Origin: Rhodospirillum sp.
GTDB lineage: Bacteria > Pseudomonadota > Alphaproteobacteria > Rhodospirillales > Rhodospirillaceae
NCBI GenBank assembly: GCA_021741145.1
Contig: JAIOYK010000001.1
Location: 124,001 to 188,000, forward strand
Length of the DNA stretch: 64,000 bases
Reading direction: 5' to 3'
The position numbers were made by a program, and so were the translations under genes. The notes beneath the pieces are model-generated. The model searched no databases and was not told the DNA's origin. It worked only from the letters and a program-made list of their open reading frames with translations. Below are positions 1-64,000 of this stretch, piece after piece (within the stretch, counting starts at the first letter, position 1; every line of letters begins with the position of its first letter).

Positions 1-21
1 GCCCCTTACTCGGATCCATCC

Positions 22-2448
22 ATGTCGCTTCGCTTGAAGGTCGCATTCCTCTCCGCCGCCCTTCTTGCCTGCCTCACGGCGGTTCTCGCCGGTGTTCTCT
101 GGGTGGTCGTCCGCCCCACATTCGAGAATATCGAGCAGGTCCATGCCTTGGAACGCATGGCGACGGTCCAGGCATCCCTGGCGGGCGAGAGAGAAAGTCT
201 GCAACGGTTGGCCGTGAATTGGGCAAGCTGGGACGACATGTATGATTACGTCCTGACCCGCGACACCGAATTCAAGACTTCCAATCTGGTTCTTTCCACG
301 TTCGCGGACTCGGAACTGCATTACGTCGCCATCCTGGACACGGAGGGGCGAACCATTTGGTCGATCACCCTGGACCAAACCCTGAAAAGTTCCCTGGACA
401 CTGGCCTGGACAGCGTGACCGGCGACCTGCCTCCGACCTCCCTTCTGATGCGTGCGCTCACCACCTCCGGGGGAATTACGGGCTTGGTTCCCTCGCCCCA
501 GGGACCGCTCCTGGCCTCGGCCCAGCCCATTTTGACCAGTGAGGATGAAGGTCCCGCCCGGGGTGTTCTGATCATGGCCCGGCGGCTGGACTACATCATG
601 AGCGACCACATTCCCCGGTACTCCGGGGTTGCTGTCGATCTGCGGCTGACCGGCGAGGCCGGAGTAAGCCCCGGAGGTGATCAGACGACTCTGGGCGGAC
701 AAGTGCTCGCCTTGATGGCGCCCGGCTCCAAGGGACAAATCGTCGAAGGCATCGGCGGCACGGCCAGGGATGTTACCGTGGCGACCCGCCTGAACGGTCT
801 GGATGGCGCGCCCTTGGCCGTCGCGTTGGTCACCTTGGCGAAACGGGTCGAGCCACCGGGCATGAACGCCATCCATCTGGCCATCCTGGTCGCCCTGGTC
901 GGGGGTTTGGTGATCATTCTGGCATTTTGGTACGCGACAAAGCGCATTATCCTGGATCCCCTCGGACTCCTGGAGCGGCATATCACCGACATTACCCGGA
1001 CCGGCGACCTGAACACGCCCCTGATTCTGGATCGTTCCGATGAAATCGGCGCCTTGGCCCGGTCCTTCGAGACGATGCGCGGGCGAATCCGCTACCTCGT
1101 TCACAACGACCCCTTGACGGGCCTCCCGAATAGGGACCTGTTCCTGACCCTGGCCGAACGCTCCCTGACCCTGGCCCGGGAAGATGGCGGATTGGTGGCC
1201 GTCGCCTTCATCGACATCGATCGGTTCAAGACCATCAATGACAGCCTGGGCCAGGAAAGCGGTGATGCCTTGCTGTCCACCGTCGCCCGCCGCCTTTCCG
1301 CCATCGCCGGAAAGAGCGATCTGGTCGCCCGCTACGGTGGGGATGAGTTCCTCATGCTCCTCTGCGGGTTGGAAACCCCCCTCTCGGCCCGGGATATGGC
1401 CAGCCGTCTGATCGGCGCCTTCGAACACCCCTTCTCCATCGGCGACCAGAGCATCTACGTCACCGCGAGCCTGGGCCTGGGTCTGTTCCCCCGGGACAGC
1501 GACGACCTGGCGACGCTGATCAGCCACGCCAACGCCGCCATGAACCACGCCAAGGCCCTCGGTCGAAACAATTTCCAATTCTTCGATGGCGAGGTGAACA
1601 CCCGCGCCCGGGAAATCCTGGCCATGGAAGGCTCGCTCCGCCAGGCACTGACGGAGGATCGGCTGGAACTGCGCTATCAGCCTCAGGTGGACGCCAGCAC
1701 TGGCCGCCTGATCGGACTGGAGGCCCTCGTCCGCTGGAACCATCCCACCCGGGGATTGGTCGCCGCGGAAGACTTTCTCCCCTTCGTCGAGCAATCCGGC
1801 CTGCACGCCACCCTGGATCGATGGGTCCTTGAAACCGCATGCCGCCAGTCCCGGGCTTGGCGGGACCAGGGCCTTCCCGTGCCCCCGGTGGCGGTCAATC
1901 TCTCCGCCCGCCATTTCGAGGCTGATGACCTCTACGACTTCATTTCCGGAACGTTGGACGCCACGGGCGCCCGGCCCGAGGATCTCGCCATCGAGATCAC
2001 CGAAACGGTGATGATGCGCACATCCGAGCGCACGAAAACCCTGCTGAAGCGCCTGCGGAGGCTCGGCTTCCAAGTGGTCATCGATGATTTCGGCACGGGG
2101 TTCGCCTCCCTCAGCTACCTGCGGGAATTTCCCTTGGATCGGTTGAAGATCGACAAGACCTTCATCGGCGAACTACCCGGCAACACGGATGATACCGCCA
2201 TTGTCCGAGCGGTCCTGGCCCTGGCAAGGGAACTGGACCTAGATGTGCTGGCCGAAGGGGTGGAGCGTCAGGACCAAGCCGATTGGCTGGTGAAAATGGG
2301 CTGCCACATGCAACAGGGCTACCTGCACGGCCACCCCCTCTCCCCGAAGGCCCTGGGGGACCGGTTGACAAGCACCCCGGAATGGCTGGAAGGGGGGCTT
2401 GACCACGCCTATTTCAAGAAAAGCCCCGTGGACACGGAGTTTCCATGA
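22..2448 (+). CDS. CHASE4-HAMP-GGDEF-EAL membrane protein (c-di-GMP turnover)
   Basis: An 808-residue bifunctional c-di-GMP enzyme of the inner membrane. A TM helix (about residues 8-30) precedes a periplasmic CHASE4 sensor recognisable by WASWDDMYDYV. A second TM (about 283-305) leads to HAMP, then GGDEF (motif at residues 439-443) and EAL (E567-A568-L569). All EAL catalytic blocks are readable: EALVRW, NLSARHF, EITE, DDFGTG, KIDKTF and AEGVE, so phosphodiesterase activity is expected. The GGDEF motif is intact, but the usual RxxD inhibitory site five residues upstream reads GKSD, so product inhibition is probably lost. The periplasmic ligand is unknown. It reads toward a NarL-type regulator 266 bp downstream. 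The start is the first ATG in the window, so a start further upstream cannot be excluded. Confidence 0.93.
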   Translation: MSLRLKVAFLSAALLACLTAVLAGVLWVVVRPTFENIEQVHALERMATVQASLAGERESLQRLAVNWASWDDMYDYVLTRDTEFKTSNLVLSTFADSELHYVAILDTEGRTIWSITLDQTLKSSLDTGLDSVTGDLPPTSLLMRALTTSGGITGLVPSPQGPLLASAQPILTSEDEGPARGVLIMARRLDYIMSDHIPRYSGVAVDLRLTGEAGVSPGGDQTTLGGQVLALMAPGSKGQIVEGIGGTARDVTVATRLNGLDGAPLAVALVTLAKRVEPPGMNAIHLAILVALVGGLVIILAFWYATKRIILDPLGLLERHITDITRTGDLNTPLILDRSDEIGALARSFETMRGRIRYLVHNDPLTGLPNRDLFLTLAERSLTLAREDGGLVAVAFIDIDRFKTINDSLGQESGDALLSTVARRLSAIAGKSDLVARYGGDEFLMLLCGLETPLSARDMASRLIGAFEHPFSIGDQSIYVTASLGLGLFPRDSDDLATLISHANAAMNHAKALGRNNFQFFDGEVNTRAREILAMEGSLRQALTEDRLELRYQPQVDASTGRLIGLEALVRWNHPTRGLVAAEDFLPFVEQSGLHATLDRWVLETACRQSRAWRDQGLPVPPVAVNLSARHFEADDLYDFISGTLDATGARPEDLAIEITETVMMRTSERTKTLLKRLRRLGFQVVIDDFGTGFASLSYLREFPLDRLKIDKTFIGELPGNTDDTAIVRAVLALARELDLDVLAEGVERQDQADWLVKMGCHMQQGYLHGHPLSPKALGDRLTSTPEWLEGGLDHAYFKKSPVDTEFP

Positions 2449-2714
2449 GGGCTCTCCCTATCCACGGATCACTCAAGCCCACCGGACGCCACTCGGCCAA
2501 TTGACGTCGCCCCTCCAGACGAATTGATCTACACCACCGAATCTCCTATTTAAGGAGACGCTTGCCAAGATTGGTGAGCGATGCCTGGTCTGGAGCGAGT
2601 CGGGGAATGACCTTCCGGGGACACTCTTCCGCGAACCGATCGAGACCGACCGCCACCGCCCCGGAACACCGCTTCCCCCCGGTGGGCCGCCCGTGAAACC
2701 GGAGCCCCAGACCC

Positions 2715-3410
2715 ATGCGTGTCCTGCTCGCAGACGATCATTCAATCATTCGCAACGCCTTGAAATTCATTCTCCAGGATCTGGAGGAAGGCGCGATGGT
2801 CGAGGAAGTCCGGAGCTATCCCCAGTTGGAGGAGCGTTTGACTCGCGTCGAACCGGCCCTGGACATGGTGGTCATGGACCTACAAATGCCCGGATACGAA
2901 GGTCTGGGGCAGATTCGCCGCATTGCTGATTCCGCGGGTCCCATTCCGGTCGCCGTCTTTTCCATGATGGAAAACGTCGATGACATGCGCGCGGTCCTTC
3001 GCCAAGGCATCCGTGCCTTCATCCCCAAATCCACCGACGAGGCCCTGATCGGTACCCTGCTCAAACTCGTGGCGGGGGGAGGGACCTACGTTCCGGCCCA
3101 AATCAGCGGATTGAGCGATGGCAAGGCCGGAACCGCCCAACCCGCCACACTGGACGCCAGCATCGCCCCGGGGCTTGACCGGTCCATGGGCATGGAAATG
3201 CCCGAGGATCCAAGGTTGGCGGGTTTGACCCGCCGCCAACGGGAGGTCCTGGCCCTTATGAGCCAGGGTCTGTCGAACATGGAAATCGGCAATCGCCTGG
3301 GCTTGAACCTGTCAACGGTCAAGACCCATGTCACCGGCATCCTGAAGGCCCTGGACGTCGACAATCGAACCCAGGCCGTTCTTCTGGCTCGTGGCCTGAC
3401 CACCAGGTAA
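2715..3410 (+). CDS. NarL/FixJ-type response regulator
   Basis: A 231-residue two-domain regulator. The receiver has the acidic pair D7-D8, the phospho-acceptor D55 in VVMDLQMPG and K105 in FIPKS. The C-terminal LuxR-type HTH spans about residues 165-225 (LTRRQREVLALMSQG, then a recognition helix around STVKTHV). A linker of about 40 residues rich in Gly, Ala and Pro joins them. The ATG is preceded by GGAG at suitable distance. No histidine kinase is adjacent. The upstream GGDEF-EAL protein or the orphan kinase at 7.6-9.6 kb are possible partners only by proximity. Targets are unknown. Confidence 0.92.
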   Translation: MRVLLADDHSIIRNALKFILQDLEEGAMVEEVRSYPQLEERLTRVEPALDMVVMDLQMPGYEGLGQIRRIADSAGPIPVAVFSMMENVDDMRAVLRQGIRAFIPKSTDEALIGTLLKLVAGGGTYVPAQISGLSDGKAGTAQPATLDASIAPGLDRSMGMEMPEDPRLAGLTRRQREVLALMSQGLSNMEIGNRLGLNLSTVKTHVTGILKALDVDNRTQAVLLARGLTTR

Positions 3411-3439
3411 CGCCCCCGTCTCGAGCACATGGACCAGCC

Positions 3440-4282
3440 CTATTTAGACGCCGTGGCCAGTTCCCAATCTGCGATGCCATAGCGCGCCAGAATGACGTCC
3501 AGCCCTCCATTCGCCCGCAGCCGGACCATGCCCCGGTCCATCAGGTCCGCCAGGGATTGGGCATCTTTCCGGGCTGGCGAAAAGGCGACGTACAGGGACA
3601 GCGAGAGCGGAGGCCATGGAGGTTCGACAACGCGGACGGGTTGGCCCTGCCCCTCCCGCGCCATGTCGATTAGCAACTGACGGGCCACCGACTCTTCGGC
3701 CAGAACCAAGTCCACCCGACCCGACCAAAGCTTCAAGAAATTCTGTCGTAAGGCGTCGGCTCCCGTTTGCTCATCCGCGCTGGCATGCCGCCAGAGGTCC
3801 CTGATCTCACTCCCATAGTCATAGTCCTTGACCGTCGCCACCACCTTGCCATCCAGAGCCTCCCATTTCCGGAAGGTCTCGGAATCCCCCGCCCTCGCGA
3901 ACAGAACCATGAGGGAACGACCTTGGGGAATTCTGGGAAACGCGAAATCAGGAGCCTCGCTGGGAAGCGCGCCGATAATCCCCGCCCAAGTACCGTCCCG
4001 TGCCCCGCGAATGGCCCGCGACCAATTGACCGTTCGATAAATCAGGTGGTGATGTCCATCCGCTTCCAGGATCGCTCGAGCGACATCCACCATATATCCT
4101 TCCCGACCGGACTCGGGGACGCAGTTGAAGGGACACCAGGGGTCGGCCACCAAAACGATCTCGTCCGCCCTGGCCTCGGCGGCGGTCAAAAGCGGTGAAC
4201 AACCCAGCAAGCAGAGCAGTGTCAGGACCAGGGCTTTGAACGGCCCGCACAAATCCCGCGATCCTCCGCTCCATCCCTCCAT
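3440..4282 (-). CDS. Periplasmic solute-binding protein, SBP_bac_3 type
   Basis: A 280-residue extracytoplasmic binding protein of the amino-acid/opine-like family 3. An N-terminal hydrophobic stretch (about residues 17-35) contains LLGC, a possible lipobox, followed by AEARA, a possible signal-peptidase I site, so the processing type is open. The mature part has the usual opening (VADPWCPFNCV, then EGYMVDVARAIL) and later WAGIIGA and DLVLAEESVA segments. No permease or ATPase gene is adjacent, so it may act as a sensory or orphan binding protein rather than in transport. It is convergent with the response regulator, only 29 bp away. The ligand cannot be predicted. Confidence 0.85.
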   Translation of the reverse strand: MEGWSGGSRDLCGPFKALVLTLLCLLGCSPLLTAAEARADEIVLVADPWCPFNCVPESGREGYMVDVARAILEADGHHHLIYRTVNWSRAIRGARDGTWAGIIGALPSEAPDFAFPRIPQGRSLMVLFARAGDSETFRKWEALDGKVVATVKDYDYGSEIRDLWRHASADEQTGADALRQNFLKLWSGRVDLVLAEESVARQLLIDMAREGQGQPVRVVEPPWPPLSLSLYVAFSPARKDAQSLADLMDRGMVRLRANGGLDVILARYGIADWELATASK

Positions 4283-4390
4283 GTCCCGTCGCGCGCTCCA
4301 AATCAGACCCAGCTCGACGATGATCCCTTGGCCGCGGGTGGTTGGTCAAGATGAGAACGCCTCCAAAGTGGGGGAAAGCAGTGTCAGCCT

Positions 4391-6445
4391 TCAGGTGTTT
4401 CCGGGCATGACTCGTGTGTTGTAGCGGGGAACGAAGGAAACGAAGTCCGCCTCTGGCATGGGCCGGCCAATCAGGAAGCCTTGAGCCATCTGACATCCAT
4501 TCTCCCGAAGCCAGTCCAATTGGGCTTGGCTCTCAATGCCCTCGGCCACCGTGCGCAAGCCCAATTGGTCGGCCAGACTGATGATCATGCGCGGAATGGA
4601 TGTATCTTGGGGCAGATCCTTCACGAAGGCCCTGTCGATTTTCAGGATGTCGATGGGCAGCTTCTTCAGGTAAGCCAGGGAGGAATACCCCGTCCCGAAG
4701 TCGTCCACCGAAAGGCGGACCCCATGGGCCTTGATCTCGCCGAGCAATTGGGAGCTGACGTCGATACGGCTCATGATGACGCTTTCGGTGACTTCAAGCT
4801 CAAGGTGACGGGGATCGATGCCAAATTCACCCAGGATCGACAGGAAATCCGCCAAAAAGCGGTCCTCTTTCAACTGCTGGGCCGAGACGTTCACCGCCAC
4901 GGTGACCTCGCCCAGGCAAGCCATCCATCGTCTATGGGCCTGGCAAGCCTCGCGCAGGACCCACAACCCGATATCGTAGATCAGGCCTGTTTCCTCGGCG
5001 ATGGGGATGAACCGGCCAGGGGGGATCATCTTCCCCTCGCTGTTCCAGCGGACCAGGGCCTCGCAACCCGTGATCCGGCCCGTGGACAGATCCAGCTTGG
5101 GTTGATAGTGAAGCACGAGGTCTTCGGCCTCGACCGCGGTCCTCAACTTGGCTTCGGTTCGCAGGCGGTCCAGGGCACCTTCGGTCATGGAGCGGTTGAA
5201 AAAGGCCCATTGGCCCGGCCCGCCGGCCTTGGCGGCGTAGAGCGCGGTGTCCGCGCTACGCAGCAAGGCCTGGGCGCTGGATCCATCCAGGGGGTGACAG
5301 GCGATCCCAACGCAGGTACTGGGATGAACCAGGGTCCCCAAAAGGCTGACGGGCCGCTTCACCGACGCGATCAACCGTCGGGCGAGGCGGGCGAGGTCTT
5401 CCTCCCGGTCGTATTCGGGAATCATGACGACGAATTCGTCGCCACCCAGCCGCCCCACGGCGCCCAAGCCGGACAGTTCCGCGCCCAACCGCTTTCCCAC
5501 TTCCTTGAGCACGTCGTCCCCGGCCCCGTGGCCCAGGCTGTCATTCACATGCTTGAACATATCCAGATCCAGGAACATGACCGCGCAGCGGGTGTCCTCC
5601 AACCGGGCGTCATCGATGGCCCGGTCAAGCATTTCCAGGACCAGCCCCCGGTTTGGCAGATTGGTCAGGGTGTCGCGGGTGGCCAAGCGCCGCAATTCGG
5701 ACTGAACCCGGGCCAATTGGCGAAGCAACCGGTTCAACCGGTCGATCATCCGGCCAAATTCGTTGCGCCGGTGAACCCACGGAACACCCAGAATCGTCGC
5801 CGCGGGATCCTCTGGATCCACCGTGGACAAGTCCTTGGACACCCGGATGATATGGCGAGACACGAACCAATGGAACACGGCGCTGGTTGAAAGGGCGACC
5901 ACCAGGACCACGAACAGGATGCCCAGGGCTTGACTGGCCAGCCGGTCGGAGATCATCCGCAGGAAATGGTCCTTGTCGTACAGGATTTGAGCCTGCCCGA
6001 CGGTCACATTGTGATGCCGGTTATCGATGGTGCTGGAAAAGGTCAAATCGAGGGTCTGCTCCCCCTCCAGCCTCACCAACCACCCCAGATAGTCCTGCCA
6101 GAGCGACAGGTCCGCCACCTGTGTCGGCCCCTCGACCCGGGCAAAGACCGCGCCATCGGCGTCGCGAACCTCGATCACCCGGATGGGGTTGGACCGCAAA
6201 CCATCGGAAATAATCGCCCGGGCGGTGTCCTCGTCATAGTTCCACAGGGCCTTGGCCAGACCGGATTCCAACGAGAGGCCAACCCGTTCCCGCAACGCTT
6301 GATGGTCCCGCTCGGCCACGGTGGCAAGCCAAAAGGATTGGACACCAAGCACCAGCAGCGCCGCCATCAAACTGGCAACGACCACCCGCCATGCCTGTTG
6401 TACCGCCAGGAAAGACCCAAACACTGGCGCCGTACCCTCTCTCAC
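4391..6445 (-). CDS. Membrane GGDEF-EAL protein (c-di-GMP turnover)
   Basis: A 684-residue protein with two TM helices (about residues 21-43 and 173-195) flanking a periplasmic domain of about 125 residues that I do not recognise. A HAMP-like linker is followed by GGDEF (334-338) and EAL (462-464). EAL signature residues are present (EALVRW, NVSAQQL, VTES, DDFGTG, KIDRAF, AEGIE). The GGDEF loop is intact, but the RxxD inhibitory site is absent (LGAV at that place). Like the first GGDEF-EAL gene of the window it may therefore do both reactions or be regulated toward one. It lies 108 bp upstream of the binding-protein gene on the same strand, which could be its co-sensor. Confidence 0.92.
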   Translation of the reverse strand: MREGTAPVFGSFLAVQQAWRVVVASLMAALLVLGVQSFWLATVAERDHQALRERVGLSLESGLAKALWNYDEDTARAIISDGLRSNPIRVIEVRDADGAVFARVEGPTQVADLSLWQDYLGWLVRLEGEQTLDLTFSSTIDNRHHNVTVGQAQILYDKDHFLRMISDRLASQALGILFVVLVVALSTSAVFHWFVSRHIIRVSKDLSTVDPEDPAATILGVPWVHRRNEFGRMIDRLNRLLRQLARVQSELRRLATRDTLTNLPNRGLVLEMLDRAIDDARLEDTRCAVMFLDLDMFKHVNDSLGHGAGDDVLKEVGKRLGAELSGLGAVGRLGGDEFVVMIPEYDREEDLARLARRLIASVKRPVSLLGTLVHPSTCVGIACHPLDGSSAQALLRSADTALYAAKAGGPGQWAFFNRSMTEGALDRLRTEAKLRTAVEAEDLVLHYQPKLDLSTGRITGCEALVRWNSEGKMIPPGRFIPIAEETGLIYDIGLWVLREACQAHRRWMACLGEVTVAVNVSAQQLKEDRFLADFLSILGEFGIDPRHLELEVTESVIMSRIDVSSQLLGEIKAHGVRLSVDDFGTGYSSLAYLKKLPIDILKIDRAFVKDLPQDTSIPRMIISLADQLGLRTVAEGIESQAQLDWLRENGCQMAQGFLIGRPMPEADFVSFVPRYNTRVMPGNT

Positions 6446-6594
6446 ATTGCCCTGGAGACGCGCGATAGGTGCCCCTTGCCCCCATTCCTCCGAATACAGG
6501 ATTTGGGATCGGGACCGGAGTGTAATGCAAACAGAAGGATCATGGCAGTCAAGCCTTTACGATTTTCAATCGTCCGCTGGAAATCCGCGTTTTT

Positions 6595-6714
6595 GTCCTT
6601 CGCGAAGGCTCACTCATCTTATTTCGCTAAGCCCCCCGCACTGTATTTCGCGAGGGCCTCCTCACCTTATTTCGCGAGGGCCTCCTCACCTTATTTCGCG
6701 AGGGCCTCCTCGAC
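6595..6714. repeat. 24-bp tandem repeat copied from the 3' end of gmhA
   Basis: Five head-to-tail 24-bp units, at 6691-6714 (inside gmhA), 6667-6690, 6643-6666, then two degenerate units at 6619-6642 and 6595-6618. Read on the minus strand each clean unit encodes GEEALAK plus a stop, except that the unit at 6643-6666 has TAC instead of TAA. The period is a multiple of three, so the copies remain in frame with gmhA beyond its stop. The copies decay with distance from the gene. Confidence 0.9.
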
Positions 6715-7257
6715 AAACCCACACAGCATATGCCCAACAGCGATATGCATTTGCTGGATCATCGGCGTGAAGCCGGACGGCACCTTCAAACAGACACTAC
6801 ACAGGCCATCCATTTCCCCTCCACGTTCCCCGGTAAGACCGACGACAACCACGCCCATCTCCCGGGCGACGGTGATGGCCTTCACCACATTGGGGCTATT
6901 GCCGCTGGTCGACAGGGCCACCAGCACGTCCCCTCGGCGGCCATGGGCTTGGAGCTGGCGGGCGAACACATCCACGAATCCGTAATCGTTGCCGATCGCC
7001 GTCAGGGAGGAGGTATTGACCGTCAGGGCCATGCCTGGCAGGGGCGGACGATCCAGCAGATAGCGGCCTTCCAGTTCCGCGGCCAAGTGCTGGGCGTCGG
7101 CCGCCGACCCGCCATTGCCGCAAAACATGATCTTGCCGCCACCTCTCACGGCCTCGATCATGCACTCCGCGGCCCGTTGAATGTCCGGCGCGAGATCCGC
7201 CAGACGGGTGAATCCCGAGGCGGCTTCCTGACAATAGGATTTGATATCGTCTTCCAA
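6691..7257 (-). CDS. gmhA: Phosphoheptose isomerase (sedoheptulose 7-phosphate isomerase)
   Basis: An 188-residue SIS-domain protein that converts sedoheptulose 7-phosphate to D-glycero-D-manno-heptose 7-phosphate, the first step of LPS-heptose synthesis. The diagnostic GNGGSAADAQHLAAELEGRY segment carries the sugar-phosphate and zinc-binding residues. LSTSGNSPNVV is the second phosphate loop, and the helical C-terminus (MIQQMHIAVGHMLCGFVE) is typical. I chose the TTG at 7257, preceded by GGAG nine bases upstream. The longer frame back to 7320 adds 21 residues unlike the family. No other heptose genes are adjacent. The 3' end is tandemly duplicated beyond the stop (see repeat). Confidence 0.9.
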   Translation of the reverse strand: MEDDIKSYCQEAASGFTRLADLAPDIQRAAECMIEAVRGGGKIMFCGNGGSAADAQHLAAELEGRYLLDRPPLPGMALTVNTSSLTAIGNDYGFVDVFARQLQAHGRRGDVLVALSTSGNSPNVVKAITVAREMGVVVVGLTGERGGEMDGLCSVCLKVPSGFTPMIQQMHIAVGHMLCGFVEEALAK

Positions 7258-7359
7258 GCTTCTTTGCTCCCAGAGCGGTTCGCGGAAAAGTGGACCCGGT
7301 GTTCCGCTTCCACAAATCACTCAACCTATTGATTCAAGGTCAAATTACATGAAACCCAT

Positions 7360-7587
7360 TCAGATTTGATGCAATTTCATCCAAAGCGGATCCGGAGGCA
7401 CGGTGATCCATCCGTCCAGGATTCGATCCAGAAGGGGTGGCCTTCTTGAGGCCTCTGATACCCAACCGGGGCGCCCTTGAACAGAGACGATTTCCGGTCT
7501 GTTTCCTAAATCCGCGTCCGCGGGGAGCCCGAAGCTGTCCGATACCGCGTCAATACGGCTTTTCAATGCCCCTATCGACCATCCCAT
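7360..7587 (-). CDS. Hypothetical 75-residue protein coupled to the histidine kinase gene
   Basis: An open frame whose ATG lies inside the last codons of the upstream histidine kinase gene (16-bp overlap), with AAAGG a few bases before it, as in translational coupling. The product has no TM segment or signal peptide and I recognise no domain. Its third codon positions look less GC-rich than those of its neighbours, so it may be non-coding read-through of the 3' region. It is otherwise the only content between the kinase stop and gmhA. Confidence 0.3.
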   Translation of the reverse strand: MGWSIGALKSRIDAVSDSFGLPADADLGNRPEIVSVQGRPGWVSEASRRPPLLDRILDGWITVPPDPLWMKLHQI

Positions 7588-9596
7588 AGCCTTTGTCCCC
7601 GGAAACTGGCGGTCAAGGTGAAGCGGATCCGAACCCCCTCGCCCTTGGTGGACTCCACAAAAATCTCCCCGCCATGGCGCTCGACGATCCGGCGGCAAAT
7701 GGACAGTCCTAGACCAGCACCGGCCCCGCCGGCGGAACCATCGATCCGCTTAAAGATCTCAAAAATCTTCTCCCGGTTGGCCTCGTCGATGCCCCGCCCC
7801 CTATCGGACACCTCCATCCACCAGCGATCATCCCCTTCCCGGCGGGCTGAGATTTCGATCCGGTTGGGCCGCCCCTCCACCCCGAAAGTCAGGGCGTTGT
7901 CGATCAGATGGTGAAACAAAATGCGGGTCTGGTGGATATCAACGGCCATTGCGGGTAGGTCACCGACGATCACGTCCGCTCCCTTTTCCTCGATCACGGC
8001 TCCCATTTCCCGAATCGTCGCGCTCACCAGGCGATCCAGGGACGTTACCTCCCGGTTCAGGGGCATACGGTCCAAGCGGGAGTATTCCAGCAGCCCCAGG
8101 ATCTGCGCCCGCATGCGCCGGACATTGTCCTGCACATAGCCGAAAAACTCCCGGCTTTCCCCATCCAATAGGTCACCCAATCGCCGGTCGATCAATTGGA
8201 TGAACCCATTGATATTCCGCAGGGGTTCCTGCAGGTCGTGGGACGCGACGAAAGCAAAGCGTTCCAAATCCCGGTTCGAACGCTCCAGTTCGTCGCCCCG
8301 CTCGGCGAGGCGATGTTCGGCCTCGGACCGGGCTTCGACGAGGGTATTGGTGAAGTCGGCCAGATCTCGGTATTCGTCGAAGGCCAAGGCATTGGGATCC
8401 AGACGGCCTTTGCCATGGGCCGCTTGGGTCAAAAAGGAGGTGAAGCGGTCGTGGGAGGCCCGCAGCCGGGTGGCCACGCGGCGATGAATGACCAGGATCA
8501 GTCCGGCGGCGAACAGGATCGCCGCGGCCCCCATCGCCAGTTCGGTCATCAGGGTCCGGAACAGGTATTCTTTCCGCTGGGTGACAAGGGCATCCAGGTC
8601 ATCGACATAAAGACCCGCGCCCACATACCATTCCCATTCGGGGATACCGCGCACGTAGGACATCTTCCGGGCCGTCGGGTGATCGCCAACCCCAGGCATG
8701 CGGTAGGTGAGAAACCCCGACCCCACCCTGGCCTGCTTGATCAGGGACTGGACCACTTTGACACCATCCAGATCGGTGGCATTGATCATGTTCCGGCCCC
8801 GCGCCGGTCCGGCCAGGGATACGCCGGTCCAGTCGCCCACAAAGACGTAGGATCCGTCGGCCGACCGCATTGAGGCCAGCCGCTCGATGACTCGCTCCTT
8901 TACGGAGGCCCGCAGGTCCGACATGTACTCCCCGGTCCCAACGATCCAGTCCAGGGGTTCGAAATGGCGGACATAGGAGATCTTCTCGTGGATCCGATCG
9001 TCCAGAGGGAGGTTCGGCCGATTCCACGAGTAGCCTTGGAACCCGGCGCCATCCAACTGGACCAGTTCGATCATGTCGGGCACCACGGACTCGCCCTTGG
9101 CCCCTGTCAGATGGGACACGTCCCGCCCTTCCATGGCGGGATTGATGGCATTCAACTGAGCGATACCGGTCATGTCGACAGCGAAGAAATACCCCCGCCC
9201 ACCATCATAGCGCAAAGGGCGAAGGGTTTCCCGCACCAGGTTTTCCAGCTCCTCCCGGCTTTTTCCGACGCCCTGGGTGGCAACCAAATGCGCGACCTGG
9301 GCATGGGCCCGATCGACCCGATCTCGCAGCTCCTGGCGCATGTCCTCCGCCGCCCGGTCCGTGGCGAAGTCCACGTAAGCGACCGCTTCGTCCACGAGAA
9401 CCCGCAGGTAAAGTTTCTTTTCGGACAACAGGCTTTCGCGGATATTTCGGGTCTCCTCGGTAAACCCGACGACACGGATGGTGAGCCACAGGACGGAAAA
9501 GAGCGCGATCAGCGCCACGGCGACTCCGCTCATGGCCATGGTCAAGGTGCCGATCAGGCTCCGCCGCCCCCCGCCTTCGGTCCCAAACCTGTCCAT
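7572..9596 (-). CDS. Double-Cache sensor histidine kinase
   Basis: A membrane sensor kinase of about 674 residues. A TM helix near the N-terminus is followed by two successive Cache-type periplasmic modules (each with the GRGYFFAVDMTG / DGSYVFVGDWTG type of strand and a WxVGTGxY / WYVGAGLY ending), then a second TM. A coiled coil (EAEHRLAERGDELERSNRDLERF) leads to HisKA with the phospho-accepting His in ASHDLQEPLRN. HATPase_c has N (HHLIDNALTF), G1 (DRGRGID) and G2 (GAGLGLSI) boxes. No receiver domain or adjacent regulator exists, so it is an orphan kinase. The ATG at 9596 has GGGAG four bases upstream; a GTG at 9638 is an alternative. The ligand is probably a small organic molecule, by family analogy only. 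Confidence 0.9.
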   Translation of the reverse strand: MDRFGTEGGGRRSLIGTLTMAMSGVAVALIALFSVLWLTIRVVGFTEETRNIRESLLSEKKLYLRVLVDEAVAYVDFATDRAAEDMRQELRDRVDRAHAQVAHLVATQGVGKSREELENLVRETLRPLRYDGGRGYFFAVDMTGIAQLNAINPAMEGRDVSHLTGAKGESVVPDMIELVQLDGAGFQGYSWNRPNLPLDDRIHEKISYVRHFEPLDWIVGTGEYMSDLRASVKERVIERLASMRSADGSYVFVGDWTGVSLAGPARGRNMINATDLDGVKVVQSLIKQARVGSGFLTYRMPGVGDHPTARKMSYVRGIPEWEWYVGAGLYVDDLDALVTQRKEYLFRTLMTELAMGAAAILFAAGLILVIHRRVATRLRASHDRFTSFLTQAAHGKGRLDPNALAFDEYRDLADFTNTLVEARSEAEHRLAERGDELERSNRDLERFAFVASHDLQEPLRNINGFIQLIDRRLGDLLDGESREFFGYVQDNVRRMRAQILGLLEYSRLDRMPLNREVTSLDRLVSATIREMGAVIEEKGADVIVGDLPAMAVDIHQTRILFHHLIDNALTFGVEGRPNRIEISARREGDDRWWMEVSDRGRGIDEANREKIFEIFKRIDGSAGGAGAGLGLSICRRIVERHGGEIFVESTKGEGVRIRFTLTASFRGQRLWDGR

Positions 9597-9763
9597 GGCA
9601 CTCCCAAGGGTCCGGTGGAGCCTCGACACGCAATCCACGATGATTTCCGTACAGACTCCACGACCACTCTTTTACCCCGACGGGTCGGAAAATCCAACAG
9701 AGCGGCACCCCTCTGCCCCCGGGTCCTCTCCCCGGGGCCCCCTCGGGGGCTTCCCCGATGGAA

Positions 9764-9796
9764 GAAGGGCCAGACCCCTGCGGAGTCCGGCCCTTC
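9764..9796 (-). terminator. Hairpin downstream of the betaine operon
   Basis: GAAGGGCC pairs with GGCCCTTC, extended by GAC/GTC, directly after the sarcosine methyltransferase gene. On the minus strand it is followed by TTCCATC, a weak U-rich tail. It probably ends the metK-gsmt-sdmt transcript. Confidence 0.5.
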
Positions 9797-9829
9797 CCGC
9801 TGTCTCACCCGGGCTTATGCCCTTTGGGG

Positions 9830-10684
9830 TTATCCCTTGCGGAACATCATGATGCCCCAGGCCAGGTGTCCCGCGGTCCCCGCCTTCACCCAATTGTTCA
9901 AGCCGACCAGCATCCGGTCCAAGTAGTCACCGCTCGCCGAAGAGGACAAGAGAGCGCGCTTGGCTTCCATGACCTCCGCCACCCGACCGTAATGGCGGGG
10001 CAGTTGACCGGTCAGGTCACGCACCGCGAGCTCGGTGAATCCCATCGCACCCAGGCTCTGCCGGTAGAAGGCGAATGAGGCGAGGCTGTCCAGGTGGATC
10101 CGGTCATAGACCGGCTGCAGCACACCTTCCGGGCAATCGTCGGCCTGCATGGGATCGGTCCAGACAAACACCCCCCCGGGCTTGAGCACCCGCTTGACCT
10201 CCTTCAGCACCTGAAGCCGATCCCCGGAATGGAGGATCGCGTCCTGGGACCAGACCACGTCGAAGGTGCCATCCGGTTCGGGAATCTCCTCGAAACTGCC
10301 ATGGACGATCCTGACCTTGTCGGACAGGCCCTGCTCGGCGGTCAGCCGTTTATTGGTGGCGTTCTGGACCTTGGAAATATTCAGGCAATCGACGGCGCAA
10401 CCGAACCGCTTGGCCAGATGGCGCGCCGCGCCTCCATACCCGGCCCCGATGTCCAGCACCTTATGGGCCGCGCCCAGACCCTTCAGGGCCTTGTCGAGCA
10501 TGGTCCCCATGGCGGTCACGGTCAGGCGGCTGGCCTGGCCGATGTCGTCGGTGGTGTCATAAAGGCCGATGTGGATATCCTCCCCCCCCCAGATCTGGAA
10601 GTAGAAGCTATCGGCGTCTCCGCTGTCGTAGTAGCTCTCGGCCACGTCGTTCAACTGGGAAATCTTGTCGTTGCTATCCGGCAT
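9830..10684 (-). CDS. Sarcosine/dimethylglycine N-methyltransferase
   Basis: A 284-residue class I SAM methyltransferase that adds the second and third methyl groups to sarcosine, yielding glycine betaine, the osmoprotectant. The opening ISQLNDVAESYYDSGDADS and the YFQIWGGEDIHIGLY block are characteristic of the SDMT family. The SAM-binding motif I reads VLDIGAGYGGAARHLA and motif II DVVWSQDAILHS. The ATG at 10684 overlaps the end of the glycine methyltransferase gene by 11 bp, which indicates coupling. The longer reading frame upstream is just the other gene's shadow. Assignment rests on both family signature and partner genes. Confidence 0.88.
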   Translation of the reverse strand: MPDSNDKISQLNDVAESYYDSGDADSFYFQIWGGEDIHIGLYDTTDDIGQASRLTVTAMGTMLDKALKGLGAAHKVLDIGAGYGGAARHLAKRFGCAVDCLNISKVQNATNKRLTAEQGLSDKVRIVHGSFEEIPEPDGTFDVVWSQDAILHSGDRLQVLKEVKRVLKPGGVFVWTDPMQADDCPEGVLQPVYDRIHLDSLASFAFYRQSLGAMGFTELAVRDLTGQLPRHYGRVAEVMEAKRALLSSSASGDYLDRMLVGLNNWVKAGTAGHLAWGIMMFRKG

Positions 10685-11510
10685 CGGGATGGGCCTTCTC
10701 CGCGACGTGAACAAAGAAATCGGGGTCCTGTTCCGGGTGCGTTTCCTGGAAGTCGCCATAGGTGTCGATCTTCTGGAAACCCGCTTCATGGATCAGCCGG
10801 CTCATATAGGCCCGACGCAGCGGGAACATGTTCAGCCGGTATTCCGACCCATCGGGGAAGGAATACTTGAACCGGGCCAAGCCCTCGTCCATATGCTCCG
10901 GCTCCGCGGAAACCCTGTCCCCGCAGTAGTAGAATTTATGCTGGCTGCTGAACCCGGCATCCAGGATGGCGTCATAATTCCGCTGATCGATGATCAGAAT
11001 GCCATCGTGGTTCAGGGCGGCATAGAACTCCGCCAGGGCCCGGCGCCGGTCGTGCTCGTCAAACAGGTGGGTGAAGGAATTCCCCAGGCAGATGATGGCA
11101 TCGTACTTGCCCCGAATATCCTTGTTCAGCCATCGCCAATCGGCTTGGGTGGTCTTCAGGATGAATTGGTGCTTCTTGCCGTTTTCGAAAGCCTTGGCCA
11201 GCATGGCCGCATTGCCGTCGGCGCTGGTCACGTCGAAGCCCGCCTTGAGAAGCTGGACCGAGTTGAACCCCGTCCCCGTGGCGACATCCAGCACTTTTTT
11301 GCATCCCCTCTCCCGGAGGATGTCGATGAAGAATTGGCCCTCGGCCTCGACCCTCGCGTCCCAGTCGATCAATTCATCCCATTTCTCGACGAAGGTCTTC
11401 ACGTATTCCTGTCTATAGTGGTTCGTTTCGCGCACCGCCAGGGGATCGTCTCCGTAGTCCTGGCGGGTGGCGATCAATTCATGATTCTCGATAGCCTGTT
11501 CCCGTGGCAT
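10674..11510 (-). CDS. Glycine/sarcosine N-methyltransferase
   Basis: A 278-residue SAM methyltransferase expected to methylate glycine to sarcosine and dimethylglycine. Motif I is VLDVATGTGFNSVQLLKAGF and motif II AIICLGNSFTHLF, with the usual GSMT N-terminus (RETNHYRQEYVKTFVEKWDE). The ATG at 11510 has AGAGAGGA upstream. Together with the next gene it completes glycine to glycine betaine, consuming three SAM per betaine. That explains the metK gene immediately upstream in the same direction. Such pairs are known in halophiles, so the operon suggests salt stress in the natural habitat. Confidence 0.88.
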   Translation of the reverse strand: MPREQAIENHELIATRQDYGDDPLAVRETNHYRQEYVKTFVEKWDELIDWDARVEAEGQFFIDILRERGCKKVLDVATGTGFNSVQLLKAGFDVTSADGNAAMLAKAFENGKKHQFILKTTQADWRWLNKDIRGKYDAIICLGNSFTHLFDEHDRRRALAEFYAALNHDGILIIDQRNYDAILDAGFSSQHKFYYCGDRVSAEPEHMDEGLARFKYSFPDGSEYRLNMFPLRRAYMSRLIHEAGFQKIDTYGDFQETHPEQDPDFFVHVAEKAHPDAG

Positions 11511-11542
11511 CCGTTGGTGTCCTCTCTGTTGGCGAAGAGATC

Positions 11543-11575
11543 CCGTCCGTGAGGGGAAAAACACCTCGCGGACGG
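11543..11575 (-). promoter_or_regulatory. Intercistronic hairpin between metK and the methyltransferase genes
   Basis: A 12-bp stem (CCGTCCGTGAGG with CCTCGCGGACGG, one T-G wobble) and a 9-base loop fill most of the 81-bp gap. There is no T-run after it on the minus strand. It could be an mRNA-stability or attenuation element that lets metK be expressed at a different level from the betaine genes. Confidence 0.5.
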
Positions 11576-11591
11576 AAATCGAAGTGGTCTC

Positions 11592-12770
11592 TTATTGGGC
11601 GGCGGCGCGCCCCGCGGACGCGGCGAGGGCTTGGGCGCGGTCGACCTTTTCCCAGGAAAAGCTCTCCCCGGTCCGGCCAAAGTGACCGTTGGACGCGGTG
11701 GGCCGGTAGAGGGGGCGCAGCAGGTCCAGCATCCGCACGATGCCCTTGGGGCGCAGGTCGAAATGCTCGCGCACCAGGCCTTCGAGAACCTTGTGGTCCA
11801 CCTTGCCTGTCCCGAAGGTGTTCACGAAAACGCTGGTCGGCTGGGCCACGCCGATGGCATAGGAAATCTGGACCTCGCACTTGCTGGCCAGGCCCGAGGC
11901 CACGATGTTCTTCGCCACATACCGGGCGGCATATGCCGCGGACCGATCCACCTTGGAGGGATCCTTGCCGGAGAAGGCCCCACCCCCGTGGCGCCCCATG
12001 CCGCCATAGGTGTCGACGATGATCTTCCGTCCGGTCAAACCGCAATCCCCGACGGGGCCCCCGATGACGAAGCGGCCGGTCGGGTTGACGTGGAAGGTGA
12101 TGTTGTCCTGGGCGTATTCCGCGGGCAGAACGGGTTTGATGACTTCCTCGATCACCGCCTCGCGCAGGTTTTCGTGGGACACATCCTCGTCGTGCTGGGT
12201 CGACAACACGATGGTATCGATCCCCACCGGCTTGTCATTCTCGTAGCGGATGGAGACCTGGGACTTCACGTCGGGGCGCAACCACTTCAGACGACCGGAG
12301 GAGCGAGCCTCGGCCTGTTTGGCGGTCAGCCGGTGCGCGAGTTGGATGGGCAGGGGCATCAGTTCAGGGGATTCATCGCAGGCGAATCCGAACATCAGAC
12401 CCTGGTCGCCCGCGCCCTGATCCAGGTGCAGGCCCGCGCCCTCGTCCACGCCCTGGGCGATATCCGGGGACTGCTTGTCCAGGGCCACCAACACCGCGAC
12501 GCTGTCGCCGTGGTAGCCCATGCGCGGGTCGTTATAACCGATGTCCTTGATGGTGGCGCGCACCACATCGGTGTAATCCACCTGGGCGGTGGTCGTGATC
12601 TCGCCCGACAGGATGGCCATGCCGGTGTTGACCATGGTCTCACAGGCCACCCGGGCGGACGGATCCTGAGTCAGGATCGCGTCGAGGATGGCGTCGGAGA
12701 TGTTATCGGCCAACTTGTCCGGATGGCCCGCTCCCACGGATTCCGACGTGAAGATGTAGCTTTCGGACAT
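11592..12770 (-). CDS. metK: S-adenosylmethionine synthetase
   Basis: A 392-residue enzyme making SAM from methionine and ATP. It has the family signatures [15 protein letters not shown] at the N-terminus, [12 protein letters not shown] and the phosphate loop [19 protein letters not shown]. The ATG at 12770 is preceded by a purine-rich AAGGAAAGG. It is first in a unit with the two betaine methyltransferases, so it may be a dedicated or dual-use copy. Whether the genome has a second metK cannot be seen. A GC-rich structured leader lies upstream (see separate entry). Confidence 0.97.
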
Positions 12771-13442
12771 GGTTTTCCTTTCCTTCTTGTTCCAAGAGCG
12801 GCCAGAGAGGGGGTCCCCCCCGTATCCGCTTGGCGATCCGCTCACGCTTATGTTCCGGTGGCCGGACGCCCGACCACGCTTCAGTCCATTGGCGCGCCAC
12901 GCGCGCAAACCGACGCCCTGGTCGGGCAGACCGGCCCAGGGCTCGAACCTCTGGACCACGGCTCAGCCACGCCAATATATGTATTTTCGGGGATCAATAA
13001 TTATGAGTGACGAGAGCAGTGAAAAGCTCGAATGTCATTGAATCGTGACAAAACTAGTTTCACAATTACCACAATATTATCGTGGATGAATAGAATCCAT
13101 CCACGCAAAATCCCCAAACCGACACGAAAAAATAGCCCCGCGACTAGGCGGTGACCACGGCAATACCAACCGCTTTCGAGGATTAAAGCCTACCAGGGGA
13201 AAAATCTATTTTAAGGTTTTAAATATTTTTTTTATCTCTTATGATAGCCCGTTCTCGAGAATCACGCTGATGGTGGAGCGAAGCATCGCCGCCGCGCGAA
13301 GGCCTCGGGATTTCAACTCCCATTTCATTCTCCGACCCTCCCCGCCCACGACCTTGAAAGGGGAGACGCTTGCCCTCGTGCGTGTCATGATCCCCTCCCC
13401 CCGCTTCCACAGTCCCATCGCGTGATCGAGAAAGTGACTTCA
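12771..13442. other. 672-bp gene-free region between metK and the HerA-like ATPase gene
   Basis: The metK-proximal part (12781-12970) is GC-rich and can fold into several stems, so it is probably the metK 5' leader. I could not match it to a SAM riboswitch class. From about 12970 to 13245 the DNA is strikingly AT-rich for this window, as expected for divergent promoters. Around 13200-13245 T-rich stretches followed by TATGAT could serve the plus-strand gene. A frame at 13219-13458 on the minus strand looks non-coding. Confidence 0.5.
13081..13104. repeat. Inverted repeat in the metK/ATPase divergent region
   Basis: CGTGGATG and CATCCACG flank an 8-base A/T-rich spacer, a perfect 8-bp dyad in the AT-rich divergent region. 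There is no T-run beside it, so an operator is as likely as a terminator. The protein that might bind is unknown. Confidence 0.45.
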
Positions 13443-14978
13443 ATGACTCCCTCGGCATTTCTCGGCGCTTCCGCCGACGGTCCCGTTGTCCAGCGGCTGG
13501 ACAAAATCAATCGTCACGGCCTGATCGCCGGCGCCACCGGCACGGGCAAGACCGTGACCCTGAAGGTCCTTGCCCAGGCTTATTCGGAAGCGGGTATTCC
13601 CGTCTTCGTCGCCGATGTGAAGGGGGACCTGTCGGGCTTGGCGGAAGCGGGGTCTCCCAGGGATTTCCTGACCCGGCGTGCCCAGGAGGTCGGCCTGGAG
13701 GATCTGTTCTTCCACGGCAGTCCCACCGTTTTCTGGGACCTGGAAGGAACCCGAGGCATGCCACCCCGGGTCACCGTATCCGAACTGGGGCCTGTCCTCC
13801 TGTCTCGCCTTCTGGATCTGACGGATGCCCAGGAAGGGGTTCTGCATATCGCCTTTCGCCTCGCCGACGAGGAAGGTCTGTTGGTCCTCGACCTGAAGGA
13901 TCTGCGCGCCCTGTTGGTCCATGTCGGGAACACGGCCCAGGAGTTGCGGACCACCTATGGCATGGTGTCCCCCGCCTCCGTCGGGGCCATCCTGCGGCGC
14001 CTGCTCGCCTTGGAGAACGAAGGAGGCGACCGGTTGTTCGGAGAACCCTCCCTCGAGGTCGCCGACCTTGCCCGTCCAGGGCCGCATGGCGAAGGCCCCA
14101 TCCACCTGTTGGTGGCCGACACTCTGATCGCCAATCCGCTCCTCTATTCCACGGTCATGCTGTGGATTCTGTCCGAACTCTATGAGGATTTGCCGGAGGT
14201 CGGTGATACCGACAAGCCGGTCCTCGCCCTGTTCCTGGACGAGGCCCACCTGTTGTTCACGGACACCCCAAAAGCGCTCGTGGACAAGATCACCCAGGTC
14301 ACCCGCCTGATCCGATCCAAGGGCGTGGGCGTGTACTACATCACCCAAAGCCCCCGGGACATTCCCGATCCCGTGCTGGCCCAGTTGGGCACGCGGATTC
14401 AACACGGCCTCAGGGCCTATACGCCCGGCGAACGGAGCGCGATCAAGGCGGTGGCCGACGGATTCCGACCCAACCCAGCCTTTGACACGGGCACCGTTGT
14501 CACCGAACTGGCCACGGGAGAAGCCCTTGTGTCCACCCTGGACGCCAAGGGCGCGCCGACGGTGGTCCAACGCACCCTGATCCGCCCCCCCGCCTGCTCC
14601 CTTGACCCGGTGAGCGACCGTCTCCGAGACCGCCTGATCGCCGCCCATCCCGACCGAGCCCACTACACAAAATTCGTGGACCGGGAATCCGCCTATGAAA
14701 TCCTCGCCGCCCGCGCCGAGGCCCGCGTCCCGGAAGGGGAAGGGAACGAGCAGGAGGAGGACACATCCACCCGTGGCCGGAGCAAGGGGAAAGGCAAAGG
14801 CCGGTCCCGCGTTCCCTCGACGGAAGGACCGTCGAGTCGGCGCTCCTCCAGCAGTGGACGCGGTGGGTCGGATACCGTCGTGGAGACGGCGATGAAAAGT
14901 GTCGTCCGAAGCGTTGGTCGCACCCTGGGCCGCGAAATCGTCCGTGGCCTGCTCGGCTCCATGTTCAGAGGCCGGTAA
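13443..14978 (+). CDS. HerA/YjgR-like ATPase (DUF853)
   Basis: A 511-residue P-loop ATPase of the HerA/FtsK superfamily, YjgR branch. Walker A is GATGTGKT close to the N-terminus after NRHGLIAG. Walker B is ALFLDEAHLLF, and a sensor-like region reads GVGVYYITQSPRDIP. The last 90 residues are low complexity (Arg, Ser, Gly, Lys rich) before a short amphipathic end (VVRSVGRTLGREIVRGLLGS), as in many family members. The cellular role of YjgR proteins is not established. It stands alone, convergent with the UPF0104 gene. The ATG at 13443 fits the family's N-terminus; GTG at 13422 is an alternative. Confidence 0.88.
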   Translation: MTPSAFLGASADGPVVQRLDKINRHGLIAGATGTGKTVTLKVLAQAYSEAGIPVFVADVKGDLSGLAEAGSPRDFLTRRAQEVGLEDLFFHGSPTVFWDLEGTRGMPPRVTVSELGPVLLSRLLDLTDAQEGVLHIAFRLADEEGLLVLDLKDLRALLVHVGNTAQELRTTYGMVSPASVGAILRRLLALENEGGDRLFGEPSLEVADLARPGPHGEGPIHLLVADTLIANPLLYSTVMLWILSELYEDLPEVGDTDKPVLALFLDEAHLLFTDTPKALVDKITQVTRLIRSKGVGVYYITQSPRDIPDPVLAQLGTRIQHGLRAYTPGERSAIKAVADGFRPNPAFDTGTVVTELATGEALVSTLDAKGAPTVVQRTLIRPPACSLDPVSDRLRDRLIAAHPDRAHYTKFVDRESAYEILAARAEARVPEGEGNEQEEDTSTRGRSKGKGKGRSRVPSTEGPSSRRSSSSGRGGSDTVVETAMKSVVRSVGRTLGREIVRGLLGSMFRGR

Positions 14979-14985
14979 AGTCTTT

Positions 14986-15020
14986 GAGGATCAGCCCTTC
15001 TCCGGACTGGCCCGATCCTC
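14986..15020. terminator. Convergent-gene hairpin
   Basis: GAGGATC and GATCCTC form a 7-bp stem around a 21-base loop in the 45-bp gap between the convergent ATPase and UPF0104 genes. It is flanked by short pyrimidine tracts rather than a long T-run, so it is only a probable bidirectional terminator. Confidence 0.4.
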
Positions 15021-15023
15021 ATC

Positions 15024-16115
15024 CTAGGCGGCCCCGTCGGGGCCGATGGCCTTGGCGGCCCCGTCGGGGCCGATGGCCTTGGCGGCCCCGTCGGGGCCGA
15101 TGGCCTTGGTGGCCCCGTCGGTTGGCATAGCCGTGGTGGCCCCGTCCAGCCGGGCGCGACCTTTCCACAGGGCCGCCATGCCGTCCGGATCCCGCCAGGC
15201 CCAGAGTCCGCCGCCAATCACCCCGGTGATCACCGCCGAGAACCCGTAGAGCAGGGACACGGCCACCGCCTGATCGGCGGGCAAGCCGACCACGCCAAAC
15301 CCCAGGACCAGCGCGCCCTCCCGCAGACCCCATCCGGCGATGGACACGGGAACCGCCGCCACCAGGATGGCCGGGGGGAAGACCAAGGCCATCTGGACCA
15401 GGGTGGCCTCCGACCCGATAGCCCGGGCATAGAGCCAGACCACGGTGATGTCGATCAAATGGGGCGCGATGAGCAGGGCCAGAACCGGCGCCGCGGTCCG
15501 CCGGGATAAGAGCGCCAGCCAAGCCGAATTCGACAGGGCGACGAAGGGGGCCGCCCCCTTCCATGTGGCCAAGGCCCGAGGCATGTGGCGCAGGGACAAA
15601 AGGACCAACAGACATCCGAGTCCACCCAGGACCAGGGTGGTCAGACCGTGGACCACCAGGGGGTCGGTGGCCTGTTCGGACAGGGTGGGCAGTCCAATGG
15701 CGCAGAGGGCGATAAGACCAAGGAAACTACAGACCCGGTCGACAACGATGGATCGGGTCGATAGTCCCAAGGGCAGACCCAGGCGATAGCCGTTCCAAAC
15801 CCGCGCGGCATCCCCGCCGATGGTCGAGGGCATCGCTTGGTTGAAAAACAGGCCCAAAAGGACATTTCGCCAGGCCGCCCCATAGGCCAGGGCCGTCTCA
15901 TGGGCGGACAACACCAACGTCCAGCGCAGGGCTCCGCCCATGGCCTGGAGTTGCAACAGGGCCAGCGCCCCCAGTGCGGTCAGGGCCACGCCCCCATCCA
16001 TGCGAGCCCAGAGGGCGGCGAAATCCACGCCCGCGAAGATATAGCCCAGGATCCCCAGGGACACGGCCGCTTTAAGCAGGGTGACCAACCAGGATAGACG
16101 CGCCTTTTCAGCCAT
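15024..16115 (-). CDS. UPF0104/AglD-like (LPG synthase TM region) membrane protein
   Basis: A 363-residue polytopic protein of the lysylphosphatidylglycerol-synthase-TM/UPF0104 family (flippase-like). About eight hydrophobic helices are visible, along with family blocks FFNQAMPSTIGGDAARVW and VSIAGWGLREGALV. Function in this family is poorly defined; transport or flipping of lipid-linked substrates is proposed. It overlaps the upstream glycosyltransferase gene by 8 bp, so a joint role in lipid glycosylation is plausible. The C-terminus is odd: after the last helix the chain ends in three and a half KAIGPDGAA repeats that run right to the stop codon. Confidence 0.87.
   Translation of the reverse strand: MAEKARLSWLVTLLKAAVSLGILGYIFAGVDFAALWARMDGGVALTALGALALLQLQAMGGALRWTLVLSAHETALAYGAAWRNVLLGLFFNQAMPSTIGGDAARVWNGYRLGLPLGLSTRSIVVDRVCSFLGLIALCAIGLPTLSEQATDPLVVHGLTTLVLGGLGCLLVLLSLRHMPRALATWKGAAPFVALSNSAWLALLSRRTAAPVLALLIAPHLIDITVVWLYARAIGSEATLVQMALVFPPAILVAAVPVSIAGWGLREGALVLGFGVVGLPADQAVAVSLLYGFSAVITGVIGGGLWAWRDPDGMAALWKGRARLDGATTAMPTDGATKAIGPDGAAKAIGPDGAAKAIGPDGAA
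15028..15135. repeat. 27-bp tandem repeat at the 3' end of the UPF0104 gene
   Basis: Three near-identical 27-bp units (15028-15054, 15055-15081, 15082-15108) and a diverged fourth (15109-15135) encode KAIGPDGAA-type 9-residue repeats at the extreme C-terminus. Each unit also contains the palindrome GGCCCCGtcGGGGCC, so the mRNA end can form a row of small hairpins. Confidence 0.9.
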
Positions 16116-17412
16116 TGCCGTGCGCCCCCCAGTGGACCGTCCCCAACCCCTTGTCCAGGGCCGCGCCGGTCCAGGCGGGCATCAAATCGAGCTCCAGCAC
16201 GTCCAACCAGGAGGGGTCGTCGGCCTCGACGATGGTCCGTGCCGCGGCCCCCATGGCCTTCCGCCGATTGGCATCGGTCAGGAAAGGTTCCAGGGCATCG
16301 GCCCACAGGGTGGGATCCTGACTGTCGAGCAGCATGCCGTCGACACCACGCTCCACCACGAACTGCGCCCCCCCATCCTTGGCCGAGAGGAAAACCGGCA
16401 AGCCCGAGGCCCGGGCCTCCCGCACCACGTTGGGCGTGACCTCGCTTTCCGAGGGGAAGACGAACAAGTCGGCGCTCGCGTAGATCCCGGAGAGCTCCTT
16501 CTGGGGGCGGTTGCCCGGCGCGGTACCATTTTCCCCCAACAGGGTCCGGAGCTCCTTCAGCCGCGCGCCATCGCCCAGGCAAAGGACATGGAGGGGGATC
16601 CCTCGGTCAAGCAGGACCCGCGCGGCCTTGACCATGGTCATGACGTTCTTGCTGTCGTCGGCCCGTCCGACAAAAAGCAGAACCGGCTTGTCCTCGGGGA
16701 CACCCAGGGTCTCGCGCAGTTTACGCCGGTCTCGATTGGCGGGATTGAACCGCGTCTTGTCGATCCCCCGGCGTAGGCCTGAAAGGTGTTCCGGTGGTAC
16801 GAGGTCCCGGACCAGGTCCCGATCCTCGTCCTTGGACACCAGGATTCGGTCGGCGCCACGCAACAGGCGCTTGATTTTCCGCTCCGCGTTCCGTCCCAGC
16901 ATCTCGGGTATCCTTACCCCGTCGAGGACGGCGCTGCCCAAGGCTCCCTGGCCGACGACGCGCCCAATGATCTCCCGGGAATAGACCCGAATGAACTTGG
17001 GCAGGTCGGTGTGGATGGAATGGACCAGGGCCTTGCCCTGTTTCACCGCGAGGGTTCGCGCGGTACGGCTGAAGGAAAAACTATCCGTCCCATGAAGGAC
17101 ATCATGGTGGATCAAATGGTGGGCAAGGCCCTTGTGGTACCCGGCCAGATCCGTGTTCCCCGCGCCCTGGTTAAGAATGGAGAAGCGGTCCGAGGCCAGG
17201 ACGGCGGGAAGCTGCCGGAACCGGACGTTCTCGGCCAAAACCGTCGTGGTCTCTCGCTTGCCCAGGAAATAAACGGTCAGATCCAGGGCATCGGGAAGGT
17301 TGGTCGCGGCCTCGGCGAAGCGCTCCCAGCACTTTACATGCCCTCCCGCCCTGGGGGATAGCTCCAGGGTCACAAGAACGCCCACGGACAGGGGCCGGGT
17401 CAAACGCACCAT
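16108..17412 (-). CDS. Glycosyltransferase family 4 (GT-B fold)
   Basis: A 434-residue retaining GT-B glycosyltransferase. The N-terminal acceptor half opens with SVGVLVTLELSPRAGGHVK, the usual glycine-rich loop. The C-terminal donor half has LLFVGRADDSKNVMTMVKAA and the E-x7-E motif in FPSESEVTPNVVREARASG. The donor and acceptor are unknown. The ATG of the UPF0104 gene overlaps its stop (8 bp), so the two are translated together. That suggests a glycolipid or exopolysaccharide step. Confidence 0.88.
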   Translation of the reverse strand: MVRLTRPLSVGVLVTLELSPRAGGHVKCWERFAEAATNLPDALDLTVYFLGKRETTTVLAENVRFRQLPAVLASDRFSILNQGAGNTDLAGYHKGLAHHLIHHDVLHGTDSFSFSRTARTLAVKQGKALVHSIHTDLPKFIRVYSREIIGRVVGQGALGSAVLDGVRIPEMLGRNAERKIKRLLRGADRILVSKDEDRDLVRDLVPPEHLSGLRRGIDKTRFNPANRDRRKLRETLGVPEDKPVLLFVGRADDSKNVMTMVKAARVLLDRGIPLHVLCLGDGARLKELRTLLGENGTAPGNRPQKELSGIYASADLFVFPSESEVTPNVVREARASGLPVFLSAKDGGAQFVVERGVDGMLLDSQDPTLWADALEPFLTDANRRKAMGAAARTIVEADDPSWLDVLELDLMPAWTGAALDKGLGTVHWGAHGNG

Positions 17413-17550
17413 GGCTCAGCTTTCAAACGTCGGAAATCAAACAGGGCGTTTACCATGGGAACCCTGGATCAGGCATCTGAAAAGGAAATTTAAATGGACG
17501 GAAAGGCTTCCATTTCCAGCTTCCCTCACCCCCGAAGGCGTCGAAACCCG

Positions 17551-17883
17551 TCAATCAACGATAAACAACTTGGCGCCGGTCTTGGTCGAGGAGCGGTGGG
17601 CGGGATCACCGAAATCCGAAACCTGATAGCTCATGCCAGGGCTCAACGTGAACCGTCGGCCGTCCCGGAGTTCAGTCTCCAGTTCACCCTCCAGGACATA
17701 AAGAATATGGCCCCGATCACACCAATGGTCCGCGAGATATCCCGCCGTGTATTCCACTTGGCGGATCCGCGCATCCCCCATGGTCAGGGTCCGCCAAAAG
17801 GCCTTGCCTGTCTCACCGGGGTGTTCGGTGACCGGAACAGTGCTCCAGTCGGTAACCACAAAGGGCTGGTCGGGCAGTTTCAT
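17551..17883 (-). CDS. DHCW-motif cupin-fold protein
   Basis: A 110-residue single-domain cupin. The signature ADHWCDRGHILYVLEGELE, with two His and a Cys for metal binding, places it in the DHCW cupin family. The second cupin motif is LSPGMSYQVSDFGDPAH. Members are cytoplasmic proteins of unknown function. The ATG at 17883 (with GGGAC upstream) gives the family length. It is downstream of the glyoxylate genes but separated from them by a strong hairpin. Confidence 0.82.
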   Translation of the reverse strand: MKLPDQPFVVTDWSTVPVTEHPGETGKAFWRTLTMGDARIRQVEYTAGYLADHWCDRGHILYVLEGELETELRDGRRFTLSPGMSYQVSDFGDPAHRSSTKTGAKLFIVD

Positions 17884-17941
17884 GGCAAGTCCCGTTTGGG
17901 AAGAGCGACCCGGTTGGTCGGCGACGGAAGGGAAGTGAGAG

Positions 17942-17974
17942 GGCGCGTGGGCGGAACCCGTCCGCCCATGCGCC
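17942..17974 (-). terminator. Hairpin after the GlcG-like gene
   Basis: TGGGCGGA pairs with TCCGCCCA and, after one mismatch, GGCGC pairs with GCGCC, a stem of 13 pairs around five bases. It sits 8 bp past the GlcG-like stop. The minus-strand tail is CTCTCACTTCCC, only weakly U-rich. Confidence 0.5.
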
Positions 17975-17982
17975 ACGGATCC

Positions 17983-18426
17983 TTAAGCGTCGCCGGTATC
18001 GGCGACCAGACCGGCGGCCTCGATCCCCGCGACGGCGCAAAGCTCGTCATTGGCCGACAGGTCACCCGTCACGCCCACCGCACCAACGATATACCCCTCG
18101 GTATCCTTTACCAGCACGCCGCCCTGAACGGGGACCACCTTGCCCTCGACCAGACCGGTCAGAGCGTTCATGAAACCGGGCATCTTCTCGGCACGGCGGG
18201 CCATTTCCCGGCCGCCAAAGCCCAGGGTCAGGCAGCCATAGGCCTTGCCCACGGCGATCTCCGGGCGGGTCAGGCTGGAGCCGTCGGCCCGCTTCATCAC
18301 CTTGATCACACCGGCATTGTCCAGGACCACCACGGTCAGCGGATTGAAGCCCTTGCTGGAGCCCTCGGCCAAGGCGGTCGTCGCGATGGTTTCGGCGTCG
18401 GCGAGGCTGATGGAATTCTTGAACAT
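17983..18426 (-). CDS. GlcG/HbpS-family heme-binding-like protein
   Basis: A 147-residue DUF336 protein. Blocks such as FNPLTVVVLDNAGVIKVMKR, VQGGVLVKDTEGYIVGAVGV and a C-terminal SANDELCAVAGIEA are typical. HbpS homologues bind heme and act in redox sensing. In the E. coli glc operon GlcG is of unknown function but co-transcribed with malate synthase G, exactly the arrangement here (50 bp downstream of the malate synthase gene). The ATG at 18426 follows AGAGGAAC. The longer frame upstream overlaps glcB and is not real. Confidence 0.85.
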   Translation of the reverse strand: MFKNSISLADAETIATTALAEGSSKGFNPLTVVVLDNAGVIKVMKRADGSSLTRPEIAVGKAYGCLTLGFGGREMARRAEKMPGFMNALTGLVEGKVVPVQGGVLVKDTEGYIVGAVGVTGDLSANDELCAVAGIEAAGLVADTGDA

Positions 18427-18476
18427 TTTGGTTCCTCTGTTGGATGTCTCTCTAATCTCAATGCGCGAAAAAAGTC

Positions 18477-20651
18477 TCACTGACCATATTTGGCCTTGGC
18501 TTCCCGGCGGCGGCGGTGGAGCACCGGCTCCGTGTAACCCGAGGGCTGCTCCCGCCCCTTGAAGACCAGGTCGCAAGCCGCCTGGAAGGCGACGCTCTCC
18601 GCGAAGTCGGCGGCCATCGGCCGGTAGGCCGGGTCGCCCGCGTTCTGGCCATCCACCACCTGGGCCATGCGCTTCAGCGTCTCCAGGACCTCGGCCTCGC
18701 TCACCACGCCATGGTGGAGCCAGTTGGCGATATGCTGGCTGGAGATGCGCAGGGTCGCCCGGTCCTCCATCAAGCCCACGTTGTTGATGTCGGGCACCTT
18801 GGAGCAGCCGACGCCCTGTTCCACCCAGCGGGAGACATAGCCCAGAATGCCCTGGCAATTGTTGTCCAGTTCGGCATGGATGTCCGCCTCGCTCCAATTG
18901 GGCCGATCAGCCAGCGGCGGAGTCAGGATGGCGTCCAGGGAGGCCCGGGTGCGACTCGCCAATTCCTCCTGGCGGGTGGGGACGAAAACCGCATGGTAAT
19001 GCAAGGCGTGCAAGGTCGCCGCGGTTGGTGACGGCACCCAGGCCGTGTTCGCCCCGGCCAGGGGGTGGCCGATCTTGGCCTTCATCATATCGGCCATCAG
19101 GTCGGGCATGGCCCACATGCCCTTGCCAATCTGGGCATGGCCCCGCAGACCGCATTCCAGGCCGATATCCACGTTCCAATCCTCATAGGCGGCGATCCAA
19201 GGCGCGCCCTTGATATCCCCCTTGCGGATCACTGGACCGGCTTCCATGCAGGTGTGGATCTCATCGCCCGTGCGGTCCAGGAATCCCGTGTTGATGAAGA
19301 CCACCCGATCCTTGGCGCGCCGGATGCATTCCTTGAGGTTGACGGTGGTCCGCCGCTCCTCGTCCATGATGCCCATTTTAACGGTATTTCGCGTCAGGCC
19401 CAGCAGGTCCTCCACCCGGGCGAAGACATCGCTGGCGAAGGTGACTTCGTCCGGCCCGTGCATCTTCGGCTTCACCACGTAGATGGACCCCATACGGGAA
19501 TTGCCCCGGTGCCCCTTCAGGTCCTTCAAGGCGATCAGCGTGGTGAAGACCGCGTCCAACAGACCCTCGAAGGCTTCGGACCCGTCCTCGATCAGGACAG
19601 CGGGGTTGGTCATCAAATGACCAACGTTGCGCGCCAGCAACACCGCCCGTCCGGGCAGGGTCACGCTTCCGACCCCATCGGGGGTCGCGAAGACCCGGTC
19701 GGCGTTCAACCTCCGGACCTGGGTATTGCCTCCCTTGTCGAAGGACGCGGTCAGGGACCCGTCCATCAAGCCCAGCCAGTTCCGGTAGGCCAGGACCTTA
19801 TCCTCGGCGTCCACGGCGGCGACGGAATCCTCGAAGTCCTGGATGGTGGTCAGAGCGGATTCGACAACCAGATCGGCGACCCCGGCGGGATCGTCCTTGC
19901 CAATGGGATGGCGTCCATCAATGACGATCTCCAGGTGGAGCCCATTGTGGCGCAGCAGAATGGCGGTCGGCGCCGCGGCTTCCCCCAGATAACCCGCGAA
20001 GGTGGCGGGGTCGGCCAGTCCCGTGGTGGCGCCATCGGGCAGGGTCACCGCCAGGGTCCCGCCCACCACCGCGTAGCCCGCGGAATCCGTATGGGAGCCT
20101 CTGGCCAGCGGCGCGGCTTGATCCAGGACCCGGCGGGCCTCGGCGATCACCGCGGCGCCCCGGGCCGGATTATACCCCCGGCCTTTCTCGCGCCCGTCGG
20201 TTTCGGGGATGGCGTCGGTGCCATAGAGGGCGTCGTAAAGGCTGCCCCAACGGGCATTGGCGGCGTTCAGGGCATAGCGGGCGTTCATCACCGGCACAAC
20301 GAGTTGGGGACCGGCCAGGGTGGCGATCTCGGGATCGACGTTCTCCGTGCACACGGCGACCGCTGGCCCCTCAGGCAGGAGATAGCCGATCTCCTCCAGG
20401 AACGCCTTCTGTTCGGTGACGTCGATGGCCTTGCCCTTGCGGGCGCCAAACCAGCCGTCCAGCTTGGCCTGCATCTCGTCACGGATCGCCAACAGTGCCC
20501 TGTTCCGGGGCGTCATCTCGGCCAGCATTCCGGCCAAACCAGCCCAGAGGGTTTCCTGGTCCACGCCCGTGCCGGGCAGAACCTCGGTATTGATGAAATC
20601 ATACAGGACGGTGGCGACGCTCAAACCATGGGTGGCGGTGGTCTCGGACAC
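18477..20651 (-). CDS. glcB: Malate synthase G
   Basis: A 724-residue enzyme condensing glyoxylate and acetyl-CoA to malate, the usual length of the monomeric G isoform. Family segments include [44 protein letters not shown] and the C-terminal LEPV-type region with [24 protein letters not shown] at 20651 preceded by AGGAG nine bases upstream is the likely start; the longer frame to 20726 has no ribosome site. An IclR regulator lies just upstream on the same strand and a GlcG-like gene follows, making a small glyoxylate/glycolate-use unit. Glycolate oxidase genes are not in the window. Confidence 0.96.
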
Positions 20652-20787
20652 GGTTCCCAGCTCCTCTTGATCTTGGGGGTTGCCTTTTGGTGTCCTTAGG
20701 AAGCCACGGTCGAAACGCGAAGACAAGTGCGAATGGAAGGGTTTTCACTATCCGGAATCTTATCATTTTAATTTACAAAACAATCAT

Positions 20788-21615
20788 CTAAACAGTTTTC
20801 TTTCCACCGAAATCCTGGGTAATCAGGGTCGCGGCGTCCCGTACCATCCGCCCCATGCGGTCCAGGCGGTCGTCGGAAATGCGCGCCGCGGGTCCGGAGA
20901 GGGAAAGGGCGGCCACGGGCTCTCCCGCCTCGTCGAAGATGACCGCGGCGGCGCAGCGCAGACCCACGGCATGTTCCTCGTCGTCGATGGCATAGCCCCG
21001 CTTGGTGCTTTCGATCAGGTCCCTTCGAAGGGCCTCCGGGTCGGTTTGGGTTCGGTTGGTGACCTGAGGCAGGCCGTGGCGGGCAATCAGGCGATCGAAA
21101 TCCTCCCGTCCCAGGGCCGAGAGCAGAGCCTTGCCCACGCCGGAGCAATGGAGCGGCACCCGCGTGCCCGGGGTGGTGTGGGCGCGCATCATCTGGCGGC
21201 ATTCCACCTGGGCCAGGAAGATGGCCTCCCCCCCCTCGCGTACGGCGAGGTTCACGCTTTCCCCGGCGTCCTCCATCAGGCGGCGCATGATGGGCCGGGC
21301 GATCCGCACGGGATCTCGGTCCCGGGCGAAGGCCGACCCCACGGTAAAAGCCCGGGCGCCCACGGACCACAGAGCACGCTCCCCATCGAAGCGGACGAAG
21401 CTTTCCTGTTGCAGGGTGGTCAACAAGCGGTGGGCGGTGGAGGCGGGCAAGCCCTGGGACTGGGCGACCTCCGTCAAGGTCAGGCCACCCTCCCCCTCGG
21501 CCAGGGCCGAGAGGATGTTCAACGCCTTGACCAGGGAGCGCACCTGTCCGCCCCGTTCCCCCTCCTCGCCCTTGGGAGGGCGCTTGCGGAGGGGGGTGGG
21601 GGGCGGCTTGGGCAT
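20788..21615 (-). CDS. IclR-family transcriptional regulator
   Basis: A 275-residue regulator with an N-terminal winged HTH (ALNILSALAEGEGGLTLTEVA, then LPASTAHRLLTTL) and the IclR effector domain (LHCSGVGKALLSAL, YAIDDEEHAVGLRCAAAVIF). A basic, Pro- and Lys-rich tail of about 25 residues precedes the HTH. ATG at 21615 has AGGAC upstream; the TTG at 21621 is less likely. Position 137 bp upstream of glcB and IclR's classical link to the glyoxylate shunt suggest it controls glcB and the GlcG-like gene. That is inference. Confidence 0.9.
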   Translation of the reverse strand: MPKPPPTPLRKRPPKGEEGERGGQVRSLVKALNILSALAEGEGGLTLTEVAQSQGLPASTAHRLLTTLQQESFVRFDGERALWSVGARAFTVGSAFARDRDPVRIARPIMRRLMEDAGESVNLAVREGGEAIFLAQVECRQMMRAHTTPGTRVPLHCSGVGKALLSALGREDFDRLIARHGLPQVTNRTQTDPEALRRDLIESTKRGYAIDDEEHAVGLRCAAAVIFDEAGEPVAALSLSGPAARISDDRLDRMGRMVRDAATLITQDFGGKKTV

Positions 21616-21646
21616 GACCAAATGTCCTGACGGGGAAGAGACCCCC

Positions 21647-22501
21647 CTACCGGACCATGAGCAGGGGAATCTGGCAAGACCGGATCAGAGTGGTGGTGGT
21701 GCTGCCGATGATCAGATGACGGATGCGGGAATGGCCATAGGCACCGACCACCATCAGGTCGATCCCCTCGTCCTTGACCACCTTGGCGATGACCTCGTCG
21801 GCTTCGCCGGGGAGCAGACGGGTGGTGGCGGTCCGGCCCTTGGCCTCCAGCCAACCCTTTGCCTCCTCCAGGGAGTGGCGGTTCTCGGCGGTATCCGCGC
21901 CCACCCTCAGCAAAAGGATGTCCAGACCTTCCAGCAGCTTGCCCTCCGCGGCTCGCTCCAGGGCCTTGCGCGCGCTGGGGCCGCCGTCATAGGCGATCAG
22001 ACCTTTCTTGATGGGCCTGAAGGCGCGGGAGGTCACCAGGACCGGCTTCTTGGAGCCCCGCACCACCCGCTCCAGGTTGGCGCCCAGGTGCATGGTCTCG
22101 AAGTCGGCGGCTTCGCCACGCTTGCCGATGACCACCAGATCGGCGCGGTCCTCGATCTCGGCGACGGTCTCGATCAGCCCACCGTTGCGCAGGGTCTGGC
22201 GGACCTCCACGACCCCCTTGTCCTTGAGGTGGGCTTCGGCCTCGGCCAGGACCTGACGGCCCCGGGCTTGGAGGATCTTGCTTTTCTGGGCGTCCAGGTC
22301 GGCGAGTTGGGCCAGCAGATCCTCTCGCTCGTTGGCGCCCATGTTGCCCGACCAGTCCGAGGAGTCCGCGTGCCCCCGATTATGGTCGATGGCGTGGAGC
22401 ACCTCCACCGAGGCGCCGATCTTGGTCGCGGCCCAACCGGCATGGTCGTAGACGCTCCCGGCGTATACGGATCCATCGGTGCAGACGAGAATATGAGGCA
22501 T
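21647..22501 (-). CDS. Tandem universal stress protein (two Usp domains)
   Basis: A 284-residue protein built of two Usp folds (about 1-150 and 155-284). The second ends in the nucleotide-loop region VVGAYGHSRIRHLIIGSTTTT followed by the IPLLMVR strand. The first has VVIGKRGEAADFETMHLG at the matching place, which lacks the usual ATP-binding GxxG-x9-G spacing. The start ATG has GGGAGACG upstream. It follows a SulP permease gene on the same strand, separated by a 126-bp paired-hairpin element that ends 16 bp before this start codon, so its expression may depend on that element. Confidence 0.9.
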   Translation of the reverse strand: MPHILVCTDGSVYAGSVYDHAGWAATKIGASVEVLHAIDHNRGHADSSDWSGNMGANEREDLLAQLADLDAQKSKILQARGRQVLAEAEAHLKDKGVVEVRQTLRNGGLIETVAEIEDRADLVVIGKRGEAADFETMHLGANLERVVRGSKKPVLVTSRAFRPIKKGLIAYDGGPSARKALERAAEGKLLEGLDILLLRVGADTAENRHSLEEAKGWLEAKGRTATTRLLPGEADEVIAKVVKDEGIDLMVVGAYGHSRIRHLIIGSTTTTLIRSCQIPLLMVR

Positions 22502-22516
22502 GGTCCGAACGTCTCC

Positions 22517-22642
22517 CTAGAGTGCTCCGAGATCAAGTTGGGCCACGTCTTGGCCCAACTTGATCTCGAAGGTACTCTAAAATTTATAAGATTAGAGTGA
22601 AACTGGGCCGGCTTGACTCAAGCTGATCCAGTTTCACTCTAG
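22517..22642. repeat. Paired-hairpin element, copy 1 (126 bp)
   Basis: Bounded by CTAGAGT on the left and ACTCTAG on the right. It holds hairpin A (TAGAGT ends, long inner stem CAAGTTGGGCCA/TGGCCCAACTTG), a 13-base A/T linker, and hairpin B (TAGAGTGAAACTGG/CCAGTTTCACTCTA). The right end supplies the TAG stop of the SulP gene; the left end lies 16 bp before the Usp start codon. A second copy of identical length lies at 51518-51643. Confidence 0.92.
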
Positions 22643-24123
22643 TGCCCGATGGAAGTATCTATTGCCCCGGGCTTGTCATGCACCCCGAGCTTGTCGACGA
22701 TGGTGGCGCTGGCCTCGTTCAGGCCGACGACCTCCACGTCCGCGCCCTCGCGGCGGAACTTGAGCACCACCTTGTCAAGGGCGCCCACGCCGGACAAGTC
22801 CCACATGTGGGCGGCGGTCAAATCGATGGTCACTTTCTCCAGCGCCTCCTTCAGGTCGAAGGCCTTGGAAAAGGCCTCCGCCGAGGCGAAGAAGACCTGT
22901 CCCTCGACGGTATAGACCCGATGGCGCCCCTCGGCGTCGATGGTCGAGGTGATGCGCAGGAAGCGGGCCACCTTGCGGGCGAAGAACAGGGCGGCGAGCA
23001 ACACGCCCACCAGCACGCCCTTGGCCAGATCGTGGGTAAAGACCGTCGTCAGGACCGTCCCCAGGGTCACCAGACTGGTGCTGACCGGGTGGACGCGGAT
23101 ATCGGTCAGGGACTTCCAGGAGAAGGTCCCGATGGAGACCATGATCATCACCGCCACCAGGGCGGCCATGGGGATCAGCTTCACCCAATCCGACAGGGCG
23201 ATCAGCAGGACCATCAGGGAGACACCGGCGCAGAGGGTGGACAGTCGCCCCCGCCCGCCGGATTTCACGTTGATCACCGACTGACCGATCATGGCGCAGC
23301 CCGCCATGCCACCAAAGAAACCGGACACGATATTGGCGATACCCTGCCCCCTACACTCGCGGTCCCGATTGCTTTCGGTATCAGTTAGATCGTCGACCAC
23401 CTGGGCGGTCATCAGGGACTCCAGCAGACCCACCACGGCGATGGTCACCGAGACGGGCAACACCGTCCACAGGGTGTTCAGGGTCAGGGGAATATCGGGC
23501 AGGGAGAAAATCGGCAGGGTTTCGGGCAGGGCCCCCAGATCGGCGACGGTGCGCACGTCCAGGTCGAGGAAGACGGCCAAACCGGTCATGGACAGGATGG
23601 CCACCAGGGGCGAGGGCACGGCCTTGGTTACGTAAGGGAACAGGTAGATCACCGCCAAGGCGCCGCCACAGAGGGCATAGGTTTCCCAGGTCACGCCCAC
23701 CAGTTCGGGCAATTGGGCCATGAAAATCAGGATGGCCAAGGCATTGACGAAACCCGTCATCACGGCGCGGGAGACGAAGCGCATATAACGCCCCAGCTTG
23801 AGCAAACCGAAAAGGATCTGCACCACGCCGGTCACCACCGTGGCGGCAAGCAGGTATTGCAGGCCATGGTCGCGCACGATGTCGATCATCAGCAGCGCCG
23901 TGGCCGCGGTCGCCGCCGAAATCATACCCGGGCGACCGCCGGTGAAGGCGATGGTGATGGCGATACAGACCGAGGCGTAAAGACCCACCTTGGGATCCAC
24001 GCCCGCGATGACGGAGAAGGCGATGGCTTCCGGAATCAGCGCCAGGGCGACCACCAAACCGGCGAGGACATCGCCGCGGATATTGGACAGCCAATCAGCC
24101 TTCAGACGGTAAGGTTCGATCAT
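22639..24123 (-). CDS. SulP-family anion permease with STAS domain
   Basis: A 494-residue inner-membrane transporter of the SulP/SLC26 family, of the BicA-like short type. The membrane part opens with [20 protein letters not shown] (family signature), continues through [20 protein letters not shown] and has the conserved [20 protein letters not shown] loop. A cytoplasmic STAS domain fills the last 110 residues or so ([20 protein letters not shown]). The substrate may be sulfate, bicarbonate or another anion; sequence alone does not decide. ATG at 24123. The TAG stop belongs to the inserted 126-bp hairpin element, so the original C-terminus may have been altered. The Usp gene follows. Confidence 0.92.
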
Positions 24124-24248
24124 GGCGCGGCTCTTCCCGATCCGATCCGTTGGTCGGACACCATGGAAATCCAATGGAACAAGAGCGACGACCTGTCGCG
24201 CTCCCTCGGGGGGCTGGCCCGAAAGCTGGATTGTCTGGCGCCTGACGG

Positions 24249-24279
24249 AAAAATAAAAAGGCGACACCGATGCGTCGCC
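24249..24279 (-). terminator. Rho-independent terminator
   Basis: GGCGAC and GTCGCC form a 6-bp stem with an 8-base loop. On the minus strand it is followed by TTTTTATTTTT, a near-perfect U-tract. It should stop minus-strand transcription coming from the hemerythrin/TRAP side before the SulP promoter. Confidence 0.85.
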
Positions 24280-24327
24280 CGTTCGCCGGAACTCTATCGG
24301 CATGGGAGAGTTATTGCAAGTGCGAAG

Positions 24328-24362
24328 CAAAAGGCGGCGGGTCCCCTCCCGGTGGACCCGCC
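24328..24362 (-). terminator. Second minus-strand terminator-like hairpin
   Basis: A perfect 9-bp stem (GGCGGGTCC/GGACCCGCC) with a 9-base loop, followed on the minus strand by GCCTTTTGC. It lies about 310 bp past the hemerythrin stop and is a moderate-strength terminator candidate. Confidence 0.55.
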
Positions 24363-24414
24363 ATGCTTGCGAAATCCTCTTGCCCATGACGGAGCGGAGC
24401 GCCAAACCGCTTGC

Positions 24415-24627
24415 AGGAACAGCAAGCATAAAAAGACCCTGGCCGCCCTCTTTCGCGACCCCGTTTCCGGGACCATCGCCTGGGACGATATCGAGGCTTT
24501 GTTGCTCGCGGTGGGAGCAGAGGGGATCGAAGGCTCCGGCGCCCGTGAAGGGCGATGTCATCGCATCCTTCCATCGGCCACATCCCGCCAAGGAGGCGAA
24601 GCGGTATCAGGTCAAGGGGCGGTTAGG
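24415..24627 (+). pseudogene. Decayed HicA-family toxin gene
   Basis: The plus strand encodes [35 protein letters not shown] and GIEGSGAR in one frame, then [20 protein letters not shown] in the frame one base later. Joined, these are the two halves of the HicA/YcfA-type toxin family (double-stranded-RNA-binding fold, mRNA interferase). The frame changes between about 24545 and 24556, where a few residues also seem missing. At the place of the start codon the sequence is AGG followed by AACAGCAAGCAT, consistent with ATG having mutated. No hicB antitoxin gene follows. So the toxin is inactive on three counts. The catalytic His of the family (in the GSR-adjacent strand region) cannot be judged. 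Confidence 0.75.
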
Positions 24628-24675
24628 GGCCCTCCATCGCCGACCCAACCAACCGCCCCGCCCTCCGACAGGCCG

Positions 24676-25080
24676 TTAAGTCCGGACCATCGCCACGTAA
24701 GCCCGATAGCGCATATCCTCTTCCATGATGTGCTTGACCAGCCAGTTCTCCAGGAAGGCGTTGACCAGATCGCCCACCTGGAAGGGGCTCTCGCTGGCCC
24801 GGCGATAGGTGGTTTTCACCGTCTTCAGCCATTCCTCGAAGATCCGGTGCTGCTTGACGTGCTCGTCGAAGCCGGGGAAGCCCCCCCGCTTCATCAGGTC
24901 CTCTTCCCGGGCGAAGTGGACTTTCGCGTAGTCTTCCAGGCGGGACAAAATCGTGCCCAGCAACCCATCGGTCATATCCGCGTCTTCCAGCTCACGGATG
25001 AGCTGGAAAAGGCCCTGGTGGTCGGCGTCGATGCCCGGATGGCCAACGCTATAGCTGTCATTCCACTCGAAACGGCTCAT
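24676..25080 (-). CDS. Bacteriohemerythrin
   Basis: A 134-residue single-domain, non-heme di-iron oxygen-binding protein. The iron ligands are readable in order: the first His is in VGHPGID, then HQGLF, HFAREEDLM (His and Glu), HVKQH and HIMEEDMRY (His and Asp). Hemerythrins store or deliver O2 or sense it in micro-oxic bacteria. The start codon is 10 bp after the TRAP large-permease stop, so it is the last gene of that operon, an unusual partner for a TRAP transporter. Confidence 0.93.
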   Translation of the reverse strand: MSRFEWNDSYSVGHPGIDADHQGLFQLIRELEDADMTDGLLGTILSRLEDYAKVHFAREEDLMKRGGFPGFDEHVKQHRIFEEWLKTVKTTYRRASESPFQVGDLVNAFLENWLVKHIMEEDMRYRAYVAMVRT

Positions 25081-25090
25081 GGTCTTGGTC

Positions 25091-26377
25091 CTAAAGCAGT
25101 CCGAGCGCCAGGCTCGGGAAAAGAACCAGAAGGGCCAGGCGCACGAGATCGGAGAGGACGAAGGGAAAAACGCCCTTGAAGATTTCGGCGATGGGCACGT
25201 CTGGTGCCACGGTTTTGATGACGAAGACATTCATGCCCACCGGTGGCGTGATCAACCCCAATTCCACGGTGATGACCGAGACGATGCCAAACCACACCGG
25301 ATCGAACCCGGCCTGGATGATCACCGGATAGACCACCGGTACGGTCAACAGCAGCATGGCCAGGGAGTCCATGACACAGCCCAACACCATATAGAGCACC
25401 AGCACACAGAGCAGAACCGCGTAGGGGGCCAAGTTCATGTTCGCCACCATTTCCGCCAATGTGAAGGAAATGCGCGAGACGGAGAGGAAGTAGCCGAAAA
25501 TCTCCGCGCCGATGATCATGAAGAAGATCATGGCCGACAGGAACAGGGATTCCTCCACCGCGTCCCGAAAATCCTTCCAGTTCATGCCCCGGAACAGGGC
25601 GATGAAGAAGGTGCCCCCGGCGCCGACGGCCGCGGCCTCGGTCGGGGTAAACAGGCCGCCGTAAATGCCCCCGATGATCAGGGCGAAGATGCCGCCGAAA
25701 CCGGACAATCCCTTCAGACCGACGATCTTTTCCTTCAGGGTCGAGGACTCTCCCGGTTGCGCCAGATCAGGCTTCAGCCAGACGGTCACCGCGATGGTCA
25801 CGCAATAGAGAACCAGCCCCAGCAGGCCCGGCATGACACCGGCGATGAACATGTCCCCCACCGACTGCTCGGTGATCAGCGCGTAGAGCAACAGGGCGAT
25901 GGAGGGCGGGATCATGATCCCCAGCGTGCCCCCCGCGGCCAGCGTCCCGGTGGCGAGCCCCGGGGCGTAGCCATGCTTGCGCATTTCCGGCAGAGCGACC
26001 CGGGCCATGGAAGCCGCGGTGGCCAGCGAGGAGCCGGAGATGGCGGAGAACACGGCGCAGGACGAGACCGCGGCCAGGGCCATGCCTCCCCGCCAGGAGC
26101 CGAACAGGGTTCGTGCGCCGGAGAAGAGTTCCGCGGACATCTTGGCCTTGCTGGCGAAGACGCCCATCAGGATGAACATGGGAATGGGGCTGAAACCGTA
26201 GTTGGACAGGGTCTCGAAAGGCCCGGATTCCAGGATCGACATGCTCGCGTCGAAGGTGACGATCAACCCGAAGCCGATGAACCCCGTGGCCCCCATGGCG
26301 AGCGCCACGGGCATACGCAGGGCGATCATCACCAGCATGGCGGCGATGCTAAGATAGCCGATGACGGAGGCGCTCAT
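25091..26377 (-). CDS. dctM: TRAP transporter large permease (DctM type)
   Basis: A 428-residue, 12-TM-class subunit that forms the translocation pathway of a tripartite ATP-independent transporter, driven by an ion gradient (usually Na+). Family blocks are readable: VALAMGATGFIGFG, PIPMFILMGVFA, ATGTLAAGGTLGIMIPPS and LITPPVGMNVFVIK. It overlaps dctQ by 4 bp. The substrate is likely an organic acid; the aromatic-acid locus next door makes an aromatic or dicarboxylic acid conceivable but the sequence does not show it. Confidence 0.95.
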   Translation of the reverse strand: MSASVIGYLSIAAMLVMIALRMPVALAMGATGFIGFGLIVTFDASMSILESGPFETLSNYGFSPIPMFILMGVFASKAKMSAELFSGARTLFGSWRGGMALAAVSSCAVFSAISGSSLATAASMARVALPEMRKHGYAPGLATGTLAAGGTLGIMIPPSIALLLYALITEQSVGDMFIAGVMPGLLGLVLYCVTIAVTVWLKPDLAQPGESSTLKEKIVGLKGLSGFGGIFALIIGGIYGGLFTPTEAAAVGAGGTFFIALFRGMNWKDFRDAVEESLFLSAMIFFMIIGAEIFGYFLSVSRISFTLAEMVANMNLAPYAVLLCVLVLYMVLGCVMDSLAMLLLTVPVVYPVIIQAGFDPVWFGIVSVITVELGLITPPVGMNVFVIKTVAPDVPIAEIFKGVFPFVLSDLVRLALLVLFPSLALGLL

Positions 26378-26883
26378 GACCGCTTCCCACTTTCAAGAAT
26401 ATGTTCCAGACCGACCAGGAACCCGCGCAGGGCGAGCACCGCCGTGGCGAAGGTCACGGCCATGTAGATATAGGCGAGCGGCACGACCAGATCCTGGGAA
26501 GTCTCTCCGGTCGACAACGCCTGTCCGACAGCGTCGGAAAAGCGGATCGTCATTCCCAGACCCAGCAGGCCGAAGCCAAACAAGTAGACGCCCGACAGAA
26601 TGTCCTTGAGCCGTTCGCTCATGGTCTCGGTGAACAGGTCGACGATCACTTGCCCCCGTGCCACCGAATAGGGCAAGGCGAAGAGCACCATGAACAAGAG
26701 GCAGAAACTGACGATTTCCACGCCGCCCCGGAAGGTGAAATCGATGGCCCCATCGGTCGCGCCAAAGACGAACCGAGTCACCACGTCCACCAGTACCGTC
26801 ACCACCATCAAGACAATCAGAACGCCCGCGACCATGTGCATGCCATGGGCCAGACGATGGGCCGCGTTAAAGAGGGCTTTCAC
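26374..26883 (-). CDS. dctQ: TRAP transporter small permease (DctQ type)
   Basis: A 169-residue four-helix subunit that partners the large permease. Family features are VLVDVVTRFVFG after TM1 and the central GGVEIVSFCLLFMVLFALPY followed by ARGQVIVDL. The GTG at 26883 is preceded by GGGGAG at eight bases and is preferred over the longer frame. The stop overlaps the dctM start (ATGA arrangement). Confidence 0.92.
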   Translation of the reverse strand: MKALFNAAHRLAHGMHMVAGVLIVLMVVTVLVDVVTRFVFGATDGAIDFTFRGGVEIVSFCLLFMVLFALPYSVARGQVIVDLFTETMSERLKDILSGVYLFGFGLLGLGMTIRFSDAVGQALSTGETSQDLVVPLAYIYMAVTFATAVLALRGFLVGLEHILESGKRS

Positions 26884-26916
26884 GGTATCCACTCCCCAAA
26901 AAGCCGGAAAAGGGAA

Positions 26917-26939
26917 GCGGGGGACGGTGACCGCCCCCC
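26917..26939 (-). promoter_or_regulatory. Hairpin between dctP and dctQ
   Basis: A GC stem (GGGGGGCGG with CGTCCCCCGC, slightly imperfect) with a 4-base loop lies between the binding-protein stop and the small-permease GTG. A pyrimidine-rich tail follows. Such hairpins commonly leave more binding protein than permease mRNA. Confidence 0.55.
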
Positions 26940-26957
26940 ACTCCATTTCGGGAGCAC

Positions 26958-27992
26958 TTATTGGCAGCTCTTGGACAGTTCCACGGCCCGGGCGTAAACG
27001 TCACGGCCCGGCAGATTCTTGCCGTCCAGCTCGGTCAGGTAGGATTCGACGGCGGCTTCCTTGACCGGCTTCCAGGCGGGGTTGTCCATGCCACCGGGAA
27101 CGACGTAGATTTCATGTCCAGCCTTGCTGGCCTGGGCACGACCCTTAACGTCGATATTGTCGAAGACCTGACCGGCCTTCTTGGCCCACTCCAGACCGGA
27201 ATTGTCGTCGATCACCTTCTTCAGGTCGGCGGGCAGACCTTCGTAGACGTCCTTGTTCATGGTCATCACGAAGGCGATGGTGTACAAGCCGCCGGTTTCG
27301 GTGTGCTTGGTGGCCAGTTCATTCAGGCGGAAGGCGGTCATGCCTTCCCAGGGCAGGGCCACGCCGTCAATGACGCCGCGCTGCATGGACTGATAGGATT
27401 CCGGCGCGGGCATGCCGACGGGTTGGGCGCCCACGCTTTCCAGCACGGAACCGAGCAGGGTCGTCGGGCGGCGGATGCGCATCCCCTTCAGATCCTCGGG
27501 CGTTTCAATCAACTTGTCCCGGGTGTGCAGATTGCCCGGACCATGGGTGAAGAAAAACAGGGGATGGGTTTCGGTGTACTCGTCCCCCAACTTGCCTTCC
27601 TCATAGAGGGACTCGAGAACGCAGGAGCCATGCTCGCCGTTCTTGGAGATACCCGGAACCTCGACCACCTGGGTCAGGGGGAAGCGGTTGGCGGTATAGC
27701 CCAGGACGGTGACGGTCACATCGGCCACCCGGTTCTTCACCGCGTCATACTGGGCCGGAGGCTTGGCCAGGGTCGCGGCGGGATACATTTCCACCTTGAT
27801 GCGACCGCCGGAATCCTTCTCCACCTTCTCGGCCCAGACGTCGAAAAGGTCCTTCGGTAGACCGGCCACGGCGGGCCAGAAGTGGGCGAAGCGCAGGGTC
27901 ACGTCCGCGGCCGAAGCGGTGGACGCGGCGCCGGAGGCGGCACCCAGGGCGATCACGCCGACCAAAGCGGCGCGGGTAAAGGTCTTAAACAT
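26958..27992 (-). CDS. dctP: TRAP transporter substrate-binding protein (DctP type)
   Basis: A 344-residue periplasmic protein with a clear signal peptide (basic start, hydrophobic core to about residue 22, cleavage at STASA-AD). The mature part has VTLRFAHFWPAVAG, DLKGMRIRRPTTLLGSVLES containing the substrate-anchoring Arg, and RGVIDGVALPWEGM. ATG at 27992 follows GGGAGGAATTG. First gene of dctPQM-hemerythrin. In the DctP family the conserved Arg contacts a substrate carboxylate, so the ligand is probably an organic acid. Confidence 0.94.
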   Translation of the reverse strand: MFKTFTRAALVGVIALGAASGAASTASAADVTLRFAHFWPAVAGLPKDLFDVWAEKVEKDSGGRIKVEMYPAATLAKPPAQYDAVKNRVADVTVTVLGYTANRFPLTQVVEVPGISKNGEHGSCVLESLYEEGKLGDEYTETHPLFFFTHGPGNLHTRDKLIETPEDLKGMRIRRPTTLLGSVLESVGAQPVGMPAPESYQSMQRGVIDGVALPWEGMTAFRLNELATKHTETGGLYTIAFVMTMNKDVYEGLPADLKKVIDDNSGLEWAKKAGQVFDNIDVKGRAQASKAGHEIYVVPGGMDNPAWKPVKEAAVESYLTELDGKNLPGRDVYARAVELSKSCQ

Positions 27993-28107
27993 CAATTCCT
28001 CCCTGTCGAGGCTGTTTGTTTCTTGGAGCCCGGACCGCCAGGGGCGAAACCGGGGATGGGGGGCACTTAACACTTAAAGGGTAGGCGGGAACCGTGGCTT
28101 ATCCGAT

Positions 28108-29100
28108 TCAGGCGAAGACCTCCGTGTCGATTTCCCCCATGGTGGTGGGGGCGTAGCGGAGGCCGCTCACCGTTTGATTGTTTACCAGCGCGTCGACACG
28201 CGCCACCAATTCCGGATCCAGGGATAACGTTGCCGCCTCCAGGTTTTCCTTCAGGTGTTCCAGGTTCGTGGTCCCTGGAATGGCGTGGATGTGGTCGCCC
28301 TTGGCCAGGACCCAGGCCAGGGACAATTGGGCCGCGGAATACCCTGCTTCCTTGGCCAGGGCCTGGTAACCGTCGAGCAGCGTCAGGTTGGCCGGGTAAT
28401 GGTCTGCTTGGAAGCGTGGCATGCCCCGACGGATATCCCGGTCCGGCAGGGCCGCCGGATCGGGCGGACAGTCGGTGAGAAACCCGCGTGCCACGGGGCT
28501 GAAGGCGACAAAGGCGATGCCCATCTCGGCGCAGGCGGAGAGAACGGCGATTTCCGCCTCCCGCGTCCAGGGCGAATACTCGGTCTGAACCGCGGTCACC
28601 GGATGGACAGCATGGGCCTTGCGCAGGGTCTCCGCGGAGATCTCGGACAGACCGATGGAACGGATCTTGCCCTCGCCCACCAATTCGGCGAGCGCGCCGA
28701 CACTCTCCTCGATGGGGACGGAGAAATCCCTCCGGTGCAGGTAGTACAGGTCGATCACATCGGTCTTCAGGGCACGCAGGGCATCCTCGCAGGTGTCCTT
28801 GATCACCTCGGGACGGCCATTGATCTCCCGCTTGCCGTCCGGCCCCTTGCGCATGCCGCATTTGCTGGCGAGCTTGTACTCGGAGCGCCGGTGAGAGACA
28901 GCCTCGCCGATCAGCGCCTCGTTGGCGCCGAACCCATAGAGCGCCGCGGTGTCCAGGTGGTCATAGCCCAGGTCGAGGGCTTCGTTGAGCAAACGGATAG
29001 CCGCTTGCTTTTCCACGGGCACCCCATAGGCGTGGGACAGGTTCATGCAGCCCAAGCCAATGGCGGCGACGTCAAAGGGTCCAAGGGGTCGGCGAAGCAT
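28108..29100 (-). CDS. Aldo/keto reductase
   Basis: A 330-residue NADPH-dependent oxidoreductase of the AKR superfamily (YhdN/AKR13-like TIM barrel). The catalytic tetrad is visible: Asp and Tyr in LDTAALYGFGANE, Lys in KLASKCG, His in IDLYYLHRRD. The cofactor region near the C-terminus is HAIPGTTNLEHLKENLEA. AGGAG precedes the ATG. It follows ligC by 21 bp on the same strand, so it belongs to the minus-strand lig operon. It may act on an aromatic aldehyde or ketone, but no pathway step requires it. Confidence 0.9.
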   Translation of the reverse strand: MLRRPLGPFDVAAIGLGCMNLSHAYGVPVEKQAAIRLLNEALDLGYDHLDTAALYGFGANEALIGEAVSHRRSEYKLASKCGMRKGPDGKREINGRPEVIKDTCEDALRALKTDVIDLYYLHRRDFSVPIEESVGALAELVGEGKIRSIGLSEISAETLRKAHAVHPVTAVQTEYSPWTREAEIAVLSACAEMGIAFVAFSPVARGFLTDCPPDPAALPDRDIRRGMPRFQADHYPANLTLLDGYQALAKEAGYSAAQLSLAWVLAKGDHIHAIPGTTNLEHLKENLEAATLSLDPELVARVDALVNNQTVSGLRYAPTTMGEIDTEVFA

Positions 29101-29121
29101 TCCATATTCTCCTGTTCTCGA

Positions 29122-30066
29122 TTAGCCGAAGCTCTTCTCGATCCGGTCGAGGGTTCGCATGGCGGCCAGTCCCTGGTCAACGGAGCTATTGGGCTCCCGC
29201 CCCTCCTGGATGGCGGTGATGAATTCCCGATCCACCAGTTCCACGCCATTGTTCGACAGGGCCACGCCAGACAGGTCAATCTGCTCCTCCTTGCCGTTGA
29301 ACAGGTCATCATAGCGGGCGATGTAGGTGCCGTTATCGCAAATGTAGCGGAAGGTCGTGCCCAAGGGACCATCGTTGTTAAACGACAGGGAGAGCGTGCA
29401 GAGCGCGCCCGAAGCGGCCTTCATGCCGATGCTCATGTCCATGGCGATGCCCAGGTCCGGATGGGTGGGACCCTGCAAGCCGAAGACCGTCTCGGGCTCT
29501 CCCCCCGTCTGATACTGGAACAGGTCGACGGTGTGGCAGGCGTGGTGCCACAGCAGGTGGTCGGTCCAGGTGCGGGGTTCGCCGAGCGCGTTCAGATTGG
29601 ACCGGCGGAAGAAATAGGTCTGAACATCGAGCTGCTGGAGGGTCAACTCTCCGGCCACGATCCTGTTATGGACCCATTGGTGGCTGGGGTTAAAGCGGCG
29701 CACATGGCCGACCATGGCCACCAGCCCGGTTTCCTGGCGCACCGTCACCAATTCCTCGGAGTCCGCCAGAGTGTCGGCCATGGGGATCTCGACCATCACA
29801 TGCTTGCCCGCCTTCAGGCAGGCGATGGCCTGGGAGGCATGGACCTGGGTCGGCGTGGCCAGGATCACCGCGTCCACATCGTCCCGGGCCAGGCTTTCGG
29901 CCAGATCCTTGGTGGCATGGGGAATGCCCCGCTCGGCGGCGAAGGCGTCGATGTCGTCCGGCCCCCCGCCGACCACGGAGGTGACGGTCACCCCCTCGAT
30001 CTTGGACAGGGCGTCCAGGTGCTTGCGGCCAAAGGCGCCCGCGGCGCCGGCGACACAGAGTCTCAT
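29122..30066 (-). CDS. ligC: 4-carboxy-2-hydroxymuconate-6-semialdehyde dehydrogenase
   Basis: A 314-residue Gfo/Idh/MocA-family dehydrogenase, essentially the length of the Sphingobium LigC. It oxidises the hemiacetal of CHMS with NADP to 2-pyrone-4,6-dicarboxylate (PDC). The Rossmann loop is VAGAAGAFGRKH. ATPTQVHASQAI and KHVMVEIPMADTLADS are family blocks, and WTDHLLWHHACHTVDLF contains the substrate-side histidines. Position directly after ligB supports the assignment. Confidence 0.9.
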   Translation of the reverse strand: MRLCVAGAAGAFGRKHLDALSKIEGVTVTSVVGGGPDDIDAFAAERGIPHATKDLAESLARDDVDAVILATPTQVHASQAIACLKAGKHVMVEIPMADTLADSEELVTVRQETGLVAMVGHVRRFNPSHQWVHNRIVAGELTLQQLDVQTYFFRRSNLNALGEPRTWTDHLLWHHACHTVDLFQYQTGGEPETVFGLQGPTHPDLGIAMDMSIGMKAASGALCTLSLSFNNDGPLGTTFRYICDNGTYIARYDDLFNGKEEQIDLSGVALSNNGVELVDREFITAIQEGREPNSSVDQGLAAMRTLDRIEKSFG

Positions 30067-30110
30067 CCGTTCAGTCTCCATTCGGTTCGGATCTCCGGTG
30101 GACGGGTTTC

Positions 30111-31379
<1,269 letters not shown>

Positions 31380-31383
<4 letters not shown>

Positions 31384-32315
31384 GCCGCGTCCTCCTTGGG
31401 GAAGAGTCCGACGAGCAGGTCGTCGGCGAGCTTGCCGTAATCCTTGCCCTCGGCCTTGATGGCCAGATCGCCGATCCGCTGTTCCCAGTCCGCGGTGGCC
31501 GAGGCCATGACCCCACCCAGACCCAGGTCCTCGACGGTCAGGGCAACCTCGCGCATTTCCGCGGCCCGGCGAATCCCGTGGGTCATGGCCCGCTCCATCA
31601 TGTGGGCCGCCTTGGCCTTGAAGTCGAAACCGGGATAGGTGACGTCGAGCGAGTCCAGGACCATCCCATCCACCCCGGCTCGGCGCCCGGCCAGAACGCA
31701 TTCCAGGAACAGGGCCTCCATGCCCTTCATCATCACCGAGCGGATCATCTTGATCGAGGAAGAGGAGCCCACCGGACCCTCCACTGTCTTGGCGTTGTCC
31801 ATGTCCAACGCCGCGAGAACCGTCAGGGCCTCCACGGCGTTGGGGCCACTCAACAGCAAGGGCGTCTTGTGCATCTTGGGATAGACGGGCGCCATCACCG
31901 CGGTGTCGACGTAGCGCCCGCCCGCGGCCTCGATAACCTCGGCGTTCCCGCGCTTGGTGCCCGGCGCACAGGAGTTGCAGTCGAAATAAAAGGTTCCCGG
32001 AGCGATGCGCTTGGCCGCGGCCTCCGCCGCCTTGCCCGCCTGATCGGCGGTCACCACGCAGACAACCACCCCGGCGGCGTCCAAGGCCTCCGCCGGGGTG
32101 GCGCAACCGGTAACGCCTAAGGAAACATAGTCGGCGCGCTTGGCGTCCCGGACGGCCGACTCGACGTTGTCCGTCTTGAGATCATAGGCCCAGGTCCGGG
32201 CGGCACGGCTGGCGCCCCACCCCTTGACGAAGGCCTGTCCAGCCTCGCCGAACCCGATCAGGGCGATTTTCGCGGCCCCTTCAACGGCCCCGTCCTTGGC
32301 GGCTTTCGTGTTCAC
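31380..32315 (-). CDS. NAD(P)-dependent 6PGDH-like oxidoreductase (DUF1932)
   Basis: A 311-residue beta-hydroxyacid-dehydrogenase-like protein. The N-terminal Rossmann fold has IALIGFGEAGQAFVKGW and later FYFDCNSCAPGTKR. The C-terminal helical domain of DUF1932 type contains the conserved Lys in SSSSIKMIRSVMMKGMEAL. GTG at 32315 follows GGGAGG. It is the first gene of the minus-strand unit with ligA, ligB and ligC. No step of the 4,5-cleavage pathway needs it as LigC is also present, so its substrate may be a related side-chain hydroxyacid or an alternative aromatic intermediate. Confidence 0.85.
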
Positions 32316-32416
32316 CGTGGTCCTCCCGCAATTCGCTTCGCCACTCGGTTTCCTCCGAGCCTTTGGTCCTACCTACCATTCAATCCCGGTGGAGGACAAT
32401 CAATAGACACGACATC

Positions 32417-32448
32417 CTATTCATTTTTTGAATAGAGAAACCGAATAG
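32417..32448. promoter_or_regulatory. Candidate LysR-type operator upstream of the lig operon
   Basis: CTATTCA-N5-TGAATAG is a perfect 7-bp dyad (32417-32435), followed by a third half-site CGAATAG (32442-32448). It fits the T-N11-A style of LysR boxes and lies about 100 bp upstream of the GTG of the first gene. The likely ligand is the tandem-HTH LysR protein encoded next door. Confidence 0.55.
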
Positions 32449-32511
32449 CACGCCGCATCCCCGCTATCGCGTCGCACCATTTTCGACCCATCGGTCACCG
32501 GATCCCTCCCC

Positions 32512-33756
32512 TCAATCCCCTCGCCTGGCCGCCTCTCCAGCGGCACGCAGACAGTCCAGGAAGCGGCTTTGGGTGGCCGTGGGACGCCAGTCCCGGCGGT
32601 GGGTCACGCCGATGGGCCGCAGGGTGCCCCGGGTATCCACATCCAGCGGCACCAGCAGTCCCATGCGCTCCTCCAGCCGGATCTGGTGCAGGGAAATCAG
32701 GGTGAGGCGCTCACTGCCCAGCAAGAGCCCGCGGATCAGCATGGGAGAGCCCGTTTCCACCACGCCCTGGGGTTCGCCCACCCCCCCGAACATGGTGGTG
32801 AAATGGCGACGGGTGGGCGTCCCCTCCCGGGGGACCACCCAGGGGTAGGCGGCCAGATCCTCGACGGTCACCTTCTCCTTCCGGGCCAGGGGGTGGCCGG
32901 TCCGGGCGACGACGGCCAAGGGGTCGCTGAACAAGGCCTCCTGAACCACGTCGCCGATGGGCACGGGGGTCCGAAGGGCGCCGATCAACAGGTCCAGATC
33001 CCCCTGCCGGAGGCCGTTCAACAAGTCCTCGTAGGGGCCATCGACCACGCTCACCCGCACCTCCGGGCGCTCGCGCAACAGGGTATTGATGGCCGTTGGC
33101 AGGATGAAGGCCCGGGGCAGCGGCATGGCTCCGACAACGATTCGGCCCGTGTCCACGCCCTGGGCCTCCTCGATTTCGGCGAAACCCTGCTCCAACTCGG
33201 CGAAGGCCAGACGGACCGCCTGGGCGAGCGCGTCCGCGGCCGGGGTCAGGGCGATCCCCTGCCCCGTCTTCTCGAACAGACTCACCCCCGAAAGCCGCTC
33301 CAGATCCCGGGCGGCCCGGTGAAGGGTGGGCTGGGACAGGCCGATGGAGCGGGCCGCCAGACTGAAATTCCCCGCCTTGGACACCGCCACCAGGGCCTTC
33401 ATCTGAGCCGTCGTCAGCAGGTGATCGAAATTGGCGAACCCCCGGGTTCCCTTGCGCGCGCCCAGGCGCACCGCGTCCCTGGCCCCCTGGCGGACAAGGG
33501 ACAGCGACCGTTCCACCCGAACCAGGAACAGGCTTCCCGCCTCCGTCGCGTTGACCCCGTCGCTGCGCCGGTCGAACAGCCGCGCGCCCACCTGCTCCTC
33601 GAGCTTGGCCAGCGCCTGGGTGATGGCGGGCTGGGACAAATGCACCCGGGTCGAGGCATCGCTGATGGAGCGACACCGGGCCACCTCCGCGAAGGCCCGC
33701 AGGTGCCGGAAGTTGGGCAAGGGGGAAGAGGGCTGGGTATTGGGAATTTCATTCAT
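32512..33756 (-). CDS. LysR-family regulator with two N-terminal HTH domains
   Basis: A 414-residue regulator, about 100 longer than a usual LysR protein. The first winged HTH is at about 16-75 (NFRHLRAFAEVARCRSIS, then HLSQPAITQALAKLEEQVGARLF). A second complete LysR HTH is at about 114-173 (TTAQMKALVAVSKAGNFS, then GLSQPTLHRAARDLERLSGVSLFEK). The effector domain follows (TGRIVVGAMPLPRAFILPTAI to about residue 400). It lies between the two divergent arms of the lig/gal pathway and is the obvious regulator of both. Four ATG codons lie near the start; 33756 gives the family-like N-terminus, but 33768 or 33777 are possible. Confidence 0.88.
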   Translation of the reverse strand: MNEIPNTQPSSPLPNFRHLRAFAEVARCRSISDASTRVHLSQPAITQALAKLEEQVGARLFDRRSDGVNATEAGSLFLVRVERSLSLVRQGARDAVRLGARKGTRGFANFDHLLTTAQMKALVAVSKAGNFSLAARSIGLSQPTLHRAARDLERLSGVSLFEKTGQGIALTPAADALAQAVRLAFAELEQGFAEIEEAQGVDTGRIVVGAMPLPRAFILPTAINTLLRERPEVRVSVVDGPYEDLLNGLRQGDLDLLIGALRTPVPIGDVVQEALFSDPLAVVARTGHPLARKEKVTVEDLAAYPWVVPREGTPTRRHFTTMFGGVGEPQGVVETGSPMLIRGLLLGSERLTLISLHQIRLEERMGLLVPLDVDTRGTLRPIGVTHRRDWRPTATQSRFLDCLRAAGEAARRGD

Positions 33757-33770
33757 CGAACATTCCATCT

Positions 33771-33784
33771 TTCGCATTAGCGAA
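33771..33784. promoter_or_regulatory. Short dyad upstream of the LysR gene
   Basis: TTCGC-ATTA-GCGAA, a perfect 5-bp inverted repeat with four-base spacer, lies 15-28 bases before the chosen LysR start and about 200 bp before galB. It is a candidate autoregulatory or shared operator. It differs in sequence from the 32417 dyad, which weakens the case that one protein binds both. Confidence 0.35.
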
Positions 33785-33982
33785 GTCTCTATAGCATAAA
33801 ATTATATCACTGGCGGGAGAATGGAATGGGAAATCGGCGCGCCCGGGTCGATAGTGGGAGCATCGAGAAGGGGAGGACCACCCCGCGCCCCGGTTCCCGT
33901 TCCCCTTTGGGGAAGGAACCGCCAAGGCCGACACGCCGCGCGGACCACCCCAAAAAGACCAACGCGAAAGCGAGAGGCGTCC

Positions 33983-34717
33983 ATGAGCGACAAGAAGACC
34001 GCGCTGGTGATCAGCGCCCATTCCGCCGATTTCGTCTGGCGGTGTGGTGGGGCCATCGCCCTGCACCAGAAGAAGGGCTACGAGGTAACCATCGTTTGCC
34101 TGTCCTACGGCGAGCGTGGCGAGTCCGCCAAGCTGTGGAAGCAGGAAGGCATGACCCTGGAGAAGGTCAAGGCCGCTCGCCGGGTGGAGGCGGAAGCCGC
34201 CGCCCAGGCGCTGAACGCCCACGAAATCACATTCCTGGACGCCGGGGACTACCCCCTGGAGTTGGACAACGACAAGAAGTTCGAGCTGGTGGACATTATC
34301 CGCGCCGTCCAGCCGACCTTCATGCTCAGCCACTCCACCTACGACCCCTACAACACCGACCACATGTACGCCACCAAGGTGGCCATGGAATGCCGCATGA
34401 TCGCCCAGGCCTGGGGCCACAACCCCGGCCAGAAGGTCCTCGGCGCGCCTCAGCTTTACCTGTTCGAGCCGCACCAGACCGAGCAGATGGGCTGGAAGCC
34501 CGACGTCTTCCTCGATATCTCCGATGTCTGGGACCAGAAGTGGGCGGCGATCCAGGCCATGAAGGGCCAAGAGCACCTGTGGACCTATTACGAGAACCTG
34601 GCGGAAAACCGCGCCAACCACTTCCGCCGCAATTCGGGTGGCATGGCCGGGGGCCGGGCGGCGAAATACGCCGAGGGCTTCCAGTCCATCTACCCCCGCA
34701 CCGTGGATGAACTGTGA
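33983..34717 (+). CDS. galB: 4-oxalomesaconate hydratase (PIG-L type)
   Basis: A 244-residue zinc-dependent enzyme of the LmbE/PIG-L fold, the GalB type of oxalomesaconate hydratase known from Pseudomonas gallate degradation. It hydrates the oxalomesaconate intermediate to 4-carboxy-4-hydroxy-2-oxoadipate. The metal motif is [12 protein letters not shown] instead of the AHPDD of sugar deacetylases, and [13 protein letters not shown] supplies the further His ligands. ATG at 33983 follows GAGAGGCG; the longer upstream frame is not family-like. First gene of the plus-strand arm. Confidence 0.9.
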
Positions 34718-35391
34718 TGGGTGGCGTCGTCGTCCAAACCATCGAGCGGGCCGACCCCGCGATCGTCAAAGCCCTTGGCGCCTGCGGCGTGGCCACCGTT
34801 CACGAGGCCCAGGGCCGCAAGGGGCTGCTCGCCGCCTATATGCGCCCCATCTATTCGGGTGCCCGGCTGGGCGCCTCGGCGGTCACCATCTCCGCCCCGC
34901 CCGGGGACAACTGGATGGTCCACGTGGCCATCGAGCAGGTGAAGGAGGGCGACATCCTGGTGCTCGCCCCCACCTCCCCCTGCGAAGACGGCTATTTCGG
35001 TGACCTTCTGGCGACCTCCATGCGCGCCCGCGGTGGCGTGGGGCTGATCATCGACGCCGGAGTCCGCGATGTGCGCGACCTGACCGCGATGACGTTTCCG
35101 GTCTGGTCCAAGGCGGTCTGCGCCCAGGGCACGGTCAAGGAGACCGTGGGATCCGTGAACATCCCCGTGGTCTGCGCCAATGCCCTGGTCAACCCGGGCG
35201 ACATCATCGTCGCCGATGACGACGGAGTTTGTGTCGTCCGCCGGGAAGAAGCCGAAGAGGTGCTCAAGAAGGCTCTCGACCGGGAAGCCAAGGAAGAGGA
35301 CAAACGCGCCCGTCTGGCCGCCGGGGAACTGGGCTTGGACATCTATGGCATGCGCGCGCGCCTCGCCGAGAAGGGGCTGACCTATGTCTAG
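34717..35391 (+). CDS. galC: 4-carboxy-4-hydroxy-2-oxoadipate aldolase
   Basis: A 224-residue RraA-like class II aldolase (LigK/GalC) that splits the C6 hydroxyacid to pyruvate and oxaloacetate. It can also decarboxylate oxaloacetate. Family blocks: [15 protein letters not shown], the metal/substrate loop [37 protein letters not shown] and [16 protein letters not shown]. The ATG overlaps the galB stop (TGATG), so they are coupled. Confidence 0.92.
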
Positions 35392-36442
35392 CTCTTCCCG
35401 TTGCATGTGGATGCGGGGCGGCACCTCGAAGGGTGGATATTTCCTCGCCTCCGACCTGCCCGCCGACATTCCGGCCCGGGACGCCTTCCTGTTGGGGGTC
35501 ATGGGCTCGCCCGATCCCCGGCAGATCGACGGCATGGGTGGCGCCGATCCGCTGACCTCCAAGGTCGCCGTCGTCAAGCGCTCCGAGCGCGCGGGCGTGG
35601 ACGTGGATTACCTGTTTCTCCAGGTCTTCGTCGATCGGGCCATCGTCACCGACGCCCAGAACTGTGGGAACCTCCTGGCGGGCATTGGCCCCTTCGCCAT
35701 CGAACGCGGGCTCGTTTCCGCGGCCGAAGGGGAGACCACCGTCTCCATCTATATGGAAAACACCGGCCAGACCGCGGTGGCCAAGGTCGCCACGCCGGGC
35801 GGGGTCGTCACCTACACCGGGGATGCCCGCATCGACGGCGTACCCGGCACGGCCGCGGCCATCCCCGTGACCTTCAAGGACACCGCGGGAAGCTCCTGCG
35901 GCGCGCTCCTTCCGACAGGGAACGTCGTCGACATCATTGACGGCGTGGAGGTCACCTGTATCGACAACGGCATGCCCGTCATCGTCCTGCGGGCCAAGGA
36001 CATGGGCATCACCGGCACCGAAACCCGCGAGGACCTGGACGCCAACGAGGCGCTCAAGGTCAAGCTGGAATCCATCCGCCTCCAGGTCGGGCCGCTGATG
36101 AACCTGGGCGACGTGACGGAAAAATCCGTGCCCAAGATGAGCTTGGTTTCCGCCCCCACCCAGGGCGGCGCGATCTCCACCCGCACCTTCATCCCCCACC
36201 GCTGCCATGCCTCCATCGGCGTGCTCGGCGCGGTGAGCGTGGCCACGGCCTGTCTGTTGCCTGGGTCTCCAGCCCATGGCCTGGCCGCCCTTCCCGAAGG
36301 CAAGCGCAAAACCCTGGATGTGGAACACCCCATCGGCGCCATGGGCGTGGTGATGGAAACCGACGACCAGGGCGCGGTGACCGACGCGGCCATCCTGCGC
36401 ACCGCCCGCAAACTCTTCGACGGCGTCGTTTTCGCGCCCTGA
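35384..36442 (+). CDS. galD: 4-oxalomesaconate tautomerase (PrpF family)
   Basis: A 352-residue protein of the PrpF/diaminopimelate-epimerase-like fold. It isomerises oxalomesaconate between keto/enol forms ahead of hydration (GalD; LigU does the analogous step in Sphingobium). Signatures: [20 protein letters not shown] at the N-terminus, [36 protein letters not shown] with the catalytic-region Cys, and [20 protein letters not shown]. Overlaps galC by 8 bp. Confidence 0.92.
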
Positions 36443-36458
36443 ACCTGGACACGGAACC

Positions 36459-37331
36459 ATGGATCCCGATTACCTGCCATTCCATCCTGGCCCTTCCAGG
36501 CCGACCTACACCCCGCCCCCGGGCGCGGTGGACGCCCATTGCCACGTCTTCGGCCCGGCCGCGGAGTTCCCCTTTGCCCCGGAGCGCAAGTACACCCCTT
36601 GCGATGCTTCGAAGGCTCAGCTCTTCGCCCTGCGCGACTATCTGGGGTTCGAGCGGAACGTGATCGTTCAGGCCACCTGCCACGGCAAGGACAATCGGGC
36701 CCTGGTCGATGCGCTCAAGGCGTCGGGCGGCAAGGCCCGCGGCGTGGCCTCCGTCGGCCCGGACATCACCATGGACGCGCTGACGGAATTGCACGAAGCC
36801 GGGGTGCGTGGCGTGCGCTTCAACTTCGTCAAGCGCCTGGTGGACGCCACCCCAAAGGAGGTCTTCCTGGGCATCGCCGAGAAGGTGGCCAAGCTGGGCT
36901 GGCATGTGGTGGTCTATTTCGAGGCGCCGGACCTGGAGGGGCTGATCCCCTTCCTGAAGTCCATGCCCACCCCCCTGGTGGTCGACCATATGGGCCGCCC
37001 GGACGTGACCAAGGGCGTCGACCATCCGGACTTCCAGCGCTTCGTCGACCTGATGACCGACGTTCCCACGATCTGGTCCAAGGTCAGTTGCCCCGAACGC
37101 CTGAGCGCGGAAGGTCCGCCGGTCTATTCGGACGTGGCGCCCTTCGCCAAGGCCCTGGTGGACAGGTTCACCGACCGGGTGCTTTGGGGCACGGATTGGC
37201 CCCATCCGAACATGAAATCACACATGCCCGACGACGGCACGCTGGTGGATGTCATCCCCCGCATCGCCGATACGCCGGAAAAGCAACGGGCGCTGTTGAT
37301 CGACAACCCGATGCGGCTGTATTGGGGCTGA
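36459..37331 (+). CDS. ligI: 2-pyrone-4,6-dicarboxylate hydrolase
   Basis: A 290-residue metal-independent amidohydrolase-superfamily lactonase that opens PDC to oxalomesaconate, linking LigC with GalD/GalB/GalC. The N-terminal strand has GAVDAHCHVFGPAAEFPF, LVVDHMGRPDV carries the central His, and the catalytic Asp is in LWGTDWPHPN. It is 16 bp after galD. The last codons (RLYWG, stop) are part of a 28-bp sequence repeated five times into the intergenic region. Confidence 0.93.
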   Translation: MDPDYLPFHPGPSRPTYTPPPGAVDAHCHVFGPAAEFPFAPERKYTPCDASKAQLFALRDYLGFERNVIVQATCHGKDNRALVDALKASGGKARGVASVGPDITMDALTELHEAGVRGVRFNFVKRLVDATPKEVFLGIAEKVAKLGWHVVVYFEAPDLEGLIPFLKSMPTPLVVDHMGRPDVTKGVDHPDFQRFVDLMTDVPTIWSKVSCPERLSAEGPPVYSDVAPFAKALVDRFTDRVLWGTDWPHPNMKSHMPDDGTLVDVIPRIADTPEKQRALLIDNPMRLYWG

Positions 37332-37450
37332 ACGCCCCATCCGCCTGTATTGGGGCTGAACGCCCCATCCGCCTGTATTGGGGCTGAACGCCCCATCCGC
37401 CAGCATTGGGGCTGAACGCCCCATCCGCCAGCATTGGGGATAAACGCCCC
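37317..37450. repeat. 28-bp tandem repeat starting at the ligI stop codon
   Basis: Units at 37317-37344 (containing the ligI TGA), 37345-37372, 37373-37400, 37401-37428 and a partial 37429-37450. Each has TGGGGC-TGAAC-GCCCCA, a 6-bp stem, so the 3' UTR can form up to five small hairpins in series. The first three units begin CTGTATT, the last two CAGCATT, which shows stepwise expansion. The period is not a multiple of three. Confidence 0.92.
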
Positions 37451-37551
37451 AGGACACTTTACCCGGGATAAGCGCCGCCAAAAGTCGCGTCCCAACCGCC
37501 CACCAAGGACACCGAAGACACCAAAAGTACAATCGCAGGGAGTGAGCGATC

Positions 37552-37905
37552 ATGACAGCGACCCAGAACAAGGAGCCCATTTTCGGGACTCCGATTTTCG
37601 ACGGAGAGGCGGCCATCAAGGGCTATGCCTTGAACAAGATGTGTTACTCGTTCAACGGCAAGGAGGCCCGCGACGAATTCCTGGCCGATCAGGAAGCCTA
37701 TATGGAGAAGTTCGGCCTGACCGAACCCCAAAGGCAGGCCATCCGCGACAAGGTGGTCCTCGACCTGATCGGCGTCGGCGGGAACATCTATTACCTGGCC
37801 AAGTTCGCCGGGATGTTCGGCCTGACCGTCCAGGACGTCGGCGCCCAGCAGACGGGCGTGACGCTTGAGGAATTCCACGAAAAGCTGCGTCGGGCGGGAG
37901 ACTGA
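37552..37905 (+). CDS. LigA-like extradiol dioxygenase alpha subunit (second copy)
   Basis: A 117-residue LigA-fold protein, shorter and clearly diverged from the first LigA. FGTPIFDGEAAIKGYALNKM replaces the RKGYHLN form, and the chain ends shortly after GGNIYYLAKFAGMFGLTVQD. It shares the arrangement with the following LigB-like gene (3-bp gap). It may serve a different substrate, such as gallate or a 3-O-methylated acid, or be a second protocatechuate isoenzyme. GGGAGTGAG precedes the ATG. Confidence 0.88.
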   Translation: MTATQNKEPIFGTPIFDGEAAIKGYALNKMCYSFNGKEARDEFLADQEAYMEKFGLTEPQRQAIRDKVVLDLIGVGGNIYYLAKFAGMFGLTVQDVGAQQTGVTLEEFHEKLRRAGD

Positions 37906-37908
37906 GCC

Positions 37909-38751
37909 ATGGCACGTATCGTTGGTGGCCTGACCACCTCTCACATCCCCGCCATTGGCAACGCCATCCACAAGAACCTGTTCGAGGATCCGTACTGGAA
38001 GCCCTTCTTCGACGGCTACCCCCCCGCCCGGGAGTGGTTGGCCGAGGTCAAGCCGGACATCGCCATCGTCATTTACAATGACCACGGCCTGAACTTCTTC
38101 CTGGACAAGCAACCGACCTTCGCCTTCGGTGCCGCCCCCCAATACACCAACGAGGACGAGGGCTGGGGCATCCCGGTGATCCCGCCCTTCAAGGGGGATC
38201 CGGCGTTCTCCTGGCATCTGATCAACAGCGTGGTTCACGAGGATTTCGATCTGGTGACCTGCCAGGAGATGGCGGTGGACCACGGTTTTTCCGTGCCCAT
38301 GCAGCTCTATTGGCCGAACTTCAGCTATACGGACATCGCCACGGTTCCGGTGATGATCAACACCGTCCAGCACCCCCTGCCCTCCCCGGCCCGCTGCTAC
38401 AGGCTGGGTCAGGCCATCGGCCGGGCGGTGGCCTCCTACCCGGAGGACAAGAAGGTGGTGGTGATCGGCACCGGCGGCCTGTCGCACCAACTCGATGGCC
38501 AGCGCGCCGGGTTCATCAACAAGGAATTCGATCTGACCTGCATGGAAAAGATCGTCGATGATCCGGAGTACTTCCTGGACTACAGCATCCACGATCTGGT
38601 CCGGCTGGCGGGCGCGCAGGGGGCGGAGTTCATCCTGTGGCTGACCATGCGCGGCGCGCTGGGCGGCAAGGTGAAGCAACTCCATTCCAACTACCATATT
38701 CCCATTTCCAACACCGCGGCCGGGACCATGGTGCTGGAAGCGGCGGAGTAA
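37909..38751 (+). CDS. LigB-like extradiol dioxygenase beta subunit (second copy)
   Basis: A 280-residue class III dioxygenase catalytic subunit with all catalytic positions: His in LTTSHIPAIG, His in IYNDHGLNFF, acid/base His in GTGGLSHQL and Glu in GAEFILWLTMRGAL. It differs from the first LigB in the active-site region (YWPNFSYTDIATVPVMIN against [17 protein letters not shown]), suggesting distinct substrate preference. It ends the plus-strand gal/lig arm before a strong double terminator. Confidence 0.9.
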   Translation: MARIVGGLTTSHIPAIGNAIHKNLFEDPYWKPFFDGYPPAREWLAEVKPDIAIVIYNDHGLNFFLDKQPTFAFGAAPQYTNEDEGWGIPVIPPFKGDPAFSWHLINSVVHEDFDLVTCQEMAVDHGFSVPMQLYWPNFSYTDIATVPVMINTVQHPLPSPARCYRLGQAIGRAVASYPEDKKVVVIGTGGLSHQLDGQRAGFINKEFDLTCMEKIVDDPEYFLDYSIHDLVRLAGAQGAEFILWLTMRGALGGKVKQLHSNYHIPISNTAAGTMVLEAAE

Positions 38752-38769
38752 AAGGGATCCCACATGCCC

Positions 38770-38805
38770 GACCGGGCGGACCACGCCATCCAGGTCCGCC
38801 CGGTC
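38770..38805 (+). terminator. First hairpin after the second ligB
   Basis: A perfect 12-bp inverted repeat (GACCGGGCGGAC/GTCCGCCCGGTC) with a 12-base loop, 19 bp past the ligB-like stop. No T-run follows, but another hairpin with a T-run lies 8 bp further on. Confidence 0.55.
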
Positions 38806-38812
38806 TCACCTC

Positions 38813-38844
38813 GCCGCCGAATTCCCATCCGGCGGCTTTTTTTT
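38813..38844 (+). terminator. Rho-independent terminator of the plus-strand lig/gal arm
   Basis: GCCGCCG and CGGCGGC form a 7-bp GC stem directly followed by eight T residues on the plus strand. It also isolates the convergent MarR-GNAT gene from read-through. Confidence 0.9.
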
Positions 38845-38868
38845 ACTTCGAACCGCGAGATCAGCCAT

Positions 38869-39999
38869 TTACCCCTTGATCATCGCCACATGAACCGGGC
38901 ACCGCTCGCGAAACCCCACGCTTTCATAGAGACGAATGGCGTCCCGGTTCGAGGCATAGGCGTGAAGAAACACCCCGTCTCCTCGGGCGGAGATCCGCCC
39001 AACGACATGGGCAAGCATGCGTTTCCCCAATCCCTTTCCCTGCTCCTCGGGAAGGGTGCAGAGACCGCTCAGTTCCGTCATGCCGGGAACCTTCAGGCGC
39101 TCGCCTCCCATGGCGATCAAGCGCCCATCCTTCCGGATCCCCCAGAAGCCGCCCAGGTCCATGGCCTTCAAGGTAAAGGGACCCGGCTTCGTAAGATCCG
39201 CCAAAGCGACCATGTCCGCCGCGTCTTCCGGACCCAAGGGTCCGATCTCCGGATCCTCCACCAGCGGAAAGGCATCCTCCGCGACCATCTGCACGCCCAT
39301 CGAGGTCTTGACCGCGGTCATCCCTGCCGGCAGGACCACGGGATCGACCTGGAGAAACACCATCGCTCCCCCCAAGGCGGCGAGCGCCGCGAGACTTTCC
39401 GGTCCCTCGTCGCGGGTCGCGACAAAAGGACTGGTATCGCGTGGATAGCACCGGGCATTGGCGCCCCCCTCGGCCAAATGGGCGTGACGGGTGGTCAGCG
39501 CCGTCCAGATCGGGCGATCCAGCGGATGCCGCGCCCGCCGGGTCAGGGATTGGACGGACAGGCGATCCTCCAATTCCGCCAACTGACCAAGCAGGCTCCC
39601 GTCCAGTCCCGCGCAAAGATCCGCCACGGCGGCCTCCACCCTAGGCCAAAGGACCTCCTTGCCGACCGTCACCAGCCGCCGCCCCTCGGCGGTCAGGCGC
39701 AGAACCCTGCGCCGGCGATCCCCCTCCCCGGAGGCCGCTTCCAGAAGCCCCAGGTCAACCAGCCGGTTCACCGTCCGGGTCGCTCCGGGCTGGCTGACAC
39801 CCACCGCCTCCGCCAGGTCGCCCAGGGTCGAGGGTCCCAGGCGGTCGAGGCTCGCCAGATAGGGATACTGAGCCGCGGCGATGGTCACACCACCCGCTTT
39901 GAGGATCTCGTCGGTATCGGCCTGCAAGCGGTCCCCCGCCCGTTTGAGCCGCGTCCCGAGACAGAGAAGCCCCAACACCCGAACCACGTCTTCCTTCAT
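38869..39999 (-). CDS. MarR-type HTH / GNAT acetyltransferase fusion
   Basis: A 376-residue protein with an N-terminal MarR winged HTH (about 35-140; GPSTLGDLAEAVGVSQPGATRTVNR and the wing GEGDRRRRVLRLTAEG) joined to a C-terminal GNAT domain (about 225-376). The acetyl-CoA loop is in LPEEQGKGLGKRMLAHVV, then FLHAYASNRDAIRLYESVGF. Such MarR-GNAT fusions are known as a family, but their substrates are not. It lies between the lig/gal arm and the P450 locus and might respond to an aromatic ligand; that is inference. Confidence 0.88.
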   Translation of the reverse strand: MKEDVVRVLGLLCLGTRLKRAGDRLQADTDEILKAGGVTIAAAQYPYLASLDRLGPSTLGDLAEAVGVSQPGATRTVNRLVDLGLLEAASGEGDRRRRVLRLTAEGRRLVTVGKEVLWPRVEAAVADLCAGLDGSLLGQLAELEDRLSVQSLTRRARHPLDRPIWTALTTRHAHLAEGGANARCYPRDTSPFVATRDEGPESLAALAALGGAMVFLQVDPVVLPAGMTAVKTSMGVQMVAEDAFPLVEDPEIGPLGPEDAADMVALADLTKPGPFTLKAMDLGGFWGIRKDGRLIAMGGERLKVPGMTELSGLCTLPEEQGKGLGKRMLAHVVGRISARGDGVFLHAYASNRDAIRLYESVGFRERCPVHVAMIKG

Positions 40000-40082
40000 C
40001 GTCTTTCTCCCGAGAGGTTGCTTCTTAACAAGATATATAACACGTTATGTTTATGGTCAAGCAACACCTCTCCGTCCGATCC

Positions 40083-41000
40083 TCACGTCGGATATTGCCG
40101 TTTCATCCGGTCCGCCCGGAACCGCCCCGGCGCCATACCCTTGCGCCGTTTGAAGGCACGGGAGAAATAGGCCGGGTCCTGATACCCCAACTCATAGGCG
40201 ATCTGGGCGGCGCTGGCGGAGGTGTAGATCAGCAGCCGCTCGGCCTCCAGCATCACCCGGTCCTGGATCACCTCCCCCGCGCCCTTGCCCGCGAAGCCCT
40301 GGCACAGGCGGTTAAGCACCCCCTGGCTCACCGCCAAATCCTCGGCATAGGCCCCAACGGGCCAATGGTCCCGGTAATGGTCTTCCACCAATTGGCGGAA
40401 GCGGACGAAGCGGGCGCGCCGATCCCCCGAATCCGCGGCCCGGACCGTCTGGTCCTCCACCCGGCGGCGGATGGTCATCAGAACCATGCGCATCAACCAT
40501 TCGAACATGCTTTCCCGCCCCAGCCGGGGCCAGTGGAACTCCACGTTCATCTGTTCGAGCGTTCGGTTAAGCAAGGCCGCGTCGCCGGGCGCGCCCTCCA
40601 GCGACAGGATCAGGGGGGCGTGGAACAGGGGTTCCAACAGCTTGCGGGACCGGCGGTAGCGGGCGTCGATGAGCTGCAGCTCCGAGACGGTCAGCACCCA
40701 GCCCTCGGTGTCGGGCTCGAAGGTAAAACCGTGGACCACGCCACCGGGAATACAGATCACCCCCGGGCCTTCCATGCGGTGGGTGGCGCCGTCCAGCCAG
40801 ACCTCCGCCCCGCCGCCGTCGATATACACCACCTGGAACATGCGCCGGTGGCTATGGGGCGTGATCCGCCATTGGTAGAGGCGCGAGCGGGAGCGGATAT
40901 CCTCGATATGGACAAACTCCGGATCGTCCCCCACCCCTGCCTCGCCATAGAGGTCGTAGGACTCGATCAAGGGGACGGGTGCCGGGGAATTTGGGTGCAT
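40083..41000 (-). CDS. AraC-family regulator (PobR-like)
   Basis: A 305-residue regulator. The N-terminal cupin-like sensor contains HSHRRMFQVVYIDGGGAEVWLDG and CIPGGVVHGFTFEPDTEGWV. The C-terminal double HTH is at about 205-300 (YAEDLAVSQGVLNRLCQGFAG, then IAYELGYQDPAYFSRAFKRRKGMAPGRF). The overall layout resembles AraC-type PobR regulators of 4-hydroxybenzoate use. It is divergent from the P450 gene with a 138-bp shared promoter region, so it is the likely activator of the P450 operon in response to an aromatic acid. Confidence 0.88.
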   Translation of the reverse strand: MHPNSPAPVPLIESYDLYGEAGVGDDPEFVHIEDIRSRSRLYQWRITPHSHRRMFQVVYIDGGGAEVWLDGATHRMEGPGVICIPGGVVHGFTFEPDTEGWVLTVSELQLIDARYRRSRKLLEPLFHAPLILSLEGAPGDAALLNRTLEQMNVEFHWPRLGRESMFEWLMRMVLMTIRRRVEDQTVRAADSGDRRARFVRFRQLVEDHYRDHWPVGAYAEDLAVSQGVLNRLCQGFAGKGAGEVIQDRVMLEAERLLIYTSASAAQIAYELGYQDPAYFSRAFKRRKGMAPGRFRADRMKRQYPT

Positions 41001-41138
41001 AGCGGCATCCTTTCAAAGGGCGACAATGAAGAAAAAGTACAAGACTTTGCTTCTTCCGTCCATTCCGACCCGAGTTCGCTCGGGGGTACTGTTCTTCCCA
41101 TAAGAAGCCAACACAAAGCCGATAGGCAGGGAGACATC
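41001..41138. promoter_or_regulatory. Divergent promoter region of the AraC regulator and P450 genes
   Basis: A 138-bp gap with A/T-rich stretches (AAGAAAAAGTACAAGACTTT) and an imperfect repetition TTCCGTCC/TTCCGACC around 41056-41073 that could be AraC-type direct half-sites. The P450 ATG has GCAGGGAG upstream. No exact promoter is asserted. Confidence 0.4.
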
Positions 41139-42308
41139 ATGTCCGAGTTCCGTTTCGACCCCTTTTCCCCCGAGAACGACGCCGATCCCTTTCCCGCTTA
41201 CAAGATCCTGCGGGATGAGCACCCCGCCTTCTGGTGCGACGAGGCGGGCATGTGGGTCTATTCCCGCTACGACGACATCATGACCGCGCTGAACGATTGG
41301 GAGACCTATTCCTCGGCCAAGGGCAATCTGGTCAGCGAATTGCCGGGCCGGGCGGGAGCCACCCTGGGCACCACCGATCCGCCGCGCCATGACCGCCTGC
41401 GCGCCCTGATCCAGAAGGCCGTCACCAAAAAGGCCCTGACCCACCTGGAAGAGCCGATCCGCGCGATCTGCAAGACCCACCTCGCGGCGCTGAAGGGCCG
41501 GACGCGCTTCGACTTCGTGGCCGAATACTCCTCCAACGTGACCGTGGATCTGCTGTTCAGCCTGTTCGCCCTGCCCAAGGAGGATCATGCGGAGGTCCGC
41601 GTGAACGCCGTCCTGATGGCCCAGACCGACGCCAAGACCCGCCAGAAGGGGCCCGAACACCTGGCCGCCTATCAATGGATCATGGCCTATGCGGACAAAC
41701 TGGTTGCCGAGCGCAGGAAGGCCCCCGGTGATGACCTGCTGTCCGACTTCATCACCGCGGAAATCGATGGTGAAAAGCTCCTGGACCAGGAAATCCGCAA
41801 TACCATCGGCACCCTGTTGATGGCGGGCATCGAGAGTCTGTCGGGCTTCATGAGTGTCATGGCCCTGAACCTGGCCGATTACCCCGAGGCCCGGCGGGCG
41901 CTGGCGGCGGATCCCAAGTTGATCCCCGACGCCATCGAGGAAAGCCTGCGCTTCAACACCTCCGCCCAGCGCTTCCGCCGCTGCCTGACCAAGGACGTGG
42001 TCGCCCACGGTGTGACCATGAAAGCCGGGGACTTCATCATGCTGGCCTATGGGGCGGGCAACCGGGACGAGCGGCGGTATCCCGATCCGGATCGCTTCGA
42101 TATCACCCGCAAGCCCAAGGGGCACCTGGGCTTTGGCGGCGGTGTTCACGCCTGCCTGGGCACCCAGATCGCCCGCTTGACCTGCGCGATCGCCTTCGAG
42201 GAGTTCCTGGCCGCCTTCCCCGAATTCACCAGGGTCGAGGAGTCCCTGCCCTGGGTGCCGTCGTCCAACTTTCGTAGCCCCTCGAAATTGGACCTCGCCG
42301 TCGCCTGA
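41139..42308 (+). CDS. Cytochrome P450 (class I, bacterial)
   Basis: A 389-residue soluble P450. The heme-thiolate loop FGGGVHACLGTQIAR contains the Cys ligand, the ExxR helix is EESLRF, and DPPRHDRLRALIQKAV is the C-helix region. The I-helix reads LLMAGIESLSGFM: the acid is Glu and the usual Thr is Ser, followed by Leu, an uncommon oxygen-activation pair. Redox partners are encoded directly downstream, and the AraC regulator is divergent. By analogy with P450s that demethylate or hydroxylate benzoates it may produce protocatechuate or a precursor for the neighbouring pathway. The CYP family is not assigned. Confidence 0.92.
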   Translation: MSEFRFDPFSPENDADPFPAYKILRDEHPAFWCDEAGMWVYSRYDDIMTALNDWETYSSAKGNLVSELPGRAGATLGTTDPPRHDRLRALIQKAVTKKALTHLEEPIRAICKTHLAALKGRTRFDFVAEYSSNVTVDLLFSLFALPKEDHAEVRVNAVLMAQTDAKTRQKGPEHLAAYQWIMAYADKLVAERRKAPGDDLLSDFITAEIDGEKLLDQEIRNTIGTLLMAGIESLSGFMSVMALNLADYPEARRALAADPKLIPDAIEESLRFNTSAQRFRRCLTKDVVAHGVTMKAGDFIMLAYGAGNRDERRYPDPDRFDITRKPKGHLGFGGGVHACLGTQIARLTCAIAFEEFLAAFPEFTRVEESLPWVPSSNFRSPSKLDLAVA

Positions 42309-42340
42309 CGAACTGGAGAAACAGGGATATAGTCAAAACA

Positions 42341-42364
42341 CCCCCGGCCGGAAGCGACCGGGGG
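42341..42364 (+). promoter_or_regulatory. Hairpin between the P450 and ferredoxin genes
   Basis: CCCCCGG and CCGGGGG form a 7-bp GC stem with a 10-base loop in the 93-bp gap. The following bases (TTCATCCCCTTAAC) are not a clear U-tract. It is probably a processing or attenuation point that sets P450 to ferredoxin ratio. Confidence 0.5.
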
Positions 42365-42401
42365 TTCATCCCCTTAACAAAGACCAAACTGGAGGACTCC
42401 C

Positions 42402-42725
42402 ATGCCCAAGGTGACTTACATCGAATTCGACGGCGCCGAACACGTCGTGGACCTGCCCGAGGGTTGGACCCTGATGCAGGGCGCCACCCTGAACGGCGTC
42501 GACGGCATCGAGGGCGAGTGCGGCGGCTCCTGCGGTTGCGCCACCTGCCACGTCTATGTGGACGAGGCCTTCCTCGACAAGCTGGACCCGCCCTCGGAAA
42601 CCGAGGAAGAAATGCTGGACTGTACCGTCTCCCCCCGCGAATCCAACAGCCGACTGGGCTGCCAGATCAAGGCCACCGCCGCCCTGGACGGCCTGATCCT
42701 GCGTCTGCCCGAGGCCCAGAGCTGA
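42402..42725 (+). CDS. [2Fe-2S] ferredoxin, ISC/adrenodoxin type
   Basis: A 107-residue vertebrate-type ferredoxin that carries electrons from the reductase to the P450. The cluster ligands are C40, C46 and C49 (C-x5-C-x2-C in [13 protein letters not shown]) and C87 in SRLGCQIK. The acidic stretch [11 protein letters not shown] (about residues 63-73) is the usual docking surface for both partners. GGAGGA precedes the ATG. The stop overlaps the reductase start. Confidence 0.95.
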
Positions 42726-43960
42726 TGTCCGCCCCCACCGAGGATCCCGGCGTCGTCATCGTCGGCGCAGGGCAGGCGGGCTATCAGGTGGCCGAGGCCC
42801 TGCGCCAGGACGGCTATGAGGGCGCAATCACCCTGATCGGCGACGAGCCGGAAGTGCCCTACCAGCGTCCCCCGCTGTCCAAGGCCTACCTGCTTGGGGA
42901 GACGGACCGCCTCCGCCTGAAATTCCGGACGGAGGAGTATTACGCCGAGCACGCCATCGTCACCCATTTGCATGTCTCCGCGGTTTCCATCGACCGGACG
43001 GCGCGGACGGTGACCCTGTCGGACGGCACCGTAAAACCCTATGGCGCGTTGGTCCTGGCCACCGGCGCCCGGGCCCGCCCCCTGCCCGTCCCCGGTGCTG
43101 ATTTGGCGGGCGTCCACATGCTCCGCACCCTGAAGGACATTGATCGGATCCAGGCCGACATGGCCACCACCGAGGACACCGTCGTCATCGGCGCCGGCTT
43201 CATCGGCCTGGAATTCGCCGCCGTGGCCCGCAAGCTGGGCAAGGCCGTCACCGTGGTCGAGGCCGCCCCCCGGGTCATGGGCCGCGTCGTCTCCCCCACC
43301 CTCTCGGCCTATTTCACCCAGGTTCATGAGGGCCATGGAGCGACGATCCTGTGCGGTGCTCAGGTCTCGGCCCTGACCGGGGAGGGGAGCCATGTGACCG
43401 GCGTGACCCTGGCCGATGGCCAAACCATCCCCGCCGGGCTGGTGGTCGTGGGCATCGGCGTCATCCCCAACGAGGACCTGGCCAAGGCCGCCGGATTGGC
43501 CTGCGACAATGGCATCGTGGTGGACATCCAGGGGCGGACGGAGGATCCCTTCATCTACGCCGCCGGGGACGTTGCCCTGCACGAGCACCCCTTCGCGGGC
43601 AAGAAGCTGCGGTTGGAGTCCGTTCAGAACGCCGCCGACCAGGGTCGCAGCGTGGCCGCGGCCATCGCTGGCATCGACCGCCCCCACGACGCCGTGCCCT
43701 GGTTCTGGAGCGACCAATACGACATCAAACTCCAGATGACCGGCTTGCGGGAAGAGGGGGACCAGGAGGTCCTGCGCGGCGAGATGGACAGCGGCAAATT
43801 CTCGCTGTTCCACTTCCGCGACGGGGTGTTGCGGGCCGTGGATTCCGTGAACAAGCCCGCCGATCATATCCAGGCCCGGAAACTCCTGGCCAGCGGGATC
43901 TCCCCCACGCCCGAACAGGCTGGGGATGTGGGGTTCAAGCTGAAGGATCTGTTGGGGTAG
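42725..43960 (+). CDS. Ferredoxin reductase, putidaredoxin-reductase type
   Basis: A 411-residue FAD/NAD(P)H oxidoreductase. The FAD-binding loop is VIVGAGQAGYQVAEAL, PYQRPPLSKAYL is the second FAD block, the NAD(P)H-binding loop is VVIGAGFIGLEFAAV, and the FAD-ribityl motif is IYAAGDVAL. It completes a class I three-component P450 system. TGATG overlap with the ferredoxin gene. Confidence 0.94.
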   Translation: MSAPTEDPGVVIVGAGQAGYQVAEALRQDGYEGAITLIGDEPEVPYQRPPLSKAYLLGETDRLRLKFRTEEYYAEHAIVTHLHVSAVSIDRTARTVTLSDGTVKPYGALVLATGARARPLPVPGADLAGVHMLRTLKDIDRIQADMATTEDTVVIGAGFIGLEFAAVARKLGKAVTVVEAAPRVMGRVVSPTLSAYFTQVHEGHGATILCGAQVSALTGEGSHVTGVTLADGQTIPAGLVVVGIGVIPNEDLAKAAGLACDNGIVVDIQGRTEDPFIYAAGDVALHEHPFAGKKLRLESVQNAADQGRSVAAAIAGIDRPHDAVPWFWSDQYDIKLQMTGLREEGDQEVLRGEMDSGKFSLFHFRDGVLRAVDSVNKPADHIQARKLLASGISPTPEQAGDVGFKLKDLLG

Positions 43961-44108
43961 GCGTCGCGCCGTTTCGGGGGCCGCCGCCCCCGATCCCCCG
44001 CAGTATAGAACCAACCACAGACCAATTGGTTTGCATACCTCAATTCCAAACGGTGATTCAGCCCCTCAATTCAGGGGCTGGGAGGCGGCGCCCCCATGGT
44101 CCGTCCGG
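43961..44108. terminator. Convergent terminator region with two hairpins
   Basis: GGGGGC-CGCC-GCCCCC lies near 43976-43991, and a perfect 8-bp repeat CAGCCCCT-caattc-AGGGGCTG lies at 44059-44080. They separate the convergent reductase and radC genes. Neither has a long T-run. Confidence 0.45.
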
Positions 44109-44846
44109 TCAGAACAACCCCTGCGCCCGAAACGACAGATGTCCGCCCTTGGCCACGATCAGGTGGTCGTGCAACCCCACGCCGACCGCCCGCAAGGCAT
44201 CACGCACGCTCAGCGTCATATCCTGGTCCGCGACCGAGGGGGTCGGGTCGCCCGAGGGGTGGTTGTGCACCATGATCACCGCGCAAGCGTGCAACTCCAG
44301 CGCCCGGCGGGCCACTTCGCGGGGATAGACCGGCGTATGGTTCACCGTGCCCTTCTGCTGGAGTTCGTCGGCGATCAGGCGGTTGCGGTTGTCCAGGAAC
44401 AGCAGGCGGAATTGCTCCGTCTGGCGGTGGTCCATGGCCGCATGGCAGTAGTCCAGCAACCGGTCCCAGGAGCCGAGCACCGGCTGGTTCATCACTTGGC
44501 TTTTCAGTAGGCGCGTGGCCGAGGCTTCCGCCGTCTTCAGGGCCGCCACGGCGGCCTCTCCCACGCCCTCGACCCGGGTCAGGGCCTCGGGCGGCGCGGT
44601 GATCACCCCGGCATAGGTCTTGAATTCCGCCAAGAGCGCCTTGGCCAGGGGCTTCACGTCGCCCCGGGGGTGGGCCTGGAACAGCAGGAGTTCCAGCAAT
44701 TCATAGTCGGGAAGGCCGTCCGGATTGGCGAGGAAACGCTCCCTCAGCCGGGTCCGATGGCCGGAATAATGGGCCTTGGCGCCCGCCCCGTCCTTCTTCC
44801 GGGTCTCTGGCGCCTTGCCCTCGTCGGGCGGCTGGTGGCCTGTCAC
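44109..44846 (-). CDS. radC: RadC-family JAB-domain protein
   Basis: A 245-residue protein with an N-terminal helix-hairpin-helix-like region (LPDYELLELLLF, VEGVGEAAVAALK) and a C-terminal JAB/MPN metalloprotease fold. Its zinc signature is in IMVHNHPSGDPTPSVADQD (H-x-H, then Asp). RadC was once linked to DNA repair, but its biochemical role is unresolved. GTG at 44846 overlaps the map stop (GTGA), which decides the start. Confidence 0.9.
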   Translation of the reverse strand: MTGHQPPDEGKAPETRKKDGAGAKAHYSGHRTRLRERFLANPDGLPDYELLELLLFQAHPRGDVKPLAKALLAEFKTYAGVITAPPEALTRVEGVGEAAVAALKTAEASATRLLKSQVMNQPVLGSWDRLLDYCHAAMDHRQTEQFRLLFLDNRNRLIADELQQKGTVNHTPVYPREVARRALELHACAVIMVHNHPSGDPTPSVADQDMTLSVRDALRAVGVGLHDHLIVAKGGHLSFRAQGLF

Positions 44847-45670
44847 GCGCCCTCGTAGGGCGGGCAGTGCCAACCCTTGGGCGACAGGGTGAAAATCTCG
44901 CACCCGTCCTTGGTCACGCCGATGGTGTGCTCGAACTGGGCGGACAGGGACTTGTCCTTGGTCACCGCGGTCCAGTTGTCGGCCAGGATCTTGGTGTCAT
45001 GGCGCCCGGCGTTGATCATCGGCTCGATGGTGAAGATCATGCCTTCCCTCAGGGCCAAGCCTTGGCCCGGACGGCCGAAGTGCATGACGTTGGGCGGCGT
45101 ATGGAAGACCGTGCCGATGCCATGGCCGCAGAAATCCCGCACCACGGAGAACTTCAGACCCTCGGCGTAGGTCTGGATGACATGGCCGATATCGCCCAGG
45201 GTGGCGCCGGGACGCACGACCTTGATGCCGCGCATCAGGCATTCATAGGTGGTTTCCACCAGACGGCGGGCCTTCACCTTGGGCTCGCCCGCGAAATACA
45301 TGCGGCTGCTGTCGCCGTGCCAACCGTCCAGGATCGGCGTGACATCGATGTTCACGATGTCCCCGTCCTTCAGGATCTTGTCCGGGCTGGGAATGCCGTG
45401 ACAGACCACATGGTTGACCGAGGTACAGATGGACTTGGGGAAACCCCGGTAGTTCAGGGGCGCCGAGACCGCCCCATGGTCGGCGACAAATTCGGCGCAG
45501 AGCCGGTCCAGTTCCTCCGTGCTCACGCCCGGCACCACATGGGGGGTGATCATATCCAGGGTTTCCGCGGCCAGGCGACCGGCGCGGCGCATGCCCGCGA
45601 AACCTTCCTCTCCGTGGAGGGTGATCTGGTGGGTGCGCTGGGCGGCTTGAGTCATCGAAGGGGAGTCCAT
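44843..45670 (-). CDS. map: Methionine aminopeptidase type I
   Basis: A 275-residue enzyme removing N-terminal Met from nascent proteins. Metal ligands are visible: Asp in DIVNIDVTPILDGWHGDSSRM (two Asp), His in DFCGHGIGTVFH, Glu in MIFTIEPMI and Glu in SAQFEHTIGVT. Start at 45670 or the ATG at 45655; neither has a strong ribosome site. An unlinked 160-bp gap precedes it. Confidence 0.95.
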   Translation of the reverse strand: MDSPSMTQAAQRTHQITLHGEEGFAGMRRAGRLAAETLDMITPHVVPGVSTEELDRLCAEFVADHGAVSAPLNYRGFPKSICTSVNHVVCHGIPSPDKILKDGDIVNIDVTPILDGWHGDSSRMYFAGEPKVKARRLVETTYECLMRGIKVVRPGATLGDIGHVIQTYAEGLKFSVVRDFCGHGIGTVFHTPPNVMHFGRPGQGLALREGMIFTIEPMINAGRHDTKILADNWTAVTKDKSLSAQFEHTIGVTKDGCEIFTLSPKGWHCPPYEGA

Positions 45671-45830
45671 TTGCTACGCGAAAGGAAGATCGGCGTCGAC
45701 CATTCATCGGATATGGGGAACGGCACCGCGGATGACGAGGGGGAAACGATCATTTCCACCTCCAAAGGTTTTAGGGAGGGGACGGTCGGGAAACAAGCCC
45801 CCGCCGCACCCGATCCCCTCTTTTTGCGGC

Positions 45831-46550
45831 TCACAGCGCCAGGGGCAGGGTCCGGTCCACCCAAACCCCCTTTTCCGGGTTCACGGCGCAGCCCAGGCAA
45901 ACCACCTCGACACCCTTTTCCAGGGCGGCGTTCAGACCATCGGCATAGACCGGATCGATATCCCGGGCCATGGTCACCGAACCGCCATCGGTGCGCTGGA
46001 CCAGATAGACCATCACCGCCCGGTGCCCCTCGGCCACCATGTCGGCGAGTTCGACCAGATGCTTAGCCCCCCGGCTGGTCACTCCATCGGGGAACTCCAC
46101 CGGCGCGGTCCATTCCGGATCGCGCTTCATGGTGACGTTCTTCACCTCGACATAGCAGAGGGGCTTGTCGCCGTCGGGATCCTCCAGCAGCACGTCGACG
46201 CGGGAGTTCTTGCCGTATTTGACCTCCCGCCGGACGCTGGAATAGCCGGTGAGTTCGGGCACCTTTCCCTCGGCGATGGCCTCGGCCACCACGGCGTTGG
46301 GGGTGCCGGTGTTGACCCCGACCATGGCCTCGCCGATCTGGATGACCTCCCAGGTGTAGGCGAGCTTGCGGTTGGGGTTGTCGCTTTTGGACACCCAAAT
46401 CCGACAGCCCGGCGTATTGACCGAGAGCATGGAGCCGGAATTGGCGCAATGGGCCGTGGTCTCCGTCCCGTCGTCGAGAATCACGTCGGTGAGAAACCGC
46501 TTGTACCGCTTGACCAAGGTTCCGCCGATCAGGGGCGTGGGGTAGAGCAT
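45831..46550 (-). CDS. sfsA: SfsA family protein (sugar fermentation stimulation)
   Basis: A 239-residue protein with the SfsA pattern: KRYKRFLTDVILDDG, HCANSGSML, RKLAYTWEVIQIG, RVDVLLEDPDGDKPLCYVEVKNVT (nuclease-like DxExK arrangement) and VFPDG-type GVTSRGAKHLVEL. A DNA-binding or nuclease role is suggested for the fold, but physiology is unclear. Confidence 0.93.
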   Translation of the reverse strand: MLYPTPLIGGTLVKRYKRFLTDVILDDGTETTAHCANSGSMLSVNTPGCRIWVSKSDNPNRKLAYTWEVIQIGEAMVGVNTGTPNAVVAEAIAEGKVPELTGYSSVRREVKYGKNSRVDVLLEDPDGDKPLCYVEVKNVTMKRDPEWTAPVEFPDGVTSRGAKHLVELADMVAEGHRAVMVYLVQRTDGGSVTMARDIDPVYADGLNAALEKGVEVVCLGCAVNPEKGVWVDRTLPLAL

Positions 46551-46599
46551 GGGGACTGTCCTGTCTTGCTGTCGGGTCCGTTGTTCCGCCTTTCGCCCA

Positions 46600-47772
46600 T
46601 CAATCCCGGACGCGGCGCAGGTATGTGTCGAACATGGGTACGGTGAAGGCCGTATCCCCGTGGGAGGGGCTGAACACCATGCCTTTCTTCATCAAGGAAC
46701 TGCGGGTCGGGGCCACGCTTTCCACTTTTCTCTTCATTTGGGCCGCGACATCACCCGACCGGTGGGGACCGGGTCCCAGGTCAGCCATGGCGAAGAGGTA
46801 ATCCTTTTCCGCCGTCGTGAGCCGATCAAAACGCACCCTGAAAAAACTCTCGTCCAGGTTATCCAAAGCCTTTTCCGTGGCGCGCTTGACGTCTTCCAAT
46901 TCAATACTATCGGTTTGACACACATCCCAACAGAAATGCCCCCAAGTTTGCAGAAAATAGGGATACCCCTCGGTCCGGGCAATGACCTCGCGAACCGCGG
47001 CCTCGGTGATATCCATGCCCTCGCACTGGATGGGTTCGGCCAGGGCCTCCCGGGCATCCACCTCTTCCAAGGCCCCGACCCGGGGGTAATCGAACAGTCG
47101 CTCGGCATAGGACTTGGATCGTCCAGCCAATGCCAGGATTTGGGGCAAGCCGCCACCGACCAAAACGACGGGCAGTTGACGCTGTTGCATTCGATGCGCG
47201 GCCATGATCAGGGCGCTCATTTCCGTTTCACTCAAGTACTGCATTTCGTCGATGATGAGCGCGACCGCCGTTTCCTTGGCCTTGGCCGCCTTGCCAACGG
47301 CCTCCAGAAGATCCGGCAGATCGACCTCCAGGTCTCCGCTATCGGCGCTGCCCCGATCCGGGTCGACGGACAGGGAGAACTCCACCTCGCCAACGCTCGC
47401 CCTAACCGCCGTGGCGAAGGCCGCCAGCACCCGAAGCGCGGCGTTTCCCACCTCCCTGGCCTTCTCGATCTTGTCCAGCTTCAGAAGGACTTGCCTCAAC
47501 TTAGGCAAGAGAAGCGCGGCCAAGGCCTTATTCTCATGGGCCTCGATCTGCACCGCGCAATAGTTCAGGGACTCCGCCTTGGAATAGACTTCGCCAAGCA
47601 GAACGGTCTTCCCCACCCCGCGCAAGCCAACGACGATGAAGGATTTCGCGGGCTTCCCCGCCTTTACCCGCCCCAGGGTGATTTCTGTCTTCTTGAGCAC
47701 CTCCTCCCGCCCGGCGAGCTTTGGCGGAGGTGTCCCCGCACCGGGCGCGAAGGGGTTTAGAAGGGGATCCAT
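46600..47772 (-). CDS. AAA+ ATPase of unknown function
   Basis: A 390-residue STAND/archaeal-ATPase-like P-loop protein. The N-terminus NPFAPGAGTPPPKLAGREEVL is the usual opening of this family, Walker A is VGLRGVGKTVLL, Walker B is VALIIDEMQYLS, and a sensor region reads LPVVLVGGGLPQILALAG. A winged-helix-like C-terminus (FRVRFDRLTTAEKDYLFAMA) follows. Members are often carried as accessory genes; no partner gene is recognisable here. ATG at 47772 preferred to the TTG at 47787. An AT-rich palindrome lies directly upstream. Confidence 0.82.
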   Translation of the reverse strand: MDPLLNPFAPGAGTPPPKLAGREEVLKKTEITLGRVKAGKPAKSFIVVGLRGVGKTVLLGEVYSKAESLNYCAVQIEAHENKALAALLLPKLRQVLLKLDKIEKAREVGNAALRVLAAFATAVRASVGEVEFSLSVDPDRGSADSGDLEVDLPDLLEAVGKAAKAKETAVALIIDEMQYLSETEMSALIMAAHRMQQRQLPVVLVGGGLPQILALAGRSKSYAERLFDYPRVGALEEVDAREALAEPIQCEGMDITEAAVREVIARTEGYPYFLQTWGHFCWDVCQTDSIELEDVKRATEKALDNLDESFFRVRFDRLTTAEKDYLFAMADLGPGPHRSGDVAAQMKRKVESVAPTRSSLMKKGMVFSPSHGDTAFTVPMFDTYLRRVRD

Positions 47773-47786
47773 GGGCTTCTTATCCA

Positions 47787-47811
47787 ATCTTATGATTTTT
47801 TTGATAAGATC
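47787..47811. repeat. AT-rich palindrome upstream of the AAA+ ATPase gene
   Basis: ATCTTAT and ATAAGAT flank an 11-base T-rich centre, a 7-bp dyad that stands out in GC-rich DNA, with a related ATAAGAC a few bases further right. It may be an operator of the ATPase gene or the terminator of the methyltransferase gene that ends at 47829. Confidence 0.4.
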
Positions 47812-47828
47812 ACATAAGACGCCTCAAA

Positions 47829-48740
47829 TCAACTCAACTCCGGCCCATCGCCCCCGAACACCTGAGTCAGGTTCACCTGACCGGAGCCCCGGGGCGCCGG
47901 TTGGGGTTGGCTGGCGTCCGGTGCCCAGGCGGTCATGGTCACGATGTTAAAGGTCGCGGGAACCCGTCCCTCGGCATCGCCGAACCGCTCCTGGTAAAGG
48001 GCGAGCGCCCGCGTCAGGGTTTCCCGCCGGGTGAGGCCCTTACGGCGCTCGAGCACGGCGTTGGTCTCGCCCATGCCCCGGAGATCCGCCAGAAGCTTCA
48101 GCGGGCTGGAATACATCACGGTGATGGGCTCGGAATCCACCGTCGGCAGGGCGAAGCCCGCCCGGGTCAGCAGGTTGCCCGCGTCGCGCACGTCCGCGAA
48201 GGGGCTCGTGCGCGGGGACAACCCGCCCTCCCGCTCGATTTCCGTCTCGGCGAGGCAGTCCCGCAGTTCATGCAGGGTCTGGGCGCCGAACATACAGGCG
48301 AGAAACAGCCCATCGGGCATAAGCGCCCGGCGGATCTGGGTCAGGGCGCCGGGCAGGTCATTGACCCAATGGAGCGACAGATTGGAGAGCACCATGTCCA
48401 GGCTTCCCGGACGCAAGGGCAGCCATTCCTCGTCGGCGCAGAAGGTCGCGGTGGACATCCGCGCCTTCGCCCCCGAGGCCCGGGTTGCCATCGCCAGGGA
48501 GAGATCACATTGCAGCAGGGTTTCCACGCCACCCCGGTTTCCAAGGACGCGAGCAACCTCGCCCCCGTGGCACCCCAGGTCGAGGGTCAGGGGAAAGCGC
48601 CGGGTGATGTCATCCAGGCGGTCCACCAGACGCTCGGCGGATTCGGAGAAAAGAAAATCGAAGCCGTCCAGGCCGGGCGCGGCCCGGTCCCGGTGGCGGC
48701 GGACGACCTGGCGGTCGAAGACGGTCATGCTATCGGTCAT
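47829..48740 (-). CDS. BioC/NDUFAF5-like SAM methyltransferase
   Basis: A 303-residue class I methyltransferase. N-terminus VFDRQVVRRHRDRAAPGLDG, motif I LTLDLGCHGGEVARVL, LSNLSLHWVNDLPGALTQIR and FLACMFGAQTLHELRDCL match the alphaproteobacterial relatives of mitochondrial NDUFAF5 and of BioC. NDUFAF5 hydroxylates an Arg of a complex I subunit, while BioC methylates malonyl-ACP in biotin synthesis. With no bio genes nearby, the NDUFAF5-like role is favoured. Confidence 0.88.
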   Translation of the reverse strand: MTDSMTVFDRQVVRRHRDRAAPGLDGFDFLFSESAERLVDRLDDITRRFPLTLDLGCHGGEVARVLGNRGGVETLLQCDLSLAMATRASGAKARMSTATFCADEEWLPLRPGSLDMVLSNLSLHWVNDLPGALTQIRRALMPDGLFLACMFGAQTLHELRDCLAETEIEREGGLSPRTSPFADVRDAGNLLTRAGFALPTVDSEPITVMYSSPLKLLADLRGMGETNAVLERRKGLTRRETLTRALALYQERFGDAEGRVPATFNIVTMTAWAPDASQPQPAPRGSGQVNLTQVFGGDGPELS

Positions 48741-48817
48741 GGGCTTTGATATAAATCATCCGGACCCCGACCGATAATCCCTTTTCGCTGAAACCTTCCG
48801 GAGATAAGGTCCGGCCC

Positions 48818-49573
48818 ATGCCCCTCGTCCTTCCCGCCCCCCTGCGCGACCTCGCCCGGACCCTGTTGGACATGGCCCTGCCGCCCCGCTGTCTGGGCTG
48901 CGGGGATCTGGTGTCCGACCCGGGCGCCCTCTGCCCCACCTGTTTCTCCGGCGTCACCCAATTGACCCGCCCCCATTGCGAGCAATGCGGTCTGCCTTTC
49001 CCTGTCGGCGGCCTGACGGAGTCCGGTGCCCGCTGCGCCGATTGCCTGGCCGATCCCCCGGCCTTTTCCCGGGCGCGGGCGGTCTGGGTCTATGACGCGG
49101 GGTCCACGCCGCTGATCCTGCGATTCAAGCATGCCGACCGGACCGACGCGGCTCCGGCCTTCGCCCGCTGGATGCGCCGGGCCGGGGCGGACCTGCTGGC
49201 CGATGGTCCGGTCCTGGTACCCGTACCCCTGCACCCCCGCCGCCTGTGGAGCCGCCGCTACAATCAGGCCGCCCTGCTCTCCCGCGCCATCGCCCAAACG
49301 GAGGGATTGACCCACCACCCCCTGGCCCTGGTCCGCTCCCGGGCCACGGCCAGCCAGGGCCACAAGGGCCGGACGGGGCGCTGGAGCAACGTGCGAGGCG
49401 CCTTCACCATGGCCAAGCCCGAGCAGGTGGCGGGCAAACCGGTCCTTCTGGTGGACGACGTCATGACCACCGGCGCGACCCTGAACGAATGCGCCAAGGT
49501 CCTGCTGCGGGCTGGCGCGCTCCGGGTCGACGTCCTGGTGCTCGCCCGGGTGCCCCTGGAGACGGGGCATTAG
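48818..49573 (+). CDS. comF: ComF-family phosphoribosyltransferase-like protein
   Basis: A 251-residue protein with an N-terminal zinc ribbon (CLGCGDLVSDPGALCPTCF, CEQCGLPF, RCADCLADP) and a C-terminal phosphoribosyltransferase fold with the PRPP loop LLVDDVMTTGATLNECA. ComF relatives are implicated in DNA uptake in competent bacteria; elsewhere the role is uncertain. It is divergent from the methyltransferase gene, with 77 bp between them. Confidence 0.92.
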   Translation: MPLVLPAPLRDLARTLLDMALPPRCLGCGDLVSDPGALCPTCFSGVTQLTRPHCEQCGLPFPVGGLTESGARCADCLADPPAFSRARAVWVYDAGSTPLILRFKHADRTDAAPAFARWMRRAGADLLADGPVLVPVPLHPRRLWSRRYNQAALLSRAIAQTEGLTHHPLALVRSRATASQGHKGRTGRWSNVRGAFTMAKPEQVAGKPVLLVDDVMTTGATLNECAKVLLRAGALRVDVLVLARVPLETGH

Positions 49574-49653
49574 TCCCTGACCCTGGCGTCCTGGGAAGGC
49601 AAACCGTATATTGAGCGTGCCCTTCACCGTCCGTTTGTTTGGAGATGCCATTC

Positions 49654-49920
49654 ATGGCCAAGGTCGAAATTTATACCACGCCTATTTGTCCCTACTGCCA
49701 CCGGGCCAAGGGTCTGCTGAAATCCAAGGGGCAGGCCTTCACCGAAATCGACGTGATGATGAAACCCAAGCGGCGGCAAGAGATGATGGACCGGGCCGGG
49801 GGGAGCCACACGGTTCCCCAGATTTTCATTGATGGCAAACACCTTGGCGGCTGCGACGCGTTGCACGCCCTCGACGCCAAGGGGGGCCTGGACCCCCTAC
49901 TGAACGGAGAACGTACATGA
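49654..49920 (+). CDS. grxC: Glutaredoxin 3
   Basis: An 88-residue thioltransferase with the dithiol active site CPYCHRAK, the cis-Pro loop in HTVPQIFIDG and the GSH-contacting GGCDAL. It reduces disulfides and glutathione mixed disulfides using GSH. ATG at 49654 is preceded by GGAG nine bases upstream. The start of the next gene overlaps its stop (ATGA). Confidence 0.96.
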   Translation: MAKVEIYTTPICPYCHRAKGLLKSKGQAFTEIDVMMKPKRRQEMMDRAGGSHTVPQIFIDGKHLGGCDALHALDAKGGLDPLLNGERT

Positions 49921-50756
49921 CCCAACCTTCCTCCGCCTTCACGGCGGCCTGCATCCAAGTCAACGCCGGTCGGGACGTCTATCCCAACGTTGGAGCGGCC
50001 TCCGCGCTGGTCCGTCAGGCCCGGGAGGAAGGCGCCGACATGGTCTTCATGCCGGAAAACGTGACCATGATGGAATGGGGCCGCAAGAACATTCAGGCCA
50101 AGGCCATGCCCGAGGAAGACCACGTCGCCCTGGCGGCCTTCCGCGATCTGGCCCGGGATTTGAAGATCTGGCTCCATTGCGGCACCCTGGCGGTCAGCGT
50201 CGGTGACGGCATGGTCGCCAACCGCACCTATGTGGTGGATGGAGACGGCGCCATCCGCGCCCGCTACGACAAGATCCACATGTTCGACGTGGATCTCGCC
50301 AATGGGGAAAGCTACAAGGAAAGCAGCACCTTCCGCCCCGGAGGCGAAGCGGTGGTGGTCGACATGCCCTTCGGTCGCCTGGGTCTGGCCATCTGCTACG
50401 ACCTGCGCTTCCCCCACCTGTTCCGAACCCTGGCCAAGGCCGGAGCGGACTATCTGACCATTCCGGCGGCCTTCACCCGCACCACCGGTCAAGCCCATTG
50501 GCATGTGCTGCAGCGGGCCCGAGCCATCGAAACGGGTTGCTATGTCATCTCACCGGCCCAGACCGGCACCCATGCGGAGGGCCGCCAGACCTACGGCCAT
50601 GCCCTGATCGTCGACCCCTGGGGCACGGTTTTGGCCGATGCCGGAGAAGAACCAGGCATCATTCTCGCCCGTATTGACCCCGAGAAGACCGCCGAGGCCC
50701 GGGGCATGGTGCCCGCCCTGACCCACGACCGAGCCTTCGCCCTGGACATCGAATAG
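49917..50756 (+). CDS. Nitrilase-superfamily C-N hydrolase (Nit1/deaminated-glutathione-amidase-like)
   Basis: A 279-residue amidase with the catalytic triad Glu in FMPENVTMM, Lys in YDKIHMFDVDL and Cys in GLAICYDLRFPHLFR. The branch resembles Nit1/NitFhit-type enzymes that repair deaminated glutathione, which fits its coupling to a glutaredoxin gene (4-bp overlap). The exact amide substrate is inferred. Confidence 0.9.
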   Translation: MTQPSSAFTAACIQVNAGRDVYPNVGAASALVRQAREEGADMVFMPENVTMMEWGRKNIQAKAMPEEDHVALAAFRDLARDLKIWLHCGTLAVSVGDGMVANRTYVVDGDGAIRARYDKIHMFDVDLANGESYKESSTFRPGGEAVVVDMPFGRLGLAICYDLRFPHLFRTLAKAGADYLTIPAAFTRTTGQAHWHVLQRARAIETGCYVISPAQTGTHAEGRQTYGHALIVDPWGTVLADAGEEPGIILARIDPEKTAEARGMVPALTHDRAFALDIE

Positions 50757-50787
50757 GGCCGGATCTACGCCTCTCGGCGTTTCGCAC

Positions 50788-50829
50788 AGTGGCAAGGGAC
50801 CCGCCGTCCCTTGCCACTCGGGCGTTTTT
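50788..50829 (+). terminator. Rho-independent terminator after the nitrilase gene
   Basis: A perfect 13-bp stem (AGTGGCAAGGGAC/GTCCCTTGCCACT) with a 5-base loop and, after CGGGCG, a run of five T. It lies 32 bp past the nitrilase stop and before the DUF1178 start. Confidence 0.8.
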
Positions 50830-50866
50830 GGGTATAGATCCCAACTCCGTTTCGGAGAGGAACAGA

Positions 50867-51442
50867 ATGATTCGCTACGCGCTTGTTTGCGAACATGACC
50901 ATGATTTCGAAGGCTGGTTCCGCGACAGCGCCACCTGTGACGACCAGTTATCGGGGGGCGCGGTGGACTGCCCCTATTGCGGCAGTCATACCGTCACCAA
51001 GGCCCTGATGGCGCCCAATGTGGTATCCAGCCGGTCCAAGGAAGGCCGCGTTCCGTCAACGGAGATCGAGCCCCAAACGGCGCCTTCCCCGGCACCGGAA
51101 CCGGCATCGGCACCGCCCGCCAACGCCGCGGGTCGGACCGGCACCGTGCTCCCGACCTTGCCCCTTGGCCAAAACACCCGGCCCATATCCGTGGCCAGCG
51201 GACCGGAAGGCAAGGAAGCGCTGACCAAGCTGGCCCAGGCCATGGCCAAGCTGCGCGCCCATGTGGAGGCCACCTGCGAGGACGTCGGTGGCGACTTCGC
51301 CGAGGAAGCTCGCAAAATTCACCATGGCGAGACCACCGACCGCCCCATCCACGGCGAGGCAACCCTCGACGAAGCCAAGGCTCTGTCGGAAGAGGGCATC
51401 GGCATCTCCCTGCTCCCCTGGAGTCGACGGCCGCGGAATTAA
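50867..51442 (+). CDS. DUF1178 family protein
   Basis: A 191-residue cytoplasmic protein. N-terminus MIRYALVCEHDHDFEGWFRDS and the CPYCGS knuckle (with another Cys upstream) indicate a small zinc-ribbon-like head. A Pro/Ala-rich linker (about 70-100) leads to a helical C-terminus with EEARKIHHGETTDRPIHGEAT, the conserved family block. Function unknown. GGAGAGG precedes the ATG at 50867. Confidence 0.92.
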   Translation: MIRYALVCEHDHDFEGWFRDSATCDDQLSGGAVDCPYCGSHTVTKALMAPNVVSSRSKEGRVPSTEIEPQTAPSPAPEPASAPPANAAGRTGTVLPTLPLGQNTRPISVASGPEGKEALTKLAQAMAKLRAHVEATCEDVGGDFAEEARKIHHGETTDRPIHGEATLDEAKALSEEGIGISLLPWSRRPRN

Positions 51443-51517
51443 TCCGTGGGGTGTCCGTTCTTTAAGACGCCACCAGAGCCTTCTTCCACCCGGAAGAAAT
51501 TTCATGAAATCAGATGT

Positions 51518-51643
51518 CTAGAGTATTCCGAGATCAAGCTGGGCCGCTTCGCGGACCAGCTTGGCCTCGAAGATACTCTAAATTCTATAGAATTAGAGTG
51601 AAACGGGGCCAGCTTGGCCCAAGCTGATCCAGTTTCACTCTAG
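51518..51643. repeat. Paired-hairpin element, copy 2 (126 bp)
   Basis: Same length and plan as copy 1 at 22517-22642: CTAGAGT...ACTCTAG ends, hairpin A (TAGAGTAT/ATACTCTA outer, CAAGCTGG/CCAGCTTG inner), palindromic linker ATTCTATAGAAT, hairpin B (TAGAGTGAAAC/GTTTCACTCTA outer, CAGCTTG/CAAGCTG inner). Relative to copy 1 several arms changed on both sides, keeping the pairing. The right end supplies the last two codons and the TGA stop of ureG. Confidence 0.92.
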
Positions 51644-52270
51644 CGCCGACTTCTCCAACCCGCCCGCGTGTTCGATAAAGGCAACGACACGATCCAGCCC
51701 CGCGCCGGTCTTGAGGTTGGTCATCACATAGGGCCGATCACCGCGCATGCGCTTGGTGTCCGCTTCCATCACATCCAGGTTCGCGCCCACGAATGGCGCC
51801 AGATCGGTCTTGTTGATGATCAGCAGGTCCGAGCGGGTGATCCCCGGCCCGCCCTTGCGCGGGATTTTTTCCCCCGCCGCCACGTCGATCACATAAAGGG
51901 TGATATCGGCCAGCTCCGGGCTGAAGGTGGCGGCCAGATTGTCCCCGCCACTTTCGACGAAGATCAGATCCAGGGTCGGGAATTTTTCCCGCATGGTGTC
52001 GATGGCCGCGAGGTTCATCGACGCGTCCTCGCGGATGGCCGTATGGGGGCAGCCGCCCGTTTCCACCCCCATGATCCGCTCCGCCGGGAGCGCGCCGGTC
52101 TCGGTGAGGATGCGTTGGTCTTCCTTGGTGTAAATATCGTTGGTGATGGCCGCCAGATCATGGACCGGCGCCATCACCCGGCAGAGATTTTCCAACAGGG
52201 CCGTCTTGCCCGAGCCCACGGGGCCTCCGACACCGACGCGCAGGGGATTGCTGGGGGAGACGTCACTCAT
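51635..52270 (-). CDS. ureG: Urease accessory GTPase UreG
   Basis: A 211-residue SIMIBI-class GTPase that drives nickel delivery to urease. P-loop [16 protein letters not shown], the metal-binding Cys-Pro-His region in [34 protein letters not shown] and the base motif [12 protein letters not shown] are all present. The start overlaps ureF by 4 bp. Its last codons, LE and the TGA, lie within a 126-bp hairpin element. Confidence 0.97.
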
Positions 52271-52980
52271 GATCGGAACAACCTTGTGTATTGGGTTTCA
52301 TGGCGGATACTGGTCCAGTCGACCATGGGCGCCGCCGCGCCCAGGTCCTCCCAGGGGCGCTCCAACGAGGCCCGCGCCGCCCGAGCCACCACCGCCCCCA
52401 GGGCGGCCAAGGCCTTTTGCCCGTCCGTCTGACCCAGGGGCACCAGCCGCACGCCCGCGGAAATCAGGTTCGCCCCCAGGGCATGGAGGAAGGCCGACAG
52501 GACCGGCCCCGCCGGGATCCCATGGAGGGCGGAGGCAAGGCCCACCGCCACCGGATAGGGGCAGGGCCGCCCCAAGCCCTTGAGCGCGGCGCGCCAGCGC
52601 TCGAGTCCCGGCACCGGCCAACAGTCGCCGATGGCGCGCAGGAAGGCCTCCCCCTGGGTCGTGGACTCCTGGACCATCTCGTGGGTACCCCGCAAGGCGT
52701 CCCCCTCCTCGGTCACCCGCAGGAGGCGGTCCAGGTCATCGGCGGCGACGGCGATCATGGCCTCCCGCAGCAAGTCCGCGTCCACACGCCCCGCACCCGC
52801 TTCCAGGATCCAGGAGACCCAGGCGGTCAGGCTCGCCCGATTGGTGACCCGGCCGACCTCCACGGCATACTCCACGCCATGGCTCCAGGTGAAGGCCCCC
52901 ACCGGGAAACTGGGGGAAAGCCAGGCCATCAGGCGGAACAGGCCATCCTCCGGGCAGGAAAAGGCGTCAGTGGGGGGCAT
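52267..52980 (-). CDS. ureF: Urease accessory protein UreF
   Basis: A 237-residue helical protein that bridges UreD and UreG in the activation complex. [27 protein letters not shown] at the N-terminus and [28 protein letters not shown] near the C-terminus are the family blocks. ATG at 52980 overlaps the end of ureE by 14 bp. Confidence 0.94.
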
Positions 52981-53482
52981 GGGACCGCCCATGGTCGTGC
53001 CCGTGATCCTGCCCCTCATCCTGCCCATGGCCGTGGTGCCCACCGCCTTCGTAGGCGCCGCCCTCGGGTTCGAAGGGAGCGGTCATGCGCCGGGTGATCC
53101 CGCCCAGGCCCTTGACCATGGCTTCGATCACATGGTCCTCGGCGATGCGCAGCGTCCCCCCGTCCCGCACCTGAACGGCGAGGTGGCGGTTGCCCAGGTG
53201 CCAAGCCATGCGGGCGAGATGGCCCGGGTCGAGACAATGGATGTCGATCACCGACTCCCGGGCGGCGATGACACGAATAATCCCCGCCGCATCCCCGAGC
53301 TCCAGCCCATCCCCATCGCGCAACAGCACGGCGTTGGGCAGGTCGAGGAGGAAGTCCTCCCCGCCGTCGTCGGTCATGCGCACCCGGCGCCGATGCCGGT
53401 CGGAAAAGGCGAGTGTTACGCTGCCCACCTCCGTTCCCTCGGACCAGGATCCGGCGGCATGGTGGATGGTGGTCTTGCGCAT
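52967..53482 (-). CDS. ureE: Urease nickel metallochaperone UreE
   Basis: A 171-residue nickel-binding chaperone. The N-terminal domain has VTLAFSDRHRRRVRM. The dimer nickel site lies in LARMAWHLGNRHLAVQ with its conserved His. The last 25 residues are His-rich with about nine His among Gly, Asp and Gln (HHGHGQDEGQDHGHDHG), a nickel-storage tail as in Klebsiella-type UreE. GGGGAGAG precedes the ATG at 53482. Confidence 0.96.
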   Translation of the reverse strand: MRKTTIHHAAGSWSEGTEVGSVTLAFSDRHRRRVRMTDDGGEDFLLDLPNAVLLRDGDGLELGDAAGIIRVIAARESVIDIHCLDPGHLARMAWHLGNRHLAVQVRDGGTLRIAEDHVIEAMVKGLGGITRRMTAPFEPEGGAYEGGGHHGHGQDEGQDHGHDHGRSHAPH

Positions 53483-53495
53483 CACCGTCTCTCCC

Positions 53496-55205
53496 CTAAA
53501 ACAGGTGGTAGCGCTGGGCCATGGGCAGAACCTCGGCGGGTTCGCAGGTGAGGAGTTCCCCATCGGCGCGCACCTCGTAGGTCTCTGGGTCCACCTCGAT
53601 TTTCGGCGTGGCGCTGTTCAGCACCATATCGGCCTTGCCCACGGTCCGGCAGCCCGTCACGGCCAACAGCGTCCGGGCCAAGCCGAGCGTATGGCCGACG
53701 TCCGCGTCCAGGGCGGCCTGGGACACGAAGGTCACCGAACTGGCGGTGAGTGACTTACCGAAGGCACCGAACATGGGCCGGTAGTGGACCGGCTGGGGCG
53801 TGGGGATGGAGGCGTTCGGGTCGCCCATGGCCGCCGCGGCGATGGTCCCGCATTTCAGCACGATGTCCGGCTTGACCCCGAAGAAGGCGGGCTTCCACAG
53901 GACCAAATCGGCCAGCTTGCCCGGCTCGACGGAGCCCACATGGGCGGAGATGCCGTGGGTGATGGCCGGATTGATGGTGTATTTGGCGATATAGCGCCGG
54001 ACCCGCAGGTTGTCGTTGTCCCCTGTTTCTCCAGGCAGGCGGCCGCGCTGGACCTTCATCTTATGGGCGGTCTGCCAGGTGCGGATGACCACCTCGCCCA
54101 CCCGACCCATGGCCTGGCTGTCCGAGGAGATCATGGAGAAGGCGCCGATATCATGGAGGATATCCTCCGCCGCGATGGTCTCCCGGCGGATGCGGCTTTC
54201 GGCGAAGGCCACGTCTTCCGGAATGCGCGGGTCCAGGTGGTGGCAGACCATGAGCATGTCCAGGTGCTCATCAAGGGTGTTCACCGTGAAGGGGCGCGTG
54301 GGGTTGGTGGAACTGGGCAGGACATTGGCGACACCGGCCAGTTTGATGATATCCGGCGCATGGCCGCCGCCCGCGCCCTCGGTATGGAAGGCGTGGATGG
54401 TCCGCCCCTTGAAGGCGGCGACGGTGTTCTCGACGAAACCGCTTTCGTTGAGCGTGTCGGTGTGGATGGCGACCTGCACATCCCATTTGTCCGCCACGGT
54501 CAGGCAGGTGTCGATGGCGCTGGGCGTCGTGCCCCAATCCTCGTGCAGTTTCAGGCCAATGGCACCCGCGCGCACCTGTTCCTCCAGGGCCTGGGGCAGG
54601 CTGGCGTTGCCCTTGCCGAAGAAGCCCAGGTTCATGGGCAGCCCCTCCGCCGCCTGAAGCATGCGCGCCATATGCCAGGGACCGGGGGTGCAGGTGGTGG
54701 CGTTGGTGCCCTCCGCCGGACCCGTGCCACCACCCAGCATGGTGGTGATGCCGGACGTGAGGGCGTCATCCACCTGCTGGGGGCAAATCCAATGGATATG
54801 GGCGTCGATGCCGCCCGCGGTGAGGATCCGGCCCTCGCCCGCGATGACCTCGGTCCCGGGGCCGATGATGATGTCCACATTGGGCTGAACGTCGGGGTTC
54901 CCGGCCTTGCCGATGGCGGCGATCCGGCCCTCCTTCAGCCCCACGTCGGCCTTCACGACGCCCCAGTGGTCGACGATCAGGGCGTTGGTGATGACCGTGT
55001 CCACGGCCCCTTGGGCGCGGGAGTATTGGGACTGGCCCATGCCGTCCCGGATAACCTTGCCACCGCCGAACTTCACTTCCTCGCCATAGGTGGTGAAGTC
55101 CTTTTCCACTTCGATGATCAGGTCCGTGTCGGCCAGACGCAGGCGGTCGCCGGTGGTCGGGCCGAACATGGCGGCATAGGCGTCGCGCTCGATTTCGAAT
55201 GCCAT
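53496..55205 (-). CDS. ureC: Urease alpha subunit
   Basis: A 569-residue catalytic subunit hydrolysing urea to ammonia and carbamate. Nickel ligands are visible: the HxH in [13 protein letters not shown], the carbamylated Lys in [12 protein letters not shown], His in [13 protein letters not shown] and [15 protein letters not shown]. The mobile flap Cys/His is in [19 protein letters not shown]. Gene order ureA-ureB-ureC with separate small subunits is the standard bacterial form. Confidence 0.98.
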
Positions 55206-55210
55206 ATCCC

Positions 55211-55522
55211 TTAGACCTCCAACTGACCGGCGATCTTGCCGTTGAACCCGTGCACCACCCGGGCGCCCGCATAGGCCACCAGGGTGACCTCCCGGGTTTG
55301 GCCCGGCTCGAAGCGCACCGCCGTGCCCGCGGGAATGTCCAGGCGGTAGCCCCGGGAGGCCTCGCGGTCGAAGGACAGGGCCGGATTGGTCTCGGCGAAA
55401 TGGTAGTGGCTGCCCACCTGGACCGGGCGGTCGCCCGTATTGGCCACGGACAGGGTGATGAAGTCGCGCCCCTCGTTCAGGACCAAGGTGCCTTCGGCGG
55501 GAAAAATCTCTCCGGGAATCAT
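55211..55522 (-). CDS. ureB: Urease beta subunit
   Basis: A 103-residue structural subunit. [18 protein letters not shown] and the block [21 protein letters not shown] are unmistakable. It sits 5 bp before ureC and 13 bp after ureA on the minus strand. Confidence 0.98.
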
Positions 55523-55535
55523 CGCCTCTTCTCCC

Positions 55536-55838
55536 CTAGCGAATGGGCTGATGGACGGTCACCAACTTGGTGCCGTCCGGGAATGTAGCTTCCACCTGGA
55601 TCTCGTGGATCATCTCGGCGATGCCGTCCATGACCTGATCGCGGGCAATGACCTCCGCTCCGGCCTTCATGAGCTCGGAGACGGAGCGCCCGTCGCGGGC
55701 CCCTTCCACGACGAAATCGCTGATCAGGGCGATGGCCTCGGGGTGGTTGAGCTTCACGCCCCGCTCCAACCGTCGGCGCGCCACCATGGCGGCCATGGCC
55801 ACCAGCAGCTTGTCCTTCTCCCGCGGCGTCAAATTCAT
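55536..55838 (-). CDS. ureA: Urease gamma subunit
   Basis: A 100-residue subunit starting [20 protein letters not shown], with [20 protein letters not shown] and the C-terminal VTVHQPIR. The ATG at 55838 gives the universal UreA length; upstream extension of the frame overlaps ureD. Confidence 0.98.
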
Positions 55839-55855
55839 CCGACCCTCTCCTCTGC

Positions 55856-56710
55856 CTAAACATGCCAAGGCCGGGGGAGCACGGGCGCGTACCTCCCCAA
55901 GGCCTGCCGTGAATACCCCCAAATGTCGGCGAAAGCAGCGCGAAGCGCCAGCCCATCCTCCGACAAAAACCGCGTGATCAACAGCCCCCTCACCTCCGTC
56001 GCCCCGGCGCGGACCTTGGGACTGGCTGCCAACCGCTCCCGGATCTCCTCCATCAAGGCCAGCGCGGCACCATCGGGCGCATAGGCCACCAGGGTGGCAA
56101 GCGCCACCGCGCCATCAAACCCGGCAGGATGGGCAATGGCCTCGGCCAGATCCCCCTCCAGGTGCAGCGCGTCGGCCCAAACGAGCCGCCCCCCGACCCG
56201 GACCCGCCAGGCGTCATGGATCAGTCCTTCGGTCAGACGCTCCCTATGGGCGGCCCGCCCGAGGGCCAGCATCTCCCCAGCCAGGACGGTGGCGCCGGGG
56301 TCCACATCCAGGCGGGTGACTCGACGCAACCGCGCCCGATTATGCACAATCATCTCCTGGGGGAGCCACTCCAACCAGGACCCCTCCCCCGCAGAAAGGG
56401 AGACATCCAGCCGCACATCGGGACCCTTGGAGCGATAGAGCTTCTCTGCCGCCTGGGCCATGACCAGAACCCGGGCGCCGGGATCGACGGTCACGGCAAT
56501 GGACAAGCAGTCGCCGCCGACCAATCCGCCTGCGGTATTGGTCAGGCAAGCGGTCAGGGGTTCGGCCTTGGACACGGTGGGAAACAAGCAACGCAGCGGC
56601 GCGGCCTGATCCAGCTCGGCCAGACGGGTAACCGGCCCGTCGTTCCCCTGGGCCGCCCGTACCCGCAGGCCAATCCGCCCGTCACGCAAACCGCCCCCAG
56701 AGGACGCCAT
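55856..56710 (-). CDS. ureD: Urease accessory protein UreD
   Basis: A 284-residue scaffold protein that binds apo-urease and, with UreF and UreG, guides nickel. [47 protein letters not shown] and the C-terminal [18 protein letters not shown] are family blocks. GGGAGGGG precedes ATG 56710. It lies between the transporter genes and ureA. Confidence 0.95.
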
Positions 56711-56732
56711 TCCCCTCCCAGAAACGCCAGCC

Positions 56733-57428
56733 TTAGACGGTGAGGTGCCGTCGTACATCCGCCTCCTCCATGGTCGCTCCCTCGCCGGAGAGCACCACTT
56801 CACCCCGATCCATGACCACATAATCGTCGGCCAGATCGCGGGCGAACTCGAAATACTGCTCGACCAGCACGATGGCCATGGTTCCCTTATCGCGCAAGTA
56901 GGTAATCGCCCGACCGATGTCCTTGATGATCGATGGCTGGATGCCCTCGGTCGGTTCGTCAAGCACCAGCAGGCTCGGCCGCATGACCATGGCCCGGCCA
57001 ATGGCGAGTTGTTGCTGCTGCCCACCGGAGAGGTCTCCGCCCCGACGATGCATCATGGTCTTGAGCACGGGGAACAGGGCAAAGACCTCCTCGGGCACGA
57101 TGCGGTCCTTGCGGGGCAGGGGAGCGTAACCGGTTTCCAGGTTCTCCTTCACGCTCAGCAGCGGAAAAATCTCCCGCCCCTGGGGCACGGTGGCGATGCC
57201 CTTGCGCGCCCGGTCGTGGGGCTTAAGGCGAGAGATATCCTCGCCATTCCACAGGATCTTGCCCTTGCTGATGGGATGTTGGCCGGTGACGGCGCGCAAC
57301 AGGCTGGTCTTGCCCACCCCGTTGCGCCCCAGAACACAGGTGACCCGCCCCACTTGGGCGGTGACGGAGACCTCCTTGAGCGCCTTGGCCGCGCCGTAAT
57401 GCAGGTCGATGCCTTCCACGGATAGCAT
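56733..57428 (-). CDS. urtE: Urea ABC transporter ATPase UrtE
   Basis: A 231-residue LivF-type ATPase. Walker A is VLGRNGVGKTSLLRAV, the signature is DLSGGQQQQLAIGRAM, Walker B is LLVLDEPTEGIQPS and the H-loop equivalent is in VLVEQYFEFA. GYAPLPRKDR is typical of UrtE rather than LivF. ATG at 57428, 5 bp after urtD. Confidence 0.95.
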   Translation of the reverse strand: MLSVEGIDLHYGAAKALKEVSVTAQVGRVTCVLGRNGVGKTSLLRAVTGQHPISKGKILWNGEDISRLKPHDRARKGIATVPQGREIFPLLSVKENLETGYAPLPRKDRIVPEEVFALFPVLKTMMHRRGGDLSGGQQQQLAIGRAMVMRPSLLVLDEPTEGIQPSIIKDIGRAITYLRDKGTMAIVLVEQYFEFARDLADDYVVMDRGEVVLSGEGATMEEADVRRHLTV

Positions 57429-57433
57429 GCGCC

Positions 57434-58192
57434 TTATCTCCCCAGGTAGACTTCGATGACGCGTTGATCGGCGCTGACATGGTCCAGTGACCCCTCGGCC
57501 AGGACCGAACCCTCGTGCAGAACCGTGACCTTCACGCCCAGGTCCCGGACGAAGGTCATGTCGTGCTCGACAACAATCACCGAATGCTCGCCGGTGATCT
57601 CCTTCAGCAGCTTGGCCGTTTCCGCGGTCTCGTCGTCCGTCATACCAGCCGCGGGCTCGTCCACCAGAAGGACCTTCGGGTTCTGGGCCAGAAGCATGCC
57701 GATTTCCAGCCATTGCTTTTGGCCATGGGACAGGCCTCCGGCGTCGGTTTGGGCCAGATCCCCCAGGCGGATGATGCCCAGGATTTCGTCGATGCGTTTC
57801 CGTCCCTTGGCCGTCAGCCCGCCGAACAGGGTGCGGAAGACCCCCCGGTCCCCCGCCAGGGCGAGCATCAGGTTGTCGAAGACCGTATGCATCTCGAAGA
57901 CCGTCGGCTTCTGGAATTTGCGACCAATGCCCAACTGAGCGATGGCCGCCTCGTCCAGGACCCGCAGGTCCGTTGTGCCGTTGAAATACACCTCGCCGGT
58001 ATCGCAGCGGGTCTTGCCAGTGATCACGTCCATCATCGTGGTCTTACCCGCCCCGTTGGGGCCGATGATGGCGCGCATCTCGCCGGGTTTGATCACCAGG
58101 GAAAGGTTGTTGAGCGCCCGGAAGCCATCGAAGGTAACCGATACGCCGGAGACATACAGGATGGAGGTCGCTTTTTCTTCCATGGTCCTCAC
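57434..58192 (-). CDS. urtD: Urea ABC transporter ATPase UrtD
   Basis: A 252-residue LivG-type ATPase. Walker A is IIGPNGAGKTTMMDVI, the signature GGLSHGQKQWLEIGM is the characteristic UrtD variant, and Walker B is VLLVDEPAAGMTDDE, followed by VIVVEHDMTFV. Overlaps urtC by 4 bp. Confidence 0.95.
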   Translation of the reverse strand: MRTMEEKATSILYVSGVSVTFDGFRALNNLSLVIKPGEMRAIIGPNGAGKTTMMDVITGKTRCDTGEVYFNGTTDLRVLDEAAIAQLGIGRKFQKPTVFEMHTVFDNLMLALAGDRGVFRTLFGGLTAKGRKRIDEILGIIRLGDLAQTDAGGLSHGQKQWLEIGMLLAQNPKVLLVDEPAAGMTDDETAETAKLLKEITGEHSVIVVEHDMTFVRDLGVKVTVLHEGSVLAEGSLDHVSADQRVIEVYLGR

Positions 58193-59364
58193 TCCCCAGC
58201 CGAGGCGTTGACGGGCTTGACCTCGCCGCCTTCCGATAGCGCCACCCCTTTTTCCGCCTGGCCGGACCCCATCTTCTTGCCCGCGAACCGGGGCGCGAAG
58301 GTTCCGATAATCCCCTTGGGCAGGAACAGGGTCACGGCGATGAACAGGCCCCCCAGGGCGAACAGCCAGACGTCTGGCAGGGCCGCCGTGAAATAGGTCT
58401 TCGCCCCGTTCACCAGCAGCGCGCCCAGGATGGCCCCGACCAGGGTTCCCCGGCCGCCCACGGCGACCCAGATCACCGCCTCGATGCTGTTGGCGGGCGC
58501 GAATTCGCCGGGGTTGATGATGCCCACCTGGGGCACATAGAGCGCCCCGGCCACCCCGGCCATGCAGGCCGAGAGGGTCCAGACGAAGAGCTTGAAGCGC
58601 TCCACCCGGTAGCCCAGGAAGCGGATCCGGCTTTCGGCGTCACGCACGGCGATCAGCACCTTCCCCAGACGCGACCCGACCACCGTCCGGCAGATGATAT
58701 AGCCGAGCGCCACGGCCACCGCGCTGGCCAGGAACAGGGCCGCCCGGGTGCCATCGGCCTGGATATCGAAGCCCAGGATTTCCTTGAAGTCGGTCAGGCC
58801 GTTGTTGCCACCAAAACCCATGTCGTTGCGGAAGAAGGCGAGCAACAGCGCATAGGTCAGGGCCTGGGTGATGATCGACAGGTAGACCCCGGTCACCCGG
58901 GAGCGGAAGGCGAACCAGCCGAAGACGAACGCCAGCACCCCCGGCGCCACCAGCACCATCAGGAAGGCGAAAGGAGCAACGTCGAAACCCATCCAATACC
59001 AGGGGAGTTCGGTCCAATTGAGGAAGACCATGAAATCCGGCAACAGTGGATTGGCGTAAACGCCTCGGTCGCCGATCATACGCATCAGGTACATGCCCAT
59101 GGCATAGCCGCCGAGGGAGAAGAACGCCCCATGGCCCAGACTGAGAATGCCGCAATACCCCCAGACCAGATCCACCGACAGGGCGAGCAAGGCGTAGCAC
59201 AGGTACTTGCCAAGCAGGGCGATGGCATAGGTCGGCACATGCAGGGCGGACCCCTCCGGAAAGCCCAGGTTGAGGAGAACGATCAGCAGGGGCAGGCCGA
59301 GCAGGAGCGACAGCACGATCCAGGCCCGGCCCCCCAGGCCGTTGAGAAGCAATCGGGTTATCAT
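58189..59364 (-). CDS. urtC: Urea ABC transporter permease UrtC
   Basis: A 391-residue LivM-type permease with about ten TM segments. YCGILSLGHGAFFSLGGYAMGMYLMR and the EAA-like loop around SRIRFLGYRVERFKLFVWTLSA are the family blocks; GFGGNNGLTDF is typical of UrtC. A polar C-terminal tail of about 30 residues ends the chain. ATG at 59364 overlaps the urtB stop. Confidence 0.94.
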   Translation of the reverse strand: MITRLLLNGLGGRAWIVLSLLLGLPLLIVLLNLGFPEGSALHVPTYAIALLGKYLCYALLALSVDLVWGYCGILSLGHGAFFSLGGYAMGMYLMRMIGDRGVYANPLLPDFMVFLNWTELPWYWMGFDVAPFAFLMVLVAPGVLAFVFGWFAFRSRVTGVYLSIITQALTYALLLAFFRNDMGFGGNNGLTDFKEILGFDIQADGTRAALFLASAVAVALGYIICRTVVGSRLGKVLIAVRDAESRIRFLGYRVERFKLFVWTLSACMAGVAGALYVPQVGIINPGEFAPANSIEAVIWVAVGGRGTLVGAILGALLVNGAKTYFTAALPDVWLFALGGLFIAVTLFLPKGIIGTFAPRFAGKKMGSGQAEKGVALSEGGEVKPVNASAGE

Positions 59365-60983
59365 GATTCCACCGCCCGGCCCTTGAGGGCGAACAGGCCC
59401 CGGGGACGCTTCTGAATGAACAGGATGATGAAGACCAGCACCAGGATTTTGCCCAGCACGGCCCCGGCGTAGGGTTCGAGGAATTTGTTGGCGATACCGA
59501 GCGTCATCGCGCCCACCAGGGTGCCCCAAAGGTTCCCGACGCCGCCGAAGACCACGACCATGAAGCTATCGATGATATAGCCCTGGCCCAGGTTGGGACT
59601 GACGTTGTCCACCTGGGAGAGCGCCACCCCGGCGATCCCGGCAATGCCCGACCCAAGGCCGAAGGTCATGGCGTCCACCCAGTTGGTGCGGATCCCCATC
59701 GATCCGGCCATGCGCCGATTCTGGGTGACGGCACGCATTTGAAGGCCCATGGGGGTCTTCTTCAGCACCAGCATCAGGCAGAACAGAACCGCCATGGCGA
59801 AGATGATGATGGTCAGGCGGTTATAGGTGATGGTCATCTCGCCAACCTTGAAGGCACCGGACATCCACTCGGGCGTCCCCACCTCCTGGTTGGTCGGACC
59901 GAAGATGGAGCGCACCACCTGTTGCAGCACCAGCGACAGGCCCCAGGTGGCGAGGAGGGTTTCCAGGGGACGGCCATAGAGGAAGCGAATAATCCCCCGC
60001 TCGATCGCGACACCAATCGCGCCGGTGACCAGGAAGGCCAGCGGCAGCGCGATCAACAGGGACCATTCGAACAACCCGGGGATGGAGGTGCGGATCACAT
60101 CCTGCACCATGAAGGTCGTATAGGCACCCAGCATGACCATCTCGCCATGGGCCATGTTGATCACCCCCATGACGCCAAAGGTAATCGCCAACCCAATGGC
60201 CGCGAGCAACAGAACCGAGCCCAGCGAAAGGCCATACCAGACCGCCTGTCCGGCATCCCACAGGGCGAGAGTGTTATTGATGGCGGTCATGGCCTTTCGG
60301 GCCGCCGCGGCGACCGCGTCCTCGCCGTTGGCCAGGGGAGTCAATACGGACAGGGCATCGCGTCCGCCCAGGGCGGTGATGGTGGTGACGGCGGCGAGCT
60401 TGCGGTCCTCTGGCAGGTCGGAAGCGAGGATGGACGCGGCCAGGGCCCGCTCCATGGCGGTGCGCACGGTGCTGTCACTCTCCACGCCGATGGCCCCTTC
60501 CAGGGCCTCGATGGACTCCGGATCGGCGCTGTCGAACAGGGATTTAGCCGCGATCAGGCGGACCGCGGTGTCCTTGGATCGCAGGGTGAGCGCCCCCACC
60601 GCGTCCCGGATGCTCCGGCGCAGGCGGTTGTTGACCTTGATCTTGTCCAGGGCGCCGGAGGCCACTTCAGCCAGAGCCACTCCCGTCACGGGGTCGGTCA
60701 GGGCCAGGACCTTCCCGGCCGTCTTGGCGATGACCACGGCCCCGTCGGCCTTGCGCACCATCAATGCGCCGTCCGCCAGGGCTTCCAGAATGGGAACGGC
60801 CCGGGGGTCGCCGGTGGCCGCCAGCGCATCGATGGCCTCGGCGCGCTCGGACAACCCGCCCTCGGCCAGGATGGCCACCAGGGGGGCGAGGTCCTCTTCC
60901 GCCCGGGCCGGGGAGGGGTCCAGGGCGGCCAGGACGCAGACCATCGCGGCCAGCCCCAGCAGGATCAACTTGATTTGGCGCAT
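59361..60983 (-). CDS. urtB: Urea ABC transporter permease UrtB (with HEAT-like N-terminal domain)
   Basis: A 540-residue protein. A signal peptide (to about residue 28, ending SPARA) leads into a periplasmic all-helical domain of about 200 residues that looks like HEAT repeats (DALAATGDPRAVPILEALADG, RLIAAKSLFDSADPESIEAL). A LivH-type permease follows (GVMGVINMAHGEMVMLGAYT, SGIAGIAGVALSQVDNVSPN). The extra N-terminal domain is usual in proteobacterial UrtB; its partner is unknown. Confidence 0.94.
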   Translation of the reverse strand: MRQIKLILLGLAAMVCVLAALDPSPARAEEDLAPLVAILAEGGLSERAEAIDALAATGDPRAVPILEALADGALMVRKADGAVVIAKTAGKVLALTDPVTGVALAEVASGALDKIKVNNRLRRSIRDAVGALTLRSKDTAVRLIAAKSLFDSADPESIEALEGAIGVESDSTVRTAMERALAASILASDLPEDRKLAAVTTITALGGRDALSVLTPLANGEDAVAAAARKAMTAINNTLALWDAGQAVWYGLSLGSVLLLAAIGLAITFGVMGVINMAHGEMVMLGAYTTFMVQDVIRTSIPGLFEWSLLIALPLAFLVTGAIGVAIERGIIRFLYGRPLETLLATWGLSLVLQQVVRSIFGPTNQEVGTPEWMSGAFKVGEMTITYNRLTIIIFAMAVLFCLMLVLKKTPMGLQMRAVTQNRRMAGSMGIRTNWVDAMTFGLGSGIAGIAGVALSQVDNVSPNLGQGYIIDSFMVVVFGGVGNLWGTLVGAMTLGIANKFLEPYAGAVLGKILVLVFIILFIQKRPRGLFALKGRAVES

Positions 60984-61013
60984 GAAACACCCTTCCGAGG
61001 GACAGGGAAGAGA

Positions 61014-61042
61014 GGGAGGTCCGAAGCGGAGCTGGACCTCCC
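61014..61042 (-). promoter_or_regulatory. Hairpin between urtA and urtB
   Basis: A perfect 9-bp stem (GGGAGGTCC/GGACCTCCC) with an 11-base loop in the 72-bp gap, followed on the minus strand by a pyrimidine-rich but not pure T tail. Probably an attenuator or stability element that favours the binding-protein mRNA. Confidence 0.6.
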
Positions 61043-61055
61043 CTCGAGCGGCGCC

Positions 61056-62357
61056 TTACTCGGCGCCGCCGCACTTGCCGGTGGCGGTGTTGAAGTTGCC
61101 GCAGGACATCGGCGCCCGCCAATCGGAGATCAGGTCCTTGGAGCCTTCCAGGTAATCGGACCAGGCATCGCCGACCACCAGACCGGAGGTCTCCCACACC
61201 ACGTCGAACTGGCCATCGTCCTGGATCTCGCCGATCAGCACGGGCTTGGTGATGTGGTGGTTGGGCATCATGGCGGACATGCCGCCGGTCAGGTTCGGCA
61301 CGGACACGCCGACAATGGCGTCGATGACCGCGTCCGGATCGGTGGACCCGGCCTTCTCGACGGCCTTCACCCACATGTTGAAGCCGATGTAATGGGCTTC
61401 CATGGGGTCGTTGGTGACCCGCTTGTCATCCTTGGTGAAGGCCTTCCAGGCGTCAATGAAGGCGGTATTGGCCGGGTCGTCCACGGACTGGAAGTAGTTC
61501 CAGGCGGCCAGATGGCCGACCAGCGGCGTGGTGTCGATACCGGCCAGTTCCTCCTCGCCGACGGAGAAGGCGACGACCGGGATATCCTCGGCCTTGATGC
61601 CCTGGTTGCCCAGTTCCTTGTAGAACGGCACATTGGCGTCACCGTTGATGGTGGAGACCACCGCGGTCTTCTTGCCCGCCGAACCGAAGTTCTTGATGTC
61701 GGCGACGATGGTCTGCCAATCACTATGCCCGAAGGGGGTATAGTTGATCATGATGTCGTCGGCGGCCACGCCCTTGGCCTTCAGGTAGGCTTCCAGGATC
61801 TTGTTGGTGGTCCGGGGATAGACATAGTCGGTTCCGGCCAGCACCCAGCGCTCCACGCCTTCTTCCTTCATCAGGTAATCCACCGCGGGGATGGCCTGTT
61901 GGTTGGGGGCGGCGCCGGTGTAGAAGACGTTCCGCTGGCTTTCCTCGCCCTCATACTGGACGGGGTAGAAGAGGATGCTGTTCAGTTCCTCGAAGACCGG
62001 CAGAACGGATTTGCGGGACACGGAAGTCCAGCAGCCGAAAACCGCGTCGACCTTGTTGACGGAGATCAGTTCGCGGGCCTTTTCGGCGAACAGCGGCCAG
62101 TCGGAGGCCGGATCCACCACCACGGCTTCCAGCTGCTTGCCCAGAAGACCACCCTTCTTGTTCTGCTCGTCGATCAGCATCAGCATGGCGTCCTTCAGCG
62201 TGGTCTCGCTGATGGCCATGGTGCCGGATAGGGAGTGCAGGATCCCCACTTTGATGGTGTCGTCGGCGGCTTGGGCGGTTCCAATGGAGGCGACCCCCAT
62301 CTGGGCAGTCAGCGCGAGCGCGCCAGCGGCGAGAACGCCACGGAAAGTCTTCTTCAT
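61056..62357 (-). CDS. urtA: Urea ABC transporter substrate-binding protein UrtA
   Basis: A 433-residue periplasmic receptor. The signal peptide ends at GTAQA-AD. The mature chain starts TIKVGILHSLSGTMAISETTL, continues FGCWTSVSRKSVLPVFEELN and LFYPVQYEGEESQRNVFYTG, the amide-binding region of the UrtA/FmdD family, and ends with two Cys (MSCGNFNTATGKCGG). It binds urea (possibly short amides) and hands it to UrtBC. ATG at 62357 with GGAAGATCCG upstream. First gene of the operon. Confidence 0.96.
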   Translation of the reverse strand: MKKTFRGVLAAGALALTAQMGVASIGTAQAADDTIKVGILHSLSGTMAISETTLKDAMLMLIDEQNKKGGLLGKQLEAVVVDPASDWPLFAEKARELISVNKVDAVFGCWTSVSRKSVLPVFEELNSILFYPVQYEGEESQRNVFYTGAAPNQQAIPAVDYLMKEEGVERWVLAGTDYVYPRTTNKILEAYLKAKGVAADDIMINYTPFGHSDWQTIVADIKNFGSAGKKTAVVSTINGDANVPFYKELGNQGIKAEDIPVVAFSVGEEELAGIDTTPLVGHLAAWNYFQSVDDPANTAFIDAWKAFTKDDKRVTNDPMEAHYIGFNMWVKAVEKAGSTDPDAVIDAIVGVSVPNLTGGMSAMMPNHHITKPVLIGEIQDDGQFDVVWETSGLVVGDAWSDYLEGSKDLISDWRAPMSCGNFNTATGKCGGAE

Positions 62358-62402
62358 GTTTCGGATCTTCCTTGGATGAAGGTTGACGGCGGAGTTGGCA
62401 TG

Positions 62403-62417
62403 GCAAGCACCGTGCCA
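62403..62417 (-). promoter_or_regulatory. Sigma-54 promoter of urtA
   Basis: Read on the minus strand: TGGCAC-GGTGC-TTGC, an exact match to the -24/-12 consensus TGGCAC-N5-TTGC, 46 bases upstream of the urtA ATG. Nitrogen-regulated (NtrC) urea genes commonly use sigma-54. The start of transcription is expected near 62391. Confidence 0.8.
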
Positions 62418-62553
62418 CTTCATGAAAAAGCCATGTTTTCCGCCGCTCCCGCCCCAATGGCGCTCTCTTTCCGTCTCGTTCTGGACAAAATTGGTCGGTT
62501 ATTGCGCATGCGAACGGCGCCACCCGCCCAAGGATCCAGCAGGGGCGAAGTCA

Positions 62554-62567
62554 ATTATGTCCATAAT
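62554..62567. promoter_or_regulatory. Inverted repeat in the urtA / regulator intergenic region
   Basis: ATTATG-tc-CATAAT, a perfect 6-bp dyad about 280 bases before the response-regulator gene. It is a candidate operator; the binding protein is unknown. Confidence 0.3.
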
Positions 62568-62843
62568 GTTGCTAACGGAGAAACAAACCGGATATCCTTG
62601 GAAACCAAGGCCCGTTCTGAAACGACCGGTCTTGCGCCCTCCGGGGGATCCCGCCATGATCGGCACCCAACGGCGGCGCCCTTCTCCCCCGAATACGATA
62701 ATTTCGCAGTCTCCTCCTGGCCTTTTTCTCCGCCAGGGGAGGCGAAGCGCAAAGCTGGATATGACGGATTTCGCGAGAGTTGACCCAAAGGTCGCTCTTT
62801 CGTCCGAGAGGAACAGAAGCCCGAACCGGGAGAACGGCGAACC

Positions 62844-63578
62844 ATGTCGTTACGAAAACGTATTCTTGTCGTGGAGGATGATCCCGCCACCCGCGAGATG
62901 ATCGCCGCCTATTTAAGCACCGCGGGCTTCGACGTCCTTTCCGCGGAAAGTGGTCGGGCCATGGCCGCGACCCTGAAGACCTCCGGGCGGATGGACCTGC
63001 TGCTTCTCGACGTGAACCTGCCCGACAGCGACGGCATGATGCTCGCCCACGAGATCCGCCGCCGCTCGCCACTCGGCATCATCATCGTCTCCGAGCGCGA
63101 CACCCCCAATGACCGGGCCATGGGCCTGGAAATGGGGGCTGACGACTACATCACCAAACCCTTCTTCCCCCGCGAATTGCTCGCCCGCGTGCGCAACGTG
63201 CTCGACCGCGCCGGGCCAGCGGGGGAAGCCCGGGGAGTCCATGGGGGCGCCGGGCGGGTGATGCGCGTGGGCAATTGGCTGATCGACAAGGAAAACCGCA
63301 AAATCGTCGACGAAGCCAGCGGCCAAGCGGCTCCCCTGACGCCCGCGGAATTCGACGTTCTGGCCGTCTTGGTGGAGCATCCCGGCCAATTGATGGATCG
63401 CGACGCCATCGCCGAGAGCATCGGTGAGAAGCGCTCGGAGGGGGGGGGCCGCAAGGTCGATATCCTCATCAGCCGGCTGCGCCGCAAGCTGGGCGACGGC
63501 ACGGAAAGCGGCGCGCGCATGATCGAAACCGTGCGCGGCCATGGCTATCGCTTCGCCGCCCTGGTGGATTGGGTGTAG
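62844..63578 (+). CDS. OmpR-family response regulator
   Basis: A 244-residue regulator with receiver (acidic EDD near residue 12, phospho-acceptor Asp in LLLLDVNLPDSDG, Lys in ITKPFFPREL) and a C-terminal winged helix (LTPAEFDVLAVLVEHPGQLMDRDAI, then VDILISRLRRKLGDG and ETVRGHGYRF). There is no histidine kinase beside it. It may or may not control the divergent urea operon. CGGGAGAAC precedes the ATG. Confidence 0.94.
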   Translation: MSLRKRILVVEDDPATREMIAAYLSTAGFDVLSAESGRAMAATLKTSGRMDLLLLDVNLPDSDGMMLAHEIRRRSPLGIIIVSERDTPNDRAMGLEMGADDYITKPFFPRELLARVRNVLDRAGPAGEARGVHGGAGRVMRVGNWLIDKENRKIVDEASGQAAPLTPAEFDVLAVLVEHPGQLMDRDAIAESIGEKRSEGGGRKVDILISRLRRKLGDGTESGARMIETVRGHGYRFAALVDWV

Positions 63579-63613
63579 GATTTCCCTCCCTCTTCCCGGC
63601 TGGATCCATCCTC

Positions 63614-64000
63614 GTGCCTCCGTCCCCCCGACTGCCCGTCTCCACGACGCTCCCCCTCGACACCCCGCGCCTCCGCCTAAGGCCCCTGACCCTCGCCGAT
63701 GCGCCCGCGATCCAGCGCCGGTTTCCGCGCTGGGACATCGTGGCCTTCCTCAACGCCCGCGTCCCTTGGCCCTATCCGGAGAACGGCGCGGAAACCTACA
63801 TCCGAGACATCGCCCTGCCCGCCATGGCCGAGCGGCGCGAATGGCATTGGACCCTCAGGTTCAAAGACGGAGCGGAGGGGGACCGCACCGACGTCCTCGG
63901 CGTAATCAGCCTGATGCGCACCGAAGGAGACAACCGGGGTTTCTGGCTCCACCCCGACTGGTGGGGCCAAGGTCTGATGACCGAGGCCTGCGCCGCGGTC
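63614..64000 (+). CDS. GNAT-family N-acetyltransferase, cut by the window end
   Basis: The frame opens at a GTG (63614) and is still open at the last base, 129 codons in. TPRLRLRPLTLADAPAIQRRF is the RimJ/RimL-type beginning. VLGVISLMRTEGDNRGFWLH and WWGQGLMTEACAAV give the beta4 strand and the start of the acetyl-CoA loop. The substrate is unknown. The 36-bp gap from the response regulator suggests co-transcription. A start slightly different from this GTG is possible. Confidence 0.85.
   Translation, partial: MPPSPRLPVSTTLPLDTPRLRLRPLTLADAPAIQRRFPRWDIVAFLNARVPWPYPENGAETYIRDIALPAMAERREWHWTLRFKDGAEGDRTDVLGVISLMRTEGDNRGFWLHPDWWGQGLMTEACAAV

Follow-up and report, generated by a model that had tools for sequence, protein, structure and literature searches.

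A two-hairpin mobile element of Rhodospirillum that often lies on natural stop codons and is probably moved by an IS630-type transposase

A paired-hairpin repeat of 126 bases from Rhodospirillum sp. was analyzed in a 64-kb window, which is the whole stretch of DNA under study, and in the genomes of relatives. It is a real, dispersed, non-autonomous mobile element and represents a new family of two-armed, TA-bounded small alphaproteobacterial repeats. Many copies sit on a natural stop codon, and the host proteins that could be tested there are of full length. Judged from the sequences of its ends, its movement is probably driven by a transposase of the IS630 type.

Structure of the element and its host genes

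Two copies of 126 bases each were found in the window, at 22517-22642 and 51518-51643. The sequence confirmed what the preliminary description had given for both, namely their positions and length, the CTAGAGT/ACTCTAG ends, and two palindromes with an A/T linker inside. The layout on the plus strand is CTAGAGT, hairpin A (62 bases), an A/T linker of 13 bases, hairpin B (49 bases) and ACTCTAG, and the outer 7 bases form an inverted repeat (CTAGAGT/ACTCTAG) in both window copies. In the first copy, hairpin A (TAGAGT...ACTCTA) extends over 22518-22579, the A/T-rich linker, read in the sequence and the alignment, over 22580-22592, and hairpin B (TAGAGTGAAAC...GTTTCACTCTA) over 22593-22641, all on the plus strand. 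The same parts of the second copy (51518-51643, plus strand) are located at 51519-51580, 51581-51593 and 51594-51642. Both hairpins open with TAGAGT and close with ACTCTA, and both were delimited by folding and covariation; the left arm of hairpin A resembles an IS630 end. Folding was far above that of shuffled sequences on either strand, with z values of -16.6 (first copy) and -8.2 (second copy) for the plus strand. The left TA of the first copy (22518-22519), read in the sequence, may be a copy of the target dinucleotide, and the outermost base of the element tracks the host; at purH, for example, it is the T of a CAT (His) codon. At its tip, hairpin B of the first copy carries GACTC, a GANTC site (22615-22619, plus strand).

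The right end of the first copy terminates a SulP-family transporter gene on the minus strand (22639-24591; ORF and domain matches), the TAG stop of which (22639-22641, minus strand) is located on the element end. Its C-terminal 500 residues matched NCBIfam sulP to 555 of 565 with 292 bits (below the cut-off of 380) and Pfam STAS to 97 of 106. The left end had been placed 16 bp from the start of a gene named Usp by the preliminary description; the ORF of this Usp-like gene (21647-22501, minus strand) begins at 22501, which leaves 15 bases to the element. In the second copy, the ureG gene (51635-52270, minus strand; TIGR00101, the model for UreG, was matched up to position 195 of 199) has its last two codons and its TGA stop inside the element.

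A search of Rfam gave no match for the element. The sole Rfam match in the window was 5_ureB_sRNA at 54768-55052 (89.7 bits), antisense to a large minus-strand ORF (53496-55205) near ureG, and it may merely mirror conserved urease coding sequence.

Copies in the genome and among relatives

The draft assembly of the own genome (G000) comprises 5.47 Mb in 110 contigs. It holds far more than the two copies that, with no homologue elsewhere, would have spoken against the reading of the preliminary description. BLAST with the first copy gave 95 overlapping matches, and a covariance model (R1) built from 19 G000 copies, a search that had been proposed together with a copy count, gave 101 matches at E<=1. 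The matches were merged and read by eye into 46 places, with about 20 near full length; this number excludes L073, which is located at a contig start, and L172, a decayed remnant. Four of the 46 places (L077, L078, L079 and L080) are supported by model matches of low significance (E from 0.003 to 0.16), and some places at contig ends are possibly halves of one copy. The remaining copies are single hairpins, truncated or decayed. Three kinds of variant were distinguished, including a sub-type of about 153 bases with a short second hairpin within the tip of A (L043, L045, L048, L070 and L075), a single A hairpin with TAG on both sides (L028 and L074), and short forms (L082 and L083) that consist of the left arm of A and the right arm of B joined together. 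A solitary exact B end at C32:18920 proved to be a decayed remnant of the element and not an IS end. One copy (L036, G000:C46:3485) is located in a gene resembling those of type I restriction endonucleases; the gene continues for 65 bases inside the element, and its EcoEI_R_C domain matched only to 111 of 163.

Among 61 genomes (the own genome, one from its genus, and others from its family and order), matches at E<=0.01 were obtained in three, namely G000, G013 and G025, the last with one weak match. G013 belongs to another genus and yielded 34 model matches at 17 places, which form a related subfamily. With stricter filters, no match at E<=0.01 was found in the same-genus genome G001 or in G030, which belongs to the genus of G013. 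In the order, 6 of 317 genomes matched at E<=1e-4, and a search of plasmids gave no match to the element. A pattern scan of the named genome collection returned a single stretch in a Chloroflexi MAG, which on reading was a chance match; the own and very near genomes were possibly left out of that collection. The DNA of the two window loci was compared with G001, G013 and G030, in which synteny was too poor for orthologous empty sites, and protein ends were compared instead. With copies dispersed in both orientations, a patchy presence among relatives and TA-bounded ends that are common to IS630 transposons, the earlier suggestion of a non-autonomous mobile element is well supported.

In G163, G208, G075 and G025 the plan is the same and the sequence is other. 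Seven such loci were observed (L196 and L200-L202 in G163, L197 in G208, L198 in G075 and L054 in G025), and they form a wider superfamily in the order. As read by eye, a GANTC variant (GACTC, GAGTC, GAATC or GATTC) is at a hairpin tip in four of the seven (L196, L197, L198 and L200) and absent in L201, L202 and L054.

Several contigs of G013 (C8, C9, C30, C43, C102, C108 and C117) start or end within the element, as if near-identical copies had disrupted the assembly. Four G013 copies (L053, L055, L056 and L057) are joined directly to other palindromic repeats via a common CTAG or CCAG, as if elements insert into one another's ends. The G013 locus L088 contains two paired-hairpin elements of other sequence families (24-127 and 221-329), near each other and upstream of a CRISPR-like repeat array, and the second of these appears to interrupt a cas1-like reading frame.

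Occupancy of natural stop codons

Genes were called by a codon model trained on the window, and the three frames leading into each element end were then scored. TA is present at both termini of the element. The 46 copies in the own genome have 92 ends. Setting aside 36 degenerate or truncated ends and 44 without a coding frame leaves 12 coding ends; nine of these had the TAG in frame, and the two other frames were found at two and one ends. The 20 ends in G013 comprised nine degenerate or truncated, four non-coding and seven coding ends (six with the TAG in frame, one in another frame). Taken together, the TAG was in frame at 15 of the 19 intact ends that abut coding sequence in the two genomes (binomial test against 1/3, p=6e-5). 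The four ends in other frames were the left end of L001 on the Usp start side, which as a coding end is probably spurious, L014 (UreG), the type I restriction gene (L036) and L065. Stop overlaps at degenerate ends were also seen outside this count, in L016, at the right end of L074 and, with TGA, in L075. Thus the preference for gene ends in the preliminary description was correct and can be stated more sharply, as many copies are located on the stop codon itself.

Completeness was checked for the twelve proteins of the own genome whose TAG is on an element. Family models were reached to their ends for PurH (510/510 and 511/511) and MacB (648/648), and nearly so for TrkH (482/483) and TIGR02466 (200/201). 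L17 matched to the last position of its model (112/112) and had 19 further residues. The proteins at L038 and L052 had no family match, and at L016, L043, L048 and L082 the family models stop short of the protein end. PurH was searched in 20 relatives, of which one was cut by a contig end and one had no match; the other 18 ended at the same last residue, followed by a stop, without the element. For TrkH, 24 loci were returned and ten relatives compared, and nine shared the end point; the remaining locus, near a contig end, read otherwise. A single-hairpin copy between the convergent trkH and macB-like genes terminates both. Since the proteins are complete and the TAG at the element ends is in frame, the element in these copies lies on natural stop codons without truncation. 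The preliminary description had stated that the element supplies a stop codon. This is right in that the SulP TAG is on its right end; as the tested proteins are not truncated, the element is better said to restore the stop codon of the host. UreG of the second window copy is an exception, in which the last two codons and the TGA (of CTA-GAG-TGA in the right end) come from the element; UreG of G030 ends a few residues before it.

The supply of targets was measured in 183 kb of own-genome sequence outside elements. CTAG occurred 44 times, with 15 within genes, 20 intergenic and nine at stop codons, while YTAR occurred 101 times within genes, 127 times in intergenic sequence and 32 times at stop codons. 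If insertions in genes are lost, 31% (CTAG) or 20% (YTAR) of copies are expected on stops. Stop occupancy in the own genome was 11 of the 40 copies with an intact end (p=0.74 against the CTAG and p=0.17 against the YTAR supply). It was 6 of 10 in G013 (p=0.055 and 0.007, respectively), for which the supply figures are those of G000 sequence. Therefore, no stop-codon preference beyond target supply is needed for the own genome, where 11 of 40 is not above the CTAG supply, and target choice with loss of in-gene insertions would suffice for its stop-codon habit. The habit would then follow from the target of the element and its terminal G.

Pairing of the hairpin arms

The paired changes between the two window copies in the preliminary description are real, with CAAGTTGG/CCAACTTG against CAAGCTGG/CCAGCTTG, and a G-T pair against A-T in hairpin B. 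Across 19 copies of the own genome, pairing holds in 92.5% of cells, and changes on both sides were seen in 13 of the 49 pairs, a value reached by 0 of 500 shuffles. In a set of 17 chosen copies (12 from G000 and five from G013), 17 of 49 pairs changed on both sides, again with 0 of 500 shuffles as high. The number of further pair types was unexceptional, being reached by 49 of 500 shuffles in the 19-copy set and 79 of 500 in the 17-copy set. Some changes are fixed between G000 and G013; one example in hairpin B is GAGTG/CACTC against GACTG/CAGTC. Mean identity was 83% among the 12 copies from G000, 93% among the five from G013 and 80% between the two sets. GANTC is at the tip of B in 11 of 19 aligned G000 copies and in four of five full-length G013 copies, and it is absent from the others. 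The hairpin arms are kept matched. Matched arms may reflect an RNA function, a need of the transposition process, or palindrome repair alike.

The element could be a cassette kept by the host for a regulatory RNA (3' end stabilizer, terminator or processing site), the pairing of which is selected for RNA function. The changes on both sides of pairs over two genomes, the location at gene ends and the very stable fold would all agree with this. However, the element is present or absent between relatives, and either of its ends may be at the stop codon (seven A ends and four B ends face the stop in the 11 cases of the own genome). Decayed and partial copies are numerous, no T tract was seen by eye after the hairpins, Rfam offers no counterpart, and the pairing is equally explicable by the transposition process or by palindrome repair. 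We consider such a cassette improbable; what stood of this second suggestion of the preliminary description is the conserved pairing.

The two-hairpin plan and conserved pairing also resemble REP doublets, which consist of two hairpins, and a REPIN-like pair could be moved as single-stranded DNA by a RAYT (IS200/IS605-like tyrosine) transposase. The TA-bounded ends, the arms of 22-27 pairs and the IS630-like ends speak against such movement, which seems very unlikely.

Putative target duplication and the candidate transposase

Each end has its TA within a YTAR site, which suggests a transposase that duplicates TA. In five copies (L032, L033, L034, L040 and L074) the outer bases of one side differ from those of the other, such as CTAG...CTAA, consistent with a duplication of the two bases TA and not of four bases. 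The TA on both sides together with the unequal outer bases may reflect a duplication of TA at the target. IS630 is said to prefer TA and CTAG, as Tenzen and Ohtsubo reportedly found in 1991.

The closest likeness of ends was found in G013, in an IS630-type remnant (PF13358; L088) with a shortened transposase and the gene-proximal end CTAGAGTGCTCTGATCTCGGG. The remnant, too, is directly adjacent to a stop codon, that of an ORF of 117 codons. After CTAGAG, its gene-proximal end agrees with the left arm of hairpin A (end A of G000) at 17 of 25 positions (0 of 20000 shuffles), and the end of L187 agrees with it at 15 of 25 (p=0.0005). Of the 48 end pairs compared, only these two, end A of G000 against L088 and against L187, remained clear after correction, and end A of G013 against L088 was borderline (p=0.001).

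A search of 73 family genomes with the L088 transposase gave matches in 15 genomes. Among the 23 IS630 matches, 21 loci were examined for ends (all except L189 and L190). Y-TAGAG was present at both ends, 1,030-1,060 bp apart, in seven of the 21 loci (L175, L176, L177, L179, L181, L185 and L194), and a single Y-TAGAG end was found in eight (L173, L178, L187 and L191; on the 3' side L180, L188, L192 and L193). The other six (L174, L182, L183, L184, L186 and L195), some of which are cut by contig ends, had no TAGAG end. At the IS630 3' end of L175, L191 and L194, an open coding frame runs up to the TAG, and at that of L176 the adjoining coding sequence is in another frame. The other IS630 copies share with the element just the five bases TAGAG.

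In the own genome, six PF13358 matches were detected, and nearby there were only isolated TAGAGC or TAGAGA stretches and no TAGAGT. No TA-bounded inverted pair was found at the PF13358 loci L087, L090, L092 and L094 of this genome (the small L096 and L099 were left out), and no intact transposase gene with matching ends was found at the PF13358 loci in the draft assemblies of G000 and G013. As no matching transposase was found in the own genome, the acting one may have been lost, may be in an assembly gap, or may be another one.

A transposase of the IS5 family (IS427/IS711 kind), which targets YTAR and duplicates TA, or duplicates CTAG/YTAA as for MITEPsy1, could also move the element. PF13340, which we take to be a domain from this IS5-type group (IS427/IS711 kind), matched twice in each of G000 and G013, with one match in each over the cut-off. 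At L166 in G000, about 1.1 kb from a PF13340 match, a stretch agrees with the A end of G013 at 12 of 14 bases, for which about one such stretch is expected by chance by our estimate. IS711 is described as duplicating TA in YTAR and as associated with Bru-RS repeats (PMC2266754), and MITEPsy1 as duplicating CTAG or YTAA and resembling ISPsy2 (PMC3189936). CTAG/YTAR targets are therefore found in IS5-type systems too, which is why this family has to be considered. However, no TA-bounded inverted pair was found at the PF13340 loci L162, L163 and L166 (G000/G013; L167 was left out), the unequal tetramers on the two sides speak against a 4-base duplication, and the longest matching end is that of the IS630 remnant. 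An IS5-family mover is thus unlikely.

We regard it as likely that the repeat is non-autonomous and mobilized by a transposase of the IS630 type, with a presumed duplication of TA that would restore stop codons; the identity of the transposase is suggested by the likeness of ends. In this mechanism, the element would be the 120 bases between two TA, arranged as TA-[GAGT..hairpin A..ACTC]-TA-A/T linker-TA-[GAGTG..hairpin B..CACTC]-TA. The GAGT ends would be recognized in trans by a transposase of the IS630 type, which is Tc1/mariner-like. Insertion would occur at the TA of CTAG or another YTAR site, in either orientation, with duplication of the TA. As G is the first base of both ends, a TAG or TAA stop codon that receives the element at its TA would be rebuilt as TAG at the same codon, and thus the protein would be unchanged. 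Insertions within genes would be lost.

Comparison with known repeats

The RIME repeats of rhizobia, which have a two-palindrome plan, are by description alphaproteobacterial intergenic repeats like the present element. The CIR repeats of Caulobacter and Brucella are described as about 110 bp long, with two arms (long inverted repeats) and a linker, GANTC at the terminal loop, TA termini and intergenic location (PMC2229807). The present element agrees with this described plan in its two long inverted repeats joined by a linker and in its TA termini, while GANTC is at a hairpin tip in only part of its copies. It differs in its length of 126 bp against about 110 bp, and the table of the review gives CIR no terminal inverted repeat whereas the outer 7 bases of the present element are inverted (PMC2229807). 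As a terminal inverted repeat is present, the element is called CIR-like in plan and is not filed as a CIR. The Delihas review leaves the target duplication and means of movement of CIR open (PMC2229807).

QMITE2 of Coxiella burnetii is described as a small palindromic MITE-like repeat at gene 3' ends that overlaps the last 1-10 bp of several genes, with shorter relatives in Bradyrhizobium and Rhodopseudomonas, and the reason for its 3' preference is called unknown there (PMC5896051). It is like the present element, by description, as a small palindromic repeat overlapping gene 3' ends, but it is reported with variable direct repeats of 7-11 nt and an internal GTAG REP (PMC5896051). Bru-RS1 and Bru-RS2 of Brucella are related palindromic repeats of 103 and 106 bp (PMC10800456). 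By description they are like the present element in being palindromic, of similar size and alphaproteobacterial; the link reported for them differs, being IS711 that inserts in Bru-RS (PMC2266754).

Outside this class, RUP of pneumococcus is given as a non-autonomous repeat of 107 bp with TA ends, for which an IS630 transposase was proposed as mover (PMC2229807). The element resembles it in its small size, lack of autonomy, TA ends and proposed IS630 mover; RUP differs in that the review gives no plan of two arms and linker, and its passages on RUP do not place it at host stop codons (PMC2229807). MITEPsy1 of Pseudomonas syringae (100 nt) shares insertion at CTAG or YTAA, but is described with a 4-base duplication and IS5-type ends (PMC3189936). 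Among the open-licence papers listed on insertion into stop codons and on IS630 with CTAG, no title or abstract reports a repeat located on natural stops, the nearest being QMITE2 (PMC5896051).

We put forward, as a tentative possibility, that one TAGAG-ended IS630 group is the source of the whole alphaproteobacterial two-armed class (CIR, Bru-RS, RIME and the present family), in which each hairpin would be an IS630 reduced to two terminal repeats back to back. High copy number might survive because TA duplication and the terminal G make TAG/TAA stops harmless landing sites. For the present family, the link to IS630 ends together with the exact occupancy of stop codons offers a concrete and testable answer to the questions of movement and of the 3' end. 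The element shows a simple route by which mobile DNA can spread at gene ends and leave the gene unharmed.
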